Assembly: GCA_035275405.1 (NCBI GenBank)
Contig: DATEMU010000005.1
Location: 1 to 64,000 of the forward strand
Source of the DNA: Phycisphaerae bacterium
Lineage (GTDB): Bacteria; Planctomycetota; Phycisphaerae; UBA1845; UTPLA1
DNA: 64,000 nt
Direction: 5' to 3'
The notes under the pieces are model-generated. The model did no database searches. It saw nothing but the letters and a program-made list of their open reading frames with translations, and was not told the origin of the DNA. A program made the translations under genes and the position numbers. Each line of letters opens with the position of its first letter. Position 1 is the first letter of the stretch. This document shows positions 1 to 64,000 of this stretch, piece by piece.

Positions 1-1061
1 CGTTTGAGCAGATACCCGCCGCGCAGGTATCGAGCGTGCACGGGTCGCCGTCGTTGCAGTTCACCTGGCTGCACGCGCAACCTTCAGCATTGACCGGCTG
101 CTCCGCCGGTGTGTCCGCACACACGTCGTCGCAGTCGTCCACGCCGTCGCCGTCGGGATCCCGCTGGCTGCACGAGCAGCCGTCGGCGTCCGGCTCCTCG
201 CCGGGAGGCGTACCGGGACATTCGTCGTTGACGTTGCAGACGCCATCGCTGTCCGCGTCCTGGAAGACGTTCGAGCAGGTGCCCGCCGCGCAGGTATCGA
301 GCGTGCACGGGTTGCCGTCGTCGCAGTTCACCTGGCTGCACGCGCAGCCTTGAGCATTGACCGGCTGCCCGGCCGGCGTGTCCGCGCAGGCGTCGTCGCA
401 TTCGTCAACGCCGTCGTTGTCGAAGTCAAACTGACTGCACGAACAACCGTCGCTGTCGACTTCCTCGCCGAGCGGTGTATCGGGGCATTCATCGTTGGCG
501 TCACAGACCCCATCGCTGTCCGCGTCCTGGAAGACGTTCGAGCAGATGCCCGCCGCGCAGGTATCGAGCGTGCACGGGTTGCTGTCGTTGCAATTCACCT
601 GGCTGCAGGCGCAGCCCTGCGCGTTGACCGGCTGCCCGGCCGGCGTGCTCGCACATTGGTCGTCGCAATCGTCCACGCCGTCACTGTCGGGATCTCGCTG
701 GCTGCACGAACAGCCGTTGGCGTCCGGCTCTTCGTTGGGAGGCGTATTCGGGCATTGGTCATTGGCGTCACAAACTTCATCGCTGTCCGCATCCTGGAAG
801 ACATTCGAGCAGATGCCGGCTTCGCACGTATCGAGCGTACACGCGTCGCCGTCGTTGCAATTTACCTGGCTGCACCCGCAGCCTTGAGCATTGACCGATT
901 CCTTGGCGGGTGTGTCCGCGCAGTCGTCGTTGCAATCGTCCACGCCGTCGTTGTCGGGATCACGCTGGCTGCACGAGCAGCCGTCGGCATCCGCCTCTTC
1001 ATCCAACGGCGTTTCGGGGCATTCGTCTTCGCAGTTGTCGACCCCGTCGCTGTCGGCATCG
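1..1061. repeat. 267-bp tandem repeat inside the Asp-rich protein gene
   Basis: Equivalent segments beginning CGTTYGAGCAG start at 1, 268 and 535, and a diverged one (CATTCGAGCAG) starts at 802, so the period is exactly 267 bp (89 codons). At least four units are visible, and the array runs past the left edge. The units at 1-801 are much closer to each other than to the fourth, which fits recent unequal exchange. The period is a whole number of codons, so copy-number changes stay in frame. Confidence 0.85.
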
Positions 1062-2089
1062 AGCTGGCTGCACGAGCACCCGTTGGAATCCGCATCCTCT
1101 TCGGAAGGTGTGCCCGGACAGGCGTCGACGTCGCCGCAGACGCCGTCGCTGTCCGCATCGTTGTCGGGGTCGTGCGGACAGGCGTCTGCACTGTCGCAAG
1201 AGCCGTCGTTATCGGAATCGTCGAAAAAGTCCTCCGGGCAGGGATCGACGCAATCCAGGACGCCATCCTCGTCCGCGTCGCCGACATCGGGAACTCCGCA
1301 GCCGCAGACTCCTGGAGCGCTCTTCAACGGATCGTCTACACAGCCGTCCTGCGGACAGGTGTTCGCGGGGAACCCGGGATTGCCGAAGCCGTCGTCGTCG
1401 GTGTCGGTGCAGGTATCGACGCAGTTGAGTATGCCGTCCTCGTCCGCGTCACCGGTGTCCGGCTTGCCGCAGCCGCAGATTCCCGGCTCCTGTTTGTTGA
1501 CGTCGTTCGGGCAGCCGTCGCAGGGATTGATGAATCCATCGTGGTCCGTGTCGGCTTGACACTCGTCGGGCACGGTATTCGAATCGCAGTCGTCGCTCTC
1601 GCCTCCCGCAATGTCGACCGCGTCGTTTATGCCGTTGCGATTGCAGTCGATGATGTTGGGCGCGGGCTCAAAGGGCGGCGGAATGTCGAAGACCAGCGTA
1701 TCGCCGTTTTGGAAGTCCTCTCCAAAGCGAAACACGCGGGCCGCCAACAGGTCGCCGACGACCGCGAGCGAATTCAAATCGGATTCGTTGGCGACTTGAG
1801 CCCGAACGATGATGGTGTCGGCCAGCGTTACGATGCCTACCGCGCTCGACGCCGGTCCGGCCGGCGGCAAAAAGCGCTGCGTATGACGGACCTGATCGTC
1901 GACGAGGACATAGGTCTCCTCGACCGCCACCGGAAGGCCGGAGAGATTGTTGACCTGCAGCTTCACCAGGCCGGCGTTATCCGGAATCTCCACCCCACCC
2001 GGTGGGACGTCGCAGGTCAGGCCCCCGAATGCGCCCACCAGGGCAACGGCGCACCCCAGCGCGGACAGCATGGCGAATAATCGTTTCAT
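1..2089 (-). CDS. Large secreted Asp/Cys-rich calcium-binding repeat protein (partial)
   Basis: The reading frame is open from an ATG at 2089 to the left edge, so about 696 N-terminal residues are visible and the C-terminus is missing. AAAGGATG precedes the start. An N-terminal signal sequence (KRLFAMLSALGC, hydrophobic to residue 23) ends near a Cys (GGLTC) that could be lipidated, although the lipobox is poor. Residues of about 25-145 form a globular region. The rest is a chain of D-x-D-x-DGV units (DADSDGVCD, DPDNDGVDD) alternating with Cys-rich pieces (CSCSQ, CNDGDPCTLDTC). Such units resemble thrombospondin type 3 repeats, which bind calcium and form extended rods at the cell surface. 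The last part is a near-perfect 89-residue tandem repeat. The long plus-strand frame over it is a shadow. The export and calcium roles are inferred from the family; the exact function is unknown. Confidence 0.85.
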   Translation of the reverse strand, partial: MKRLFAMLSALGCAVALVGAFGGLTCDVPPGGVEIPDNAGLVKLQVNNLSGLPVAVEETYVLVDDQVRHTQRFLPPAGPASSAVGIVTLADTIIVRAQVANESDLNSLAVVGDLLAARVFRFGEDFQNGDTLVFDIPPPFEPAPNIIDCNRNGINDAVDIAGGESDDCDSNTVPDECQADTDHDGFINPCDGCPNDVNKQEPGICGCGKPDTGDADEDGILNCVDTCTDTDDDGFGNPGFPANTCPQDGCVDDPLKSAPGVCGCGVPDVGDADEDGVLDCVDPCPEDFFDDSDNDGSCDSADACPHDPDNDADSDGVCGDVDACPGTPSEEDADSNGCSCSQLDADSDGVDNCEDECPETPLDEEADADGCSCSQRDPDNDGVDDCNDDCADTPAKESVNAQGCGCSQVNCNDGDACTLDTCEAGICSNVFQDADSDEVCDANDQCPNTPPNEEPDANGCSCSQRDPDSDGVDDCDDQCASTPAGQPVNAQGCACSQVNCNDSNPCTLDTCAAGICSNVFQDADSDGVCDANDECPDTPLGEEVDSDGCSCSQFDFDNDGVDECDDACADTPAGQPVNAQGCACSQVNCDDGNPCTLDTCAAGTCSNVFQDADSDGVCNVNDECPGTPPGEEPDADGCSCSQRDPDGDGVDDCDDVCADTPAEQPVNAEGCACSQVNCNDGDPCTLDTCAAGICSN

Positions 2090-2233
2090 ATCATCCTTTG
2101 GAGGCAATCCGTCCCCACCGCGCGAACGCGCGAACTGTTAACGGCCTGGGATAATGACTGCCTTCGCTCCCTGTAAAATCATCCCGCCGATAATTATCAA
2201 ATATGATACCCGAAACAGGCAAATATTTTTAGA

Positions 2234-2929
2234 CTATTTTTGGGGGGACACCAAGCGGGGCGGGCCGTTTTTGCCCGTCGACATTGCGGAAAGACCCCCT
2301 TCGACCCCCGGAAACCGCTCGGCAGGCCCGCCCCCGCCCAAAAGCTCCTTCGCGACCGAATTCTGCAACGTTCCTATAAGTTCATTCACGATTCGGGCTG
2401 TCAGGGCTTCGCTGACGGATCCAAGCCCCAGGCACTCTTCCAGGCAGATCGGGGCCATCGCCCCGGGCGGCAGCGGACGGTCGGCGATTCGCGTATTGAT
2501 CCCAACGCCGACAATCAGTGATTTCAACTCGCCGGACTCGATTTCGCATTCCGTGAGGATTCCCCCGAGTTTCCGGCAGTGAACGATCAGGTCATTGATG
2601 GGCCTAAGCCGAATCGCCGTGAGCCCGGTGATCTTCCGTAAGGCCTCGGCGCACGCAAGCCCAGCGGCAGTGGTTACGCCTCGTAGGTCGGCGGACGCGG
2701 GCCCGGCCTGCGTATAAACGACCGACAGATAGATCCCGGCGTCCCTTGGCGAAACCCAGGTTCGACCGTGCGTGCCGCGGCCGGCGGTCTGCTCGCGGGC
2801 CAGAACATGGCCTCGGCCGCACAGACGGCCCTCAGCGATGAGCCGTCTGGCGGCGTCGTTGGTCGAGTCCACGCTGTCGAAGTGAAACTCCTGCATACGC
2901 CAGATGATAATCTCAAAGGGAAGTGCCAT
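2234..2929 (-). CDS. birA: Biotin--[acetyl-CoA-carboxylase] ligase, catalytic domain only
   Basis: It would join biotin to ATP and transfer it to the lysine of biotin carboxyl carrier protein in the cytoplasm. The 231-residue protein has the family's biotinyl-AMP loop as GRGTHGR (about residues 50-56), an STND segment near the N-terminus, KLGGILTE in the centre and VGVGIN after it. It has no N-terminal winged helix, so it is a monofunctional ligase and not the E. coli-type repressor. One oddity is that the usual KWPND segment reads RPIND, so the Trp and Pro are shifted or replaced. ATG 2929 has no clear ribosome site; an internal ATG at 2896 (MQEF) is a possible alternative. The gene is divergent from the cysteine-cluster gene, with almost no space between them. 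Confidence 0.85.
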   Translation of the reverse strand: MALPFEIIIWRMQEFHFDSVDSTNDAARRLIAEGRLCGRGHVLAREQTAGRGTHGRTWVSPRDAGIYLSVVYTQAGPASADLRGVTTAAGLACAEALRKITGLTAIRLRPINDLIVHCRKLGGILTECEIESGELKSLIVGVGINTRIADRPLPPGAMAPICLEECLGLGSVSEALTARIVNELIGTLQNSVAKELLGGGGPAERFPGVEGGLSAMSTGKNGPPRLVSPQK

Positions 2930-2940
2930 ATAATGCCGTC

Positions 2941-3414
2941 ATGCCCGGATCGAGCGCCGCTGTAAATCAACCATCCCCGCGAGGCCCCTGGTATCAGCGG
3001 GGGCTTCGATTTACCTGTACGCAGTGCGGAAACTGTTGCACGGGAGCGCCCGGATGGGTCTTCCTGAACCAGGAGGAGATCGAGAAGATTGCCGCGTTTC
3101 TCGGCCGGCCGGGGCAGGGGTTGGGCCCCGAACACCTGCGCCGCGTTGGCCGGCGATTCTCGCTGACGGAGGACAAGAAGAACGGCGACTGCTGTTTCTT
3201 GAAGACCGTGGGCGGCAAGCGGATTTGTTCGATCTATCCCGTGCGGCCGCTGCAATGCCGAACGTGGCCGTTCTGGGACTCGAATCTCCACTCGCCCGGG
3301 GATTGGGCTGAGGCCGCGGAGGGTTGCCCCGGCATGAACCAGGGCTCGCACTACGAGTACGTGCAGATCGAAGTTCGCCGAACGGCGCAGCAATGGGAGG
3401 ACGTTTCGACGTGA
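2941..3414 (+). CDS. YkgJ-family cysteine-cluster protein
   Basis: The protein has the family signature CTQCGNCC near the N-terminus and CSIYPVRPLQCRTWPF further on, which together form the CxxCxxCC...C-x6-PxxCR pattern of the YkgJ (zinc- or iron-chelating cysteine cluster) family. Members bind a metal or Fe-S cluster and are otherwise poorly characterised. About 157 residues follow ATG 2941. A GTG at 2923 in the same frame is possible but would overlap the divergent birA start. The stop overlaps the GTG of the next gene by four bases (GTGA), so the two cysteine-cluster proteins are translationally coupled. The family call is safe; the function is not known. Confidence 0.8.
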   Translation: MPGSSAAVNQPSPRGPWYQRGLRFTCTQCGNCCTGAPGWVFLNQEEIEKIAAFLGRPGQGLGPEHLRRVGRRFSLTEDKKNGDCCFLKTVGGKRICSIYPVRPLQCRTWPFWDSNLHSPGDWAEAAEGCPGMNQGSHYEYVQIEVRRTAQQWEDVST

Positions 3415-3941
3415 CGCTTTCCCTCGCCGACCGGATTTTGCAGCCGAACCCTGCGCCCGCTGCGCACAGGCCGAATTCGAACGATGCGTTCACCGCCGCG
3501 ATGCGTGAATTCTATGAAGCGGTCGATGCTTCGATCGCCGCGCAACAGCCGGTCTGCATCAACCGCGGGGACTGCTGCAAGTTCGCCGCATTCGGCCATC
3601 GGCTCTACGTGACCGACGTGGAGCTGGCGTATTTCGTTCGCGGCGAGCCGGCCCGACTGGTCGATCCCAATGCCGGGGCCTGTCCCTATCAGGAAGCGGG
3701 CCGCTGCACGGCACGCGAGCACCGGCCACTGGGATGCCGGATCTTTTTTTGCGACGAGAATGCCCGCGATTGGCAGGGGCCCGAGTACGAACGGCACCTG
3801 GAGCGGCTCAAGGAAATCGGACGTGGTTTCGACATTCCCTATCGCTATCGCGAGTGGTTATCGGCGCTGACCCACGGGATGGCCGAGGTGGTCGCACATT
3901 CGCCGTCACCCCTATTGACCAGCCCCCAACGGATTGGATAA
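3411..3941 (+). CDS. Second YkgJ-like cysteine-cluster protein
   Basis: This 176-residue protein has CINRGDCCKF and then CPYQEAGRC, REHRPLGCRIFFC, so it carries the same type of metal-binding cysteine cluster as its upstream partner but is diverged from it. I chose GTG 3411 because GGGAGG lies about eight bases upstream and GTG overlaps the preceding stop as GTGA. A longer in-frame extension to 3324 would run into the upstream gene. Paired, coupled paralogues suggest a heteromeric or sequential function in metal or Fe-S handling, but this is inference. Confidence 0.75.
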   Translation: MTLSLADRILQPNPAPAAHRPNSNDAFTAAMREFYEAVDASIAAQQPVCINRGDCCKFAAFGHRLYVTDVELAYFVRGEPARLVDPNAGACPYQEAGRCTAREHRPLGCRIFFCDENARDWQGPEYERHLERLKEIGRGFDIPYRYREWLSALTHGMAEVVAHSPSPLLTSPQRIG

Positions 3942-4030
3942 CATAATACGGGTTGTCCTGCCTTGACGAGGGGTCCCGGTCGCCGCGGCGACCGCCCGCC
4001 TGAACACGACCAGACGAAGGAAGATCGATC

Positions 4031-4240
4031 ATGAATCGCCCAAAGAAAGCACTTGTTTTCGTCCTCGGCCTTTTCCTCGCGGCTCCTCTCCTCGGCTGCG
4101 GCGTCGGCACGACTCAGGCGGAGAACAACCGCACGATCCGTCGTGTCGCGGAATATGACGCGCGGATGATGACGGACGATCTGGGACTATTGACCCAGAC
4201 CAACCGACCGGCCCATACATCGCGATGGGTCATCGATTAA
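4031..4240 (+). CDS. Small lipoprotein of unknown function
   Basis: The 69-residue product begins MNRPKKALVFVLGLFLAAP and continues into LLGCG, a good lipobox, so the mature protein would start at Cys23 and be a lipid-anchored peptide of about 47 residues. The mature part is polar, with RTIRRVAEYD and a DDLGLLTQTNR stretch. GAAGGAAGATC lies in front of the ATG. A strong intrinsic terminator follows at once, so this is a single-gene transcript. A second copy of its last 40 codons occurs about 0.9 kb downstream. No function is recognised. Confidence 0.7.
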   Translation: MNRPKKALVFVLGLFLAAPLLGCGVGTTQAENNRTIRRVAEYDARMMTDDLGLLTQTNRPAHTSRWVID

Positions 4241-4285
4241 CGCGATCCCGCGTTTAACTGAATTCGCGTTCTCCCACACAAAAGA

Positions 4286-4326
4286 CGGCGGGTGAGCCCC
4301 TTTCGGAACTCACCCGCCGGTTTTTT
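4286..4326 (+). terminator. Rho-independent terminator of the small lipoprotein gene
   Basis: An 11-bp perfect stem (CGGCGGGTGAG with CTCACCCGCCG), a 12-nt loop and a run of six T follow the stop codon at 4240. Confidence 0.9.
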
Positions 4327-4353
4327 CATCAGAATCGAATCACGGCGTCGTCG

Positions 4354-4821
4354 CTACGGCGCTTGGCTGACCTGAACAGCGTAAAAGCTTCCAATGGTGA
4401 CATTGGCGCATTCATTCACGGTTAGCCCAAAGATAGTGGATGCCAACGGCGTAAAGGTAATTGTGTTGATTTGTGTGGTGGGTGTGGTGCCGGAATTCGC
4501 CAACTCGAAATTCAAAATATGTTGCACCCGGATCTGAGGTCGGCTGTTGGCCGTCGGCCCCTCGACCGTGATGGTGACGAGTTTGCCCTCCACGGCGTTG
4601 AACACCGTAGCAAGACCTCGAGCCCCACCCTCGGGCGGCGGACAGGCGACGTCGGCGGGGATGGCGGTCCCGGCGCTGGTTGCGATCGCTTCATCAAGGA
4701 GTATCGTGTTCCCTGGCGGCGTCGGCGTTGTGCCCGGGCAGGTAGCCGCCACACAAATCGGTACGCAGAGGATCGCCAAACTGATTCGGGCGAGGGTTCT
4801 GTATTGGGGCCAATTTAACAT
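4354..4821 (-). CDS. Secreted lipoprotein, paralogue of the 6504-7049 gene
   Basis: ATG 4821 is preceded by AGGAG at a good distance; an upstream in-frame start is not needed. The 155-residue product starts MLNWPQYRTLARISLA and reaches VPICVAATC, which looks like a signal sequence ending at a lipidated Cys. The mature part is Thr/Pro-rich at first (PGTTPTPPGN) and then probably a beta-sandwich (KLVTITVEGP, RPQIRVQHIL, FYAVQVSQ). The leader TLARISLA...VPxCxAATCP recurs in the plus-strand gene at 6504. No catalytic motif is visible. A surface role is likely but unproven. Confidence 0.65.
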   Translation of the reverse strand: MLNWPQYRTLARISLAILCVPICVAATCPGTTPTPPGNTILLDEAIATSAGTAIPADVACPPPEGGARGLATVFNAVEGKLVTITVEGPTANSRPQIRVQHILNFELANSGTTPTTQINTITFTPLASTIFGLTVNECANVTIGSFYAVQVSQAP

Positions 4822-5304
4822 GTTCAAAACTCCTAAAAAAAAGACTGCAAGACTCACGTTTGAGAAAACGGAACGCTATTCGGAGCCGCCGGACTCGCTT
4901 CGATCCGATCGGCTCGCCACTACGGAACCCTCTTGAATTGCGGAGAATGCGATGGGAAACTGCCAACAACGAAATATACTGTGTGGAGATGTCTTCGGCC
5001 AGTCATGAAGTCAAGCTGTTTTACATGTTCGACCCACGCCGAGAACAATCGTACGATCCGGCGCGTCGCGGAGTACGATGGGCGAATGTTGGTGGACGAC
5101 CTGGGAGTATTGACCCAGACCAACCGAGCGGCCCCCACGTCGCGATGGGTTATTGATTAGTTACCCCCTTGGTCAGGCTGGACGTGCTAAGCATTACGAT
5201 GGCGTTTCTGGATCGCCAACGCGCAAATTTCCATTCACACCGCAGCGCATCGCACTTAAAAGGACTCTCGTCCAATTCTGCTCCGCGGCCGGTCGCGTTT
5301 CTGC
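4822..5304. other. Intergenic region holding a duplicated gene fragment
   Basis: This 480-bp gap holds the partial copy of the small lipoprotein gene at 5005-5160. Apart from that fragment I see no gene, RNA or clear terminator. Confidence 0.5.
5005..5160 (+). pseudogene. Truncated copy of the 4031-4240 small lipoprotein gene
   Basis: The last 40 codons (AENNRTIRRVAEYD... to ...TSRWVID) match the gene at 4031-4240 at 34 of 40 residues, and the match starts abruptly. Upstream there is no signal peptide or lipobox, only a short Cys-containing lead (MKSSCFTCSTH). The segment may be a decayed duplicate, or a 51-residue cytosolic peptide if ATG 5005 is used. No terminator follows, unlike the intact copy. 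The protein-level match shows mostly conservative changes, so the fragment might have been under selection until recently. Confidence 0.55.
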
Positions 5305-6189
5305 TCATCGCAGCAGGAGCCAGAGTCCGAGGGGTACGAGATTCAGGGCGTAGTGGGCCAGGAGGCCCGGCCAGATAGAGTGAGAACGCAGAGTCATATA
5401 GGCCACGGCGACACCGCCGGGCATGGCCAGCGCCAACTCCAGCGCGGGCTCGCCGACGTGGACGACCAGGAACAGCACGCCGGACGCCAGGATGGCAAAT
5501 AGTGAAGCCGGCGTAAGCCCGAACCAGGCGAGCGCGGCGTGCCTTCCAACGCCTGACAGCGATGGCGCAAGTCCCAGCCACCGCAGGCAGCGGCGAATCA
5601 TCCCTCCCTCCGCAGGCAGAAGGGGGACGATTTCGGGAAGCTTACGCTCCGGCAACAACAGGGCTAGAAGAAAGCCACATATCAAGAAGTGCTCGGGGAT
5701 CATTGCGATTCCGCCGCAAAGGCCGATGTAGCGAAAGTCGTTCCAAACCTCTTCGATACCCTGGGGGTTGTCGGCGAGAACCCACAGGCCAAATGGGATC
5801 GACAGGGCGATCCCCGCGGCGGTAAGTCGCCGCCCCAGGCGGTTCGGCCAACCCAGGCCCATGTCCGACCATCGTCTTCGGGCCAGCACCAAGACCGCGA
5901 GGGGAATCACCAATCCGATGACCACGTTGCTGGCGGCCCAAAAGACGTATTCGCTACGGTACGCCGGCCCGGAAACATGGACGTGTCGCCGCCACCAGGC
6001 GCCGATCAGTCTCTCGTGCAGGAATAAGTAGCCGTCAAAGGGGGCGGGGAGCAGGTTCGGTAGCCTGCTCCAGAAGACACTGACGTAAATCAGGCCAACG
6101 GTGAAAATCAAACCGGTTACAATCATCTTTCTAACCGGGCGAAGCGTAGGGGTTGCAGGTATGGCTGTTTTGGGGCGGCCCCGCATCAT
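5305..6189 (-). CDS. CPBP-like intramembrane protease family protein
   Basis: This is a multi-pass membrane protein of about 294 residues from ATG 6189, which AAGGA precedes; an in-frame ATG at 6249 is the alternative. The C-terminal half matches the CPBP (Abi, type II CAAX-protease-like) layout: IPEHFLICGF stands where EExxxR is usual, FLVVH gives the FxxxH motif, and LLAHYALN gives the final HxxxN motif. The first motif has Glu-His in place of Glu-Glu and lacks the Arg, so peptidase activity is uncertain. Relatives process prenylated or signal-peptide-like membrane substrates, or protect against bacteriocins. It stands alone on its strand. Confidence 0.65.
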   Translation of the reverse strand: MMRGRPKTAIPATPTLRPVRKMIVTGLIFTVGLIYVSVFWSRLPNLLPAPFDGYLFLHERLIGAWWRRHVHVSGPAYRSEYVFWAASNVVIGLVIPLAVLVLARRRWSDMGLGWPNRLGRRLTAAGIALSIPFGLWVLADNPQGIEEVWNDFRYIGLCGGIAMIPEHFLICGFLLALLLPERKLPEIVPLLPAEGGMIRRCLRWLGLAPSLSGVGRHAALAWFGLTPASLFAILASGVLFLVVHVGEPALELALAMPGGVAVAYMTLRSHSIWPGLLAHYALNLVPLGLWLLLR

Positions 6190-6325
6190 CCGGAATCCTT
6201 GGAACCTAGGCTGCGAGAGGCATCGTACCAGCTGCGCGGATGGGATCATAAACCTGTTGTGCTCCGAATGATAAGCACATTCTTGATTATCTTTTTCGGT
6301 GCCGGTTTTTGGGGCGGAACTACAC

Positions 6326-6354
6326 TTGACAAAATTGGCTCATCTCAACACACT
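6326..6354 (+). promoter_or_regulatory. Candidate promoter for the 6504 lipoprotein gene
   Basis: TTGACA at 6326-6331 is followed by a 17-bp spacer and CACACT at 6349-6354. The -35 is perfect and the -10 is weak. It lies about 150 bp before the gene, in an AT-richer stretch. Confidence 0.35.
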
Positions 6355-6503
6355 TTGCCACGTCCTCGGCCGTTTCGGTCACCCTATTCGCGGTTTATCG
6401 CGGAATGGCGACTGGAAAGTGCCGAGGGGAGTTCGGGTGTTCTGTAACTTGCGCCCTTTCTAAGGGATGGTTTCGCAGTTACCTTTTTTAAGGAGTATGG
6501 ATC

Positions 6504-7049
6504 ATGTGGAATGGTTCCCGAGTCAAGACCCTTGCGCGTATCAGCTTGGCGGTATTTTTTGTTCCGCTTTGCATAGCTGCTACTTGCCCGAACACCGGCA
6601 ACACATGTCCGGCGGGTTCGGGTCAGGTGTTGGTCAACGGCGTTTGTCAATGCCCGGCTGGCCAGACGTTGGTAAACGGCGTGTGTACAGCGGCGACGAC
6701 CCAAGTCACGCTTCGCTCGGAAACCCTTACCGGAGCTAATGCTGTCGCGCCGGCCCTTACCGGCCAATGCGGTACCGGGGGCGTGAACACCACCAACATC
6801 TCCAATGGCACTGCTGGTAAGCAGCTCCATGCGACGGTGACGTGCGCTACCGCGCAGTCGCGCCCGCAAATCTTTATCACGGATGGAACAACGATAATTG
6901 CCCAAAGCTCTGCTGTCGGTATCCCCGGTCCCTCGGCGAGCACCGATGGTTTCCCCCCCGCGTCAAACAACTTCCAGGTAAGGGTGCGCGAGTGTGCTCC
7001 CAACGCGGCGGGCCGCCTGTACACCATCACCGTGACGCAGGATCAGTAA
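6504..7049 (+). CDS. Secreted lipoprotein with Cys-rich motif, paralogue of the 4354-4821 gene
   Basis: AAGGAG sits eight bases before ATG 6504. The 181-residue product begins with a signal sequence containing TLARISLA and VPLCIAATC, nearly the same leader as the minus-strand lipoprotein at 4354-4821. The mature protein starts with two tandem copies of a CPAG...LVNGVC unit (residues of about 36-62), reminiscent of small disulfide or EGF-like modules, and continues with a beta-rich domain (HATVTCATAQ, RPQIFITDG, YTITVTQDQ). A strong terminator follows. It is probably a surface or periplasmic protein; the activity is unknown. Confidence 0.7.
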   Translation: MWNGSRVKTLARISLAVFFVPLCIAATCPNTGNTCPAGSGQVLVNGVCQCPAGQTLVNGVCTAATTQVTLRSETLTGANAVAPALTGQCGTGGVNTTNISNGTAGKQLHATVTCATAQSRPQIFITDGTTIIAQSSAVGIPGPSASTDGFPPASNNFQVRVRECAPNAAGRLYTITVTQDQ

Positions 7050-7082
7050 TCCCGTCGCGCAACATTTTTGGCGTGCTTATTA

Positions 7083-7120
7083 CGGGCGAGCCGGGAAATC
7101 CGGCTCGCCCGCTTTTTTTT
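7083..7120 (+). terminator. Rho-independent terminator
   Basis: A 12-bp perfect stem (CGGGCGAGCCGG with CCGGCTCGCCCG) with a GAAAT loop is followed, after one C, by eight T. It ends the 6504-7049 transcript. Confidence 0.9.
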
Positions 7121-7181
7121 GGCGGGTCTTCACCCGAAAGCGCACCGGGATTTGGCCTCGGACGGTTGGGACCTACGTAAT

Positions 7182-7217
7182 CGGGTAGGAGGGCGCCTCA
7201 CGACGCCCTCCTACCCG
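7182..7217. terminator. Long perfect hairpin between convergent genes
   Basis: CGGGTAGGAGGGCG and CGCCCTCCTACCCG form a 14-bp perfect stem with an 8-nt loop, just past the end of the methyltransferase gene. It has no T tract on either side. It may be a minus-strand terminator, an RNA-stabilising hairpin or a REP-like element. Confidence 0.5.
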
Positions 7218-7238
7218 GTTCCACGTTGCGAAATGCGA

Positions 7239-8054
7239 TCAGGGACGACTGGCCGTTTTCGCAAGCCGCTTTCGCGCGATGGCCGTCGCCTGCCGCGATG
7301 TGTCGCAGCCCAGATAGCGCCGGCCCATTTCTTTGGCGGCGACAAGCGTCGTTCCGCTCCCGCAGAAAAAATCCGCGACGAGATCGCCCGGGCGGCTGCT
7401 CGCCGTAATGATCCGCCGGGCCAGCGCCAGGGGCTTTTGCGTCGGCCAGCCGACGCGCTCCAGCGCCACCGTTGAAAGGAATGGCAAATCCCACACGTCG
7501 GTCAGCGCCGGACCATCGGCATGGAAATAGAGCCGCCCCTTTTTGGTCGATTTGTAAGGCCGGCCGGTTTCGTCGTAGTTGAGCCCGTCCGTGCGAAAGC
7601 GGCCTTCGCGGATTTGGTGGAAGCGATGGCGGCCGAGCTTCTTCGCAAAAACCAGGATCGTGTCGTGCTTGCGTGAGAACCACTGCCGCGCGACGCCGCC
7701 GGTGCGGTAGTGCCAGATGATCTCGTTCAGGAAGTTCTCCGCGCCGAAAAGGGTATCGAGTTGGATGCGGACGTAGTGCGCCGCCCGCCAGTCCAGATGC
7801 GCGTAGAGCGTGCCGTGGGCCGCCAACAGTCGATGGCATTCGACGAGTCGCGGGTGAAGGAACGCCAGGTAGGATTTGATTCCCCCGGTCCATTGATCGC
7901 TGTAGCCGGCCGGCCCGCGCCGCGGCGTTCGCCCGGTGCAAAACGGCGGATCGATGGAGATCAAATCGCAACAACCGTCCGGCAGCCGCTGCATGTACGG
8001 CAGGTTGTCCCCCTGATGAAGATCGGAGGATACGCCACGCTTCCGGCGCCTCAT
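7239..8054 (-). CDS. Site-specific DNA methyltransferase, beta class (N6-adenine or N4-cytosine)
   Basis: The 271-residue enzyme carries the catalytic motif DPPF (IDPPFCTG, about residues 35-42) before the S-adenosylmethionine motif FFCGSGTT (about residue 227), which is the order of beta-class amino-methyltransferases. It transfers a methyl group to an exocyclic amine in DNA; DPPF favours N6-adenine, but N4-cytosine is not excluded. WPTQKPLALARRII is the usual stretch before the cofactor site. No restriction endonuclease lies nearby, so it appears orphan and could act in regulation or protection. Its ATG overlaps the stop of the upstream PAS-Fis gene by four bases (ATGA). Confidence 0.88.
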   Translation of the reverse strand: MRRRKRGVSSDLHQGDNLPYMQRLPDGCCDLISIDPPFCTGRTPRRGPAGYSDQWTGGIKSYLAFLHPRLVECHRLLAAHGTLYAHLDWRAAHYVRIQLDTLFGAENFLNEIIWHYRTGGVARQWFSRKHDTILVFAKKLGRHRFHQIREGRFRTDGLNYDETGRPYKSTKKGRLYFHADGPALTDVWDLPFLSTVALERVGWPTQKPLALARRIITASSRPGDLVADFFCGSGTTLVAAKEMGRRYLGCDTSRQATAIARKRLAKTASRP

Positions 8055-8695
8055 GCCCCCGCGTCGGGCCTGATCCCCAACGCCTCCATACGCCGATAAA
8101 GCCGGCTGCGCGAGATGTTCATGATCTCCGCCGCCTTATTCCGCTGACCGTCCGCCGTTTTCAACGCCCGGAGAATGCACTCGCGCTCGACGCGGGCCAG
8201 GACGCCGTCGAGGTCCTCGGGTTCCGAATTTCCGCCCTGGCCTTCCGCCCGTTTGCGCAGCCGCGACATTTCTTCGCGCAGATCGTCCTCGGTGCCCTTC
8301 GTCTCGCTGACATCGCGAATCACTCCGAGGACGTATTCGACGCGGCCCGACCAATCGCGGACCGGCGTATAGACGGTCTCCACCCAGAGCTTCGCGCCAT
8401 CCTTTCGGCAGATTTGCATCCGCTGCCGCGCGGAGAGGGCCGACGATTCAAACAGCGTCGTGGCCGGACAGAGAAAACCCCAGAGCGGTCGGCCGTGATC
8501 GTCGCGACACTTTACGACGTCGCCGCATTGGCAAACCTGACCGACAATCTCCTCGCCGCGAAAGCCCGTTATCCGTTCACACCCCTCGTTGAAGACGACA
8601 TAGCGCCGCTGGCGATCGACGACGAAAACGCCGTCCAGCGCGTGGCGCAGCAGCTTATCCAGTGAGAGGGTTCCGGCGATGGACTCCACGGCCAT
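8051..8695 (-). CDS. PAS sensor with Fis-type HTH, no AAA+ domain
   Basis: GGGGAG lies five to six bases upstream of ATG 8695, giving 214 residues. Residues of about 12-135 are a PAS domain (LLRHALDGVFVVDRQRRYVVFN, ending VLGVIRDVSETK). A short coiled segment follows (DDLREEMSRLRKRAEG), then a C-terminal Fis-type helix-turn-helix (ILRALKTADGQRNKAAEIMNIS, SRLYRRMEALGI). This is the layout of an NtrC-family sigma-54 activator without its ATPase domain, so it would bind DNA without opening sigma-54 promoters. PAS residues include Cys (CQCGDVVKC), which might bind a metal or sense redox state. It is translationally coupled to the DNA methyltransferase and may regulate it. Confidence 0.8.
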   Translation of the reverse strand: MAVESIAGTLSLDKLLRHALDGVFVVDRQRRYVVFNEGCERITGFRGEEIVGQVCQCGDVVKCRDDHGRPLWGFLCPATTLFESSALSARQRMQICRKDGAKLWVETVYTPVRDWSGRVEYVLGVIRDVSETKGTEDDLREEMSRLRKRAEGQGGNSEPEDLDGVLARVERECILRALKTADGQRNKAAEIMNISRSRLYRRMEALGIRPDAGA

Positions 8696-8880
8696 GATGA
8701 CTCCCCAACGCACCTCCGCGCGCCGATGGCTCAAGCGCGCGATCGGTTACTCGCCAGACCTATTGTATCAATTGCGAGCGCAATGGGTAGAGGCATTTGG
8801 CGCTTCGGCGTGAAACTCCCCCTCCCTCACAACGGGGCGACTCGATGATCCGATGTGCCTTTCGGGCGCTCGCTCGCCGC

Positions 8881-11106
8881 TTAGATCCCATCCACGAAGG
8901 CCTGCGCGTCGAGACCATCGATGAACGTGTCGAGGTTGACATCGGCGGCGCAGGGGCGGGTGTTGGAAACGTCGAGCAGGTGATCAACGAATTCGGGGAT
9001 ATCCAGCACATCGAGGACGCCATCGCCGTTGAAGTCGCCGGGGGCGACCGTGAGCTGCCACGTTTCTGTGTCGTTGCCGATACCGTTGGTCGCGCGGACG
9101 GTCACCGTGTGCGGCGTGAAGGAGGGAGTGGGGTTCGGCCAGGCGACTTCACCGGTCCCGGGGTTGACCGTCATCAGCGCCGGGGCGGCGTCGAGCGACC
9201 AGGTAATCGGCGCCGTCCCCTGGCTCAGGGTCGGAGCGGAGGATGCATACGCCGACCCGCAGGCCGTCGAGTCGTCCGCGACGGGGTCGATGATGGGCGC
9301 GACGCCGGCCGAGACGTTCGTGACGAGAAGCGAGTAATTCAGAGACGTGACCGTCCCCGTGTGGCTGACCCGTACCGTGTAAGTCCCGGCGGTCGGCGCG
9401 GCGATCACCACTTGCTCGACGTTGTCGACGGCGTTGCGAACGGTCTGTACGGCGGCGGCGGTGGGATTTGCGGGGTCGAGCGTCCACGGCCAGTACGTCG
9501 TGGAGCCCGGCGGGCCAATGATGGACAAGTCCAGGTCGCGCAGCAGCACTTTCGTCGTGACGTCCACGCTGGCGCCGGGCAACATGCCGATGTTGGGCGG
9601 AGGATCGGTCCAGACGAGCGTCGCCTTCATCGGCCCGGGGCCGCTGTAGGTGAAGACGCGATCCTCCGTCGTGCCGGCGTAGCTGGTTTCGTAAAGATAA
9701 TTGGAGACCGGTGAAACGCTTTCCGAGTCGTTCAGAAACAGTACGGTCTTGGCGGCGTCGACCAATCCCCATCCATAGCGATAGTCGGGGCCGGCAGTGC
9801 CGCCGTCGAAGGCGTTGTGGATCAGGAGGGCCTTGGTGGTGGCGCTTCGGGGTAATGCGGCGGCGTTGAGGTTCTTGTAATGCTCGATGATCAGGGCCGA
9901 CGTGCCGGCGATGTTGGGAGTGGACATCGAGGTCCCCGTAAAAGAAGCGTAAGAGGAGTTGCTCCCGGCCGTGCATGAATTCAAGCCGATCGCGTTGCCC
10001 ACGACGTCCGGCTTCACGCGGCCGTCGTCGACGGGCCCATGTCCGGACGACGAATAAAACGAGATGGACGCATAAGGATCAGCCGTTTGGTCGGCGATGC
10101 CGCCGACGGTGAGGCAGTTCTTCGCCAGTCCCTTTCCCGAGATGCTGTCATAGCCCGAAGGACTTCCGTCCGACGGGGGAGCGGCCGTCGCGCCGGCGTT
10201 CGTCACCTGGTAGTAGCCGTCCCCCAGGTCGGTTCCACCGGCCGGCGGAGTGGAAAAAAAAGCGACGTATGTATTATCGCCATGGACGTTGAAGAACGGC
10301 TCATCCCGGTCGTTTCCCGCGGCCCAGCAGCACAACAGATTGGGATTGCCGTTCAGCACAATGTCCAGCGCGCGGGAGTTGGAGTCGTATTTTCCGAAGG
10401 ACGGGGATTCAACGGCATAGAGCGCTCGGTCAGCCAGCCAGGTATCGATGTTCCCGATTCCCCAATCGAGCGCCGTCGACCAGCCGGTAACGAACCCGTA
10501 CGAGTGATTCGAGATTTGAATAAGGGCCGCGTCCGTCGTCATCTCGCTGGTATCGTTGTCCCAATCGCGGCTGCGAATGAGAATGCTACCGGCCATGCCC
10601 CGCGCGCTCGGGCTCACTCCGGTCGCGCCGATCGTGCCCGCAACGTGGGTCGAATGGGAACTCAAGCCGATGGCATCGACCAAGGTTACCCGGCCGGTCA
10701 GTTCCTGATGGGTCGATCGGACCTGGCCTTCGTCCCAAATCCCGACGGTCAATCCCGCGCCGGTCAATGAAAGGCCCAATCCTCCGCCGGTCCACAGTTG
10801 GTTGGCATTCGTGGTATCCGCGGCACTTAAGTTGCAGGCGATTGTGGCGCGGATCTCGTCCGGACTCGGCCCGGTCCCCAGAAACCGAACACCACCGCCC
10901 AGATCGATGGGCTGGGGAAGGAGTTGGATGCCCAACTCGGCAACGTCGATCTTGAGCGCGGCCCTCCCGGCATCGATGGGCGCCGGATCGGGCTGGCCGG
11001 CGCTGGCCGCATCTGCGAGAAACAGTGAGGTGCACAGTATGCCGGCAAGGGACGATAACCGTGATGGATAACGACCCGCCTGGCCGAAGCCTGGTAGATG
11101 AAACAT
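8881..11106 (-). CDS. Secreted subtilisin-family (S8) protease with C-terminal dockerin-like module
   Basis: ATG 11106 is preceded by GGAG; it gives 741 residues with a signal peptide ending near ADAASA. The S8 triad is Asp125 (GIWDEG), His151 (HSTHVAG) and Ser393 (FTGTSMSTP), with oxyanion Asn265 (AAGND). A pre-catalytic region of about 90 residues may be a propeptide. The catalytic domain is followed by a P-domain-like beta region (residues of about 480-600, GTYTVRVSHTG), a cadherin/Ig-like region (PVADDSTAC to ETWQLTVAPG) and a final EF-hand-like pair (GDFNGDGVLDVLD and ADVNLDTFIDGLD) typical of planctomycete exoproteins. It probably degrades external protein. It is a single gene with no close partner. 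Confidence 0.9.
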   Translation of the reverse strand: MFHLPGFGQAGRYPSRLSSLAGILCTSLFLADAASAGQPDPAPIDAGRAALKIDVAELGIQLLPQPIDLGGGVRFLGTGPSPDEIRATIACNLSAADTTNANQLWTGGGLGLSLTGAGLTVGIWDEGQVRSTHQELTGRVTLVDAIGLSSHSTHVAGTIGATGVSPSARGMAGSILIRSRDWDNDTSEMTTDAALIQISNHSYGFVTGWSTALDWGIGNIDTWLADRALYAVESPSFGKYDSNSRALDIVLNGNPNLLCCWAAGNDRDEPFFNVHGDNTYVAFFSTPPAGGTDLGDGYYQVTNAGATAAPPSDGSPSGYDSISGKGLAKNCLTVGGIADQTADPYASISFYSSSGHGPVDDGRVKPDVVGNAIGLNSCTAGSNSSYASFTGTSMSTPNIAGTSALIIEHYKNLNAAALPRSATTKALLIHNAFDGGTAGPDYRYGWGLVDAAKTVLFLNDSESVSPVSNYLYETSYAGTTEDRVFTYSGPGPMKATLVWTDPPPNIGMLPGASVDVTTKVLLRDLDLSIIGPPGSTTYWPWTLDPANPTAAAVQTVRNAVDNVEQVVIAAPTAGTYTVRVSHTGTVTSLNYSLLVTNVSAGVAPIIDPVADDSTACGSAYASSAPTLSQGTAPITWSLDAAPALMTVNPGTGEVAWPNPTPSFTPHTVTVRATNGIGNDTETWQLTVAPGDFNGDGVLDVLDIPEFVDHLLDVSNTRPCAADVNLDTFIDGLDAQAFVDGI

Positions 11107-11289
11107 GAACCCCACTCCAGAAAGGACGTCGAACCGCCAACCCCGGGTCGGCGGCGTACGTTTATCGAATAGCGGTCGGAACACCCTGATGAAGTCTAAT
11201 TTTATCAATCGGCTGCCGCCCGATCAATGCTGAACCCAGCCGAAAGCGGAAACGGCGTACTGTGCGTTCCGCCCATTTTCCGTTCACGC

Positions 11290-12213
11290 TCACACACTTT
11301 GCGAGGTGTTTTCGGCCGCGCCGACTCGATTTCCCGTCCTGGATGCCGAGAAGATGCCCGCGAGAATCAACAAACCCCCAAGCCCCTGCAGCACGGTAAC
11401 GGTTTCTCCCAGGAAAAAGAACGCGAAGAGGCTCGCGCCGACCGGCTCGCCGAGGATGCACACGGCGATGAACGTCGCGGTGACGTGCTTGAGGGCGTAG
11501 TTGAGCGCGCCGTGGCCGATGAGCTGCGGAACGATGCCGAGAAGGAAAAAGTAAACATAGGTGGAGGACCGAAGGCCCCTCGGTGAATCGCCGACGATCA
11601 CCACGGCCGCGCACAGAATGACCGCCGCCAATCCGTTGACGGCGAGCAGATAAGAAAACGCGTCCACGTCCCGGCGGATCTTCCTCCCGATCATCAGGTA
11701 ACCCGACATCATGACCGCGCCGCCGAGGGAGAGGAAGTTTCCATACACGGAGCCGGCCGCGCCTTTGGCGTCGGAAAGCGTGATTAAAATTCCGCCCGCA
11801 ACTCCCAACAGGATCCCAACGACCAGCCCCGTGGCGATTCGCTCCCTGAAGAACACATAGGAACCGATGCCGACGAAGAGCGGGTTCGTCGTAACGAGCA
11901 CGACCGAGCTGAGCACCGAGGTGTGTTTGAGCGACGTGATCCAGAACGCAAAGTGCGCGGCAATCATCGCCCCGGCCAGCCCGACCGGTATCCAACATTC
12001 CTTGGGGATGCGCAAAAGGCGGCCGCCGCGCGTCCAGGCCATGACCGGCAGGAGGGCGAATGTGGCGATCGTCATCCGCGCGGCGGCGATGATGAGCGGC
12101 GGGGCATCGTCAGAGAGCTTGATGAAAATGGCGGCCGAAGAGATGGCGAAAACGCCCAGCGTCAGGAGAAGCGGAAGATGCCAAGGCCGATTCACGGAGT
12201 CCGATTCTTTCAT
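11290..12213 (-). CDS. EamA-family (DMT superfamily) transporter
   Basis: This is a hydrophobic protein of about 307 residues with ten likely membrane helices in two EamA repeats, the first containing ISSAAIFIKLSDDAPP and the second LGIVPQLIGHGALNYAL and GEPVGASLFAFFFLGE. The repeat-end motif (TTNPLFVGIGSYVFFRE) is typical of the 10-TMS drug/metabolite transporters, which export amino acids or metabolites, or take up sugars and nucleotides. The substrate cannot be read from sequence. ATG 12213 is preferred to a longer GTG start at 12249. Confidence 0.85.
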   Translation of the reverse strand: MKESDSVNRPWHLPLLLTLGVFAISSAAIFIKLSDDAPPLIIAAARMTIATFALLPVMAWTRGGRLLRIPKECWIPVGLAGAMIAAHFAFWITSLKHTSVLSSVVLVTTNPLFVGIGSYVFFRERIATGLVVGILLGVAGGILITLSDAKGAAGSVYGNFLSLGGAVMMSGYLMIGRKIRRDVDAFSYLLAVNGLAAVILCAAVVIVGDSPRGLRSSTYVYFFLLGIVPQLIGHGALNYALKHVTATFIAVCILGEPVGASLFAFFFLGETVTVLQGLGGLLILAGIFSASRTGNRVGAAENTSQSV

Positions 12214-12476
12214 AACTCGAAGGTCCGGTCTAATGTCCCAATTTCGCACATTTTATGAGGGCAATATTCCCCATGAACACCGATTATCGACCCCCTCGTG
12301 GTCAAGAACGCAGGAGGAAGTTCCGCCGTAACTTGCTTTGCGCGCACAACTAAGACCAGGATGCCGGGTCCCTTGCGTCCTCGTCTACCTTGCTGGCATG
12401 GATCGTGTCATTACCAAAGTGGGGGCTCGCCGTCTTGAACTGCGGACTCAGTTCGCGCAACCCGTGGAGGTGCCGA

Positions 12477-12836
12477 GTGCCGGAGACGTGTGAGGAAAGT
12501 GAAATTGACTCCATTCTTGGGGAGACCAACTACCTTCTCGAGCGGTGGCGGATTTCCGTATCCGTAACGGGACTCTTATGGATTGAGCCTCTGGCTGTCA
12601 CGATCAGTCCCGAGGAATTGGCGGGCCTGTTGGCGCTATTGGCGCGCGGGTGTGATCCCGAATATCCGAAAGTCATCAAGATCGATTTCAGCGGGGCACG
12701 CATCGTTGGCGAACAATGGACGCTCGTCGAATCACTCCTTGTGGACTTCGCCTTGAGAGTCCATGGAAAACTCCGTCTCGTTTGCGGGACGGGGCGACCT
12801 GCGGCGGGCGCTCTGGTCACCCGATCGGCGATATGA
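12477..12836 (+). CDS. Small STAS-like protein of unknown function
   Basis: GTG 12477 is placed six bases after GGAGG, giving 119 residues; an upstream ATG at 12390 has no such site. The C-terminal half (KVIKIDFSGARIVGEQWTLV then LRVHGKLRLVCG) resembles the strand-helix pattern of STAS and anti-sigma-factor-antagonist domains, where a Ser/Thr after the D-F-S-G type strand can be phosphorylated. The N-terminal part is acidic (PETCEESEIDSILGE). No partner kinase is adjacent. The fold guess is tentative. Confidence 0.5.
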   Translation: MPETCEESEIDSILGETNYLLERWRISVSVTGLLWIEPLAVTISPEELAGLLALLARGCDPEYPKVIKIDFSGARIVGEQWTLVESLLVDFALRVHGKLRLVCGTGRPAAGALVTRSAI

Positions 12837-13243
12837 AAAGTAGTGTTACTGGAGCGGTCGACCGTGTGAATTCATCGAAACCTGTGCCGCCGGACATAAT
12901 TCACAGGTTATCAACGTTTGGGTTAGGGAAAATACTCAATTCAATCTTAGCGCGGTTTTGATTGACTTCGCGCCTGTGAAACCGCACAATAATCCTCAGT
13001 AAGTGTGAGGGTGAGGCGCCACCCCATCTCCTTCGATTAATCCTTCTCCATCGCGTGGCGCCCCGAGTATCGGTCAGAATTCAGCGCGGTGTTTCTTCCT
13101 TAGGGCGATACTCAGCCTTCCATGGTGGTCCAATGGAGACCGCGCCTATTGATTGGCACATAGGTATTACGACTTTTCCATCCGACCCGCGCAGCGCGCC
13201 CGGTTGGGTGCCTTCTCCGCCACCTTTTTCAGGAGGAACTCCC
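12837..13243. other. Intergenic region upstream of the CHRD protein gene
   Basis: A 400-bp stretch with no credible gene. It holds an 8-bp inverted repeat (GGCGCCAC at 13015-13022 and GTGGCGCC at 13055-13062, 32 bp apart), which could be a regulatory site or an attenuator. The ribosome site AGGAGGA at 13231-13237 belongs to the next gene. Confidence 0.4.
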
Positions 13244-16030
13244 ATGAAGATGCGTTATTCCTGTGCGAAGCGACCATCCAGTCGATCTCGAAGTCCGCGA
13301 GCCCGGCGCATCCGTGCGGAGGTTTGGTTTCTGGCCATCGGCTTGATTGCCGCGTGGCCATCCAATGCGCCGGCGGTCCTGCTGCACTTCGTCGCCGATC
13401 CCATTAACTCCGCCAACGAATGTCCGGCGTGTACCTCGGCGAATGGAACGGGCTGCGGCGCATTTACGCTCGACACGGCGACGGGCGACGTTCGCTTCTA
13501 CATCGTCCACAACCAGGCCGGCGAAACCGCGGCGCATGTCCACGGACCGGCGGGCCTTTGTCCGGCGACGGCGGGCATCCTCAAACCGTTGCCGGTCGGG
13601 TTGATCAAGATCGGGACTTACAACCTCACGGCGGTGCAACAGGTGGACATGCAGAACAGCCTGCACTACACCAATATCCATATTCCTCCGCCCTGCGCCT
13701 CCGGCGCGATCCGCGGACAAATCGTTCCCGCCGGGCCGACCGAGGCGTGTTGTCTGCCCAACAACATGTGCATGGACACCCCGGCGGATACCTGCGTGTG
13801 TCTCGGGGGATTCTCCAGAGGTCCGGGCTCCGCCTGCCAGGGCGACGCCAACGGCAACCAGATCGACGACGCCTGCGAATACAAGAACTGGGTCATTGCC
13901 GACGATTTCTGCTTCACGCCCGAGTGCCCCGAATGCCAATGCGATTTCGACGGTGACGGCGTTTGCACCACGTTTGGCGACTTTCAGATGATGCAGAACT
14001 GCTTCGGCCCCGTCGTCCCCGGCTGCGAATTCGCCGACCTGAACTGCGACGGGCAGGTGGACGCGGTCGACCAGAATATCTGGGTCTGTTTGGCGAATAA
14101 CAACCCCCCCAACGTGTGTTGTCCAACGGTTACTCCCCCGCCTCCGCCGCCGATCACGGATCTTCAGTGGTACGGCTCCTGGCTCGATCCGAACTTCGAT
14201 CCCAAGATCACCGTTCCGCCGCGGATGGTCGACGGCTGGCTCGTCGCCCTGCATCGCGACATCCCGCCGCAGCCCTGCCCGACCGGCGCTGATTATGACG
14301 CCTGCGGAATCGTCGATCCGACCGCCCCTTGTCCGACCTTCACGCCGGACGGTTCGGCGACGCCGATTCCACTTGCGACTCCCGCCTGCGGAGTTGCGGG
14401 ATGTGTGATTCCCCCCGCGGGGTATTGGCGGATCTGTGCGCGCTACCTGCCCAACTGCACGAGCGGTTGCTCGCCGGCGCCGGGCGCCCTTTGCGTGTTG
14501 CAATTCCTGCCCTGTGACTCCGGCATCAGCCGACCTCGCGAACTCATCGCGCAATGGGCCTTCGATGAACCGGTCGTTCCGTGGGTCAACGCCGGCAAGG
14601 TCGGCTGCGATCAGCACAATATTTTCTGTTGGGGACCGGTCCCGCTTTATCGAGGCTGTCTGCTTCACAATTGCGCCGGTGCGGATGAAATCAACCCGCT
14701 GAATCCCGGCGTCTTCAATCCTCGGCCCGGCGAAGTCTATTGGCTGAGCATACAGGCGGAGGTGGGTCACAAGATCGTGCAATCGCCACAACCGTGTTGC
14801 GTCCCAGGTGGCGGGTGTCAGATGCTGACCCACGCGGACTGTCTCGCCAACAACGGCATTCCCCAGGCGGGAGCGAGCTGCAACGTGGCGACCTGCAGTC
14901 CACCCGGACCCGCTGCGCCGCCGGAGCCCTGTACGGAGGTCCCCACCGGCCAGACCGTCGACCGCGATTTCTGGGGCTGGCATACCACGCCGCCCGGCTA
15001 TCACAACAAGGACGACGCCTTCATGGGCATGTTGTCCATGGGCTGCCGCATGGAGTGGCTCTATAACTGGATGAATCACCTGCACTGGAGTCAGCCGCCC
15101 TACTTCCCCTGTGCCGACGATCCCACCAAGTCGATCGACATGGCGTATTACCTGCTGAGCAATGGGGCGGTCGTGTGGTGCCAGCCGGTCAATCCCGGCC
15201 CGCCGCCTCCGGGACCGCCGCCGCCGACGCGCAAGTTCCCGCCGATCGGTGGAGTTGATGAACTGGTCAATACCACGGCGATCGCCCAGATCGAGATCTT
15301 CGGCTTCGGCACGGGGAACGTGAACGCCCAGGGTCCCACGCGGATTCAGCGGAGCAACCCGTTGCCCGGTATTCCGAATACCGTCCCCATCGAGATCATC
15401 TCAATGTCCCTGACGGGGAATTCCCCGTTCGGGCCGGCTACGGTGATCGAGCGGCCCGACGCCCATAGTCCCGGCCAGGCCATCGGGCAAGCCGTCCCTG
15501 GCGTCGACTTCCCGGCGCAGAGCTTCTTCGACGTGTTCGTTGAGGTTCAGTTGCCGGGGGCGCCTCCAGGCCTTCAAAACCTGATCACGCAGAACCCGGT
15601 GCGGGTCAACGCGCTCGGCGGTATCCACGAGGTTCCGCCGTCGATGGCGGACTATCAGGGTCCGCAGTTTGGGCCGGAGTTGCTCTACGATCGAAGCAAC
15701 CCCGGGCAGCCGGTCGGTCGGCTGCACTTCGTCAGCCACCGCGTGAACTATCGCGGCGGCATCGACATTCACAGCGACGTGGATTGGCGAAACTCGCCGA
15801 TGGAGTGTACGTGCCTCGGCGACATGAATGCGGACAGCCTGCTGAACGGCGGGGACATCCAGCTCTTCGTGAACTGCATGCTGCTTCAGTTGCCGCCGCC
15901 GCTGGGGTGCCCGTGCGATTGCGCGGACATGGATGACGATGAGGACATTGACTTTACGGACTTGGGCCTGTTCGTGAACCAGATGTTGCAGAACCCGAAG
16001 GCGACCTGCCCGCCGATACTGTGCCCCTAG
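13244..16030 (+). CDS. Secreted CHRD-domain protein with dockerin-like EF-hand pairs
   Basis: ATG 13244 follows AGGAGGA by six bases, giving 928 residues; the longer frame upstream has no support. A basic N-terminus leads into a signal helix (VWFLAIGLIAAW) ending near NAPA. Residues of about 48-165 are a CHRD-type domain (AAHVHGPAG, LHYTNIHIPP, IRGQIVPAG). Next come a Cys-rich piece, a first dockerin-like pair (CDFDGDGVC and DLNCDGQVDAVD), a large domain starting ITDLQWYGSWLDP, Pro-rich linkers (CPTVTPPPPPP, PGPPPPGPPPP) and a second pair at the end (GDMNADSLLNGGD and DMDDDEDIDFTD). It should be an extracellular structural or adhesive protein binding calcium. No enzyme motif is visible. A terminator follows. 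Confidence 0.8.
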   Translation: MKMRYSCAKRPSSRSRSPRARRIRAEVWFLAIGLIAAWPSNAPAVLLHFVADPINSANECPACTSANGTGCGAFTLDTATGDVRFYIVHNQAGETAAHVHGPAGLCPATAGILKPLPVGLIKIGTYNLTAVQQVDMQNSLHYTNIHIPPPCASGAIRGQIVPAGPTEACCLPNNMCMDTPADTCVCLGGFSRGPGSACQGDANGNQIDDACEYKNWVIADDFCFTPECPECQCDFDGDGVCTTFGDFQMMQNCFGPVVPGCEFADLNCDGQVDAVDQNIWVCLANNNPPNVCCPTVTPPPPPPITDLQWYGSWLDPNFDPKITVPPRMVDGWLVALHRDIPPQPCPTGADYDACGIVDPTAPCPTFTPDGSATPIPLATPACGVAGCVIPPAGYWRICARYLPNCTSGCSPAPGALCVLQFLPCDSGISRPRELIAQWAFDEPVVPWVNAGKVGCDQHNIFCWGPVPLYRGCLLHNCAGADEINPLNPGVFNPRPGEVYWLSIQAEVGHKIVQSPQPCCVPGGGCQMLTHADCLANNGIPQAGASCNVATCSPPGPAAPPEPCTEVPTGQTVDRDFWGWHTTPPGYHNKDDAFMGMLSMGCRMEWLYNWMNHLHWSQPPYFPCADDPTKSIDMAYYLLSNGAVVWCQPVNPGPPPPGPPPPTRKFPPIGGVDELVNTTAIAQIEIFGFGTGNVNAQGPTRIQRSNPLPGIPNTVPIEIISMSLTGNSPFGPATVIERPDAHSPGQAIGQAVPGVDFPAQSFFDVFVEVQLPGAPPGLQNLITQNPVRVNALGGIHEVPPSMADYQGPQFGPELLYDRSNPGQPVGRLHFVSHRVNYRGGIDIHSDVDWRNSPMECTCLGDMNADSLLNGGDIQLFVNCMLLQLPPPLGCPCDCADMDDDEDIDFTDLGLFVNQMLQNPKATCPPILCP

Positions 16031-16080
16031 GGACCGTTTATTTGAGGCCCATCGGGCCTCCGAGGGGATAAGCAGCAAAA

Positions 16081-16109
16081 GGCCCCCGGCTTAAGGCCGG
16101 GGGCCTTTT
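16081..16109 (+). terminator. Rho-independent terminator of the CHRD protein gene
   Basis: GGCCCCCGGC pairs perfectly with GCCGGGGGCC across a TTAAG loop, and TTTT follows; AAAA before the stem makes it work in both directions. Confidence 0.85.
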
Positions 16110-16202
16110 CGTGCGCCGGGGATTCGGCACTTAATTGTGAAACTCCAAGACGACAGAACACAACGATATGGCAATCCTCCCCGCGCGCCGTAAACTCTTG
16201 GC

Positions 16203-17753
16203 ATGGCCCAACAGACTATCGCCATTCTCGACTTCGGGGCGCAGTACGTGCAGCTCATCGCCCGGCGGGTCCGCGAGAATCAGGTCCATTCGCTGGTCTT
16301 CGCGCCGGATGTATCGCCGGAACAGCTCAGGAAGAACAACGTCATCGGCATCATTCTTAGTGGCGGGCCGGCCAGCACCTACGCCGCCAAGGCCCCCAAA
16401 CCGCAACCTGGAATCTTTGACCTCGGCCTGCCGGTGCTGGGGATTTGTTACGGGATGCAGGTCGCCTGCCAGCAATTGGGGGCGAAGGTGGTGGCGTCAT
16501 CGCAGCGGGAGTTCGGGCGGACCAAGCTGGAAGTCGTCGCGGGAGATTCGCTGCTCGCGCACATCCCGAAGGCGACGACGGTCTGGATGTCGCACGGCGA
16601 TATCGTGACCAGTTTCGGTGCGGAGTTTGTCACGCTCGCGCGGACGCCCACGTGTCCCCATGCAGTGGTTCGCCACCGCGATCGACCCCTGTGGGGCGTG
16701 CAGTTTCATCCGGAGGTGACACACACACCCGAGGGTGGTCAGATTCTTCGCAATTTTCTCTATGACATCTGCAAGGCCGACGGCTCGTGGAACGCGGGCT
16801 CGATCATCGACCAGTCGGTCGAGGCGATCCGCGCCAAGGTGCGGCCCGGATCGCAAGTGATCTGCGGACTCTCCGGCGGAGTAGACTCGGCGGTTACGGC
16901 GGCGCTGGTCCACAAGGCCGTCCCCGATCGACTGACGTGCATTTTCGTCGACAACGGCCTGCTCCGAGCCAACGAGCGCGATCGCGTAGAGGCGATCTTC
17001 CGCGGTCACTTCAAACTGGAGCTTCGCGTCGTCGACGCCGCCGAGCGGTTTTTGAAGAGGCTGGCGGGCGTGACGGACCCGCAGGAAAAACGGATTCGGA
17101 TCGGCCACGAATTCATCGAGGTCTTCAAGGAAGAGGCCCGGCGCATCCCCAACGCGCATTATCTGGCGCAGGGGACGCTCTACCCGGACGTGATCGAGTC
17201 CGGCCACTCCACCGCCGGGACGACCGCGAACATCAAATTGCATCACAACGTCGGCGGCCTGCCGGCGGAACTCGGCTTCGAGCTGATCGAGCCGCTCCGC
17301 GACCTTTTCAAGGACGAGGCCCGAGTCATCGGCGAAGTCCTGGGCCTGCCCGAGGAAATGATCTGGCGGCACCCCTTCCCCGGCCCCGGACTGGCCGTGC
17401 GGATCATCGGCGACGTAACGCGCGAGCGCTGCGACCTCCTGCGCCAGGCCGACCGGATCATCACCGAGGAGATCGCCGCCTCCGGCTGGCAGCGCAAGGT
17501 CGCGCAGGCCTTCGGCGTGCTCATGCCGGTCTCCAGCGTCGGCGTCATGGGCGATGGACGGGCCTACGCCGGACAGCAGGCTGTCGCGGTGCGCCTCGTG
17601 GAATCGACGGATTTCATGACCGCCGACTGGGTGCACATTGACCCCGGCATCCTCTCGCGGATCTCGACGCGGATCACGAACGAAGTGCCCGGCATCAATC
17701 GCGTGGTCTACGATATCACCAGCAAGCCGCCCGGCACGATCGAGTGGGAGTAG
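16203..17753 (+). CDS. guaA: GMP synthase (glutamine-hydrolysing)
   Basis: It converts XMP to GMP with glutamine and ATP in the cytoplasm. The 516-residue protein is full length. The N-terminal class I glutamine amidotransferase has its nucleophile Cys82 in GICYGMQ, and the His-Glu pair in QFHPEVTHTPEG. The ATP pyrophosphatase domain has the P-loop GLSGGVDSAVT (about residue 221). The C-terminal dimerisation part contains HPFPGPGLAVRIIG and ends KPPGTIEWE, as in known GuaA. It is monocistronic in appearance, between a terminator and the Rrf2-type regulator. Confidence 0.97.
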   Translation: MAQQTIAILDFGAQYVQLIARRVRENQVHSLVFAPDVSPEQLRKNNVIGIILSGGPASTYAAKAPKPQPGIFDLGLPVLGICYGMQVACQQLGAKVVASSQREFGRTKLEVVAGDSLLAHIPKATTVWMSHGDIVTSFGAEFVTLARTPTCPHAVVRHRDRPLWGVQFHPEVTHTPEGGQILRNFLYDICKADGSWNAGSIIDQSVEAIRAKVRPGSQVICGLSGGVDSAVTAALVHKAVPDRLTCIFVDNGLLRANERDRVEAIFRGHFKLELRVVDAAERFLKRLAGVTDPQEKRIRIGHEFIEVFKEEARRIPNAHYLAQGTLYPDVIESGHSTAGTTANIKLHHNVGGLPAELGFELIEPLRDLFKDEARVIGEVLGLPEEMIWRHPFPGPGLAVRIIGDVTRERCDLLRQADRIITEEIAASGWQRKVAQAFGVLMPVSSVGVMGDGRAYAGQQAVAVRLVESTDFMTADWVHIDPGILSRISTRITNEVPGINRVVYDITSKPPGTIEWE

Positions 17754-17835
17754 TCGTCCCCTCACGAACCGTTGCATGCGCGGGCCGCGGCTGTTAGACT
17801 GACTCCGATCTTTGGCCGGAGGTTCGGGCTGACCG

Positions 17836-18288
17836 ATGATCTACTCGACCGGTTGCGAATATGGCATTCGTGCGTTGATGAATATGGCCCGCCAGGCGCC
17901 GGACGGGAGATTCCTGCTCCTGCGCAAGGTCGTGGGGGGCGACGAATTGCCGGCGCACTTCGTGGGGAAGATCCTCCAAACGCTCGTTCGCGAGAAGATT
18001 CTCATCTCCGCCAAGGGACGCGGGGGCGGCTTTGCCCTGGAGCGCCCGCCGGAGAAGATCACCCTTCGTCAGATCGTCGATGCGGTGGACGGCCCTCAGC
18101 GGATTCAGCAATGCATTCTCGGCTTTTCGTCCTGCGACGATACCCAGCATTGCCCGCAACACGACGAATGGGTCGAGGTCCGGCAGCACATTGAGCGCAT
18201 GCTGGATCACACGACGCTGGCCGATCTCGTCCGGTCGCAGGATCGCAAACGCGCCCGCTCCGGCCGCCCGGTCGCTCGCCGAAAATGA
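17836..18288 (+). CDS. Rrf2-family transcriptional regulator with three conserved cysteines
   Basis: The protein has 150 residues. The N-terminal winged helix has the family start (STGCEYGIRALMNMA) and the wing motif GRGGGFALERPPEKITLRQIVDAVDG. The C-terminal part has CILGFSSCDDTQHC, the three-Cys cluster used for Fe-S binding in IscR, NsrR and RsrR relatives, so it may sense iron-sulfur status, nitric oxide or redox state. Target genes are not evident; its 3' neighbour is gltX, on the same strand with 51 bp between them. Confidence 0.88.
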   Translation: MIYSTGCEYGIRALMNMARQAPDGRFLLLRKVVGGDELPAHFVGKILQTLVREKILISAKGRGGGFALERPPEKITLRQIVDAVDGPQRIQQCILGFSSCDDTQHCPQHDEWVEVRQHIERMLDHTTLADLVRSQDRKRARSGRPVARRK

Positions 18289-18339
18289 CCGAATTCTCCC
18301 CCGCTTGAACTATGATGACGGTCGGAGCATCATGCCGGT

Positions 18340-19998
18340 ATGTCCGGAGATAACACGATCCGTGCGCGCTTTGCTCCCTCGCCGACGGGGTATCTGCACG
18401 TGGGCGGGGCACGGACCGCGCTGTTCAACTGGTTGTTCTGCCGGCAGCATGGCGGGCGATTTATCCTGCGCATCGAGGATACGGACATCCTGCGTAACAT
18501 CGAGGGGGCCGAGCAGAAGCTGATCGACGATTTGCGGTGGCTCGGAATCGATTATGACGAGGGACCGGACATCGGTGGGCCGCTGGGACCGTATCGGCAG
18601 AGTGAGCGGCGGGATTTGTACGACGCCGCGGCAAAGAAACTGCTGGCCTCCGGCGATGCCTACTATGCCTTCGACACAGCGGAGGAGTTGGAGGCGATGC
18701 GCCGGGAGGCGACGGCGCTGAAGCAGTCGTTCAAGTATCCACGGCCGAAGGTGTTGCCTACCGAGGCGGACGCGGCGCGGGCGCGGTCCGAGGGCCGGCC
18801 CGTTGTCATCCGTTTCAAGACGCCCCTTGAGCCCATCACCGTCCACGATGAAATCCTCGGCGACGTGACTTTTGCCGCGGGGGAAATCGAAGACCTCGTC
18901 ATCGTGAAATCCAACGGGTGGCCGACGTATCACTTCGCGGTCGTGGTGGATGACGCGGCGATGCAGATCACGCACGTTCTGCGGGCGCAGGAGCACCTGA
19001 TGAACACGCCCAAACACGTGTTCATGCAGCGAGCCCTCGGCTACGCGCCGCCGCGTTACGCGCATCTGCCGCTCGTGTTCAACATCGACGGGACGAAGAT
19101 GTCCAAGCGTGACAAGCACAAGGTTGTACGAACGGCGACGAAGAACCTGATCAAACAGGGCAAATGGACGGCGGACGACGTGGCGCGGATCGCTGAATGC
19201 AAAGCAGCGGCGGCGACAGCGTGGCTCGACAAGGCCGAGACCGAATTGGACATGACGCAGGTCGGGCGGCTCGCGACGGCTGCCGGAGTCGAAATTCCTG
19301 AGATTGACGTCCACGATTTCCGCGCGAGTGGTTATCTACCTGAGGCGCTGGCGAACTTCGTCGCCCTGATCGGCTGGTCGCCCGGCGGCGATCGCGAAAT
19401 GCTCACGCGCGAGGAGATGACCGCCGAGTTCAGCCTCGACCGGATCAATAAAACAGCGGGCCGGTTCGATCGCGAGAAGCTCCTGGCGATGAATACGGTC
19501 TATTGCGCGGAGGCGGCGCCGGAGCGGCTGTTGGCGGGCTTTCGCGATTACGCGCAAGCGGGCGGATCGCCGCTCGCGTCGCTCGACGACAAGACGCTTG
19601 CCGACGTGCTCCGCGTGTGCAAGGGCTTCCGCACGTTTCACGATATCGACCTTAAGGTCGGCATCCTCTTCGCCCCGGACGAGTCCGTGCAATACGACCC
19701 CAAGGCAGTCAAGGACGTGCTGGAGAAGAAAGAAGGCGCGGGCTACGCGATGTTGGAACGCCTGCTGCCACCGCTCGAATCGTTGGAGCCATGGACCGCT
19801 GAGCGGATCGACGCGCTGGTCAAGGAGATCTGCGAACAAACCGGCGCGAAGACCAACGACGTCGCCCAACCCCTCCGTGTCGCCCTGACCGGCCGAACGA
19901 TCAGCCCGGCGATCGGGGAGACGCTGGCGCTGCTCAGCAAGGAGCGAACGCTGCGGCGAATTCGGCGTTGCCTGGAAACCCGAAACCCATCGCAATAG
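18340..19998 (+). CDS. gltX: Glutamyl-tRNA synthetase
   Basis: It charges tRNA-Glu with glutamate. The 552-residue class I synthetase shows the HIGH equivalent in APSPTGYLHVGGARTA (residues of about 11-26), KMSKRD (about residue 249), FNWLF and RIEDTD. An extra stretch after KMSKRD (KHKVVRTATKNLIKQGKW and following) lies before the usual GYLPEALANFVALIGWSP, so this enzyme has an insertion relative to typical GltX. The C-terminal helical anticodon-binding part is present. A separate glnS lies 1.5 kb downstream, so a strict Glu-specific role is expected. Confidence 0.95.
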   Translation: MSGDNTIRARFAPSPTGYLHVGGARTALFNWLFCRQHGGRFILRIEDTDILRNIEGAEQKLIDDLRWLGIDYDEGPDIGGPLGPYRQSERRDLYDAAAKKLLASGDAYYAFDTAEELEAMRREATALKQSFKYPRPKVLPTEADAARARSEGRPVVIRFKTPLEPITVHDEILGDVTFAAGEIEDLVIVKSNGWPTYHFAVVVDDAAMQITHVLRAQEHLMNTPKHVFMQRALGYAPPRYAHLPLVFNIDGTKMSKRDKHKVVRTATKNLIKQGKWTADDVARIAECKAAAATAWLDKAETELDMTQVGRLATAAGVEIPEIDVHDFRASGYLPEALANFVALIGWSPGGDREMLTREEMTAEFSLDRINKTAGRFDREKLLAMNTVYCAEAAPERLLAGFRDYAQAGGSPLASLDDKTLADVLRVCKGFRTFHDIDLKVGILFAPDESVQYDPKAVKDVLEKKEGAGYAMLERLLPPLESLEPWTAERIDALVKEICEQTGAKTNDVAQPLRVALTGRTISPAIGETLALLSKERTLRRIRRCLETRNPSQ

Positions 19999-20012
19999 AG
20001 TAGCAGTGTATT

Positions 20013-20693
20013 ATGGCGAAACGCACGATCACACTTTCGTTTGTCCTGGCGTTGACCTTGATTTTGGGTTGCAAGCGCGAAGATCCGATGGCGATGTTCG
20101 TCAAGAAGATGGACAGCGCCCCGGCCTCCGAGCGCCCGCCGAATTGGGAGGAAGTCAAGCAGCTGATGGCCCGGCCCGCGCCGATCGTCGGCGCGGTCGC
20201 GCCCGACTTCAGCTTGCCGAGCGTCGACGGCAATCAGTCGCTCACAATGAGCCGGCATCGCGGCGAGCACCCGCTGGTGCTGATCTTCGGCAGCTTCACC
20301 TGACCGCCCTTCCGGCGCCAGTCTGGCGCCCTCGAGAAAATGTACCAAAGCTATCGCGACCGCGCCGCGTTCCTCTTCGTGTATGTCCGCGAGGCGCACC
20401 CGACAGACGAATGGCGGATGCCGGTCAATGAAGAGGAGGGCGTCCTGTTCGCGCAGCCGAAGACGCTCGAGGCGCGTCATGATGTGGCCCGGCAGTGCTG
20501 CAACAAGCTCTCACTCACAATGCCGACGGTCGTCGATTCGATCGATAACCGGGTGGACGGATTGTACGCCGCCTGGCCGGAGCGAATCTTCATCGTCGAT
20601 CGCGAAGGCCGCATCGCCTACGCCGGCGGTCAAGGGCCGTTCGGCTTCAAACCCGCCGAGGCCGAGGCGTGGTTGAAGAAGAATCTACGATGA
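20013..20693 (+). CDS. Iodothyronine-deiodinase-like selenoprotein (lipoprotein), Sec encoded by TGA at 20301
   Basis: Two adjacent frames, 20013-20303 and 20340-20693, are in phase; the intervening codons are open except for one TGA at 20301-20303. Read through it, the product is 226 residues with selenocysteine at position 97. The context is LVLIFGSFT-U-PPFRR, matching the deiodinase active site (FGSCT-U-PPF or PSF in vertebrates), and the following FVYVREAHPTDEW matches the deiodinase YIEEAHxxDGW block, with the conserved His. Further matches are VVDSIDN, PERIFIVDREG and GPFGF before the C-terminus. The fold is thioredoxin-like. The N-terminus has a lipobox (LTLILGC), so the protein is anchored outside the inner membrane. 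The vertebrate Cys two residues before Sec is Phe here. A SECIS-like hairpin lies directly after the TGA. Substrate unknown: it may be a reductive dehalogenase or a peroxide/thiol enzyme. Homology is clear; Sec use is inferred. Confidence 0.85.
20301..20330 (+). promoter_or_regulatory. Candidate bacterial SECIS element
   Basis: The TGA at 20301 is followed, 10 nt later, by a 7-bp perfect stem (GGCGCCA at 20314-20320 with TGGCGCC at 20324-20330) and a three-base loop GTC. The loop lies 17 nt after the UGA, within the spacing used by bacterial SECIS elements, and it begins with the GU that SelB usually requires. It lies inside coding sequence, as bacterial SECIS elements do. A very short loop is the main weakness. 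Confidence 0.65.
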
Positions 20694-20726
20694 TGACGGC
20701 TCTACCGATTGGCCGAGGCCCGCCGA

Positions 20727-21452
20727 ATGATCCTCAAATGTCTGTCGATCGCGCTGCTGTTCATTCTTGCGCTGTTCAGCGCGGGTTGCATCATTCCCGT
20801 CCCTATCGCCGTGCTTCCGGTTCGCGGCATCGGTAGCGGCGATACAATTGAATTCCGCGACAAGCAGTCAGAAAAACTAAAATGCTCGGGGTGGGCGATT
20901 GTCTGCCGATCCAAGGCATGGGACTGGCATGGTTTTTCAACAGACGAAGTCTCTTGCCGACTTGTCCATGTGGCCAATGGAAAGGCCACTTTGCCGGAAG
21001 AGTGGAATCTTTCGATCTTGTGGCTTGTTCCGAACGAGATTGCTTGGGGATACGGCCTCGCCGCGTTAGGGAGCAATCCACTGTACACACTTGCGGCAGT
21101 ACCGTTTTGGGTCATACCTCTCCCCATAGTCGTTCCACTCGAACAGGTGCGCATCATTCCCCTGATTTCGGGCTATTATCCTCCTTCAGAGGTCGCGTCG
21201 TTTCATGTCTATCGTCAACGATTTGCGCTCGGTTCGGAATCAAATCGGAATGTCTGTTACCTATCCCCCAACCGTCCCGTCGTGGCTACCCAATATTGGA
21301 GGAAGCTAGAGAGAATTCTGAATTCCCCACGCAACCCTTGGGGAATTGAAGGCCAAGATTGGATATTCCTTGAGCCTCGCGAACGCGAACTTGCCCGAGC
21401 AATTATCGATGGCGAGCTTCGGCACTTGGTCCCGCAGCGCTATGATCGTTGA
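20727..21452 (+). CDS. Putative lipoprotein of unknown function
   Basis: From ATG 20727 the product is about 241 residues (a TTG at 20709 in frame is less likely). The N-terminus is a signal helix ending in LFSAGC, a good lipobox. The mature part has Trp-rich and hydrophobic stretches ([34 protein letters not shown]) and a polar C-terminus. The base composition is less GC-rich than its neighbours, which may mean recent acquisition. It begins 34 bp after the selenoprotein gene, so the two are probably cotranscribed. No family is recognised. Confidence 0.65.
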
Positions 21453-21523
21453 GTAGCTGCTCTTTGACGTGCATTCCTCTCTTCGCCTCCTTATCATGTC
21501 TGCCTCATAGGCGAGGACATGAC

Positions 21524-23235
<1,712 letters not shown>

Positions 23236-23239
<4 letters not shown>

Positions 23240-23817
23240 ATCGAGATCAGGGCCAGGATGAAGTGGGGCCGGCGTCCCTGCCCGCCCATTCTGCGGGCAT
23301 ACCCGCTCCAGGCCTTAAGCGGTCGGTGTTTGATGGATACGAACGCTGCCTGCCTCATTGGAGACTAACGGGGGCAACATACTTTGTGACATGGCGCTTG
23401 TTCCCCGGCCAGCCAGAGCTTCGTCCAGACGAGAGGAGCTTGGTCGTCTCTGCGTTGGAACATTTCGCTGACGAGCGCTACCAACTCATGGCCTATGTTG
23501 TCATGAATGACCACGTCCATGTCTTGGTGCAGCCCTGCGGTGATAATTTACTCGAGGCCATTACCCATTCTTGGAAGTCCTTCACAGCGAACCGCGCACA
23601 ACGCTCGCACAATAGAAAGGGACGCGTTTGGCAAGATGAGTCGTTCGACCGGATTGTTCGCGATGAAGCGGAGTTCTACCAAAAGCTCTATTACATGCTG
23701 AACAATCCATTCAAGCGATGGCCGGAGTTGACGGATTACTCGTGGATGGGCGTTCATGAGATGTTCAAAGACCTATTTGTCGATCGGTCGGGCGGGCAGG
23801 GACGCCCGCCCCACTAG
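23236..23817 (+). CDS. REP-associated tyrosine transposase (RAYT), IS200/IS605-like
   Basis: The open frame continues from far upstream, but the real start is probably GTG 23236, which overlaps the glnS stop (GTGA) and gives 193 residues. It has the Y1 transposase HUH pair in MNDHVHVLV and a catalytic Tyr region in [19 protein letters not shown]. The [11 protein letters not shown] start and [15 protein letters not shown] block are typical of the TnpA-REP family, which handles REP palindromes. Both ends carry REP-like hairpins with a 17-bp inverted match. It may be a domesticated or resident single-copy element. Start choice is the main uncertainty. Confidence 0.85.
23271..23811. mobile_element. 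RAYT element bounded by inverted REP-like palindromes
   Basis: GGCGTCCCTGCCCGCCC at 23271-23287 is the exact reverse complement of the sequence at 23790-23806, 502 bp further on. Each end also folds: TGCCCGC pairs with GCGGGCA around 23279-23299, and GGGCGGGC pairs with GCCCGCCC around 23790-23811 with an AGGGAC loop. Both ends lie inside the RAYT reading frame. This matches the paired REP hairpins next to RAYT genes. No target-site duplication was sought. Confidence 0.7.
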
Positions 23818-23881
23818 CCCTTCGCATATTTTCGCCTTAAGCGTTACAATTCAGCCCTCAACTAACCCCGGAGGAAAAACC

Positions 23882-26698
23882 ATGAAATCGTTCCTGCGTT
23901 CGTTCGTCGTCGCCTTGGTCGTCGCTGCCTATTCGACGCCGGCCATTTTCGCCGCGAACAAGCCGGAAAAGATCACCACCGTCGAGGGCATCACCGAGTA
24001 CCGCCTCGCCAACGGTCTCAAGGTGCTGCTCTTCTCTGACCCGTCCAAGCCGACCGTGACGGTCAACATTACCTACTTCGTCGGCTCGCGGCACGAGGGC
24101 TATGGCGAGACGGGAATGGCCCACCTGCTGGAACACATGGTCTTCAAGGGCACGCCGAATCACCCGCAGGTCTGGAAGTCGCTCGAGGACCATGGGGCGA
24201 GTTTTAACGGCACGACCTCCTTCGACCGCACGAACTACTTCGAGACGATGGCCGCGACGCCGGAGAACCTGGAATTCGGCCTGAAGCTTGAGGCTGACCG
24301 CATGGTCAACAGCCACATCGCCAAGAAAGACCTCGAGTCCGAGTTCAGCGTCGTTCGCAACGAGTTCGAGATGGGCGAGAACAATCCGCTGGCCGTCCTC
24401 GAAGAGCGCATCTGGTCCACGGCGTATCTCTGGCACAACTACGGCAAGAGCACGATCGGCTCGCGCGAGGACATCGAGCGCGTGCCCATCGACCGGCTCC
24501 AGGCGTTCTACAAGAAATTCTACCAGCCGGACAACGCGATGCTCGTCGTCGCCGGTCAGTTCGACGAGGCCAAGACGCTGGCCCGCATCAACGAAATCTA
24601 CGGGGCCATCCCCAAGCCGACGCGAGTCCTCGACGCGACGTACACCGTCGAACCCGCGCAGGACGGCGAGCGCGAAGTGACGCTGCAGCGCGTGGGCGAC
24701 ATCCAGGCCATCGGCGCGGCGTATCACATCTGCTCCGGGACACACGAGGACATGCCGGCGCTGGATGTTCTGGCCAACATCATGGATACCACCCAGACAG
24801 GCCGTTTGTACAAGGCCCTCATCGAAACCCAGATGGCCACGCAGGTCCGGGCCTCCGCTGAGTCGCTCTTTGACCCCGGTTTGATCTCGTTTTCCGCCCA
24901 GGTGGAGGCCGACAAGCCCCTGGAGCCGGTCCGCAAGACGCTGCTGGCCACGATCGACAAGATGACAACGGAGGATGTGACGCGCGAAGAAGTCGAGCGG
25001 GCCAAGAACTCATACCTCAAGCAGTTCGAAATGCTCATGGGTGACAGCGGCCGCGTCGGCGTCACGATCTCAAATTGGGCGGCGCAGGGCGACTGGCGGC
25101 TGATGTTCCTGTACCGCGACCGCATGAAGAAGGTGACGCCGGAGGATGTCCAGCGCGTCGCGGCGCACTACCTCAAGCCGAGCAATCGCACCGTCGGCGT
25201 CTTCCTGCCAACGAAGGAGCCCGAGCGGACCACGGTCCCGCCGCCGCCGGACGTCATCACCATGCTCAAGGACTACAAGGGCGAGACGGCCGTCGCCGCA
25301 GGCGAGGCGATCGAAGCGACGCCGATGGCAATTGAAGCGCGGACACAGCGCGGTCAGTTGGCCAACGGGATCAAGACGGCCCTGCTTGCGAAGAAGAGCC
25401 GCGGCGATCGTGCCTTTGTGGAATTGGTCCTGCATTACGGCAGCGAATCGACGCTGAAGGGCCGCACCGACGCCGCCGAGTTCATCGCCCCCATGCTGGA
25501 ACGCGGCACGACCAAGCACACGCGGCGTGAGGTCGCGGACGAATTGGACAAGCTCAAGGCCAACGTTCGCATCGGCAGCGGCGGCGGCGGAGGGGGCCGG
25601 CGCGGCGGTCGCATGTTCGGCGCGGGCGGCGGGGCGCTGGGAACGCTCTCCGTATCGATCGAAGCCACGCGCGAGAACCTGCCCAAGGTCATCGCCCTGG
25701 TCGGCGAGATGCTCCGCGAGCCCGCCTTCCCGCAGGACGAGTTCGACAAGCTCAAGAAGCAGCGGGTCAGCGGCATCGAGCAGCGCCGCTCGGAGCCTAC
25801 GATGCAGGCGATGAACGCCCTGCGGCGAAAAACGTCGCCTTACTCGTCCGACGATATCCGCTACGTGCCCACCATTGACGAAGAGATCGAACGGACCAAG
25901 GCGGTCAAGCTGGAAGACGTGAAAAAGGTCTATTCCGATCTGGTCGGCGCGAGTTTCGGCGAACTGGCCGCCGTCGGCGCATTTGAGCCGGGCGACTTGA
26001 CCGGTCAGTTCGACAAGATCCTCGCCGGCTGGAAGAGCCCGAAGCCCTTCGAGCGCGTGGCGATGGCGTATCACGAGATCACGCCAGAGGACGTCATCCT
26101 CAAGACGCCCGACAAGGCCATGGCCCTGATCCTGCTGGGCACCACGCTGGAGCTGCGCGACGACGAGCCCGAATACCCCGCCGCGCAGATGGGCAACATG
26201 ATCCTCGGCCAGGGCGGCGACTCGCGGCTGCTCAATCGTCTGCGGCAGAAGGAAGGCTTCTCCTATTCGGTCAGTTCCGCGCTGAGCGTTCCGTCGCAAG
26301 ACCGGGCGGGGAGCCTGATGATCTTCGCCAACTGCAATCCGGAAAACGCGGGCCCGGCGATGAAGGCCGCCCAGGAAGAATTGCAAAAATTCCTCAAGGA
26401 TGGCATCACGCAAAAGGAACTGGACGACGCCAAGAAGGGCTACGCTCAGCAGGTCAAGGTTCAATTATCGCAGGATGGCGCCCTGGCGGGAATGCTCGCG
26501 CGGCAGACCTACATCGGCCGCACGATGAAGTTCATGCAGGAGCAGATGGACAAGATCGACGCCCTGAGCGTGGACGACGTGAACTCCGCCGCGCGAAAAC
26601 ACATAAATGCGGACAAGTTCATCAACATCCAGGCGGGCGATTTGCAGGAAGTAACGCCGCCCGCCGCCGAGCCGGCGCCATCAGGAAGCGCGGGATAA
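23882..26698 (+). CDS. M16-family zinc peptidase, double-domain, exported
   Basis: ATG 23882 follows CCGGAGG and gives 938 residues with a cleavable signal (FVVALVVAAYSTPAIFA). The zinc site HxxEH is His81-Leu-Leu-Glu84-His85 (MAHLLEHMVFKGT), with the third Glu in the following block (SEFSVVRNEFEMGENNP). A second M16 half from about residue 480 lacks HxxEH and is the usual inactive partner (GLRQKEGFSYSVSSALS). A Gly-rich GGGGGGRRGGR run sits around residue 566. It is a processing protease of the pitrilysin or mitochondrial-processing-peptidase type acting in the periplasm. It follows the RAYT and stands alone. Confidence 0.92.
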   Translation: MKSFLRSFVVALVVAAYSTPAIFAANKPEKITTVEGITEYRLANGLKVLLFSDPSKPTVTVNITYFVGSRHEGYGETGMAHLLEHMVFKGTPNHPQVWKSLEDHGASFNGTTSFDRTNYFETMAATPENLEFGLKLEADRMVNSHIAKKDLESEFSVVRNEFEMGENNPLAVLEERIWSTAYLWHNYGKSTIGSREDIERVPIDRLQAFYKKFYQPDNAMLVVAGQFDEAKTLARINEIYGAIPKPTRVLDATYTVEPAQDGEREVTLQRVGDIQAIGAAYHICSGTHEDMPALDVLANIMDTTQTGRLYKALIETQMATQVRASAESLFDPGLISFSAQVEADKPLEPVRKTLLATIDKMTTEDVTREEVERAKNSYLKQFEMLMGDSGRVGVTISNWAAQGDWRLMFLYRDRMKKVTPEDVQRVAAHYLKPSNRTVGVFLPTKEPERTTVPPPPDVITMLKDYKGETAVAAGEAIEATPMAIEARTQRGQLANGIKTALLAKKSRGDRAFVELVLHYGSESTLKGRTDAAEFIAPMLERGTTKHTRREVADELDKLKANVRIGSGGGGGGRRGGRMFGAGGGALGTLSVSIEATRENLPKVIALVGEMLREPAFPQDEFDKLKKQRVSGIEQRRSEPTMQAMNALRRKTSPYSSDDIRYVPTIDEEIERTKAVKLEDVKKVYSDLVGASFGELAAVGAFEPGDLTGQFDKILAGWKSPKPFERVAMAYHEITPEDVILKTPDKAMALILLGTTLELRDDEPEYPAAQMGNMILGQGGDSRLLNRLRQKEGFSYSVSSALSVPSQDRAGSLMIFANCNPENAGPAMKAAQEELQKFLKDGITQKELDDAKKGYAQQVKVQLSQDGALAGMLARQTYIGRTMKFMQEQMDKIDALSVDDVNSAARKHINADKFINIQAGDLQEVTPPAAEPAPSGSAG

Positions 26699-26724
26699 TG
26701 CATCGGCCGCGAATGCGGTTGTGA

Positions 26725-27789
26725 TCATCGCCCGAACTCTTCCGGGTCCTTCGCGAACGACCGTGCCGTGTCGATGCTGATCTTCCCTTCGAGCAGCAGC
26801 CGCTTGAGGTCCGCGTCCAGCGGCCACATGCCGTCGCGCCGGCCGCTCTGAATCGCCGAGTCCAGGCCCTCGATCTTGCCCGCGCGAATCGCGCTTCGCA
26901 CCGCGAAGTTCGCGACCATTACCTCCAGCCCCAGCACCCGTCGCCCGCCCGCGTCCGTGGGCAGCAGATGCTGGGCGATGACGTACCGCAGGCTCATCGA
27001 AAGCTGCGTGCGGATGTCGTCGTGCTGCTCCGGCGGAAACAGGTCGATGAGCCGCGAGACCGCCCCCTTGGCGTCCGGCGTGTGCAGCGTCGCGAAGATC
27101 AGGTGCCCCGTCTCCGCCGCGGACAGGGCAAGCTGCGCCGTCTCGCGGTCACGAATCTCCCCGACGAGCAGGACGTCCGGGTCCTGCCGCAGACCGTAAC
27201 GCAGGCCGTCGTAGAAGCTGGGCACGTCGGTGCCGACCTCGCGCTGGGTAACGAGGCTGCCGGTCGTCGGCGGGTAGAGGTATTCGATCGGCTCCTCGAT
27301 GGTGATGATGCGACAACCGCCGCGCGCGTTGAGAAGCTGGATCAGCGCCGCGATGCTCGTCGTCTTGCCGCTGCCGGTGATGCCGGTCACGAGGACGAGG
27401 CCGTTCTTGAGGACGACGATCCGCTCGGCCAGTTCAGCGGGAAAGCCCAGATCGGTGAGGCCCGGAATCTCGCCGGGGATCGCGCGGATGCAAGCCCCGC
27501 TCTCCCCGCGCGCCGAAAAGACGTTAACGCGAAACCGCTGCGCCCCCGGTCCCTCGCCGATCTGCATGGCAAAGTCGAGGTCGGTCTGCCCATCGAGCCG
27601 CGATTTGACTTCCGGCGGCGCGATCGCGGCGACGAGCGGCAAAACGCCGCCTTTCGGGATCGCGGCCCCGTCCGCCGCCGCCAGTTCGCCATGGATGCGA
27701 TACATCGGCGGATACCCGGCGACCAGATGCAGGTCGGACGCCTGCATCCCATGCATGTTCGTTAGAAGCTGAGTAAGATTCATTTCCAT
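26725..27789 (-). CDS. pilT: Type IV pilus twitching motility ATPase PilT
   Basis: It drives pilus retraction through ATP hydrolysis at the cytoplasmic face. The 354-residue protein has an N-terminal PAS-like region (SDLHLVAGYPPMYRIHGEL), the Walker A motif GITGSGKTT (residues of about 136-144), ITIEEPIEYLY (Asp box), Walker B LLVGEIRD and the His box TGHLIFATLHT. The family is full length. Other pilus genes are not in the window, except a pseudopilin-like protein divergent at 27982. Confidence 0.93.
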   Translation of the reverse strand: MEMNLTQLLTNMHGMQASDLHLVAGYPPMYRIHGELAAADGAAIPKGGVLPLVAAIAPPEVKSRLDGQTDLDFAMQIGEGPGAQRFRVNVFSARGESGACIRAIPGEIPGLTDLGFPAELAERIVVLKNGLVLVTGITGSGKTTSIAALIQLLNARGGCRIITIEEPIEYLYPPTTGSLVTQREVGTDVPSFYDGLRYGLRQDPDVLLVGEIRDRETAQLALSAAETGHLIFATLHTPDAKGAVSRLIDLFPPEQHDDIRTQLSMSLRYVIAQHLLPTDAGGRRVLGLEVMVANFAVRSAIRAGKIEGLDSAIQSGRRDGMWPLDADLKRLLLEGKISIDTARSFAKDPEEFGR

Positions 27790-27981
27790 CGTACTTTTTG
27801 CAGCTTTGACAGCGAGGAGGACGCTGTCGAAAGGCCTCCCGTATGATACCTACTACGAAAGATAGGGTCGCAGGATTTTTTTAGAAACCCTCTCTGAATC
27901 CGGAAAATGCGGCGATCCGAGCCATAGGCGCGACCTGAGGCAGTCGCTCGCCATTCGAGTGCGCGTGGTATATTCTCTATT

Positions 27982-28545
27982 ATGGTTGAGGAACCCCGTG
28001 ATCCGGAATTGTTGAGCTACGCCCCGGCCCTAATTAGAAAGCGCAGTTCATTGACCCTTTTGGGTTGGATCGTCATCACGCTGCTGGGTGCGAGCAGCTT
28101 GGGGATCGTGCTCCTCGCGTTTCCAACTCAAACGAAGTGTGTATCCCCACGAACATATTGCAGCGCACAACTAAGAGGGATCGGACAAGCATTGTACATC
28201 TATGCCCAAGAAAAATCCTCGGGAGCGATGTTTCCAGATGCGGGTTTGGATTGGCAAAAGACCCTTGATGATGCCGGCACGACGGTACCGAAACAGTTTG
28301 TTTGCCCCCTCGCAGCCGCAGGGCAGACATCGTACTTCTATGTTCCCGGGTATGGAATCGAATCCGACCCCCGTCAAGTGATCGCATACGAATACCCCCT
28401 CCATCGTGGAGACAATGGCGGCCATGCACTGTTCCAAGACGGCCACGTCGAATTCATCAGCGCGCCCAAGTATCAGGCCCTGATCAACTCGCTCAAGCTG
28501 CCCGATGGCCGACCGTGGGCGCCGCATCTCGCCGCTAAGAAATGA
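27982..28545 (+). CDS. Pseudopilin-like protein with H-x9-DG type motif
   Basis: The 187-residue product has one membrane helix (residues of about 25-46: LGWIVITLLGASSLGIVLLAF) and a Cys-containing, helical extracytoplasmic part. The C-terminal GGHALFQDGHVEFI is the planctomycete H-x9-DG motif of DUF1559/type II secretion pseudopilin-like proteins, which are present in many paralogues. There is no clear prepilin leader, so whether it enters a pilus is uncertain. It is divergent from pilT. Confidence 0.65.
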   Translation: MVEEPRDPELLSYAPALIRKRSSLTLLGWIVITLLGASSLGIVLLAFPTQTKCVSPRTYCSAQLRGIGQALYIYAQEKSSGAMFPDAGLDWQKTLDDAGTTVPKQFVCPLAAAGQTSYFYVPGYGIESDPRQVIAYEYPLHRGDNGGHALFQDGHVEFISAPKYQALINSLKLPDGRPWAPHLAAKK

Positions 28546-28599
28546 GCGGGACGATGGGCGCGGGGGCCACCCAATAGTCGGTACAGACTTCTTCGAGCG

Positions 28600-28752
28600 T
28601 CAGGCCGCGCAGCCAAAAATGCCACCGACGAGCGAGGAGATGCTCGGCGCGGGGATGCCGACGAAGCTGATGAACCCGAAGAAGAAATCGAGGAAGCCCT
28701 GATAGAAACCGAGGATCGGGCTGACCGCCGAGCAGATGATGTTTGCATCCAT
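28600..28752 (-). CDS. Short hydrophobic 50-residue protein
   Basis: ATG 28752 is preceded by AGGAG nine bases upstream. It translates as MDANIICSAVSPILGFYQGF, then a Phe-rich stretch (LDFFFGFISFVG), then IPAPSISSLVGGIFGCAA and a stop at 28600-28602. This is too short for normal ORF calling. It could be a single-pass membrane peptide. Similar Phe/Gly-rich short proteins occur in planctomycetes, but no family is assigned. Confidence 0.5.
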   Translation of the reverse strand: MDANIICSAVSPILGFYQGFLDFFFGFISFVGIPAPSISSLVGGIFGCAA

Positions 28753-28976
28753 GATTTTGCTCTCCTGTGCGAGTGGATGTGAGGGTGCGCCCTCACGGCT
28801 TGTTCACTGAAAATATCGGCATTCGCCCGTCATTCATAAAAGCCCAGCGCGATCCATGTCGGCGCGGGTAACGGCTCTTCCGTAACTCTCTCTTTTCCGC
28901 CAAGATAGGCGCTCCGCGCAAGAGTTGCCGCCTGCGAGCGCGATCAGCGGCAGCATCGTGGGAATTGGAATTCCGG

Positions 28977-29975
28977 ATGAAAGTCCTCGTCACAGGCGGA
29001 GCGGGTTACGTTGGCAGCCACTGCGTCCGCGCCCTCCTGGCCGCCAAACATGACGTCACCGTCCTCGACAACCTCTCCGCCGGTCACGCCGCCGCCGTGC
29101 CCAGTGACGCACGGCTCGTCGTCGGCGAGCTGGAGGACATCGATCTGCTCGAGGGCCTTTTCTCGCTCGGCCGCTTCGACGCGGTCATGCACTTCGCGGC
29201 GTTCATCGAAGTCGGCGAGTCGGTCCTGCACCCGCTGCGCTTCTACGAAAACAACGTCGGCAATTCGGTCAAACTCCTCTCCGCCATGGAGCAGCACGGC
29301 GTTAAGCGGATGGTCTTCAGCTCCACGTGCGCGACCTACGGCGTGCCCGAGCGGATGCCGATCACCGAGGACATGCCGCAGCGGCCGGCCAGCCCCTACG
29401 CCCGGGCGAAGCTCGCGGTCGAGTGGGCCCTGGCGGACTCGGCGGCAGCGTGGGGTCTCGGCTACGTCGCCCTGCGCTATTTCAATGCGGCCGGCGCCGC
29501 GGCGGATGGCACGATCGGCGAGGACCACCACCCCGAGACGCATCTGATCCCTAATGTGCTGATGGTCGCCTTGGGCCAGCGGCCGCACGTGAAGATCTTC
29601 GGGACGGACTACCCGACCCCCGACGGCACCTGCGTCCGCGACTACGTCCACGTCGAGGACCTGGCGGCGGCGCACCTGAAGGCGATCGAGGTCGTCCAGA
29701 CCGGCGAGGCCCGCGCCTACAACGCGGGCACGGGGCAGGGAGCGACCGTCCGCGAGGTGGTGGAGGTCGCCCGCAAGATCACGGGACATGCCATCCCGGT
29801 CGAAGAATCTCCGCGCCGCGAGGGCGATGTGCCGGTCTTGTGTGCGGATTCGACCAAGATTCGCCGGGAACTAGGCTGGGTCCCCCGGTTTGAGACGCTC
29901 GAACCCATCGTGGCGAGTGCGTGGGAATGGCATCGCGAGCACCCCAGAGGGTTCGACGACCGGCCGACGCGGTGA
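28977..29975 (+). CDS. galE: UDP-glucose 4-epimerase
   Basis: It interconverts UDP-glucose and UDP-galactose in the Leloir pathway. From ATG 28977 the protein is 332 residues. The NAD Rossmann motif GGAGYVGSH, the substrate Ser pair region FSSTCATYG and catalytic YARAK (Tyr-x3-Lys) are present, as is the LRYFNAAGA block that binds UDP. Signature CVRDYVHVEDLA near residue 220 is typical of GalE. A separate galK lies at 56184-57374, so both steps are encoded in this window, far apart. Confidence 0.93.
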   Translation: MKVLVTGGAGYVGSHCVRALLAAKHDVTVLDNLSAGHAAAVPSDARLVVGELEDIDLLEGLFSLGRFDAVMHFAAFIEVGESVLHPLRFYENNVGNSVKLLSAMEQHGVKRMVFSSTCATYGVPERMPITEDMPQRPASPYARAKLAVEWALADSAAAWGLGYVALRYFNAAGAAADGTIGEDHHPETHLIPNVLMVALGQRPHVKIFGTDYPTPDGTCVRDYVHVEDLAAAHLKAIEVVQTGEARAYNAGTGQGATVREVVEVARKITGHAIPVEESPRREGDVPVLCADSTKIRRELGWVPRFETLEPIVASAWEWHREHPRGFDDRPTR

Positions 29976-30318
29976 GACGGTTGCCAATATCGCCAGGCAA
30001 CTGCCGGCCTCGAATCGTAACCTATTGTCAAGGCGCGATTTCCCTCGCCGTGGAATGTTACACGGTCATGACGGGCTCCAACTTAGGAACGCGACTATCA
30101 GCAAAATGGCAGAATTCGGCGAAACCCGACCGCCCGGGGTGCATCAAAAACGCTGGCGGTCTATAATGGCCGAAACCGGCGGGAACGAGGGAAATACGCC
30201 GGCGAGGAACTTTCACTGCCATCATGCGTACAAAGGGTCCGGGCGTCCCGTTCTAAGTAGCGCGGGCCTTGGCCTTCGGTGAGCCGTCAGTAGGTCTTTT
30301 TTTAACAGGGAGCGAAGT
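29976..30318. other. Intergenic region before the Cys-rich repeat protein
   Basis: About 340 bp without a credible gene. A TATAAT at 30162-30167 (spacer and -35 poor: GTGCAT at 30139-30144) is a candidate promoter for the gene at 30319. Nothing else was recognised. Confidence 0.4.
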
Positions 30319-31230
30319 ATGAAACGAGCAGGAATCGTGGCGTTGGCGTTAATCGTCGCGTGTGGCTTGGGCGTGTCGGCCGCATGGGCCGGACCGGGCT
30401 GCGGCGCACACAAGGAAGCCAAGACGGCCTCCGCGTCGTCATGCAGCAGCATGATCGGCGATTTTCCGAAGATCGTCATGATGGTCGGCGACGAGACCTA
30501 CGAGTGCCCGTCGGCCGCGGACAAGGCCGCGAAATCGCACGACGCCAAGATCGTCTATGCCGTCGCCGGCGAGAAGTTCGACTGCAAGGACAAGGCCACC
30601 GAGGCCCTGGCCTGTGCGTCGGAATGCTACATCAAGAAGTTCACGACCGTCGCGACCGTGGTCGACGGCCGGGTGATCTTTGCCAGCGACAAGGACTGCA
30701 AGAGCACCTGCAGCAGCAAGGGGACGGTCGTCGCGACCAAGACCGACGGCTGCAAATCGAAAGAGACCACCGTCGCGGCCAAGAGCGGCGGTTGCAGCAA
30801 GTCGAAGGAGTTGACGCTCGCCAAGGCCTCCGGAAAGGGCTGCTGCCAGTCCGCGGGCGCCTCGGCCTCTGCCTGCTGCAAGTCCAAGGCCCAGACCATG
30901 ACTCAGGCGCAGATCGACGCCGAAGTGAAGACCGCCAAGGTCGTGAAGTACATGGTCCTCGGCAAGACGTTTGACTGCCCGAAGGAGGCCTCCAAGGCCC
31001 GCGACGAGGCCCTCGCCGCGATCAAGACCGTCCACATGAAGTACGTCGTGGACGGCAAGGAAGTCGGCTCGTCCGAGGACGTCTGCCCGATGGCCAAGAA
31101 GGCCGGCAAGGTGCAGTACGTCGTGGGCAGCGAGAAGCTGAACTGCGAGACCTCGGCCCGCGTGACGCTGGCCCGGGCGCAATTCGAAGCCGCGAAGAAG
31201 GCGGCGGAGAAGATGGTCGCGGCGATGTAA
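30319..31230 (+). CDS. Secreted Cys/Lys-rich repeat protein
   Basis: The 303-residue product starts with a signal peptide ending AAWA. The mature protein has repeats of an xVxYxVxGexxxCxxxA type: IVMMVGDETYEC, IVYAVAGEKFDC, VKYMVLGKTFDC and VQYVVGSEKLNC. Between the second and third there is a Cys/Lys/Ser-rich low-complexity section with C-x2-C and CC pairs (CKSTCSSKG, GCCQSAG, SACCKSK) that could bind metal or form disulfides. A terminator follows. It looks like a periplasmic or surface protein, perhaps for metal binding, but the role is not known. Confidence 0.65.
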   Translation: MKRAGIVALALIVACGLGVSAAWAGPGCGAHKEAKTASASSCSSMIGDFPKIVMMVGDETYECPSAADKAAKSHDAKIVYAVAGEKFDCKDKATEALACASECYIKKFTTVATVVDGRVIFASDKDCKSTCSSKGTVVATKTDGCKSKETTVAAKSGGCSKSKELTLAKASGKGCCQSAGASASACCKSKAQTMTQAQIDAEVKTAKVVKYMVLGKTFDCPKEASKARDEALAAIKTVHMKYVVDGKEVGSSEDVCPMAKKAGKVQYVVGSEKLNCETSARVTLARAQFEAAKKAAEKMVAAM

Positions 31231-31260
31231 GTCGCTGGATCGTTTTTTTGAATCACTTTG

Positions 31261-31290
31261 AGAGGCCCGCCCCATTCGGCGGGCCTCTTT
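31261..31290 (+). terminator. Rho-independent terminator
   Basis: An 11-bp perfect stem (AGAGGCCCGCC with GGCGGGCCTCT) and a CCATTC loop are followed by a short T run. It ends the Cys/Lys-rich protein transcript, 30 bp after the stop. Confidence 0.85.
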
Positions 31291-31328
31291 CCTTTTCATT
31301 AGTCGGTTTTGGTTATAGTGCCCGATAA

Positions 31329-31523
31329 ATGAAAGTCAGAGAAGTCATACGTATGATCGAAGCTGATGGCTGGTATCTCGTCGCCACGCGAGGCAGTCAC
31401 AGGCAGTACAAACATGCGACAAAGCCCGGTCGAGTGACCGTTCCCGGCAAGCCCGGGGATGATATAATGAAGGGATCTCTCAACAGCATTCTGAAGCAGG
31501 CACAACTCAAGGGACCGCCATGA
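31329..31523 (+). CDS. hicA: HicA-type toxin (mRNA interferase)
   Basis: The 64-residue protein has the small dsRBD-like HicA fold: MKVREVIRMIEADGWYLVATRGSH, with the active-site His in RGSHRQYKH and the family tail VPGKPGDDIMKGSLNSILKQ. HicA cleaves mRNA until bound by HicB. TATAGT about ten bases upstream of the ATG suggests a very short 5' leader. Its stop overlaps the start of the next gene by four bases (ATGA), as in most hicAB modules. Confidence 0.88.
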   Translation: MKVREVIRMIEADGWYLVATRGSHRQYKHATKPGRVTVPGKPGDDIMKGSLNSILKQAQLKGPP

Positions 31524-31729
31524 AGCGCTACGGGATCGTGATCGAAAAAGGCCCAAACAACTATTCGGCGTACGTTCCGGATCTGCCTGGATGTGTAGCC
31601 ACCGGCAATTCGATCGAAGAAGTGGAAGCTGAGATCGCCGAAGCCGTGCGATTTCATCTCGAAGGGCTCGAAGAGGATGGCGTCGCCATCCCGGAGCCGA
31701 CCAGCCTATGCGAGTACATCGACGCGTAG
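31520..31729 (+). CDS. hicB: HicB-type antitoxin
   Basis: The 69-residue protein carries the partial RNase H-like HicB fold: YGIVIEKGPNNYSAYVPDLPGCVATG and the signature EEVEAEIAEAVRFHLEGLEEDG. It lacks a C-terminal HTH or ribbon-helix-helix domain, so it probably neutralises HicA without strong DNA binding by itself. It overlaps hicA by four bases and is convergent with ligA, five bases away. Confidence 0.88.
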   Translation: MKRYGIVIEKGPNNYSAYVPDLPGCVATGNSIEEVEAEIAEAVRFHLEGLEEDGVAIPEPTSLCEYIDA

Positions 31730-31733
31730 GAAG

Positions 31734-33845
<2,112 letters not shown>

Positions 33846-33903
33846 TCATTCTGGTAAGCTCTTCCACGGGGGCCGCCGCCGGTCGTACGCTGAGGGAGAA
33901 ACC

Positions 33904-34725
33904 ATGCCGACGATCAACACAAGTGATGGCACGCAAATCTTCTACAAGGATTGGGGCAAGGGTTCGCCGGTCGTCTTCAGCCACGGCTGGCCCCTCACCG
34001 CCGACGCCTGGGAGGACCAGATGTTCTTCCTGGGCCAGCGCGGCTTTCGCGTCATTGCCCACGATCGCCGCGGCCACGGCCGGTCCAGTCAACCCTGGGA
34101 CGGCAATGACATGGACACCTACGCCGACGATCTCGCCGCCCTTGTGGAGGTGCTGAACCTGACAAGCGTGGTCCACATCGGCCACAGCACCGGCGGTGGC
34201 GAAGTGGCCCGCTACATTGGGCGTCACGGCACGAAGCGCGTGGCCAAGGCCGTGCTGATCGGCGCGGTTCCGCCGCTGATGCTCAAGACTCCGGCCAATC
34301 CGGGTGGCCTTCCAAAGGAGACCTTCGACAAAATACGCGCCGGCGTCCTGGCCGACCGTTCGCAATTTTTCAAGGACTTGCCGACGCCCTTCTACGGCGG
34401 GAATCGGTCGGGATCAAAGTTCACGGACGGCCTGCGCGATGCGTTCTGGCGCCAGGGGATGCAAGGCGGCTTCAAGGGCATCTTCGATTGCATCAAGGCG
34501 TTCTCCGAGACCGACTTTACCGCAGACCTGAAAAAGTTCGACGTTCCGACACTGATCATCCACGGAGACGACGACCAGATCGTGCCCTTCGCCAACTCGG
34601 CGCCGCTCTCGGCGAAGCTGATCAAGAACGCCCAGCTCAAGGTCTACCCCGGCGGCAGTCATGGAATCTGCTCGACCGACAAGGACCGTGTAAATGCGGA
34701 TTTGCTGGACTTCTTGGAGGCTTAG
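33904..34725 (+). CDS. Alpha/beta hydrolase, non-heme chloroperoxidase/arylesterase-like
   Basis: ATG 33904 after GAGGGAG gives 273 residues. The nucleophile elbow is GHSTGGG (residue of about 97), the acid is in [10 protein letters not shown] and the His in [10 protein letters not shown], the standard triad. The [17 protein letters not shown] start and the GRSSQPWDG oxyanion loop are typical of cofactor-free haloperoxidase/esterase relatives (Cpo/EstA-like). The natural substrate is unclear. No operon partner is seen. Confidence 0.85.
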
Positions 34726-36728
34726 TTGTCCCTGACCACGTACAGCAGGCCGGACTTGCCGTCGGGCGTCGTCGCCCCCTCCTTGATCGACTCGACGAGT
34801 TCCAGTCCCGGGATGCCTCCGCCGCCTTGCAGCGTCAGCCGGTAGATGGCGGTCTGGTTAAACCCTGGTCGGAAGTTGAGCCGCTCCTGAATATTGCCCT
34901 CGGCGTCGACGCTTTGCTCCGGCGGGTCATAGGAGCGCAGCTCCCCGAACGCCACGCGCTCGAAATTGATGAGCTGCTCGTGCGGCCGAAATGGCACGAC
35001 AACGTACTTCACGCCTAATTCGTCCAACATCCGCCGCGCCTCGATTGGGTCGCGTTCGGCGTAAAACCGCGCCGCCGCGACGATGCCGTCGATCGCCCGA
35101 TGATAGGGCGCCGCAACCACCGGCAGGCGCGTGCGATACAGCAGCATCGGCCCCGCCCCTTCATCGCACAGGATCGCCCGACCCGGAGCGACGTCAGGCG
35201 CATGTGCAGACTCGTAGGCATTGATCCGGTCCGCGAGGTAGGCCGTTCTGACCGCCTCGGCTCTGGGACTCGGTATTTCCTGCGTCATCACCGCCCACGC
35301 GTAGGGGAAACTAACCATGCCCAGTAGAACCGCGGCCACGGCGAGCCTAACGTAGGGCGGGCTCCGCCCGCCGTTCGCCCGCGCATTGCGGTCCACCTTT
35401 CTCGCCGTCAAAATCGCGCCGGCAAATTCCCAAATCCCGATCACGGTCACCGAAATCAGCCCGATGTTCACATGATCCAGCCAGCGGCGTTGATAGATCG
35501 CCAGCGCGGTCATTCCTAACGCGAGCAGCGCGAGCGTGAGCTTCGCCCCACACGGCAGCGCCTTGCTGCGAACGAAGAACACCAACGTCAAGGGCAGGGC
35601 ATAAACGGCGTAGCCGAGATGAACATGAAGGGGAAACAGCGACCATTGACCGCCGGCGTGAGTGTAGAGCGGCAGAAGTTCCGCCACGACTTCCCACCAT
35701 CGCCGCAGTTCGTCTCGTTGGGAATAGCGGAAGATCCTCGCTCGATCAAGAGCGACCCATGCGACGAACGCGACTGCGACGAGTGCAAAGGGGCCCCATC
35801 TCCTTACGAGATCCTTGGTCTCATCGCGCGGTGCTTTACCCGAACCCGTCGGCACGAGCAATGCGAGCACGGCCAGCGCAACGTGAAAAAGTCCGATCTT
35901 GTCAACTGCCGCCGCTCCAATTTGGCCCGCGTTCTCGACGACGTGTCCGCAAAACACCACACCCAGAACGGCGAGGCTCCACTGCCGCCGGCGCGCCGCC
36001 CAAATCGGCCGATCCTCCGGCGATGCGTGAAAGCTGGCAAAGGTCGCGCCGGCCAGGATAGCGGCCCAGACCGCCAGGGCCTGCGCCGCGACCCAGATCG
36101 CCAGTCCGATCGCTATCCCACCCATCACCACAGCCGCATGCGAAGGAACCCGCTGTTCGCCGTTGATTCCAAGCCGGGGGACCCACGCTGCAACGCTGAC
36201 TGCAAAAAGCAATTCCAACAGGCAATGATGATCAGGATGACCAAGTTGAAAGACGCGATGATACGCCGGTGAAAAAACGATCATGCACCCGGCAAGCAGC
36301 GCCGGACCCCAGCCGCAGGCTCGACGAATCATCGCCATCATCACCAGGCTGTAGGCCATTCCCAGCCAGACGGGAACCCATGCGGCGGTGCCCGCGAGTC
36401 GATCGCTCGTCTGTGAAAGCCCGCCAAACAGCGAATTCGCCGCGACGAGGAGGTAGTCCATTGGCGCAGTCCAGTGCGGGTCGACGCCGTGCGGCCAGTT
36501 GACCTGCGAATCGTGTCGAATGATCCTTGGCCCGCCTTCCAGGATCGAGCGCACGCGGACCAGGCGCATAAAATCGTCCGGGTCGACGAACAGTACGCCG
36601 CTGGGAGTGAAGATCGCCGGGGCGCGCCGCCATTCCAACCCCACCCCCACCCCGGCGATAGCCAGCGCCGCCAACCATCCGAGCCAGGGACGGAAGAATG
36701 CGGCGCGGGGTTCAATGGAGGATGACAT
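34722..36728 (-). CDS. Multi-pass membrane protein, STT3/PglB-like (GT-C fold)
   Basis: The 668-residue protein has about 12-13 membrane helices and a soluble C-terminal domain of about 150 residues. The first loop motif [17 protein letters not shown], a downstream [10 protein letters not shown] segment and [15 protein letters not shown] fit the active-site loops of oligosaccharyltransferase STT3 and its bacterial/archaeal relatives, which move glycans from a lipid carrier to asparagine. The WWDxG motif is not visible, so it may act on something else. It is convergent with the alpha/beta hydrolase and overlaps its end by four bases. Confidence 0.6.
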
Positions 36729-36761
36729 CCGCGCAACTTACCCGAAGGGGCCGCGCGCAAC

Positions 36762-36805
36762 AAAAAAGAAAGCGCCGGGCACCGCTAGGGTAACTCGACG
36801 CTTTC
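36762..36805 (-). terminator. Possible terminator downstream of nrdJ
   Basis: On the minus strand GAAAGCG and CGCTTTC can pair across a 24-nt loop, followed by six T (36762-36767). The stem is short, so it is only a candidate. Confidence 0.4.
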
Positions 36806-36893
36806 CGGAGGGGAAAGAAGCCATGCCTCAAACCCGTCTCCTTCGCGACATCAGGCTTAATAGCCTGCTATGGATCCGGCAAACAATCTCCCT

Positions 36894-39536
36894 TTAGCAC
36901 TGCGCGTATCCGCAGCCGTGACACTTCATACAACCCTCGCCCATATCGAGGTCGCTGCTGCACTCGGGGCACTTCAGGCGGTAGGTCGAGCCCATGTCGC
37001 GCGTTCGCAGACCGAGCTCCGCCAGGCGGCTGCTGGCCGCCAGTGTGATATCGCCGCTGTCGCCGCCATTTCCGTTCTTACCATGGCCGTTTCCGCCGGC
37101 CCCGGCTTCGTTTTCTATTTCGCTGGGATCGATCTCGCCGAGGAGCAGCGCCTTCAGGCCATGCCGCTCCTTGGCGCGAACGTAACGCTTCAGGGCCTTC
37201 GCCAGGCCGTCGCCCAGCGACATGATCTTCCCGTCGCGTGTGGGGATTTGCAGCGTCGAGCCGATGCCCGAAAGCTGCTTGATGACGTGGTTCAGCGTAC
37301 CGCCGGCCCGCAGCCACAGGCTGATCATCCGGCAGATCGCCTCCAGATCACTGTTGGCCAGATCGCCGCCCTTGCCGAGTTGCGCGAAGACTTCCATCTC
37401 GCGGTGTTCCCGCGGATCGACGGTAATCTGGATGTGCATGTTGCCGAAAGGCGTTTGCTGACGGACGCGGATGCCGCTGGTGATCGCGGGCAATTCTCGC
37501 GGTTCCAGGATCGACTGCGTCGGCTTCACCTCGGTGACCCGCTCGCCGAACAAATTCGTCTGCGTGGTAATCCGTTGCGGGATCTCGCTCTTCACGACGA
37601 CTTCCTCCTGGGGCGGCGGCGACGTCATGGCTTCGTGCTTCTGCTCGGACGTCGAAAGCGCCATCGGCTGACTCGCCCGGCAGCCGTCTCGATACACCGT
37701 CACCCCCTTGCACCGCAGGGTATAGCCCAACCGATAAATGGTTTCAACGTCCGCCGGCGTCGCTCCGGTCGGAAAATTGATCGTCTTGCTGATCGACGAA
37801 TCGCAGTGCTTCTGGAAGGCCGCCTGCATTTGGATGTGCCAGGCCGGCTCAATGTCGTGCGCGCTGACGAACACGCGCTTTACATCCTCGGGGACGGACT
37901 CAATATGAGCGAGGGTGCCTTCCTTGGCAATCTGTTCCATCAGTCCCTCGCTGTAAAAGCCGCGGCGCTTTGCCACGCGCTCAAACGTCTCGTTAATTTC
38001 GATCATCGGCGCCTTGCCTTCGTCCTGCCCCTTGAGGACGTTGCGGAAAAAGGCCAGGCTGAACATCGGCTCCACGCCCCCGGAACAGTCCGCGATGATG
38101 CTGATCGTCCCGGTCGGGGCGACCGTCGTCGCGCAACTGTTTCGCATCGGCCGGTGATACTGCGTGTCCCAGATGCTGTTGGCCCAGTTCGGGAAGTTGC
38201 CGCGCTCCAGGGCCAGCTTCTCCGAATAGTTGTGGGACTCATCGTTGAGGAACTTCATGAACCGCTCGCCCCAGGCCACGCCCTCGTCACTGTTGTAGGG
38301 GACGCCCAGCTTGTAGAGCGCGTCGGCGAACCCCATGACGCCGAGGCCGATCTTGCGGTTCGCCTTGCAGACGTCGTCGATCTGCGGCAAGGGGTAGTTG
38401 TTCGCGTCGATGACGTTGTCGAGGAAGCGGGTCGAGTCGTGCACGCAATTGCGGAGCGCGTCCCAATCCACCTCCGCCTGCGGGGTGCATTCATCCTTGA
38501 CGAACAGCCCGAGGTTGATGCTGCCGAGGTTGCACGCCTCGTACGGCAGCAACGGCTGCTCGCCGCACGGGTTCGTCGCCTCGATCCGCCCCACGTGCGG
38601 CGTCGGGTTGGCCTCGTTAATCCGGTCGATAAACACGACGCCGGGTTCGCCCGTCTGCCAGGCGTGCTTGATGATGATGTCCCAGATGTCGCGGCGCGTG
38701 TAAACCGGCGTCTTGCCGTCGTAACGCGACGCGACGATCAGATCCTTCACCGTGTACGTGCCGATGGTGACGTCCTTGGGGACGAGAAATTCCTGCCCGT
38801 TGCGCGGGTTGCGCGTCACGTGCGGGGCGTCCGGTTCGCGGAGGAAACCCTCCATCCACTCGTCGGTGATCTTCACGGAGATGTTGTAATTCGTGAACTG
38901 GCCGAGGTCCTGCTTGGCGTAAAGGAACTTCACGATGTCGGGATGATGGACATACATCATACCCATGTTCGCCCCGCGGCGAAACGCCCCTTGCTGAATG
39001 GCGTTCGTCGCCTCGCTGAAAGCCCGCCAGAACGAGATCGGCCCGCTCGTCGTCCCGCCGCTCGACTTGATGTAATCCCCGGTCGGACGCAGCGCGTCGA
39101 ACGCAAAACCCGTGCCCCCGCCGGCCTTTTGAATCAGGGCCGTGTGCTTGATCGAATCGAAAATCCCCTCGATCGAATCCGGCACCGGCAGAACAAAACA
39201 GGCGCTCAGCATCCCCATCGATCGACCGGCGTTCATTAGGGTCGGGCTATTGGGGACGAACTCGCGCGAGGTCATCAACCGCTTAAACTTCGCCTTCCAC
39301 TCGTTGCGGCAACCCGGAGTGCCCCCATAAGAAATCTCGACATCGGCAATCACACGGGCCACGCGCTCGAAAAGGTCGTCCGGCGTCTCGGTCGGACGGC
39401 CGGATTCATCCTTTTCCAAATAACGCGCGCGCAGAACCCGCAGGGCGTTATCCGTCAGTCCCTGCGCGTCGCGGCGGGCAGAGACTTCGACATCCGTGTC
39501 GAATCCAACCATTCGATCCGTCAACGCCGTGGCCAT
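36894..39536 (-). CDS. nrdJ: Vitamin B12-dependent (class II) ribonucleotide reductase
   Basis: It reduces ribonucleotides to deoxyribonucleotides with adenosylcobalamin and needs no oxygen. ATG 39536 (GGAG close upstream) gives 880 residues; the frame extends to 39662. Active-site motifs include NPCGEQPLLPYEACNLGSINL (the Cys-x-Glu region; positions of about 320-340), RPMRNSCATTVAPTGTISIIADCSGGVEP, TLMNAGRSMGMLSACFVLPV and GGTGFAFDALRPTGD. The C-terminal tail has CPECSSDLDMGEGCMKCHGC, a zinc-ribbon-like element that relays electrons or binds metal. A promoter with paired NrdR boxes controls it. Expected to be the main dNTP source. Confidence 0.95.
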   Translation of the reverse strand: MATALTDRMVGFDTDVEVSARRDAQGLTDNALRVLRARYLEKDESGRPTETPDDLFERVARVIADVEISYGGTPGCRNEWKAKFKRLMTSREFVPNSPTLMNAGRSMGMLSACFVLPVPDSIEGIFDSIKHTALIQKAGGGTGFAFDALRPTGDYIKSSGGTTSGPISFWRAFSEATNAIQQGAFRRGANMGMMYVHHPDIVKFLYAKQDLGQFTNYNISVKITDEWMEGFLREPDAPHVTRNPRNGQEFLVPKDVTIGTYTVKDLIVASRYDGKTPVYTRRDIWDIIIKHAWQTGEPGVVFIDRINEANPTPHVGRIEATNPCGEQPLLPYEACNLGSINLGLFVKDECTPQAEVDWDALRNCVHDSTRFLDNVIDANNYPLPQIDDVCKANRKIGLGVMGFADALYKLGVPYNSDEGVAWGERFMKFLNDESHNYSEKLALERGNFPNWANSIWDTQYHRPMRNSCATTVAPTGTISIIADCSGGVEPMFSLAFFRNVLKGQDEGKAPMIEINETFERVAKRRGFYSEGLMEQIAKEGTLAHIESVPEDVKRVFVSAHDIEPAWHIQMQAAFQKHCDSSISKTINFPTGATPADVETIYRLGYTLRCKGVTVYRDGCRASQPMALSTSEQKHEAMTSPPPQEEVVVKSEIPQRITTQTNLFGERVTEVKPTQSILEPRELPAITSGIRVRQQTPFGNMHIQITVDPREHREMEVFAQLGKGGDLANSDLEAICRMISLWLRAGGTLNHVIKQLSGIGSTLQIPTRDGKIMSLGDGLAKALKRYVRAKERHGLKALLLGEIDPSEIENEAGAGGNGHGKNGNGGDSGDITLAASSRLAELGLRTRDMGSTYRLKCPECSSDLDMGEGCMKCHGCGYAQC

Positions 39537-39775
39537 GGCTCCACCAGACTCCTGTTCGCCGTCCGCCCGAGGCGGGTCGGCTGCGCCAACTCGCGGCGAT
39601 GCGCCACGAGGCTCGATCCCTGCCGCGAGAACGGGTTCGAGCCAGACCGGTCCGAATCGCAAAACGAAGCCCCGAGCGGAGGCCTTACTGCCTAGTCCAT
39701 TGGCGGCCCCGCTGCCGGGTTCGATCCGTTAGCAATTTCGGGTCGTCCTCAACTGAGTCTTGAGGACAATTGCTT
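39537..39775 (-). other. Long 5' leader of nrdJ
   Basis: Between the promoter and the ATG there are about 230 bases with no ORF of interest. They contain GC-rich inverted segments. I looked for a cobalamin riboswitch, whose B12 box is not seen, so the leader has no assigned role. Confidence 0.35.
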
Positions 39776-39804
39776 TAATACCCCAACATCTTGTGTGTGT
39801 CAAC
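39776..39804 (-). promoter_or_regulatory. Sigma-70-type promoter of nrdJ
   Basis: On the minus strand TTGACA (39799-39804) is followed by a 17-bp spacer and TATTAA (39776-39781). The -35 is perfect and the -10 differs from TATAAT at two positions. It lies about 240 bp upstream of the start, in an AT-rich island. Confidence 0.75.
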
Positions 39805-39828
39805 AAATTCTTCACAAAATATTGTAGT
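39782..39828 (-). promoter_or_regulatory. Tandem NrdR boxes over the nrdJ promoter
   Basis: Two 16-bp sites read on the minus strand as CTACAATATTTTGTGA (39813-39828) and ACACAAGATGTTGGGG (39782-39797). Each matches the consensus ACACAATATATTGTGT at about 12 of 16 positions. They are separated by 15 bp, so their centres are 31 bp apart, which is the typical spacing for NrdR repressor boxes. The downstream box fills the spacer between -35 and -10. Confidence 0.75.
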
Positions 39829-40077
39829 TCCCTAACCTTCGGGAGGCTATTCTCTTAGCATGAAAAACCCGAGTTTTCGAGCATCCATAGCATCAATTTG
39901 TGCAACCCTCGACGGCTCATCAGCTTGCGGCGAAAGCGGGTGCATCGGCCTCAAAAAAAGCGCAATTTTTTCCCCCTTGGTGTCCAAGAGAGGGGCCGGC
40001 ATCACCCTCTGCGGGACAAAAGTGATTACGATCGAGAGCATTCGTCGCTGGTTCCGCAGCGGCATGGAGGGCACAGG

Positions 40078-41379
40078 TTGACTCAAGCTCTACTGATGTT
40101 GGCATGCCTGGGCGGGGGCTTGGCCTTGGGCTGGTACATCGGCGTCTTGCGCGGCCGCTCGGCGGTCGCGGGTGAGGCGGCGGCGCTCAACGAAGTGCGC
40201 GGCCAGATCGCCGCCAAGGACGCGGAGCTGGCGGCCATTCGCCGGACGCTCGAAATCGAAAAAGTCGCCGGTGCGGAATCGCGGGCGCGGCTGGAATCGG
40301 CCCGCGAACATTTCGCAGAGCAGCGCAGACAAATCGACGAGATGCAGACCAGGGTCAAGGAGACCTTTGGGGCCCTGTCGGCGACCGCGCTCAAGAGCAA
40401 CAATGAGCAGTTCCTGACGCTCGCCGAGACGCGGCTCAAGCCGGTCCGCGAATTGATGGAGCGCTACGAAAAGCAGATCAAAGACCTGGAAGAGGCACGG
40501 GCCAAGGCGTACGGCGGTCTCTCCGAGCGGCTGGATGACATGAAGCAGGGGGCCGAGGCGCTCAAGTCGCAGGCGACGCAGCTTGTCGCCGCGCTCCGCT
40601 CACCCGGAGCCAAGGGCAAATGGGGCGAAGTCACACTCCAGCGGATCGTCGAACTCGCCGGCCTCACCGAGCACTGTGATTTCGCCACGCAGGTCTCGAC
40701 CGACAGCGGCCGCCGGCCCGATCTCGTCGTCAAGCTGCCCGGCGGTCGGATGCTGGCGATCGACGCCAAGGTCAATACCTCCGCATACCTCGATGCCATC
40801 AACCACGCGGACGAGGCCGGTCGGCGCGCGCACCTCACGCGGTTCACGACCGAGGTGCGCACGACGCTGCGCTGCCTCTCCGGCAAGGAATACTGGAAGC
40901 AGTTCACACCTTCGCCGGAATTTGTGGTGATGTTCATGCCCGGCGAGGCGTTTTTTGCGGCGGCGCTGTCGGCCGACCCGGACTTGCTCGTGCAGGGGAT
41001 TTCGAGCGGCGTCCTGCTCGCGTCGCCGACGACGCTCATCGCCCTGCTCATGGCCGTCCGACACGGCTGGCAGCAGCAGCAAGTCGCCGACAATGCCCAG
41101 CGAATCGCCGATGCCGGGCGCGAATTGTACGACCGGCTGTGCGGATTCGCCGGTTATCTCGACGATGTTCGCGGGGGGATTCAGAAGGCCGCCGACTCCT
41201 ACAACAAGGCCGTCGGCAACTGGTCGGGCCGCACGCTTCCGAGCGCGAAGAAACTCAAGGACCTCGGCGCGACGGAGACGGGGAAGGAAATCCCCGAGGC
41301 TGATCTCATCGATGTTTCTCTTCGTGCAGTCCCCCGGATCGAAGAGCACGAAGAAAATCAGGCCCGCTTGGTCGGTTAA
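40078..41379 (+). CDS. rmuC: DNA recombination protein RmuC homologue
   Basis: TTG 40078 is chosen because GGAGG is seven bases upstream, giving 433 residues. The N-terminal membrane helix (LLMLACLGGGLALGWYIGVL) is followed by a long coiled-coil (residues of about 30-150) and the RmuC nuclease-like core (GKWGEVTLQRIVELAGLTEH, RPDLVVKLPGGRMLAIDAKVN, FTPSPEFVVMFMPGEAFFAAAL). The ID-A-K and DLVV segments match the PD-(D/E)XK-like signature of RmuC. It is thought to limit inversions at inverted repeats. Alternative longer frames upstream have no ribosome site. Confidence 0.9.
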   Translation: MTQALLMLACLGGGLALGWYIGVLRGRSAVAGEAAALNEVRGQIAAKDAELAAIRRTLEIEKVAGAESRARLESAREHFAEQRRQIDEMQTRVKETFGALSATALKSNNEQFLTLAETRLKPVRELMERYEKQIKDLEEARAKAYGGLSERLDDMKQGAEALKSQATQLVAALRSPGAKGKWGEVTLQRIVELAGLTEHCDFATQVSTDSGRRPDLVVKLPGGRMLAIDAKVNTSAYLDAINHADEAGRRAHLTRFTTEVRTTLRCLSGKEYWKQFTPSPEFVVMFMPGEAFFAAALSADPDLLVQGISSGVLLASPTTLIALLMAVRHGWQQQQVADNAQRIADAGRELYDRLCGFAGYLDDVRGGIQKAADSYNKAVGNWSGRTLPSAKKLKDLGATETGKEIPEADLIDVSLRAVPRIEEHEENQARLVG

Positions 41380-41413
41380 TCAGCGGCCAAGGCTCGGCGG
41401 GAGCCTCCTATCC

Positions 41414-41767
41414 TTAGCTCACCTTTGCCCCTGGGCCAATCTCCGCCATCGGCGTCAGCAAAATCACCTGCGACCGATCCTCATTGGACGCGGCGAGCAG
41501 CATGCCCTGGCTCGTCTCGCCGCGCATGGTCCGGGGGGCGAGATTCTTGACCACGACGATCGACCTGCCGACCAGTTGTTCCGGCTCGTAATAGCCGCGG
41601 ATCCCCGCGACGATCTGCCGCTGCTCCGTCCCCAGGTCGATCTGCAGCACGAGCAGCTTGTCCGCGTTCGGGTGCGGTCGGGCTTCCAGGATTCTCGCCA
41701 CCCGGAGATCGATCTTGCAGAAATCATCAAAGGTAATCGTATCTGTTGTCGTTGGCGTGTCGCTCAT
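41414..41767 (-). CDS. Stand-alone tRNA-binding domain (MetRS C-terminal/CsaA-like)
   Basis: The 117-residue protein is an OB-fold of the EMAP-II/MetG-C family: FDDFCKIDLRVARILEARPHPNADKLLVLQIDLG, then RQIVAGIRGYYEPEQLVGRSIVVVKNLAPRTMRGETSQGMLLAAS. It resembles the C-terminal domain of MetRS or CsaA, which bind tRNA or act as a chaperone. It is convergent with rmuC. Confidence 0.85.
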   Translation of the reverse strand: MSDTPTTTDTITFDDFCKIDLRVARILEARPHPNADKLLVLQIDLGTEQRQIVAGIRGYYEPEQLVGRSIVVVKNLAPRTMRGETSQGMLLAASNEDRSQVILLTPMAEIGPGAKVS

Positions 41768-41894
41768 GGTTCATCCTCCGCGAACGCTAAACCTTATGGC
41801 AGGACCGGCGTCATGACAATCGGGCGGCGCGCGATCCACCGCCCCTTGTTCGTACAATAATCTCAATCTTAAGGGCTAGCCCGTGAACGGGGAA

Positions 41895-43733
41895 TCAGTT
41901 GGCGGAAGCCGTTGGCCCGCGGTCGAGCACCTGCACGGTCGCACTGCCGCGATACTCGATGTTGTCAGGCGTTACGATAAGCACCGAAATGCGATGCAGC
42001 CCCGGGGACTCCAGAATCTTTACGCCGCGCTGCTCATCGCCGATCCACACGCCGTTGTCCATCCACAGGAAATCGGCGCCGTTGGTCAGGTCCGCGGGAA
42101 GGTCGGCGCTGTAGGCCAGGTAATGCGGGCTGGTTCCGATGGCCGGCCCGCCAAGTCGGACGTTGACCCGCCGTGCCCGCGGCGCTTGCGCTCGCGCCGG
42201 TGAACCGCCATCCAGGGTCGGATCATTTGCCGCTGGGGGTCGCCCAATGGACTTTGCCGCGCTGGCCGGCGATTTGGCGGCCACCGGAGAAACGTACGAA
42301 CGGCCGCCCGCGCTGCTCGGCGAGAACGACTTGCGCGGGGTGTTCGATGCCAGTGTCGGCGAGGGGGACGCCATGCCGGGACGAGGATTCGCCTTTTCAT
42401 CACTGGCCGCCGGCTGACCGGTGGATTTCGATCCCTCTGACGGTGGGCGACTCGACGAGGCGAGCCCCCGATCCGCGGGATTGCGCGGCGACGGTGTCTT
42501 GGAGGGTGGGCGGGATCCAGGTGCCGCCTCCTTGACGGCCGGCGGCGCTTGAGTCTGGCTCAACCAGTTTCCACGTTGATTGGACGGAGCCTTTTGCTGC
42601 GATGGCGGTACCGAAGCCGATTCGGGGAGCCCTTCCCCGCCGGGGAGGGGATCGTACGCAGGCCGGCGATCGAACGGATACCGCTTTCCCGCTGAGGAGT
42701 TGGCATATGCTGTCGTTCGCGCGGGCGGGCTGGTCGGCGAACGGGCGACGGTTTCGCCGCGTGTCGGCGGCACTACCGCGGGGGTGAGCGGCGGCGAGTT
42801 TCGGCGCGAGGTCCGGTCCGTCCGCACCATCGCCGTTCCCATCACCTCCGGCGAGATGGGCGGTGAGAACCTCGCGATCATCTCCTGCGCCGGATAATAT
42901 TCGGTCATCTGCACCTGCGCCACCGTCTGCGCCGCCTCCAGCGGGCGCAAGGGCTCGATGCCCTCCTGCTCGGCAAAGAAAGCGGCGGCAGTCTGCGGGA
43001 TGCGCCGATGCCCCATGGCATCGATCATCTTGCCGCGCACCGTTCGGAAGCCCCGCGCCGTGTACCACGCGACCGCTTCCTCGCTCTCCGACTTGCACGC
43101 CGGGAAGTCGCCGTCGCCGATGAAAATGGCCACCGGCATCCGGTTGCGATAGAACGGGACCGTTTCCTCCGCCAGCAGCTTGGCCGAAAAGTTCGACAGG
43201 CGCGTCGCGATGCATGAGAACCGGTCCGGGAAGCGGTTCGGGAAATAGTGGGCGAAATATCCGCCGCACGACCAGCTCGTGGCCAACACTCGCCGAGGAT
43301 CTGCCAACGTCGTCGCAAAGACGTGATCCATGATGGCGATGACGCTTTTCTTATCTTCCAGAACATAACCGTGCTCGCGCGTCAGCGGATACTCCATAAA
43401 TGAATCGCACGTTTCCAGCTCCGGTGCGCAAACGATGTATCCGTAGATGTCGGCCTGCTTCTCCCATTCCCGCTCCTGCGGCCGCGCGTTGTCGTAGGGC
43501 TTCATCCCGTGAAAAGTCATCACCAGCGGCCAGCGCTCCATTCGCGGGTCCGGATGGCGCCCGTTGTTCTTGACGTAATCGACCGGCAGGTAGAGGTGGT
43601 ACCATGCCTTCGTCGTGGGTTCCTGAACGTGCGAATAAAGACCTTCGCCCCGGGGCTGGGGGACGGCGCAGCCGGACGAAAGTCCCAGGCCCGATCCCAC
43701 CAGCGCGAGCACGAAAAATCCGGTCTTGTGCAT
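41895..43733 (-). CDS. Lipoprotein with esterase/PHB-depolymerase-like domain and Pro/Ser-rich tail
   Basis: ATG 43733 gives 612 residues. The signal ends in LGLSSGC, a good lipobox. Residues of about 50-280 form an alpha/beta-hydrolase domain (HLYLPVDYV, WPLVMTFHGMKPYD, GYIVCAPE, ATSWSCGGYFAHYFPNRFPD, VAIFIGDGDFPACKSESE, GHRRIP). The nucleophile elbow is SWSCGG rather than GxSxG, so the residue after Trp is Ser with Cys next; the activity may be altered. A long Pro/Ser/Ala-rich disordered region covers about residues 300-510, and a C-terminal beta domain (GADFLWMDNGVWIGDEQRG to YRGSATVQVLDRG) follows. It may be a cell-surface carboxylesterase. Confidence 0.6.
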   Translation of the reverse strand: MHKTGFFVLALVGSGLGLSSGCAVPQPRGEGLYSHVQEPTTKAWYHLYLPVDYVKNNGRHPDPRMERWPLVMTFHGMKPYDNARPQEREWEKQADIYGYIVCAPELETCDSFMEYPLTREHGYVLEDKKSVIAIMDHVFATTLADPRRVLATSWSCGGYFAHYFPNRFPDRFSCIATRLSNFSAKLLAEETVPFYRNRMPVAIFIGDGDFPACKSESEEAVAWYTARGFRTVRGKMIDAMGHRRIPQTAAAFFAEQEGIEPLRPLEAAQTVAQVQMTEYYPAQEMIARFSPPISPEVMGTAMVRTDRTSRRNSPPLTPAVVPPTRGETVARSPTSPPARTTAYANSSAGKRYPFDRRPAYDPLPGGEGLPESASVPPSQQKAPSNQRGNWLSQTQAPPAVKEAAPGSRPPSKTPSPRNPADRGLASSSRPPSEGSKSTGQPAASDEKANPRPGMASPSPTLASNTPRKSFSPSSAGGRSYVSPVAAKSPASAAKSIGRPPAANDPTLDGGSPARAQAPRARRVNVRLGGPAIGTSPHYLAYSADLPADLTNGADFLWMDNGVWIGDEQRGVKILESPGLHRISVLIVTPDNIEYRGSATVQVLDRGPTASAN

Positions 43734-44092
43734 CAGAAATCTGGTCCGAAAAGTCCGCCCCACGTTAACAGGTCTTTCTCCTGATCTATCGGCTCCGCCG
43801 TCAATATGAACGTATGATCCATGGCCGGGTCAGGATGTACCATCTTGCGCCGGTATGAGCAAACAACAGGCTGCCAATAAGGCAATCCGAACATCCAGGG
43901 GGTTTTTCCCGGACCGTTGACCCCAAAAAAAATCCCGCGGCCGCGCTTATGGGGCGAGGGATGGCCCGTTGTCCGGGCCTGTCCAACCCCGAAATTATAG
44001 AACTTTTTCCGTCGCAATACCAGCCGCCCATATCGCTCAAAAATCCCGTTAAGCTCTTTTTATAAGAGGCAGGGTCCCCGGGAACCGAGGCT
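43734..44092. other. Intergenic region between divergent genes
   Basis: 360 bp separating the esterase-like lipoprotein and the TMTC-like gene. It contains two A/T runs (CCCCAAAAAAAATCCC and CTCTTTTTATAAGAGG, the latter a short palindrome near 44055-44070). No gene or known RNA was recognised. Confidence 0.4.
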
Positions 44093-46192
44093 ATGCAACC
44101 ATTCTTATCCGCATCTCGTCTCCCAGCGGCTTCTTCGCGACGCCTGACACGACTCCCTTTTTTTCTTCTGGTCCTGCTCGCGGCCGTTGTCGTTTATCTC
44201 CCTGCCCTCCGCGCTGAGTTTCTTATTCTCGACGATTCGTCGTACGTGACCGGCCATCCCTACATCCTCTATCCAAGTTGGCGGAATCTGGCTGCTTTTT
44301 TCACCGAAGTCCTCAAGCCGTCAGTGGTGGCGGGTTACTACCAGCCTCTCACCATGGCCTCCCTGATGCTGGATCGCGTCATAGAGGCCCGGCTGGCGGG
44401 CGCTTTGGCGTCACGAATCGATCCGTCGGTATTTCATCTCACCAATGTCCTGCTGCACAGCCTCTGCGCCGGCCTGGTGTTTGTTCTTGTACTCGAAGTA
44501 ACGACCCATCGATGGGCGGCATTCCTTTGCGGGCTCGTCTTCGCCGTTCATCCCCTGAACGTCGAAGTCGTCGCCTGGATCAGCCAGCGCAAGGCGTTGC
44601 TCTCCACGCTGTTCGCCCTGTGCATGTTGCTGGCTTACCTGAGGTACGCTGCGACGCATCGATCGGTTTGGTATGTTCTCACAATTCTGTCCTTCATTTT
44701 CGGCCTGCTTTCCAAGCCGACAGGGCTTTTGCTGCCGCTGGTGCTTCTGCTGCTCGACGTCTGGCCGCTGCGCCGCTGGTCACGCCGAGCCGTCTTGGAA
44801 AAACTCCCGCTCCTTGGCCTTGCAATGGTGGGCGGTTGGATCGCCTACGAATCCCAAACGTCCACCGTCGATCTCACGGACGCCGGACACCATCGCGGCC
44901 TCTTACTGACCGCCCTGATCGCCGGTCACAACCTTGTCTTTTATCTGGCCAAGATCGTCCTGCCGATTCGGCTCTGCCCGCAATACATCCTGCCGCCGGA
45001 ATATGAAATTACCGCGCTGAACTGGCCTTTTGCCGCGGGCCTCGTTTTCACCACCGCCTTGGCGCTGATCGGCTACTTTGCCTATCGAAGACGCCATGAC
45101 GCCGTATGGACCATGCTCGTTGCGTTTGTCCTCCTCCTCGGACCCACGCTCGGTCCGGTCCGCTTCACCGGCACCATCGCCGCCGATCGTTTCGTCTATC
45201 TCCCCATGATCGCCGTGCTGATCCTGGCGGGCCACCTCGCCGCGCGGTGCGCAAGAGAGGTGCAACGGTTTATTTTCGCGTGCGCGATCGTCGTCCTCGT
45301 CGTGTTCGCGGCGGCGACCTGGCGACAGCAGGCCGTCTGGCAAAACAGTGCTTCCTTTTACCAGGCCGTCATTGCCCGCTTTCCCGACTCGCCCGGCGGA
45401 TACTACGGTCTGGGCAATGCTTATCTCGACAAATACGATGAATCGCTCAGCCCCCGCGCCGGCACGGAAGGCGCCGACGGGCGGGATTGGATCGACCAGG
45501 CGCTGCAAGCGCACCGGAAGGCCGTCGCGATCGATCCCTTGTACGCGCGATCTTATTATCGCGTCGGGCATATCCTGATCGTTCAGGGGCATACCGCCGA
45601 AGGCATCGACGTGATCAAAAAGGGCCTGAGTCTGCCGCGCGCCGACCCCGAGGGACACTTTTTCCTCGCCCTCGCCTACACCCATGTCGGAGCGTATGCG
45701 GAATCCATCCCGCACTACCAGGCGTGTCTCGCCCAGCGCGCTTCGTGGATCGAAGTCCACCGCAACCTCGCCAATGCCCTGCTCCGCACGGGACGTGCCG
45801 CCGAGGCCCTTCCCCATTACCAACGCTTGTACGAACTGAACCCCGCCGACCTGGACGGCCGGCAGAACTGGGCCGTCGCGCGGATTGCCGTCGGCGATGC
45901 GCAGGGCGCGATCAAAATTCTGCAGGACGTTATCGCGGTGCGCGCGTCGCTCGTGATCCACCTATCCGACGATCGTCAGGCCGCACAAGCGTCCAACCTG
46001 GCCGATGCGCGCTACACGCTGGCCGGGGCCCTGGCGATCGTCGGCGATCTCCCCGCCGCGATGGAAAACCTCCGGCTCGCCCTGCAAGAAAAGCCTGAGC
46101 TCCTGGAACAAGCCGAGAAGAACCGCGCATTTGATTCGTTGAAGGACACCGACGACTGGCGAAACCTCCGCGCCCCGGCGCCCCCGAAATGA
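44093..46192 (+). CDS. TMTC-like membrane protein with TPR repeats (GT-C fold)
   Basis: The 699-residue product has an N-terminal membrane part (about 11 helices, residues 20-435) and a C-terminal tail of TPRs (AIDPLYARSYYRVGHILIVQG and following, about residues 460-690). The luminal loop DDSSYVTGHP and the block HPLNVEVVAWISQRKALLSTLF match the DUF1736/TMTC O-mannosyltransferase-like family common in planctomycetes. A glycosyltransferase role is inferred; substrates are not known. GAGG lies upstream of ATG 44093. It is convergent with and directly abuts the next gene on the minus strand. Confidence 0.8.
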   Translation: MQPFLSASRLPAASSRRLTRLPFFLLVLLAAVVVYLPALRAEFLILDDSSYVTGHPYILYPSWRNLAAFFTEVLKPSVVAGYYQPLTMASLMLDRVIEARLAGALASRIDPSVFHLTNVLLHSLCAGLVFVLVLEVTTHRWAAFLCGLVFAVHPLNVEVVAWISQRKALLSTLFALCMLLAYLRYAATHRSVWYVLTILSFIFGLLSKPTGLLLPLVLLLLDVWPLRRWSRRAVLEKLPLLGLAMVGGWIAYESQTSTVDLTDAGHHRGLLLTALIAGHNLVFYLAKIVLPIRLCPQYILPPEYEITALNWPFAAGLVFTTALALIGYFAYRRRHDAVWTMLVAFVLLLGPTLGPVRFTGTIAADRFVYLPMIAVLILAGHLAARCAREVQRFIFACAIVVLVVFAAATWRQQAVWQNSASFYQAVIARFPDSPGGYYGLGNAYLDKYDESLSPRAGTEGADGRDWIDQALQAHRKAVAIDPLYARSYYRVGHILIVQGHTAEGIDVIKKGLSLPRADPEGHFFLALAYTHVGAYAESIPHYQACLAQRASWIEVHRNLANALLRTGRAAEALPHYQRLYELNPADLDGRQNWAVARIAVGDAQGAIKILQDVIAVRASLVIHLSDDRQAAQASNLADARYTLAGALAIVGDLPAAMENLRLALQEKPELLEQAEKNRAFDSLKDTDDWRNLRAPAPPK

Positions 46193-47737
46193 CTATCGAC
46201 CTCGGGCGCCGTCGTTTCCACCATTGGCCGCCGTCGGCGCATCCGTACCGGCCAACGTCCCCTCCGGCTTGCCCCCGATGGACACTTTGAACTCCTGGCG
46301 AACCGTCTTCACCTCATCGCCTGAACGAAAACTATAAACGGCTTCGCCTTTCAGCGTCCCGCGCGGCGTCTTCGATTTGCTTGTCAGTTCGACCAAGAAG
46401 CTGATGGTCCGCGCCTCGCTGCCCGACGCCGGATTCGCCTTGGGAAACTCCAGGTACGCTCGCTCGGGCCGCGCCGACTTGGATTTTTCAAACCAGATGC
46501 GAAGGGGAGCCTTCCCGTCCTCCCACTGCACGCCGCTGGGCCGAAGCGTCACATGAACCTCTGCCTTGTTCGCGTGCTTGGCGTCCGCGGCGCGCACCAC
46601 GGTCGTCTCGATCATCATCTGGCCACCGTGGTCCGAGGGGTGTTTGCCCTTTGTGGGCGCTGCGTTTTTCGAGCCTCGTACCGGGCCGGCGCTCAACTCC
46701 ATCGCCAGCGGCTCGTTCTCCAGTGCGATGGGTTGCTGACCGCGCCGCGCCAGGTCTTGTCGCGCCGCCAGTATCCATTCATAAGAGGGGCGGCTGTCCT
46801 CGATGGCCGGGCCGTATTGCTGCAATCGCTGTCGAAAGATCGCGTTCGTCGGTGCAAAGCGAACGGCCTGGGACCAGGCATCGACCGCCGCCTGAAAATC
46901 ATCCGGTTGACGCTCCTCCCGCTCGTACCGGATGCGGTAGGCGACGCCGAGTCGAAAGAGCGACCACGCCTCCTTGGGATCGATCGCGATCACCTCGCGA
47001 TACACCTTGATGGCTTCGTCGATCTGGGGCGGAAGGCCCGACAGGACTAACGCGTCGGCATGCGCCCGCGACGCCGACGGCTCCCGCGCCTCTTCCGCCG
47101 TACGCCGCGTCACCCGCGGGTCCGGAAGCTCCGCCTCTTCCGGTTTGGGGATGTTTTTCTTCTTCGACTTCTTGTTAATGAAGGTCTTTTCAATCTTGTC
47201 GAGCGACGGCTGAATCGCGCGCACCACGCCCTCCTCGTCGATCGCCACCACCATCGGCAATTCGGTAACGAGCGACAGATCGAGCGGATCGTGAAGAATC
47301 GGCCCGGTCAGCCCCCGCCATTGCGCAAAGAGCCGGCCCCGGTCGGCATGCTGTTCATGATCAACTCCTAGAACGACCACTTTTTTCGCGGCGACGTGCG
47401 TCCTGGTCCGCTCGAACCACGCCGAAACCGGTTCCCGGCTCGCCTCGCACCACGAAGCAAAATGGACCAACAGCACCTTCTGCCCGCGCAGCGCGTCCAG
47501 CGAAACCGGCCGGTCGCGCTCGATCGTCCACAGGGCAAGGGGCGGATGAGGTCGGCCGACCTTCAGCGTCTCGAGCGGCGGACCCGCCGACGATGACATC
47601 GTGGGCAAGGTCAAAAAGGCCGCCAACGCCGCCGAAAGGGCTCTAAAGGCCGTTCTGGGGATTACCCGTACCGTTGCCCATCGAACTAGACTGAGGCCGG
47701 TGTTTTTTCCAGATGCGTTGAGGATGCCGTGCTCCAT
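46193..47737 (-). CDS. Thioredoxin-fold (redoxin-like) protein with TPR and C-terminal beta domain
   Basis: The 514-residue product begins with a signal-like hydrophobic stretch (AFRALSAALAAFLTLP). Residues of about 60-170 have the AhpC/TSA-TlpA pattern (PLALWTIERDRPVSLDALRGQKVLLVHFASWCEAS and LPMVVAIDEEG). CxxC is replaced by WCEAS, so there is one Cys and no resolving partner. TPR-like repeats (AIKVYREVIAIDPKEAWSLFRLG, WSQAVRFAPTNAIFRQRL) and a C-terminal beta-sandwich (KLxxEAVYSFRSGDEVKTVRQEFKVSIGG) follow. It may be a periplasmic stress or scaffold protein rather than a redox catalyst. Confidence 0.65.
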   Translation of the reverse strand: MEHGILNASGKNTGLSLVRWATVRVIPRTAFRALSAALAAFLTLPTMSSSAGPPLETLKVGRPHPPLALWTIERDRPVSLDALRGQKVLLVHFASWCEASREPVSAWFERTRTHVAAKKVVVLGVDHEQHADRGRLFAQWRGLTGPILHDPLDLSLVTELPMVVAIDEEGVVRAIQPSLDKIEKTFINKKSKKKNIPKPEEAELPDPRVTRRTAEEAREPSASRAHADALVLSGLPPQIDEAIKVYREVIAIDPKEAWSLFRLGVAYRIRYEREERQPDDFQAAVDAWSQAVRFAPTNAIFRQRLQQYGPAIEDSRPSYEWILAARQDLARRGQQPIALENEPLAMELSAGPVRGSKNAAPTKGKHPSDHGGQMMIETTVVRAADAKHANKAEVHVTLRPSGVQWEDGKAPLRIWFEKSKSARPERAYLEFPKANPASGSEARTISFLVELTSKSKTPRGTLKGEAVYSFRSGDEVKTVRQEFKVSIGGKPEGTLAGTDAPTAANGGNDGARGR

Positions 47738-48490
47738 CGCGAAGCCTCAGGGCGGGCTGGCCCCATCCGCCGAGGGGCTATTGTAACACCAACCGTCGGA
47801 ATTGCGGTTGTGCGGAATACTGCACTTGGGATTGATGCGATGCGCAGGCCGGGGCCCTGCCCGAGGTCATGGCCAGCGGAAATGGACATGGGGGAAACTG
47901 GGGCGGGCCCGCGGCACTTTCTTCAGAAAATGGAGGGCGCGGCTGCAAAGGAGGGGGAGCCTTTGAAACCGCGCCGTTTCCCGTACCGTCACGCGACCGC
48001 CCCGGGCTCCGGATTCCCGGGCGCGGGTCGCGTGCGATGTCAGGTCCAACTAGCGACGCAGCAATCTCCTGCGTCTAATGAGAGCCTCATACCTCAACTT
48101 TCAAGCCAGCCGATCTACTGCCCGATCGGGAAAATCCCGTCTGACTGGGGGCGCATACCAAGAGAGTCGGAGACATGCCGGGTTTCGACCGGCGGCTCGG
48201 ACACTATCTCATCACCCCAACGCGCAGCCTCCCAAAAGCGCGTCGCTCTAGGGTCATATAGACAAATGCGCGCGCCGCGCTCGGACTTTTTGAAAATTAT
48301 TTTTTTGAACGCGGCAACGGCCTCCTCGCTGTGTGGTGTCAAACAGCGCCATATAAATCGTAAATATATGATTGATAATATGTTATAAAAGAAAACTGCT
48401 CCCCATCTACTCTCGCAACGAAAAATCTGGGATAATGACAGAATCCTCCTGCAGGAAGCGAATCTCAGTCGGGGCGGAACGCGATTGTCG
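47738..48490. other. Intergenic region upstream of the ECF sigma factor
   Basis: About 750 bp with no credible gene. It contains the repeated CATATAGACAA element at 48246-48303 and an AT-rich island (48340-48400) with several TATAAA-like motifs that may include the promoter of the sigma/kinase pair. Confidence 0.45.
48246..48303 (+). repeat. CATATAGACAA element, copy 1
   Basis: The core is CTCTAGGGTCATATAGACAA followed by ATGCGCGCGCCGCGCTC and a T-rich tail. A second copy at 52040-52085 shares CATATAGACAA and then GCGCGCGC-GCGCTC with few changes. The copies bracket the sigma factor/kinase/lipoprotein island. They may be regulatory sites or flanks of a transferred segment. Confidence 0.5.
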
Positions 48491-49117
48491 ATGGGAAATC
48501 AGACTATGAACCAGGTTGTCACGGTTCTGGACGAGAAAACCCTTCAAGAACGCCTGCGGACCCGTGCGCCTCAGATGCGGGACACACTGGAAGCGCAAAT
48601 CCCCCGCGCGCTGCGCGCGCAGATTTCCCCGGACGACATCCTCCAGGATGTCTGGATGACCGCTTTTCGAACCTATCGTTCCTTTCGAGGAGAGAGAAGC
48701 GATTCGCTCGACCGCTGGCTGACCAGCATCGTCAATCGAGCGCTGATTGACAAGCTGAAATACGTCAACCGGCAGAAACGCAAGGGCGATCACCACATCA
48801 TGGCGAATGCGGACGCCGATGCCTCTTCCATCGCCAACCTGGCGGCGATGGTCATCTCTCCCGAGAAGACGCCCAGCCGTGTGGCCGCCTCCTCTGAAGC
48901 GGCCCACGCGATAAACGACGCGCTGGAAACGCTCCCGGAGTCGATGCGCGAGGCCATTCGGCTCAAGTACATCGAAGGATTCCAACGCCCGGACATCGCC
49001 CGGGTCATGCAAAAGTCCGAGTCCGCCGTGGGCTCGCTGATCTACCACGGATTGCAGCGGCTGAGGAAAAAGCTCGGTTCGAGCGGAGACCGGTTCTTTA
49101 GCGATGTCCTGCCGTGA
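48491..49117 (+). CDS. ECF-family RNA polymerase sigma factor
   Basis: From ATG 48491 the product is 208 residues (a TTG two codons upstream is also possible). Region 2 is ISPDDILQDVWMTAFRTYRSFRG with FLxSIVNRALIDKLKYVNR, and region 4 is LPESMREAIRLKYIEGFQRPDIARVMQKSESAVGSLIYHGLQRLRKKL. It lacks regions 1 and 3, as ECF factors do. Its 3' end overlaps the Ser/Thr kinase gene by 14 bases, a pairing typical of planctomycetes, in which the kinase may act on the sigma factor or its regulon. No separate anti-sigma gene is seen. Confidence 0.9.
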   Translation: MGNQTMNQVVTVLDEKTLQERLRTRAPQMRDTLEAQIPRALRAQISPDDILQDVWMTAFRTYRSFRGERSDSLDRWLTSIVNRALIDKLKYVNRQKRKGDHHIMANADADASSIANLAAMVISPEKTPSRVAASSEAAHAINDALETLPESMREAIRLKYIEGFQRPDIARVMQKSESAVGSLIYHGLQRLRKKLGSSGDRFFSDVLP

Positions 49118-51326
49118 GGTTCGCGGAAACCTCCCGGTGGCGAGCCGTGCTGTCAGGAGAAAGACGTCGGGTATTCCATTGGAACCATTCGCTTCCGCGC
49201 CGTGCGCTTCTCCATCCCTGGACGATCTGGTTGCGCGCATCCTCGAAGAGGAGCGCGCCGGCATCCCCCTGTCCGACGAAGAGCTTCGACGACGGTATCC
49301 GGATGACTGTCCGGCCTTGCTTCAGGCGGTTCACGATGCGCGGGCCATCGCCGCCGCCGCGGAGCGCGCCCGACAGGCCTACGACGATTCCCCGCCGGAG
49401 TTCGAAAACCAGGAAGACTTCTCCCTTCTGCAGCAGGCGCTCTCGGGATACGAAATTCTCGACACCCTGGGCTCGGGCGGTCAGGGCGCGGTTTACAAGG
49501 CTGTCCAGAAGTCCACGCATCGAACCGTCGCGCTGAAGATCCTCCTGGGCAGCCGGCTGACCTCCACCAACCACACCCATCGTTTCGCCCGCGAAGTCGA
49601 GATTGCCTCGCAACTTCAGCACGAGAACATCGTTCGCGTCTTCGACGGCGGATTCGTCCTCGGCCGCCCCTACTTCGCCATGGAATTTGTCGACGGCGAT
49701 CCCATCGACGACTTCATCCTTCGTCAAAGGCCCTCGGTCGAGGATCGCGTCCGGCTGTTTGTGGAGGTGTGCCGCGCCGTCAGCCACGCCCATCAGCGCG
49801 GCGTCATCCACCGCGACTTGAAGAGCCCCAACATCCTTGTCGATCTCGACGGCAAGCCGCACGTCCTGGACTTCGGCCTCGCCAAGTGCTTCGACGGAAC
49901 CCTGGAGACCCGCGATGATTTGAACCTCTCCTTGCCGGGCCAGGTCGTGGGGACGCTCCCCTACCTCAGCCCCGAACAAGCCCTCGGACGAGCCGATGAC
50001 GTCGACACCCGCTCGGATGTCTATTCGCTCGGCGTGATCCTCTACCAGATGCTCACCGGGGCCATGCCCTATCCGCTGGATGGCACGTCGGACACGATCC
50101 GCGGCCGGATCGCCCGCGACGATCCGACCAGTTTTCGTAAGGCGCTCGCCGACGCCGTTTCCACGCCCTACGACGGCGAGGTGAAGTTGCCCGACGACCT
50201 CGAACAGATCGTGCGCAAGGCCCTAGCCAAGGACAAGGCCCGCCGCTACCAGTCGGCCGACGCCCTGGCCGAGGATCTGGAGCGATTCCTTGCCGGCCAG
50301 CCGGTCGGCGCCAAGGCCGACAGCGCGATGTACATCTTGCGCAAGACGATCCGCCGATATCGCGTGCAGTTCGCCGTCGCGGGGGCGTTTGTTTTCGTTC
50401 TCGTGGTAGCGCTGGCGGGGATGTTCTTCATGTGGCGGCGGGCGGACCAACTGGCCTCGACTTACCTGGCGGGGCTGCAGATGGGATCGTACCTGCGGCT
50501 GGGCGCGGTTGATCGCGATGCGGGCCGCCTGGATGACGCGGCCGCCCTTTGTCGACAGGTGATCGAGATGTCGAAGCTGGCCCCCGTGAAGGACGATTCG
50601 ATTCTCAAATTGACCGCCGACGCCCACTACCACCTGGCAGAGCTATGCCAGGGGTTTAAGGACATGCCCGCCGCCTGGTCTCACATCGGGTCGGCTCTGG
50701 ATTACGCGCGCCGCGGGTCGGATGCTCATCCTGAAGATCCGGAATGGCGGCGGCTGCTGGGGTCGGCCTATATCATCCAAGGCAGATTGCAAATGGATGA
50801 GGAAAAGTATGACGAGGCCCTGAAGAGTTTCAAGGAAGCCCAGACGATTCGCGAAGCCTTGGCTAGGGAAAACCCGACCAACGTCAACTTGAAATCGAGT
50901 TGGGCCGCCGCAGAGCGAAATCTCGGACATTGCTATCGAAGACTGAAGCGTCAGGAGCAGTCCCGCCGCCATTACCAGGCTTCCCTCGACATCCATCGCG
51001 CGCTTTTTGAGGCCGATCCCCAATCCCTCGAGCTGGGGATCAGTCTGGGGATTGCCGAACGAGGTCTCGCGGGCTGGTACATGGTCCAAAAGGGCCACCC
51101 GTACGATCTCGAAGCGCGCGAGCTTCTGGAGAAGATCAAGGCGCGCTTCGAGAAGTACGAGGCGGACGCGAGGGAGAACAGCCGCGCGTTTGAAATTTTC
51201 AATGTCCTTAAGTACACGCGCGAGGATTTGGCGGTACTCGATCGCCGTGCCGCAAAATCCGGCCCCCAAATGACGCCGATCGACCGAAGCGATCAGGCCG
51301 ACTCTTCAAAATCCACCGGCTCGTGA
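49104..51326 (+). CDS. Membrane Ser/Thr protein kinase with TPR sensor domain
   Basis: The 740-residue protein starts with a short cytoplasmic lead, then the kinase domain (residues of about 115-390): GSGGQGAVYKA (P-loop), Lys145 (VALKIL), Asp238 in HRDLKSPN, Asp256 in DFGLAK and PYLSPEQALG. A membrane helix (residues of about 417-440, VQFAVAGAFVFVLVVALAGMF) is followed by an extracytoplasmic alpha-helical domain with TPR-like repeats (YHLAELCQGFKDMPAAWSHIG, GSAYIIQGRLQMDEEKYDEALKSF). It should receive a signal outside and phosphorylate proteins inside. Its start overlaps the sigma factor, so the two are coupled. Confidence 0.92.
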   Translation: MSCREVRGNLPVASRAVRRKTSGIPLEPFASAPCASPSLDDLVARILEEERAGIPLSDEELRRRYPDDCPALLQAVHDARAIAAAAERARQAYDDSPPEFENQEDFSLLQQALSGYEILDTLGSGGQGAVYKAVQKSTHRTVALKILLGSRLTSTNHTHRFAREVEIASQLQHENIVRVFDGGFVLGRPYFAMEFVDGDPIDDFILRQRPSVEDRVRLFVEVCRAVSHAHQRGVIHRDLKSPNILVDLDGKPHVLDFGLAKCFDGTLETRDDLNLSLPGQVVGTLPYLSPEQALGRADDVDTRSDVYSLGVILYQMLTGAMPYPLDGTSDTIRGRIARDDPTSFRKALADAVSTPYDGEVKLPDDLEQIVRKALAKDKARRYQSADALAEDLERFLAGQPVGAKADSAMYILRKTIRRYRVQFAVAGAFVFVLVVALAGMFFMWRRADQLASTYLAGLQMGSYLRLGAVDRDAGRLDDAAALCRQVIEMSKLAPVKDDSILKLTADAHYHLAELCQGFKDMPAAWSHIGSALDYARRGSDAHPEDPEWRRLLGSAYIIQGRLQMDEEKYDEALKSFKEAQTIREALARENPTNVNLKSSWAAAERNLGHCYRRLKRQEQSRRHYQASLDIHRALFEADPQSLELGISLGIAERGLAGWYMVQKGHPYDLEARELLEKIKARFEKYEADARENSRAFEIFNVLKYTREDLAVLDRRAAKSGPQMTPIDRSDQADSSKSTGS

Positions 51327-51847
51327 TTCTCTTCCGACTCTTCCTCCGGCTCGGGCGCAGCCACCATCTGAAAATGATACGCCGCCGCGGTCTGTCCCTG
51401 CGCGATGAGTTCCGCGTCATAAACGGTGTCGAACGCATAGTCCAGATCGTCATACGCCGAACTCTGGGCTATTGCGGTGCCGATGATCTGCGGCGGGACC
51501 GCGAACTCCATGAGCGCCGGATTCATCGGATCGGCATGTTCGATCGTCCAATAGTCGTCCGGACTCTCGGCGATCGGCGGGTGGTCTTTCACCCACTGCT
51601 TCGGCGAAGATCCGAGCCGGTCAAACGTCGCGGTCTCGATGGTCCAGGAAACAAAATCCCCATCGGCATGATCCGCGACCAGGTGCAGCGTCACCGTGAA
51701 CGTCACCGGGCTCTGCGGGTCGCCCGGCGTCGCCCGGATGGAATACACCACGTCGCGATCGGCAGGCAGATCGGCCTGCGCCACGGCGCCTCCGGTCAGG
51801 ACCGGAAAAGCAGCCGACACGATCCATGCAAGACTCCTGGTTTTCAT
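51293..51847 (-). CDS. Secreted protein of unknown function
   Basis: From ATG 51847 the protein has 184 residues, with a signal peptide (WIVSAAFPVLTGGAVAQA). The mature part is acidic and beta-rich (FTVTLHLVADHADGDFVSWTIETATFD, DPMNPALMEFAVPPQIIGTA), ending in an EPEEESEE tail. No family was recognised. Its last 34 bases overlap the 3' end of the kinase gene in the opposite direction. Confidence 0.65.
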   Translation of the reverse strand: MKTRSLAWIVSAAFPVLTGGAVAQADLPADRDVVYSIRATPGDPQSPVTFTVTLHLVADHADGDFVSWTIETATFDRLGSSPKQWVKDHPPIAESPDDYWTIEHADPMNPALMEFAVPPQIIGTAIAQSSAYDDLDYAFDTVYDAELIAQGQTAAAYHFQMVAAPEPEEESEENHEPVDFEESA

Positions 51848-52039
51848 AAAATTCTCCCTTATCTGGGCGCGCGGACCGGCCGGCCCGCGCGCAAGCACGG
51901 TTGGCGTCTCACCGCGAGACGCGATTTCCCTTGGTCGCGATGTGAGGGCGGAAAGAGAGCCGAGAAGGGGCGACTCTCCAATGGACCGCTCGACGGTGTC
52001 CGGGGTGCCCCGCTCCTGTCATGAGGCGAAACCCGACTC

Positions 52040-52085
52040 CTCTATTTACATATAGACAACGGCGCGCGCGGCGCTCATGTTTTTT
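52040..52085 (+). repeat. CATATAGACAA element, copy 2
   Basis: CTCTATTTACATATAGACAA is followed by CGGCGCGCGCGGCGCTC and a T-rich tail, matching copy 1 at 48246-48303. It lies between the divergently directed secreted protein and the carbamate kinase gene's 3' end, in the same orientation as copy 1. Confidence 0.5.
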
Positions 52086-52135
52086 GGAGAACTTTTTGTG
52101 CGCGCGAGTGGGGAGGTGAAAAACCGATTTGCGGC

Positions 52136-53080
52136 CTAGCGCGTGATCGTCGTTCCCGTTCGGCCTTCGAGCGCCGCCGGCAGGTCAGACCAGTCGGTGA
52201 TGATAGCCCGGGCCTCGGTATCGTCGCGGTCTTGCAGGAATTGAACGGCCGCGCGGATCTTGGGAAGCATCGAGCCCTCGGGGAACTGCTTCTGGGCGAC
52301 GAGCTTTTCGACCTCGCTGATCGTTGCCCGGTGCAGCGGCTTCTGATCGGGCTTTCCGAAATTCACAAAAACGCTCGCCACGCCCGTCAGCAGCACCAGC
52401 ACATCGGCCTTGACCTCGGCCGCGATCATCGCGCTGGTCAGATCCTTGTCGATGACCGCCTCAACGCCGTGAAGCTCGCCCTTCTTGTTCACGATGACCG
52501 GAATTCCCCCGCCGCCCCCCGCCACGAGCAGCCACCCCGCGTCGACGATCTGGCGAATAGCGTCGATCTCCACGATATGTTGCGGCGGCGGCGACGGTAC
52601 GACGCGGCGATAACCCCGCCCCGCGTCCTCGATAATGATCCAGCCGTCCTTCTCGCGATGCCGCCGCGCCGATTCGGCATCGAGAAACGGTCCGATGGGC
52701 TTCGTCGGCTTCGCAAATGCCGGATCGTCGTCATTCACGATGACGCTGGTGACCAGCGCAACGCAAAGCCGCCCGATGCCCCGTTGCAGCAGCTCATTCA
52801 TCAGCGTCTGGGCAATCATGTACCCCATGCCCGCCTGCGTATCGGCGACCGCCAGCCCCAGGTCGATCGGATAGACCACATGCGACGAAAGCTCGACACG
52901 CCGCATGACGTTGCCGACCTGCGGCCCGTTGCCGTGCGTCACGGTCACCTGCCAGCCGCGCTCAACGAGATCGGCCAGCGGCCGAACCATCTGGCGGCTG
53001 TGGGCAAACTGATCGGCCACATCGCCCGGCCCCCCGGGCGTGACCAGCGCATTCCCGCCGATAGCGACGACGACTTTCAT
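52136..53080 (-). CDS. arcC: Carbamate kinase
   Basis: It makes ATP and carbamate from carbamoyl phosphate and ADP (reversible). The 314-residue protein has the family starts MKVVVAIGGNALVTPGG, the GNGPQVGNV segment and AGGGGGIPVIVN. The C-terminal half has LTGVASVFVNFGKPDQKPL and FPEGSMLPKIRAAV, matching ArcC/YqeA. It lies directly downstream of the YgeW-like carbamoyltransferase on the same strand (27 bp gap), so the two probably form a catabolic pair that ends in ATP. Confidence 0.93.
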   Translation of the reverse strand: MKVVVAIGGNALVTPGGPGDVADQFAHSRQMVRPLADLVERGWQVTVTHGNGPQVGNVMRRVELSSHVVYPIDLGLAVADTQAGMGYMIAQTLMNELLQRGIGRLCVALVTSVIVNDDDPAFAKPTKPIGPFLDAESARRHREKDGWIIIEDAGRGYRRVVPSPPPQHIVEIDAIRQIVDAGWLLVAGGGGGIPVIVNKKGELHGVEAVIDKDLTSAMIAAEVKADVLVLLTGVASVFVNFGKPDQKPLHRATISEVEKLVAQKQFPEGSMLPKIRAAVQFLQDRDDTEARAIITDWSDLPAALEGRTGTTITR

Positions 53081-53107
53081 GGAATCGCGGGCCTCCGTGC
53101 CGTAGGC

Positions 53108-54148
53108 CTACTTCGCAAACGGCCGCTGCCGCATCGTCGATGCCATGATCGCCTTCGCCGTGTGCAGCCGGTTCTCCGCCTCCTGGAACACGACCGACTG
53201 CGGCCCGTCGATGACGTCGTCCGTCACCTCCGCGTTGCGGTCGGCGGGCAGGCAGTGCATGTAGATCGCCGTCTTGGTCTTGGCCAGCCGCATCCGCTCG
53301 GCGTTGCAGATCCACGGCTTGTACCGGGCGTTCATGGCCAGCATCTGCTCCTCGATCCCCTTCATCTCGACGTCGCCCTTGGCGTCGCGCCGCTTGAGCA
53401 TCAGATCGTACGGTCCCCAGCTCTTGGGGTAGACGATGTCCGCGTTCTTGAACGCCGCGTCCATGCTGTCCACGACCTCGAACTTCGTCCCCGCCGCCTT
53501 GGCGTTCTCCCGCGCGGTGCGCATGCACTTGTCCATCAGCTTGTACTCCGGCGGATGGGCCAGCGTGACATCCATCCCGAACCGCGTCATCAGCGTGATC
53601 AGCCCCTGCGGCACGGAGAGCGGCTTGGCATACGACGGCGAATACGCCCACGACACGGCGATCTTTCGCCCGCGCAGATCGTCGCCGAACACCTCGCGGA
53701 TCGTCATCAAATCCGCCAACGTCTGCGTCGGATGGTCGATGTCGCACTGCATGTTGATGACCGGCACATCCGTCGCCGCGGCGACCTGGCGCATGTACTT
53801 GTTCCCCTCGTCGAGGATCAGGTCGTGGCGGATGGCGATGCCGTGGCCCATCGAGCCGAGAATGATGCCGGTGTCCTTGGCCGTCTCGCCGTGCGAGATC
53901 TGCGTGACCTTGCTGTCCAGAAAATGGGCGTGCGCCCCAAGCTGCGTCGCCCCGGCCTCAAAGGCATTTCGCGTCCGCGTGCTGTTGTCGAAGAACAGCA
54001 GGAACACGGTCTGGTCCGTCAGTAGCCGCGTCGGCTCCCCGCGATGATACTTCGCCTTGAGGTCCTTGGCCGTCTCCAGGAGAAAGTTGATCTCCTCCGT
54101 CGTCAGATCCTGCGTCTCAATGTAATCCCGTCCGGTCAGCATGGTCAT
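53108..54148 (-). CDS. YgeW-like (knotted) carbamoyltransferase
   Basis: The 346-residue protein belongs to the aspartate/ornithine carbamoyltransferase superfamily: FFDNSTRTRNAFEAGATQLG (the carbamoyl phosphate loop STRTR) and MHCLPAD. Blocks ISHGETAKDTGIILGSM, SWAYSPSYAKPLSVPQGLI and DIVYPKSWGPYDLMLKR resemble the E. coli YgeW subgroup, whose fold is knotted. The true acceptor is not certain for YgeW enzymes. ATG 54148 follows GGGAG by ten bases; MLTG at 54142 is also possible. Coupled with carbamate kinase, it points to carbamoyl-group breakdown rather than arginine synthesis. Confidence 0.75.
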   Translation of the reverse strand: MTMLTGRDYIETQDLTTEEINFLLETAKDLKAKYHRGEPTRLLTDQTVFLLFFDNSTRTRNAFEAGATQLGAHAHFLDSKVTQISHGETAKDTGIILGSMGHGIAIRHDLILDEGNKYMRQVAAATDVPVINMQCDIDHPTQTLADLMTIREVFGDDLRGRKIAVSWAYSPSYAKPLSVPQGLITLMTRFGMDVTLAHPPEYKLMDKCMRTARENAKAAGTKFEVVDSMDAAFKNADIVYPKSWGPYDLMLKRRDAKGDVEMKGIEEQMLAMNARYKPWICNAERMRLAKTKTAIYMHCLPADRNAEVTDDVIDGPQSVVFQEAENRLHTAKAIMASTMRQRPFAK

Positions 54149-54195
54149 GATCTCGATACTCCCGACTAATTGCGCTGGGCTGCTCGCCCCTTGTG

Positions 54196-54216
54196 GCACC
54201 GGCTCTTAGCCGGTGC
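54196..54216. repeat. REP-like palindrome
   Basis: GCACCGGCT pairs perfectly with AGCCGGTGC around a three-base loop, a 9-bp stem with no T tract, in a gap between the carbamoyltransferase gene and the next operon. It resembles short extragenic palindromes. It is distinct from the RAYT hairpins. Confidence 0.5.
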
Positions 54217-54306
54217 AGGACTAGCCCCAATTCACGGGTACTATAAACAAAACAGCGGGCGGGAAGAAGTCGCGTCAGAGGAGGCGAGATTTAGCTCGGC
54301 GTGATC

Positions 54307-54882
54307 CTAGTTACGGCTTGTTCGATACATCAGATTGCTATCTCCGCAGAGTAGGTACTTTCGATTCGAATCTCCGGCCTTTCCGACTCCTTCAGGGTCG
54401 GGATCGACGAAGCACTCGCAATAGTTCATCAACCCGTTGGCCATAAGTTTAGCGACAATCAGGACGAGATTCGAGTTTTCATCGTTCCTATCCGTGACCT
54501 TTAGGGCGACGATGCTGCGCGACGGCAAGAACTTGGTCCACACAATTTCATACCGATAGGGATGCGATTCAAATTGGTCCCCTTCGCGTTTTAGCTTCCC
54601 AAGGATGACACCAAACATGGTTCCCGACAAATCCATCGTTCCGTCACGTTCGATTCGAACTATGGCATCGTTACGCGCGATTTCGTCATGTTGATGCCCA
54701 TCTAGTGATCCCCGGCGCCGTGCCTCGCTTTCCGGGATCCACACACCCTCCAAAGACGATTCAATTCTGTGCACGGAAGCTGTTCGACACGCTACCGAGG
54801 CCATGCTCATGTAAACTACCAAGACAAAGATCGGCAGTCTGATCCCCACAACGCTGATCCTCCTGGTATTATCGCTAAGCAC
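54307..54882 (-). CDS. Putative lipoprotein of unknown function
   Basis: The 191-residue product has a signal helix (IRLPIFVLVVYMSMA) ending in SVACR, a lipobox. The mature part is predicted soluble, with GVWIPESEARRRG and a FVDPDPEGVGK tail. Its composition is more AT-rich than its upstream neighbours, so it may be newly acquired. Its start overlaps the end of the zinc-ribbon gene by eight bases, so it belongs to the galK-trpD operon. Confidence 0.6.
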   Translation of the reverse strand: MLSDNTRRISVVGIRLPIFVLVVYMSMASVACRTASVHRIESSLEGVWIPESEARRRGSLDGHQHDEIARNDAIVRIERDGTMDLSGTMFGVILGKLKREGDQFESHPYRYEIVWTKFLPSRSIVALKVTDRNDENSNLVLIVAKLMANGLMNYCECFVDPDPEGVGKAGDSNRKYLLCGDSNLMYRTSRN

Positions 54883-55165
54883 TGTTATGGCCGAAACCCA
54901 TTGGGTTCTTCAAGAACCTATGATGACACGCCGGGCACAGATCATACCGAAAACTCCGATACACCTGATCCTCCAATTCATCCGGCGACCGACGCTCCGC
55001 CTGCGCCAAGAGCTTGCGCATCTCCGCCTCGTGGTCCTTTTCCAGGTCCTCGCGCGTGAATTCGAGCCGCCCGGCGGCGGCGAAGGCCTCGATCTTCACG
55101 ATGTAGTGGTTGGACCCGTCCGGGGCGAGGTCCTGACTGCAGCCGTCGCAGCGATAGCGGATCAT
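54875..55165 (-). CDS. Small zinc-ribbon-like protein
   Basis: From ATG 55165 the product has 96 residues. It has MIRYRCDGCSQDL near the N-terminus and LCPACHHRFLKN near the end, giving two CxxC pairs that probably bind one zinc. The middle is charged, with a helical EDLEKDHEAEMRKLLAQAE. ATGA overlap with trpD (55162-55165) makes translation coupled. Function unknown. A longer frame to 55945 is a shadow of trpD. Confidence 0.65.
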   Translation of the reverse strand: MIRYRCDGCSQDLAPDGSNHYIVKIEAFAAAGRLEFTREDLEKDHEAEMRKLLAQAERRSPDELEDQVYRSFRYDLCPACHHRFLKNPMGFGHNSA

Positions 55166-56187
55166 CGTGCGTCCCTCGTGAGTTCGACCAGCCGGTCGAG
55201 TACCTTCGCGGCCGCGCCCGAGTCGATCGCCTCGCCCGCACGGCGGACGCCGTCGCCAAACTTCTCCGCAACCCCCGCGACGACGAGCGCGGCAGCGGCG
55301 TTCAGCAGTGTGTGGTCGCGCCGCGGCCCCTTCTCGCCGCCCAGGATCGCGCGGATGGCATCCGCGCTTTCGTGCGCGCTGGTCACCCGCAAAACATCCA
55401 GGGGGGCGGGCGCCAATCCCACATCTTGCGGCCGAACCGTGGATTCGCGCAATTGATCGTCGGAAAGTTCCATGATTTGAGTCGGACCCGTGATCGTCAG
55501 ATCGCAAAGACCGTCTTCGCCATGCACGACAAAAACGTGGATCGCGCCAAGCCTTTGCAAAGCCGTCGCGATCTTCCGCAGAAGTTCGCTCCGCGGCACG
55601 CCGACCACCTGCCGTCGCACCCGCGCCGGATTGGCCAGCGGCCCGAGCAGATTGAAGATCGTCGGTCGGCCGATCTTTTTGCGAATAGCGGCGACACGGC
55701 CCATCGCCGGATGCAACCGTGCAGCGTGGAGAAAGCCGAAGCCGATCTCGCGCAGACATCGCTCGACGACCGGCGGGGGGGCCTCGACATTCACACCGAG
55801 CGCCGCCATCACCTCGGCCGAGCCGCTCGCCCGCGAGTTGCTGCGATTGCCGTGCTTGGCCACGACGGCCCCCGCCCCGGCCGCGACCAGCGCCGCGGCC
55901 GTCGAGACGTTGAACGTGTTGATTCCGTCGCCACCGGTCCCGCAAGTGTCGATGGCGTTGGGCGCGTCGCAGGCGATCGGCGTCGCGTGCGACCGCAGGA
56001 CCCGGGCCGCGCCGACGATCTCGTCGATCGTCTCGCCGCGATCGGCCATCTTGAGTAGAAGCTGCTCGATCCGCTCGTCGGAAAGCGCCCCGCCCATGAT
56101 CGCCTCAAAGACCGCCGCACTCTCGCCCTCCGAAAGCGTGCGGCCGCCGAGGACGGCGTCGACCAAACTGTCCGGGTTGGTCGTCAT
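55162..56187 (-). CDS. trpD: Anthranilate phosphoribosyltransferase
   Basis: It forms N-(5'-phosphoribosyl)anthranilate in tryptophan synthesis. The 341-residue protein has the phosphoribosyl loop DTCGTGGDGINTFNVSTAAALVAAG (about residues 80-105) and KHGNRSNSRASGSAEVMAALG, both diagnostic, and FLHAARLHPAMGRVAAIRKKIG next. It overlaps both galK and the zinc-ribbon gene by four bases each. Other trp genes are not present in the window. Confidence 0.95.
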   Translation of the reverse strand: MTTNPDSLVDAVLGGRTLSEGESAAVFEAIMGGALSDERIEQLLLKMADRGETIDEIVGAARVLRSHATPIACDAPNAIDTCGTGGDGINTFNVSTAAALVAAGAGAVVAKHGNRSNSRASGSAEVMAALGVNVEAPPPVVERCLREIGFGFLHAARLHPAMGRVAAIRKKIGRPTIFNLLGPLANPARVRRQVVGVPRSELLRKIATALQRLGAIHVFVVHGEDGLCDLTITGPTQIMELSDDQLRESTVRPQDVGLAPAPLDVLRVTSAHESADAIRAILGGEKGPRRDHTLLNAAAALVVAGVAEKFGDGVRRAGEAIDSGAAAKVLDRLVELTRDAR

Positions 56188-57374
56188 GGATGGTCAAGCG
56201 GCGTCAACGTCGCTCCCTGGCAGGGCGTGCAGCACCACGCTTGGGCCGTCACGCCGTACCTCCGATCGTAGCGCTCGCGGACCGCCTGTTCGACCGACGG
56301 CATCGCCGCGCGCCGGGCCAGTGCAACGACGCACCCGCCAAAACCCCCGCCAGTCATCCGCGCACCATAGACGCCGCTGCAGTCTCGAACCACCGTAGCC
56401 AGATCGTCAATCTGCGGCGGGCAGCATTCAAAATCGTCGCGCAGCGAGGCATGACTTTCATTCATCAAGCGGCCAAACAAGTCGGCATCGCCGACTACCA
56501 ACGCGTCAGTAGCCCGATCTGCCCGGTTTATCTCCGTCACGACATGGCGAGCACGGCGGAATTCGACGGGGTCGAGGCGATCCTGATACGAAATCAGCGC
56601 CGCCGCCGCGAGATCGCGAAGACTGCCGACGCGGGGATCAAGCTGCATCAGGCTCGTTTCCGCCACGCGGCATTGACTCTCGCGCACCGCATACTCAGCC
56701 TCCGCCAGTTCGCGGCGGATGCGGCTGTCGACGACGATGGCGACGAGGTCGCGGCTGGGCCACGGGACATGCCGGCTCTCGCCCGTGCGACAGTCGATGC
56801 GCAAGGCATTGTCTCGGCGGGCGGAGAGACAAACCAGCGGGTCCATAATGCCGCAGGGCACTCCGACCGAAAAGTGCTCGGCATCTTGGCAAAGAATCGC
56901 CAGCTCAAAGGACGGCAACGTGACGCCGGCGACGTTCAGTATCGCCATGGCGATGCCCGCGCAGAGCGCCGCGCTGCTCGAGAGCCCCGCACCGATCGGA
57001 ATGTCGCCGCCGATGGCTAGCGCGATGCCGCCCAACATAACGTCTCGGCGGCGTAGTTCGCGCGCCACGCCGACGACGTAGGCGGGCCATCCATTGACCG
57101 GCCGTTCGAGATCACTGAGGTAACACTCAAAGAACTCGTCGTGGGTCTCACTGAAAACGCTCAGGTATGACTTTGACGCGGGTGCCGTCAGAATGCGCAG
57201 GGAGGACTCAATGGCCATCGGCAGCACAATCCCGCCGCAATAGTCCACATGCTCGCCGATCAGATTGACGCGGCCCGGCACCACGATCGAAGCTGTTGGC
57301 GCAACCCCCGGAAACCGGCGGCAAAACGCCGCAATTGCCGGCGATTCGTTGACCCCCGCAGATTGCCGCGTCAT
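56184..57374 (-). CDS. galK: Galactokinase
   Basis: It phosphorylates galactose at C1 with ATP (Leloir pathway). The 396-residue GHMP kinase has GRVNLIGEHVDY (about residues 33-44), the ATP loop PIGAGLSSSAALCAGIA and the C-terminal TGGGFGGCVVALA. GGAAGGAAATT precedes the ATG. It starts a group of overlapping genes with trpD (ATGA), the zinc-ribbon gene and a lipoprotein. Mixing sugar and tryptophan genes in one transcript is unusual. Confidence 0.93.
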   Translation of the reverse strand: MTRQSAGVNESPAIAAFCRRFPGVAPTASIVVPGRVNLIGEHVDYCGGIVLPMAIESSLRILTAPASKSYLSVFSETHDEFFECYLSDLERPVNGWPAYVVGVARELRRRDVMLGGIALAIGGDIPIGAGLSSSAALCAGIAMAILNVAGVTLPSFELAILCQDAEHFSVGVPCGIMDPLVCLSARRDNALRIDCRTGESRHVPWPSRDLVAIVVDSRIRRELAEAEYAVRESQCRVAETSLMQLDPRVGSLRDLAAAALISYQDRLDPVEFRRARHVVTEINRADRATDALVVGDADLFGRLMNESHASLRDDFECCPPQIDDLATVVRDCSGVYGARMTGGGFGGCVVALARRAAMPSVEQAVRERYDRRYGVTAQAWCCTPCQGATLTPLDHP

Positions 57375-57465
57375 AATTTCCTTCCATCGTCGCGAGCCGC
57401 GAACAGTCCGACTTCATTGTACGGCATTTCGCCGAATCAGCCGCGCCGCGGCGTACGGAGTGACC

Positions 57466-58392
57466 ATGGCGACGCCCGTTCTCATTGACACGGACATGGG
57501 CATCGACGACGCCGTCGCCGTCAGCCTCGCGCTGGCATCCAAAGCCCTCGATGTTCGCGCCCTCGTCGCCGTCGGCGGAAACACCCCGGTCGCACAGGTG
57601 GTCAAGAACATCGGCCGGCTTCTTAAGGCGCTTTCGCCGCCCACCGCGCCGATCGTGGGCGTCGGCCTCGATCCGCAAAGAGACAATCCCGAGCCCCGCG
57701 CGGTGCATGGAACTGATGGCTTCGGCGACTCCGACCTGCCGGAAGATCCTTCGCTGAAAACTGCGGATTACCGCGACGTTTACGAGCAAGTGCTCAACGG
57801 CGCGGCGGGCGAAGCCGTCGTGATTGCCCTGGGCCCGCTCACCAATCTGGCCAAGATCATCAGCGACTCGCCCGACCTCGCGGCGAAAATCAAACATATT
57901 CACGTCATGGGCGGCGCGGTCTGGGCGCGGGGCAGTGTGAACAGCGTGACCGAGTTCAACTTCCAGTGCGATCCGCCGGCTACGGAGAAGGTCCTTTCCT
58001 CCGGCTTACCCGTCACCGTCGCCCCGCTCGATGTCACCAATCTCGTGCAGGTCGATGATTCGCACGTATCGCGGATGGCGGCCAGTGGGTATCGCACCGG
58101 CGAAGTGCTCGCGAAGCTTCTGCGATTCCGCCTGGAGCAGGGCACCGCCCCCGGCCACGGCAAGGCCTTTATTCACGACGCGGTGGCCGTAGGCGGACTC
58201 CTATGGCCGGAGCTTTTCCTGAAAACGAAAATGCGTTTGGATATCGTCACCACGGGCCCGGACGCGGGGCGCTCGAAACCTGCCCTGGGCGGCGCTCCTG
58301 CGCAAAAAATAAACTTGCTCACGGCGGTGAACGCGGCCGACCTGCTCGAAAACTTGCTAGAATCCCTCTGCCACGAGGCGTTCGTGGTCTAG
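57466..58392 (+). CDS. Inosine-uridine-preferring nucleoside hydrolase family
   Basis: ATG 57466 after GGAG gives 308 residues. The calcium-binding motif is DTDMGIDDA at residues 8-16, the VGGNTP loop follows, and HVMGGAVWARGSVNSVTEFNFQCDPPA is the C-terminal signature. It releases base and ribose from nucleosides. Its stop is 15 bp from the start of the P-type ATPase gene, so they may share a transcript with ribF and the DHH gene. Confidence 0.9.
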   Translation: MATPVLIDTDMGIDDAVAVSLALASKALDVRALVAVGGNTPVAQVVKNIGRLLKALSPPTAPIVGVGLDPQRDNPEPRAVHGTDGFGDSDLPEDPSLKTADYRDVYEQVLNGAAGEAVVIALGPLTNLAKIISDSPDLAAKIKHIHVMGGAVWARGSVNSVTEFNFQCDPPATEKVLSSGLPVTVAPLDVTNLVQVDDSHVSRMAASGYRTGEVLAKLLRFRLEQGTAPGHGKAFIHDAVAVGGLLWPELFLKTKMRLDIVTTGPDAGRSKPALGGAPAQKINLLTAVNAADLLENLLESLCHEAFVV

Positions 58393-58407
58393 AACAATCG
58401 CGCCAAC

Positions 58408-60615
58408 GTGTCTGAACACCTCACCCTTCGAATCCACGGAATGACCTGCGGCGGCTGCGTCGCGCGCGTCGAACAAGCCCTCCGCGGCGTGGCGGGCGTC
58501 CGCGATGCCGCCGTGGAGCTCCTGACCGAATCGGCCCGCGTCTCGGCCGAAGCGCCGAACCGCGAAGCCCTGGTGCAGGCCGTCCGCGGGGCGGGCTATG
58601 ACGCGGAGGTCATTCAATCCGGCGCCCGCCCGACCGCCGAAACCGCCGACGCCGACCTGCGCGAAAAGCTGCGCCGCAATCGCCAGGCGCTGTTTCAAGC
58701 GATCGGCCTGGTCCTTCCAATTCTGGCCATCGACCACTTCCGCCACTCACTCTGGAGCCATCGCCCGGAGAGCCAGATCGCCGCGCGAGTGCTGGAATTC
58801 GCGCTCCTCGTAATGTTGGGCGTCAGCCCCGCCGGTGCCCCGATACTCGTCGGCGGCTTTCGTGCGTTGATCCATCGCACCGGCAACATGGACCTGCTGA
58901 TCACGATGGGCGTCGTCGTCGCCTTCCTCAGCAGCCTCTACGGCGTCTTCATCGCCCGCGACGACGCCTTCGTCCACATCCACGCCGCCGCGATGATCCT
59001 CGGACTCGTCTGCGTGGGACGATATCTCGAGACGCTCGCCCGCGGCCGCGCCTCGGCGGCCATGTCGGCCTTGGCCGCGCGCGCGCCGAAGACGGCGCTT
59101 GTCCGCCGCGACGATCAGCTCGTCTCCCTGCCCGTCAATCAAATCGTCGTCGGCGACGTCGTCAGTGTGCCCACTCATGCGACGATCCCCGTCGATGGCG
59201 AGGTGATCGAAGGCCGCGCGGCGGTCGATGAAAGCCTCATGACCGGCGAAGCGATGCCCGTCGCCCGCGAATCCGGCAATCGCGTGCTGGGCGGGACGAT
59301 CGTGACGGACGGCGCCCTTGTGATGCGCGCCACCAGCGTCGGCGCGAAGTCAGCCTTGGGGAGAATCGTGCAACTGGTCTCGCAGGCGCAAGCCGGCCGA
59401 ACGCAGATGCAACGCCTGGCCGACCGCGTGGCCGCCATCTTCACGCCGATCGTCATTGCCATCGCGGTGCTGGTCTTTGTCGGCTGGCTCCTCATTGAAG
59501 GACGCGAGGGACTTGCCATGGCCATGCGCTGCGGGGTCGCCGTGCTCGTCGTCGCCTGCCCGTGCGCCCTTGGTCTGGCAACGCCCACGGTCGTGCTCGT
59601 TGCGTCGGGAGTGGCCGCCCTCCGCGGAATTCTTGTGCGCGACGCTGCCAGCCTGGAAGCCATGGGCGCAGTCCAGCGCGTCGTCTGGGACAAAACGGGA
59701 ACGCTGACGACAGGCGCGCCGAACATTGAGCGGATCTTCCCCGCAAGCGGCTGTGATGCATCAACCGTGCTGAAATACGCCGCCGCTGCGGAGCAACTCT
59801 CGCCCCACCCCATCGCGAAAGCCATCGTCGCACAAGCCCGGCGAGAAGGCATGGCGATTACGGAACCAACTGCGTTCGAGTCCGTCCCGGGCTCAGGTGT
59901 AAAAGCGACAGTTGACAGCCGTCAGGTGCTCGTAGGCGGGGCAAAGTTCCTCCGCGCGCAAGATATTGCTATGGATGACGCGGGGCTCGCCGACTTGACG
60001 ACCGCGAATCCGGCCGCAATACGAACCTACGTCGCCCTCGACGGTCGCCTCTCCGCCACCATCATCCTGTCCGACACGTTGCGGCCCTCGGCGCAATTCG
60101 CGGTCGCACGATTAAGCAGTCTCGGCGTGCAAAGCGACCTGCTCACGGGCGACGAGGAACCGGCCGCGCAGCGCGTGGCGCGGGAGCTTAGCCTCGCGCA
60201 GGTCCGCGCCGGCGTCGATCCGGCGGGAAAGGTGGCCTACATTGACGAATTGCGCCGCTCGGGGCAGCGTGTCGCGATGGTCGGCGACGGAGTCAACGAC
60301 GCGGCGGCGCTGGCCGCAGCCGACGTCGGCATCGCCTTCGCCACCGGCGCCGATGTCGCCGGCGAGGCGGCAGGTATCAACCTCGTCGGCTCGACGCCAC
60401 ACCTCGTCGCCGATGCCATTGAACTGGCCCGAACGAGCCTGCGAATCATCCGCCAAAACCTCTTCTGGGCGTTTTTCTACAATATCCTTATGATCCCCTT
60501 GGCGGCGATCGGGATGGTTCCGCCGATGATCGCGGCCGGCGCGATGATGCTCAGTTCGCTCACGGTCGTGCTCAACGCGCTTCGCTTGCAGCGCTGGAAT
60601 CGAGCAGCAGCGTAG
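58408..60615 (+). CDS. Heavy-metal (copper-type) translocating P-type ATPase
   Basis: The 735-residue protein starts with GTG 58408. It has one N-terminal HMA metal-binding domain (GMTCGGC, Cys14 and Cys17), eight membrane helices, the transport motif CPC (Cys384-Pro-Cys386 in VACPCALGLATP), phosphorylated Asp428 (DKTGTL), SPHP and GDGVNDAAAL. This is the CopA type that exports Cu(I) or related metals, driven by ATP. One HMA only, no visible Cys-rich tail. It sits between the nucleoside hydrolase and ribF, with tight spacing. Confidence 0.93.
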   Translation: MSEHLTLRIHGMTCGGCVARVEQALRGVAGVRDAAVELLTESARVSAEAPNREALVQAVRGAGYDAEVIQSGARPTAETADADLREKLRRNRQALFQAIGLVLPILAIDHFRHSLWSHRPESQIAARVLEFALLVMLGVSPAGAPILVGGFRALIHRTGNMDLLITMGVVVAFLSSLYGVFIARDDAFVHIHAAAMILGLVCVGRYLETLARGRASAAMSALAARAPKTALVRRDDQLVSLPVNQIVVGDVVSVPTHATIPVDGEVIEGRAAVDESLMTGEAMPVARESGNRVLGGTIVTDGALVMRATSVGAKSALGRIVQLVSQAQAGRTQMQRLADRVAAIFTPIVIAIAVLVFVGWLLIEGREGLAMAMRCGVAVLVVACPCALGLATPTVVLVASGVAALRGILVRDAASLEAMGAVQRVVWDKTGTLTTGAPNIERIFPASGCDASTVLKYAAAAEQLSPHPIAKAIVAQARREGMAITEPTAFESVPGSGVKATVDSRQVLVGGAKFLRAQDIAMDDAGLADLTTANPAAIRTYVALDGRLSATIILSDTLRPSAQFAVARLSSLGVQSDLLTGDEEPAAQRVARELSLAQVRAGVDPAGKVAYIDELRRSGQRVAMVGDGVNDAAALAAADVGIAFATGADVAGEAAGINLVGSTPHLVADAIELARTSLRIIRQNLFWAFFYNILMIPLAAIGMVPPMIAAGAMMLSSLTVVLNALRLQRWNRAAA

Positions 60616-60616
60616 T

Positions 60617-61570
60617 ATGAAGATCTACCGCGGCATTTCGTCCGTCGATGACTCGCTTCGCGGCGCTGTGCTTTCCGTCGGTAACTTCGACGGCGTCCAC
60701 CTCGGCCATCAACGAATTCTCCGCACCGCGCATGCCCTGTCCCGCGTCTCCAGCGCCGCCGTCGTCGCCATGACCTTCGAGCCACATCCCATCGCCATAC
60801 TACGGCCCGCCGAATCACCGCCTCGCCTGACTCCGTGGGAAGAAAAGGCCCACCAGTTGGAGCGTGTCGGCGTAGACGCAGTCATCCGGCTGGACACCGA
60901 CTGGCCGCTGCTCTCGCTCTCCGCGGAAGATTTCGTCCGCCAGATCCTCGTCAAGCGGATTCACCCCTCCTACATCGTCGAGGGCCCGAACTTCGGATTC
61001 GGTCGCGGCCGCGCCGGAAACGTCGAAACGCTCCAATCCCTTGCGAGCAAGGGCGGGTTTCAAGTACGCGTCGTCGAGCCGTACCGGCTGGCGATGCCGG
61101 ATGGCACACACATCATCGTTTCAAGCACAGTGGTACGCGGCGCACTGGCGACCGGCGATGTCGAGCACGCGGCGCGCTGCCTGGGACGGCCCTATGCCCT
61201 CGTGGGCCGCGTTGTTCACGGCGCCGGCGCTGGCAAGAAACTCGGCTTCCCCACGATCAATCTGGAAGTGGGCGATCAACTCGTGCCGGCCGAGGGCGTC
61301 TATGCGGGCTGGGTCGAAGTGGCCGGGATGCGGCGCCCCGCGGCGATCAGCATCGGCCGTCGGCCAACACTGACGAGCGGCGAAGAGTCGCCGCTGGTGA
61401 TCGAGGCGTTCGTGTTGGATGAGTCCGGTGACTGGTATGCCGAGTCCGCCCGATTGGAATTGGTCGAGCGGCTACGCGGTCAGGTGCGGTTCGACAGCCG
61501 CGAAGCCCTGACGGAGCAGATCGGCCAGGACGTGGAACGAGTCCGGGCCATGGCGCAGGTCGCGACGTGA
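60617..61570 (+). CDS. ribF: Bifunctional riboflavin kinase / FAD synthetase
   Basis: It turns riboflavin into FMN and FAD. The 317-residue protein has the N-terminal nucleotidyltransferase motif SVGNFDGVHLGHQRIL (residues of about 20-35), then GRGRAGNVETL, and the C-terminal riboflavin kinase start GRVVHGAGAGKKLGFPTINLE with VQSLVIEAFVLDESGDWY-like strands. It follows the P-type ATPase by one base and overlaps the DHH gene (GTGA). Confidence 0.95.
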   Translation: MKIYRGISSVDDSLRGAVLSVGNFDGVHLGHQRILRTAHALSRVSSAAVVAMTFEPHPIAILRPAESPPRLTPWEEKAHQLERVGVDAVIRLDTDWPLLSLSAEDFVRQILVKRIHPSYIVEGPNFGFGRGRAGNVETLQSLASKGGFQVRVVEPYRLAMPDGTHIIVSSTVVRGALATGDVEHAARCLGRPYALVGRVVHGAGAGKKLGFPTINLEVGDQLVPAEGVYAGWVEVAGMRRPAAISIGRRPTLTSGEESPLVIEAFVLDESGDWYAESARLELVERLRGQVRFDSREALTEQIGQDVERVRAMAQVAT

Positions 61571-62580
61571 GCAGCGAGCGGAAACCCCTCTTGGTTGGTC
61601 TGCCCGCGGCCATAGACCGCCTCAACCGCGCTGCGCGCATCGTCATAACAACACATCAGCGGTCCGACGGCGACGCGCTGGGCAGCGTCGCGGCGATGCA
61701 GCGCGTCCTCCGCGCCCGGGGCAAGCAAGCGACCGCCTACCTCCACGAGCAAATCCCCGAACGCTATCGATTCATGTCCGACATCGAACCGCTGGCGGTC
61801 TGGGGGCCGGACGCGCCAAAGATCGTCGCCGATGCGGACCTGCTCCTCGTGCTGGATACGTGCGCGGCCGTGCAGCTCGGTCCGATGGCCGAGGCGATAC
61901 GGGCAGCGAAGTTGCCCAAGCTCGCCATCGATCACCACCTCACGCGCGACGACATCGTCGACGAGGCCCATGTCGACGTATCCGCCGCCGCCTGCACGCA
62001 GATCCTGACAAAACTCTTCGATCAGGCCGGCTGGCCGATCGACGCCTCGACGGCGACGCATCTTTACGTCGGACTCGCGACCGACACCGGCTGGTTTCGA
62101 TTCTCGAATGCCGGAAGCGCGGCCTACGCAACGGCGGCGCGGCTCATTCACGCCGGCGTCCGCCCCAACGAACTGTACGAGCGGCTCTTCCTGTGCGAAT
62201 TTCCCGCGCGAGCCCGGCTCATTGGCGCGATCATGTCGTCCTTCGAGCTGCTCTGCGACGATCGCCTTGCCGTCATCAAACTGACAAACGCCATGCTCAA
62301 GGCCAGCGGCGCGAATCGATCGATGACCGAGGACATCATCAACGAGCCGATGCGGATTGCGTCCGTGGTGGCCTGCGCGATGCTCGTCGAGCCGGAAGGA
62401 GACGACCCCGTGCGGATCAGCCTGCGCAGCAAGCGCGACCTCGATGTCGCGGCGTTGGCGGCAAAGTGGGGCGGCGGCGGTCACGCCCGGGCGGCGGGGG
62501 CAAAGATTAAGGGCGCGTTCAATCCCGTCTGCGACGATGTCGTTCGCGCGCTCACGGCCGAAATGGACGCGATGAAATGA
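61567..62580 (+). CDS. DHH-family phosphoesterase, NrnA-like
   Basis: The 337-residue protein starts GTG 61567 (GTGA overlap with ribF). DHH motifs are SDGDALGSV, LLLVLDTC, AIDHHLTRDD (the family DHH) and DTGWFRFSN, with a DHHA1 end GGGGHARAAGAK. NrnA-type enzymes degrade nanoRNA and dephosphorylate pAp. The RNase/phosphatase split cannot be read here. It overlaps the next gene by four bases. Confidence 0.88.
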   Translation: MSSERKPLLVGLPAAIDRLNRAARIVITTHQRSDGDALGSVAAMQRVLRARGKQATAYLHEQIPERYRFMSDIEPLAVWGPDAPKIVADADLLLVLDTCAAVQLGPMAEAIRAAKLPKLAIDHHLTRDDIVDEAHVDVSAAACTQILTKLFDQAGWPIDASTATHLYVGLATDTGWFRFSNAGSAAYATAARLIHAGVRPNELYERLFLCEFPARARLIGAIMSSFELLCDDRLAVIKLTNAMLKASGANRSMTEDIINEPMRIASVVACAMLVEPEGDDPVRISLRSKRDLDVAALAAKWGGGGHARAAGAKIKGAFNPVCDDVVRALTAEMDAMK

Positions 62581-63440
62581 GCGACGCGTCCGCGCACGAT
62601 CGATGGACCGGCCGCCTCGCGGAGTTGCCGGTCGCCGTGAGGCTGATGCTGACGGCCTTCCTCGCGATGGTCGGCTTCGGTTACCTCGCGGCCGTGGCGA
62701 ATATCTACTACCGGCATCAAGCGGCGGACGGTCGCGCGGGTTTGTCGCTGGGCGACATCCGGGCAGTGTACAGCGGATTGTCGACGGCCGACGGAGCCCC
62801 GACGCCGGCTGTCTCCCGAATGCTCACGATGCTCCGCGGCGAGATGCGTCAGTACGTCTCGTCGGAATCCGATTTCTCGATCCTCGAGACGTGGCTGACC
62901 GAGGGGGCGTCGGAAAAGGGCCTGGACGAAGGTGAAGGCCGCAAGACGCCGCGTCGCGTCATCCTTCGCGACTGCCTCCGCTGCCATGCCAAAAGCACCG
63001 GAACGGACATCTCTCGAATCGCACCCTTCGGTCCCGACGAATTCACCGTCGATTACGCCATGATCGCGCCCCTGGCCGCCATGGAAAAGAGCGCCGACGG
63101 CAAAGCGGCTTCTTCACCGCCGCAGTACACGATGCCCCGACTGGTGCTCGTCAGCCACATGCACATGCTCGCCATCCCGATGTTCACGCTCGTCGTCGGG
63201 CTGCTCTTCATGATGACGCGACTGCCCTGGGGACTGCGCAGCGGACTCGCGCCGCTGCCGATGCTCGCGCTGGTTTTCGACTTCGCCGGCTGGGGTCTCG
63301 CCCGATGGTCCGGCGGATTCATCTATTTCATCGCCGCCGGTGGGGCCGTCTTTGGCGTCACCTTCGGCATCCAAATCCTTGTCACGGCATGGGATATGTG
63401 GCGCCGCCCCGCTCCGCCGGGGCACGGCGATTTTACGTAG
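62577..63440 (+). CDS. Membrane protein with one c-type heme motif
   Basis: The 287-residue product starts at ATG 62577, overlapping the DHH gene by four bases. A first membrane helix (residues of about 22-42) is followed by a roughly 140-residue extracytoplasmic part with CLRCHAK (CxxCH, heme c), and then three or four helices starting with LVSHMHMLAIPMFTLVVGLL, whose His residues could ligate a b-type heme. It may be an electron-transfer component, but I do not recognise a family. Its stop lies inside the first TTTTACG palindrome. Confidence 0.65.
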   Translation: MSDASAHDRWTGRLAELPVAVRLMLTAFLAMVGFGYLAAVANIYYRHQAADGRAGLSLGDIRAVYSGLSTADGAPTPAVSRMLTMLRGEMRQYVSSESDFSILETWLTEGASEKGLDEGEGRKTPRRVILRDCLRCHAKSTGTDISRIAPFGPDEFTVDYAMIAPLAAMEKSADGKAASSPPQYTMPRLVLVSHMHMLAIPMFTLVVGLLFMMTRLPWGLRSGLAPLPMLALVFDFAGWGLARWSGGFIYFIAAGGAVFGVTFGIQILVTAWDMWRRPAPPGHGDFT

Positions 63441-63482
63441 GACCGTAAAAAACTCACGGCAATTTTACGCCCCACCGTAAAA
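63431..63482. promoter_or_regulatory. Pair of TTTTACG-N6-CGTAAAA palindromes, operator candidate
   Basis: Palindromes at 63431-63450 (spacer TAGGAC) and 63463-63482 (spacer CCCCAC) each have arms TTTTACG and CGTAAAA. Centres are 32 bp apart, about three turns of DNA. The second spans the region where a -35 would be for the TATACT at 63489-63494. It fits an autoregulatory operator of the ATPase gene downstream, or a site bound by an unlinked regulator. Confidence 0.6.
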
Positions 63483-63488
63483 CACCCG

Positions 63489-63494
63489 TATACT
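63489..63494 (+). promoter_or_regulatory. Candidate -10 element of the DUF4143-type ATPase gene
   Basis: TATACT lies nine bases before the ATG at 63503, so the transcript would have almost no leader. There is no clear ribosome site. The -35 area (63466-63471) is inside the second palindrome. Confidence 0.5.
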
Positions 63495-63502
63495 CCCTTG
63501 TG

Positions 63503-64000
63503 ATGCTCCGTTACTTGAATGCCCAGGTAAAGGCCGATTTGGCCCGCAAGATGGTCTTCGTCGGCGGTCCGCGCCAGGTCGGCAAGACCACGCTGGCCAA
63601 GCAGGTCCTCGGCAAGGCCCGCGGGTATTTGAACTGGGACGACGACGAGGATCGCGCCAAGATCTTGAATCGCTCGCTGCCGACCACGCGGCTCTGGGCC
63701 TTCGATGAATTGCACAAATATCGCTCGTGGCGCAATTATCTCAAGGGCCTGTACGACAAGAATAAGGGCCGCCATCAAATCCTCGTCACGGGCAGCGCCC
63801 GCCTCGACTTTTATCGCTTCGGAGGCGACTCGCTCCAAGGACGTTACCACTACCTCCGGCTCCATCCCCTGTCGGTCGCGGAGTTGGATATTCAAAAACT
63901 TGACGATTTCAAATCCTTGCTTGCCCTCGGCGGCTTTCCGGAGCCGTTCTTGACAGGATCGCAGACCCACGCCCGGCGATGGTCGCGCGAGTATCGCTCA
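63503..64000 (+). CDS. AAA-type ATPase with DUF4143-like layout (partial)
   Basis: The frame is open from ATG 63503 to the right edge: 166 codons, C-terminus missing. Walker A is GGPRQVGKTT (residues of about 21-30), an Asp-rich strand WAFDELHKYRSWRNYLKGLYD follows, sensor-like LVTGSARLDFYR, and the family block SLQGRYHYLRLHPLSVAEL. These are typical of the ATP-binding proteins that carry DUF4173/DUF4143 C-terminal DNA-binding domains, whose role is unknown. It is preceded by two palindromes and is nearly leaderless. Confidence 0.85.
   Translation, partial: MLRYLNAQVKADLARKMVFVGGPRQVGKTTLAKQVLGKARGYLNWDDDEDRAKILNRSLPTTRLWAFDELHKYRSWRNYLKGLYDKNKGRHQILVTGSARLDFYRFGGDSLQGRYHYLRLHPLSVAELDIQKLDDFKSLLALGGFPEPFLTGSQTHARRWSREYRS

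Follow-up and report, generated by a model that had tools for sequence, protein, structure and literature searches.

The gene at positions 20013–20693 (forward strand) of the window, by which we mean the whole stretch of 64,000 nucleotides that was analysed, encodes a member of the deiodinase family (PF00837) in which a single in-frame TGA is, with near certainty, decoded as selenocysteine (Sec). This planctomycete gene is real and intact. Its translation, its match to PF00837, its AlphaFold2 model and the fold matches to Dio2 and Dio3 mark it as deiodinase-like, and the protein is almost certainly a Sec-decoded deiodinase-family member. The fuller description, that of an exported, probably lipid-anchored PF00837 selenoprotein that acquires Sec by means of a SECIS hairpin and possesses a deiodinase-type active site, is very likely correct. 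The gene is an added member of a known bacterial selenoprotein family, real and well supported.

Gene and reading frame

Translation of 20013–20693 with TGA read as U yields a single frame of 226 residues, with U at residue 97 (20301–20303), equivalent to Sec130 of mouse Dio2 and Sec170 of Dio3. The sequence ends in a tandem stop, TGA TGA (20691–20696, forward strand), the first triplet of which (20691–20693) is the gene's own stop. The original prediction described the frame accurately. It is in phase across one TGA at the deiodinase Sec position (FGSFT-U-PPF), each of the proposed motifs (FGSFTUPPF, FVYVREAHPTDEW, VVDSIDN and GPFGF) is found in the translation, and the residue two before Sec is indeed Phe (Phe95). 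It was also claimed that there is no decay after the TGA. This holds because identity, conservation by codon position and GC all stay coding-like beyond it: when the gene is aligned with eight close relatives, amino-acid identity stands at 53% over the 40 codons preceding the TGA and at 62% beyond it, conservation downstream is 0.74, 0.76 and 0.48 for codon positions 1, 2 and 3, and GC by codon position is coding-like on both sides. The third position being the least conserved after the TGA, the downstream half is under selection at the protein level.

A gene of the glutamyl-tRNA synthetase type (18340–19998) lies 14 bases upstream. This gene and a second one (21449–23239), both of the class I Glu/Gln type, stand on either side of the selenoprotein gene and share its strand, and between the selenoprotein gene and the second synthetase gene there is one unassigned ORF only, at about 20709–21452. 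When the neighbourhoods of about 80 loci were compared, the PPF-type group showed no conserved gene partner other than through taxon-specific synteny; the largest neighbourhood clusters come from the GPF group, and many of them look like shadow frames. Since no functional partner is conserved, the context gives no substrate.

Probable export and membrane attachment

The N-terminus, MAKRTITLSFVLALTLILGC, resembles a lipoprotein signal on inspection. The putative signal sequence, MAKRTITLSFVLALTLILG-C (20013–20072, forward strand), ends in a lipobox-like ILGC, with LILGC at residues 16–20 and Cys20 (20070–20072) as the candidate lipidated residue. Lipobox-like cysteines also occur in close relatives (ALGC in L042, VSGC in L044, ISGC in L045, TGAC in L041 and FGGC in L022), and other family members have an N-terminal hydrophobic segment in place of a lipobox. 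With such N-termini in the family, tethering outside the cytoplasm is likely, and export and membrane attachment of the window protein itself can be considered probable from its sequence. In the versions from Acidobacteria gp2 (L090, L096, L100, L107–L110 and L116) there is one hydrophobic N-terminal segment and no lipobox; this segment resembles the N-terminal anchor of vertebrate deiodinases.

Fold and family

The PF00837 (T4_deiodinase) match spans the TGA, covering residues 59–224 with an E-value of 4e-35 and 121.6 bits against a cut-off of 27. A structural model was predicted with AlphaFold2 from an alignment of 41 sequences (mean pLDDT 93.2, pTM 0.86). Its best match among solved structures is mouse Dio2 (9h48; Z 23.1, 36% identity, 170 aligned residues), followed by Dio3 (4tr3; Z 22.4, 31% identity, 165 aligned residues), and then by AhpE, ResA and DsbE-like proteins with Z about 18. 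Sequence-only searches, by profile and against PDB sequences, also place the protein with Dio2 and Dio3, so that the alignment with the DIO deiodinases suggested at the outset finds the same closest structures by sequence and by fold. Computation shows the modelled product to have the deiodinase variant of the thioredoxin/peroxiredoxin fold.

The curated model NF038285 ("deiodinase family protein") shares a homologous C-terminal domain with the window protein (1.5e-68). The score of 231.8 bits is under its curated cut-off of 250, and the N-terminal 173 model positions have no counterpart in the window protein.

Active site and proposed chemistry

The deiodinase catalytic block Y124..E127-A-H129..D132..W134 is encoded at 20382–20414 (forward strand). 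In the 41 sequences, Y124, E127, H129 and D132 are invariant and W134 is nearly so, and S94 and T96 are likewise invariant or nearly invariant. In Dio2, the relay residues are Ser127, Thr129, Tyr157, Glu160 and His162, together with the loop residue Trp167 (PMC11592359); in the alignments, these correspond to S94, T96, Y124, E127, H129 and W134, respectively. Other elements of the vertebrate enzymes are missing. The second relay histidine (Dio2 His182) aligns with Pro149, and the Dio3 Arg275 clamp with Gln207. The proximal cysteine (Dio1 Cys124) is replaced by Phe95; in Dio2, too, it is absent, with Ala in its place (PMC11592359). The distal cysteine is absent, Thr172 lying two residues from the aligned position, where several close relatives have Cys. 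With the second relay histidine, the arginine clamp and both cysteines missing, iodothyronine deiodination itself is not implied. Moreover, in Dio1 it is the proximal cysteine, not the distal one, that is needed for reduction by glutathione (PMC9141512), so that recycling must differ in the window protein.

The second relay histidine is present in a sister group with KEHTTYGER-type sequences (for example L029 and L032). Three Sec deiodinase domains of the sister group, L026, L029 and L030 (genomes G004, G007 and G028), retain this histidine, which the window protein does not, and carry long C-terminal extensions; those of L026 and L029 seem to contain TPR-like repeats.

Apart from the catalytic position, the one cysteine conserved in most Sec and Cys subfamilies is at Sec+65 or Sec+66. 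In the window protein these are Cys162 and Cys163 (20496–20501, forward strand), candidate partner thiols for a selenenylsulfide, and on the basis of this conservation we propose that one of them may be the resolving thiol.

A catalytic cycle can be proposed from these elements. Cys20 would hold the mature protein at the outer face of a membrane. The Sec97 selenolate, aided by the Ser94-Thr96-Tyr124-Glu127-His129 network, would attack a small substrate, oxidised or halogenated, and remove its leaving atom (in formal terms, X+ or O), and the network would deliver a proton. The oxidised Sec might then be resolved as a selenenylsulfide with Cys162 or Cys163, to be reduced in turn by a periplasmic thiol system. 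The proximal cysteine of the deiodinases would play no part, that position being Phe95.

That the chemistry is deiodinase-like, that is, a proton-relay reductive elimination rather than peroxidase activity or disulfide exchange, is put forward tentatively, as a reading that falls somewhat short of an even chance. A serious contender, itself not quite probable, is that the protein is a Sec peroxiredoxin-like enzyme or a thiol-disulfide reductase of the AhpE/ResA kind, sharing only its ancestry with deiodinases. The AhpC-TSA family also matches the window protein (6.6e-10) and is found in all 41 family members, AhpE, a 1-Cys peroxiredoxin, is together with ResA and DsbE-like proteins the next-best fold and belongs to the same fold superfamily, ResA and Etrx2 are likewise extracytoplasmic, and a redox function was proposed in the 2005 discovery paper (PMC1088965). 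However, the deiodinases score well above these proteins in both sequence and fold, inspection reveals neither the PxxxT/SxxC signature nor a CxxC or UxxC at FGSFTUPPF, and the deiodinase set of Ser, Thr, Tyr, Glu, His and Trp is kept family-wide.

Decoding of the internal TGA

The assignment of Sec to codon 97 rests on an RNA signal, on the decoding machinery and on the behaviour of the codon among relatives. A bacterial SECIS hairpin, GGCGCCA-GUC-UGGCGCC, with a stem of 7 bp, is located at 20314–20330 (forward strand). Its apical loop, GUC (20321–20323), lies 17 nt after the UGA and has G as its first nucleotide. The minimum free energy is -13.6 kcal/mol for 20295–20350, and -12.0 kcal/mol for the SECIS stem alone. 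The published constraints for bacterial SECIS elements are given as a loop of 3–9 nt, a G in the first two loop positions, a spacing of 16–37 nt and a minimum free energy of at most -7.5 kcal/mol (PMC13188914); the hairpin agrees with all four. It is also supported by covariation. Across 15 sequences, that of the window gene and those of 14 relatives, both partners have changed in four of the seven pairs and 94.3% of cells are paired, values of pairing percentage or covariation score that were matched in none of 500 column shuffles, and RNAalifold independently predicts the same seven pairs. When synonymous codons were exchanged with the protein kept, an equally stable hairpin arose in 1.2% of trials and the seven pairs were in place in 0.4%. 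Finally, of 50 TGA forms, that of the window among them, 36 have a SECIS-like hairpin of -7.5 kcal/mol or below after the catalytic codon, as against none of the 30 Cys forms. The ribosome would thus be expected to read the UGA at 20301–20303 as selenocysteine by way of this downstream hairpin.

The genome from which the window derives (5.29 Mb, 19 contigs) contains the complete set of selA, selB, selC and selD, for which the original prediction had suggested a search. On contig C12, a selB match above its cut-off (C12:185003) is directly followed downstream by selA (C12:186949, 522.9 bits). The tRNA-Sec, with a TCA anticodon, is at C15:456054 (71 bits), on a contig other than that of the window; in the window itself, the Rfam scan gave no matches at gathering thresholds and ARAGORN gave no tRNA. 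The selD gene (C8:89261, 370.8 bits) has one in-frame TGA of its own, around which the sequence reads KLTNYASCAGUAGK. A strong tRNA-Sec is present in 12 of 12 genomes that have the TGA gene and are at least 90% complete (own genome included), and was not found in two incomplete relatives with a TGA gene, G004 and G028. This co-occurrence agrees with Sec decoding but has little power to discriminate, a strong tRNA-Sec being present in about three quarters of the relatives in any case.

Relatives were sought at two distances. Among 61 genomes (the own genome and 60 from the same family and order), 14 contain 15 matches above the cut-off, the window gene among them, and every match carries a single TGA, always at this position. 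A wider scan, of GTDB species genomes, yielded 478 confirmed relatives. The 80 that were retained are mainly from Planctomycetota, and also from Acidobacteriota, Armatimonadota, Verrucomicrobiota and Poribacteria. The catalytic codon, read at 79 loci of named genomes, is TGA in 49 and TGC or TGT in 30. The original prediction had pointed to Cys-containing homologues at position 97 as a check, and these do exist. In a tree of 90 rows, Cys forms occupy three places among mostly Sec rows, namely a large clade of Isosphaeraceae, Pirellulaceae and other planctomycetes, a pair from Opitutaceae and one acidobacterial sequence. The concern that the TGA might be a genuine stop in homologues does not stand as an objection, as it occupies the same codon in 15 of 15 matches above the cut-off, the window gene included. 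With its machinery, its Cys homologues and its Dio2/Dio3 match, the core of the original reading is supported: the protein is a selenoprotein of the deiodinase family and probably a lipoprotein.

One divergent PF00837 protein from a relative (L033, 1357–2892, genome G010; 33.5 bits) has its in-frame TGA in SCTUQPG and a deiodinase-type proximal cysteine two before Sec. The ORF is long, looks secreted and has a dockerin-like repeat at its end.

Readings in which codon 97 is something other than Sec have next to no probability. Standard gene calling would end the frame at 20303, as expected for a pseudogene or a sequencing error that joins two frames; both were rejected, since the TGA recurs at exactly the same codon in independent genomes and is replaced by Cys elsewhere, a covarying SECIS follows it, the Sec machinery is complete and conservation continues downstream. 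An in-frame TGA by itself does not identify the residue, and yet insertion of Trp or a similar amino acid, or unspecific readthrough, is scarcely credible either, and code reassignment was rejected: in the 79 loci read, the alternative to TGA is Cys and never Trp, the SECIS and the Sec machinery are both there, and TGA terminates 11 of 28 long GC3-rich open frames elsewhere in the window, where it is an ordinary stop, so that there is no general reassignment.

Relation to known deiodinase-like proteins

Selenocysteine decoding of a bacterial deiodinase-like protein is not new, which qualifies the original prediction: the family has been known since 2005 (PMC1088965, PMC2398784, PMC13188914). 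Prokaryotic deiodinase-like proteins with Sec or with Cys appear in the 2005 study of the Sargasso Sea, which suggested a redox role for them (PMC1088965). The GOS data of 2008 comprise 22 Sec and 21 Cys deiodinase-like sequences, as read from the table of that paper (PMC2398784), and current reviews list prokaryotic deiodinase-like selenoproteins (PMC13188914, PMC9312934). The window gene has in common with this family its PF00837 domain, Sec at the same kind of site, a bacterial SECIS just downstream and the existence of both Sec and Cys forms. It differs in that the published members appear in these accounts as environmental sequences, for which organism and anchoring are not given there, and in that the family motif as presented in the reviews is UxxC, whereas the window protein and every PPF-type relative read have UPPF with no Cys at +3. 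A search of the literature found no paper on the activity of bacterial deiodinase-like selenoproteins since 2005, and none on the deiodinase-like family in Planctomycetota.

With the vertebrate deiodinases 1–3 (PDB 9h48 and 4tr3; 31–36% identity over 165–170 residues, Z 22–23), the window protein shares Sec in FGS-x-T-U-PPF, the active-site set described above and, probably, N-terminal membrane attachment. It differs in the four substituted residues (Phe95, Thr172, Pro149 and Gln207), in the likely mode of attachment, through a putative lipobox instead of a transmembrane helix, and in its SECIS, which is bacterial and lies in the coding region, in contrast to the eukaryotic SECIS in the 3'-UTR of the vertebrate genes.

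Two points are under-recorded, the frequency of the Sec form among Planctomycetota and the restriction of the NCBI curated family to stop-free forms. In a sample of 294 Planctomycetota genomes, a hand count of NF038285 matches of at least 100 bits found one internal TGA in 96 of 106, so that ordinary gene calling would split most family members in two, and annotation probably often presents a Sec member wrongly as a pair of fragments. Only four matches in this sample are above the curated cut-off and all four are stop-free: the NCBI curated model passes stop-free, full-length forms only, though the TGA form is far commoner.

It could be speculated that these widespread, membrane-anchored extracytoplasmic Sec enzymes of planctomycetes reductively dehalogenate environmental halo-organics by deiodinase-type chemistry, using a resolving thiol unlike that of animals, and that they represent the bacterial background of the animal deiodinases; we consider this broad scenario unlikely. 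With a clean SECIS, the full machinery, relatives in Cys form and a confident model, the protein lends itself well to the question whether deiodinase chemistry is older than thyroid hormones.
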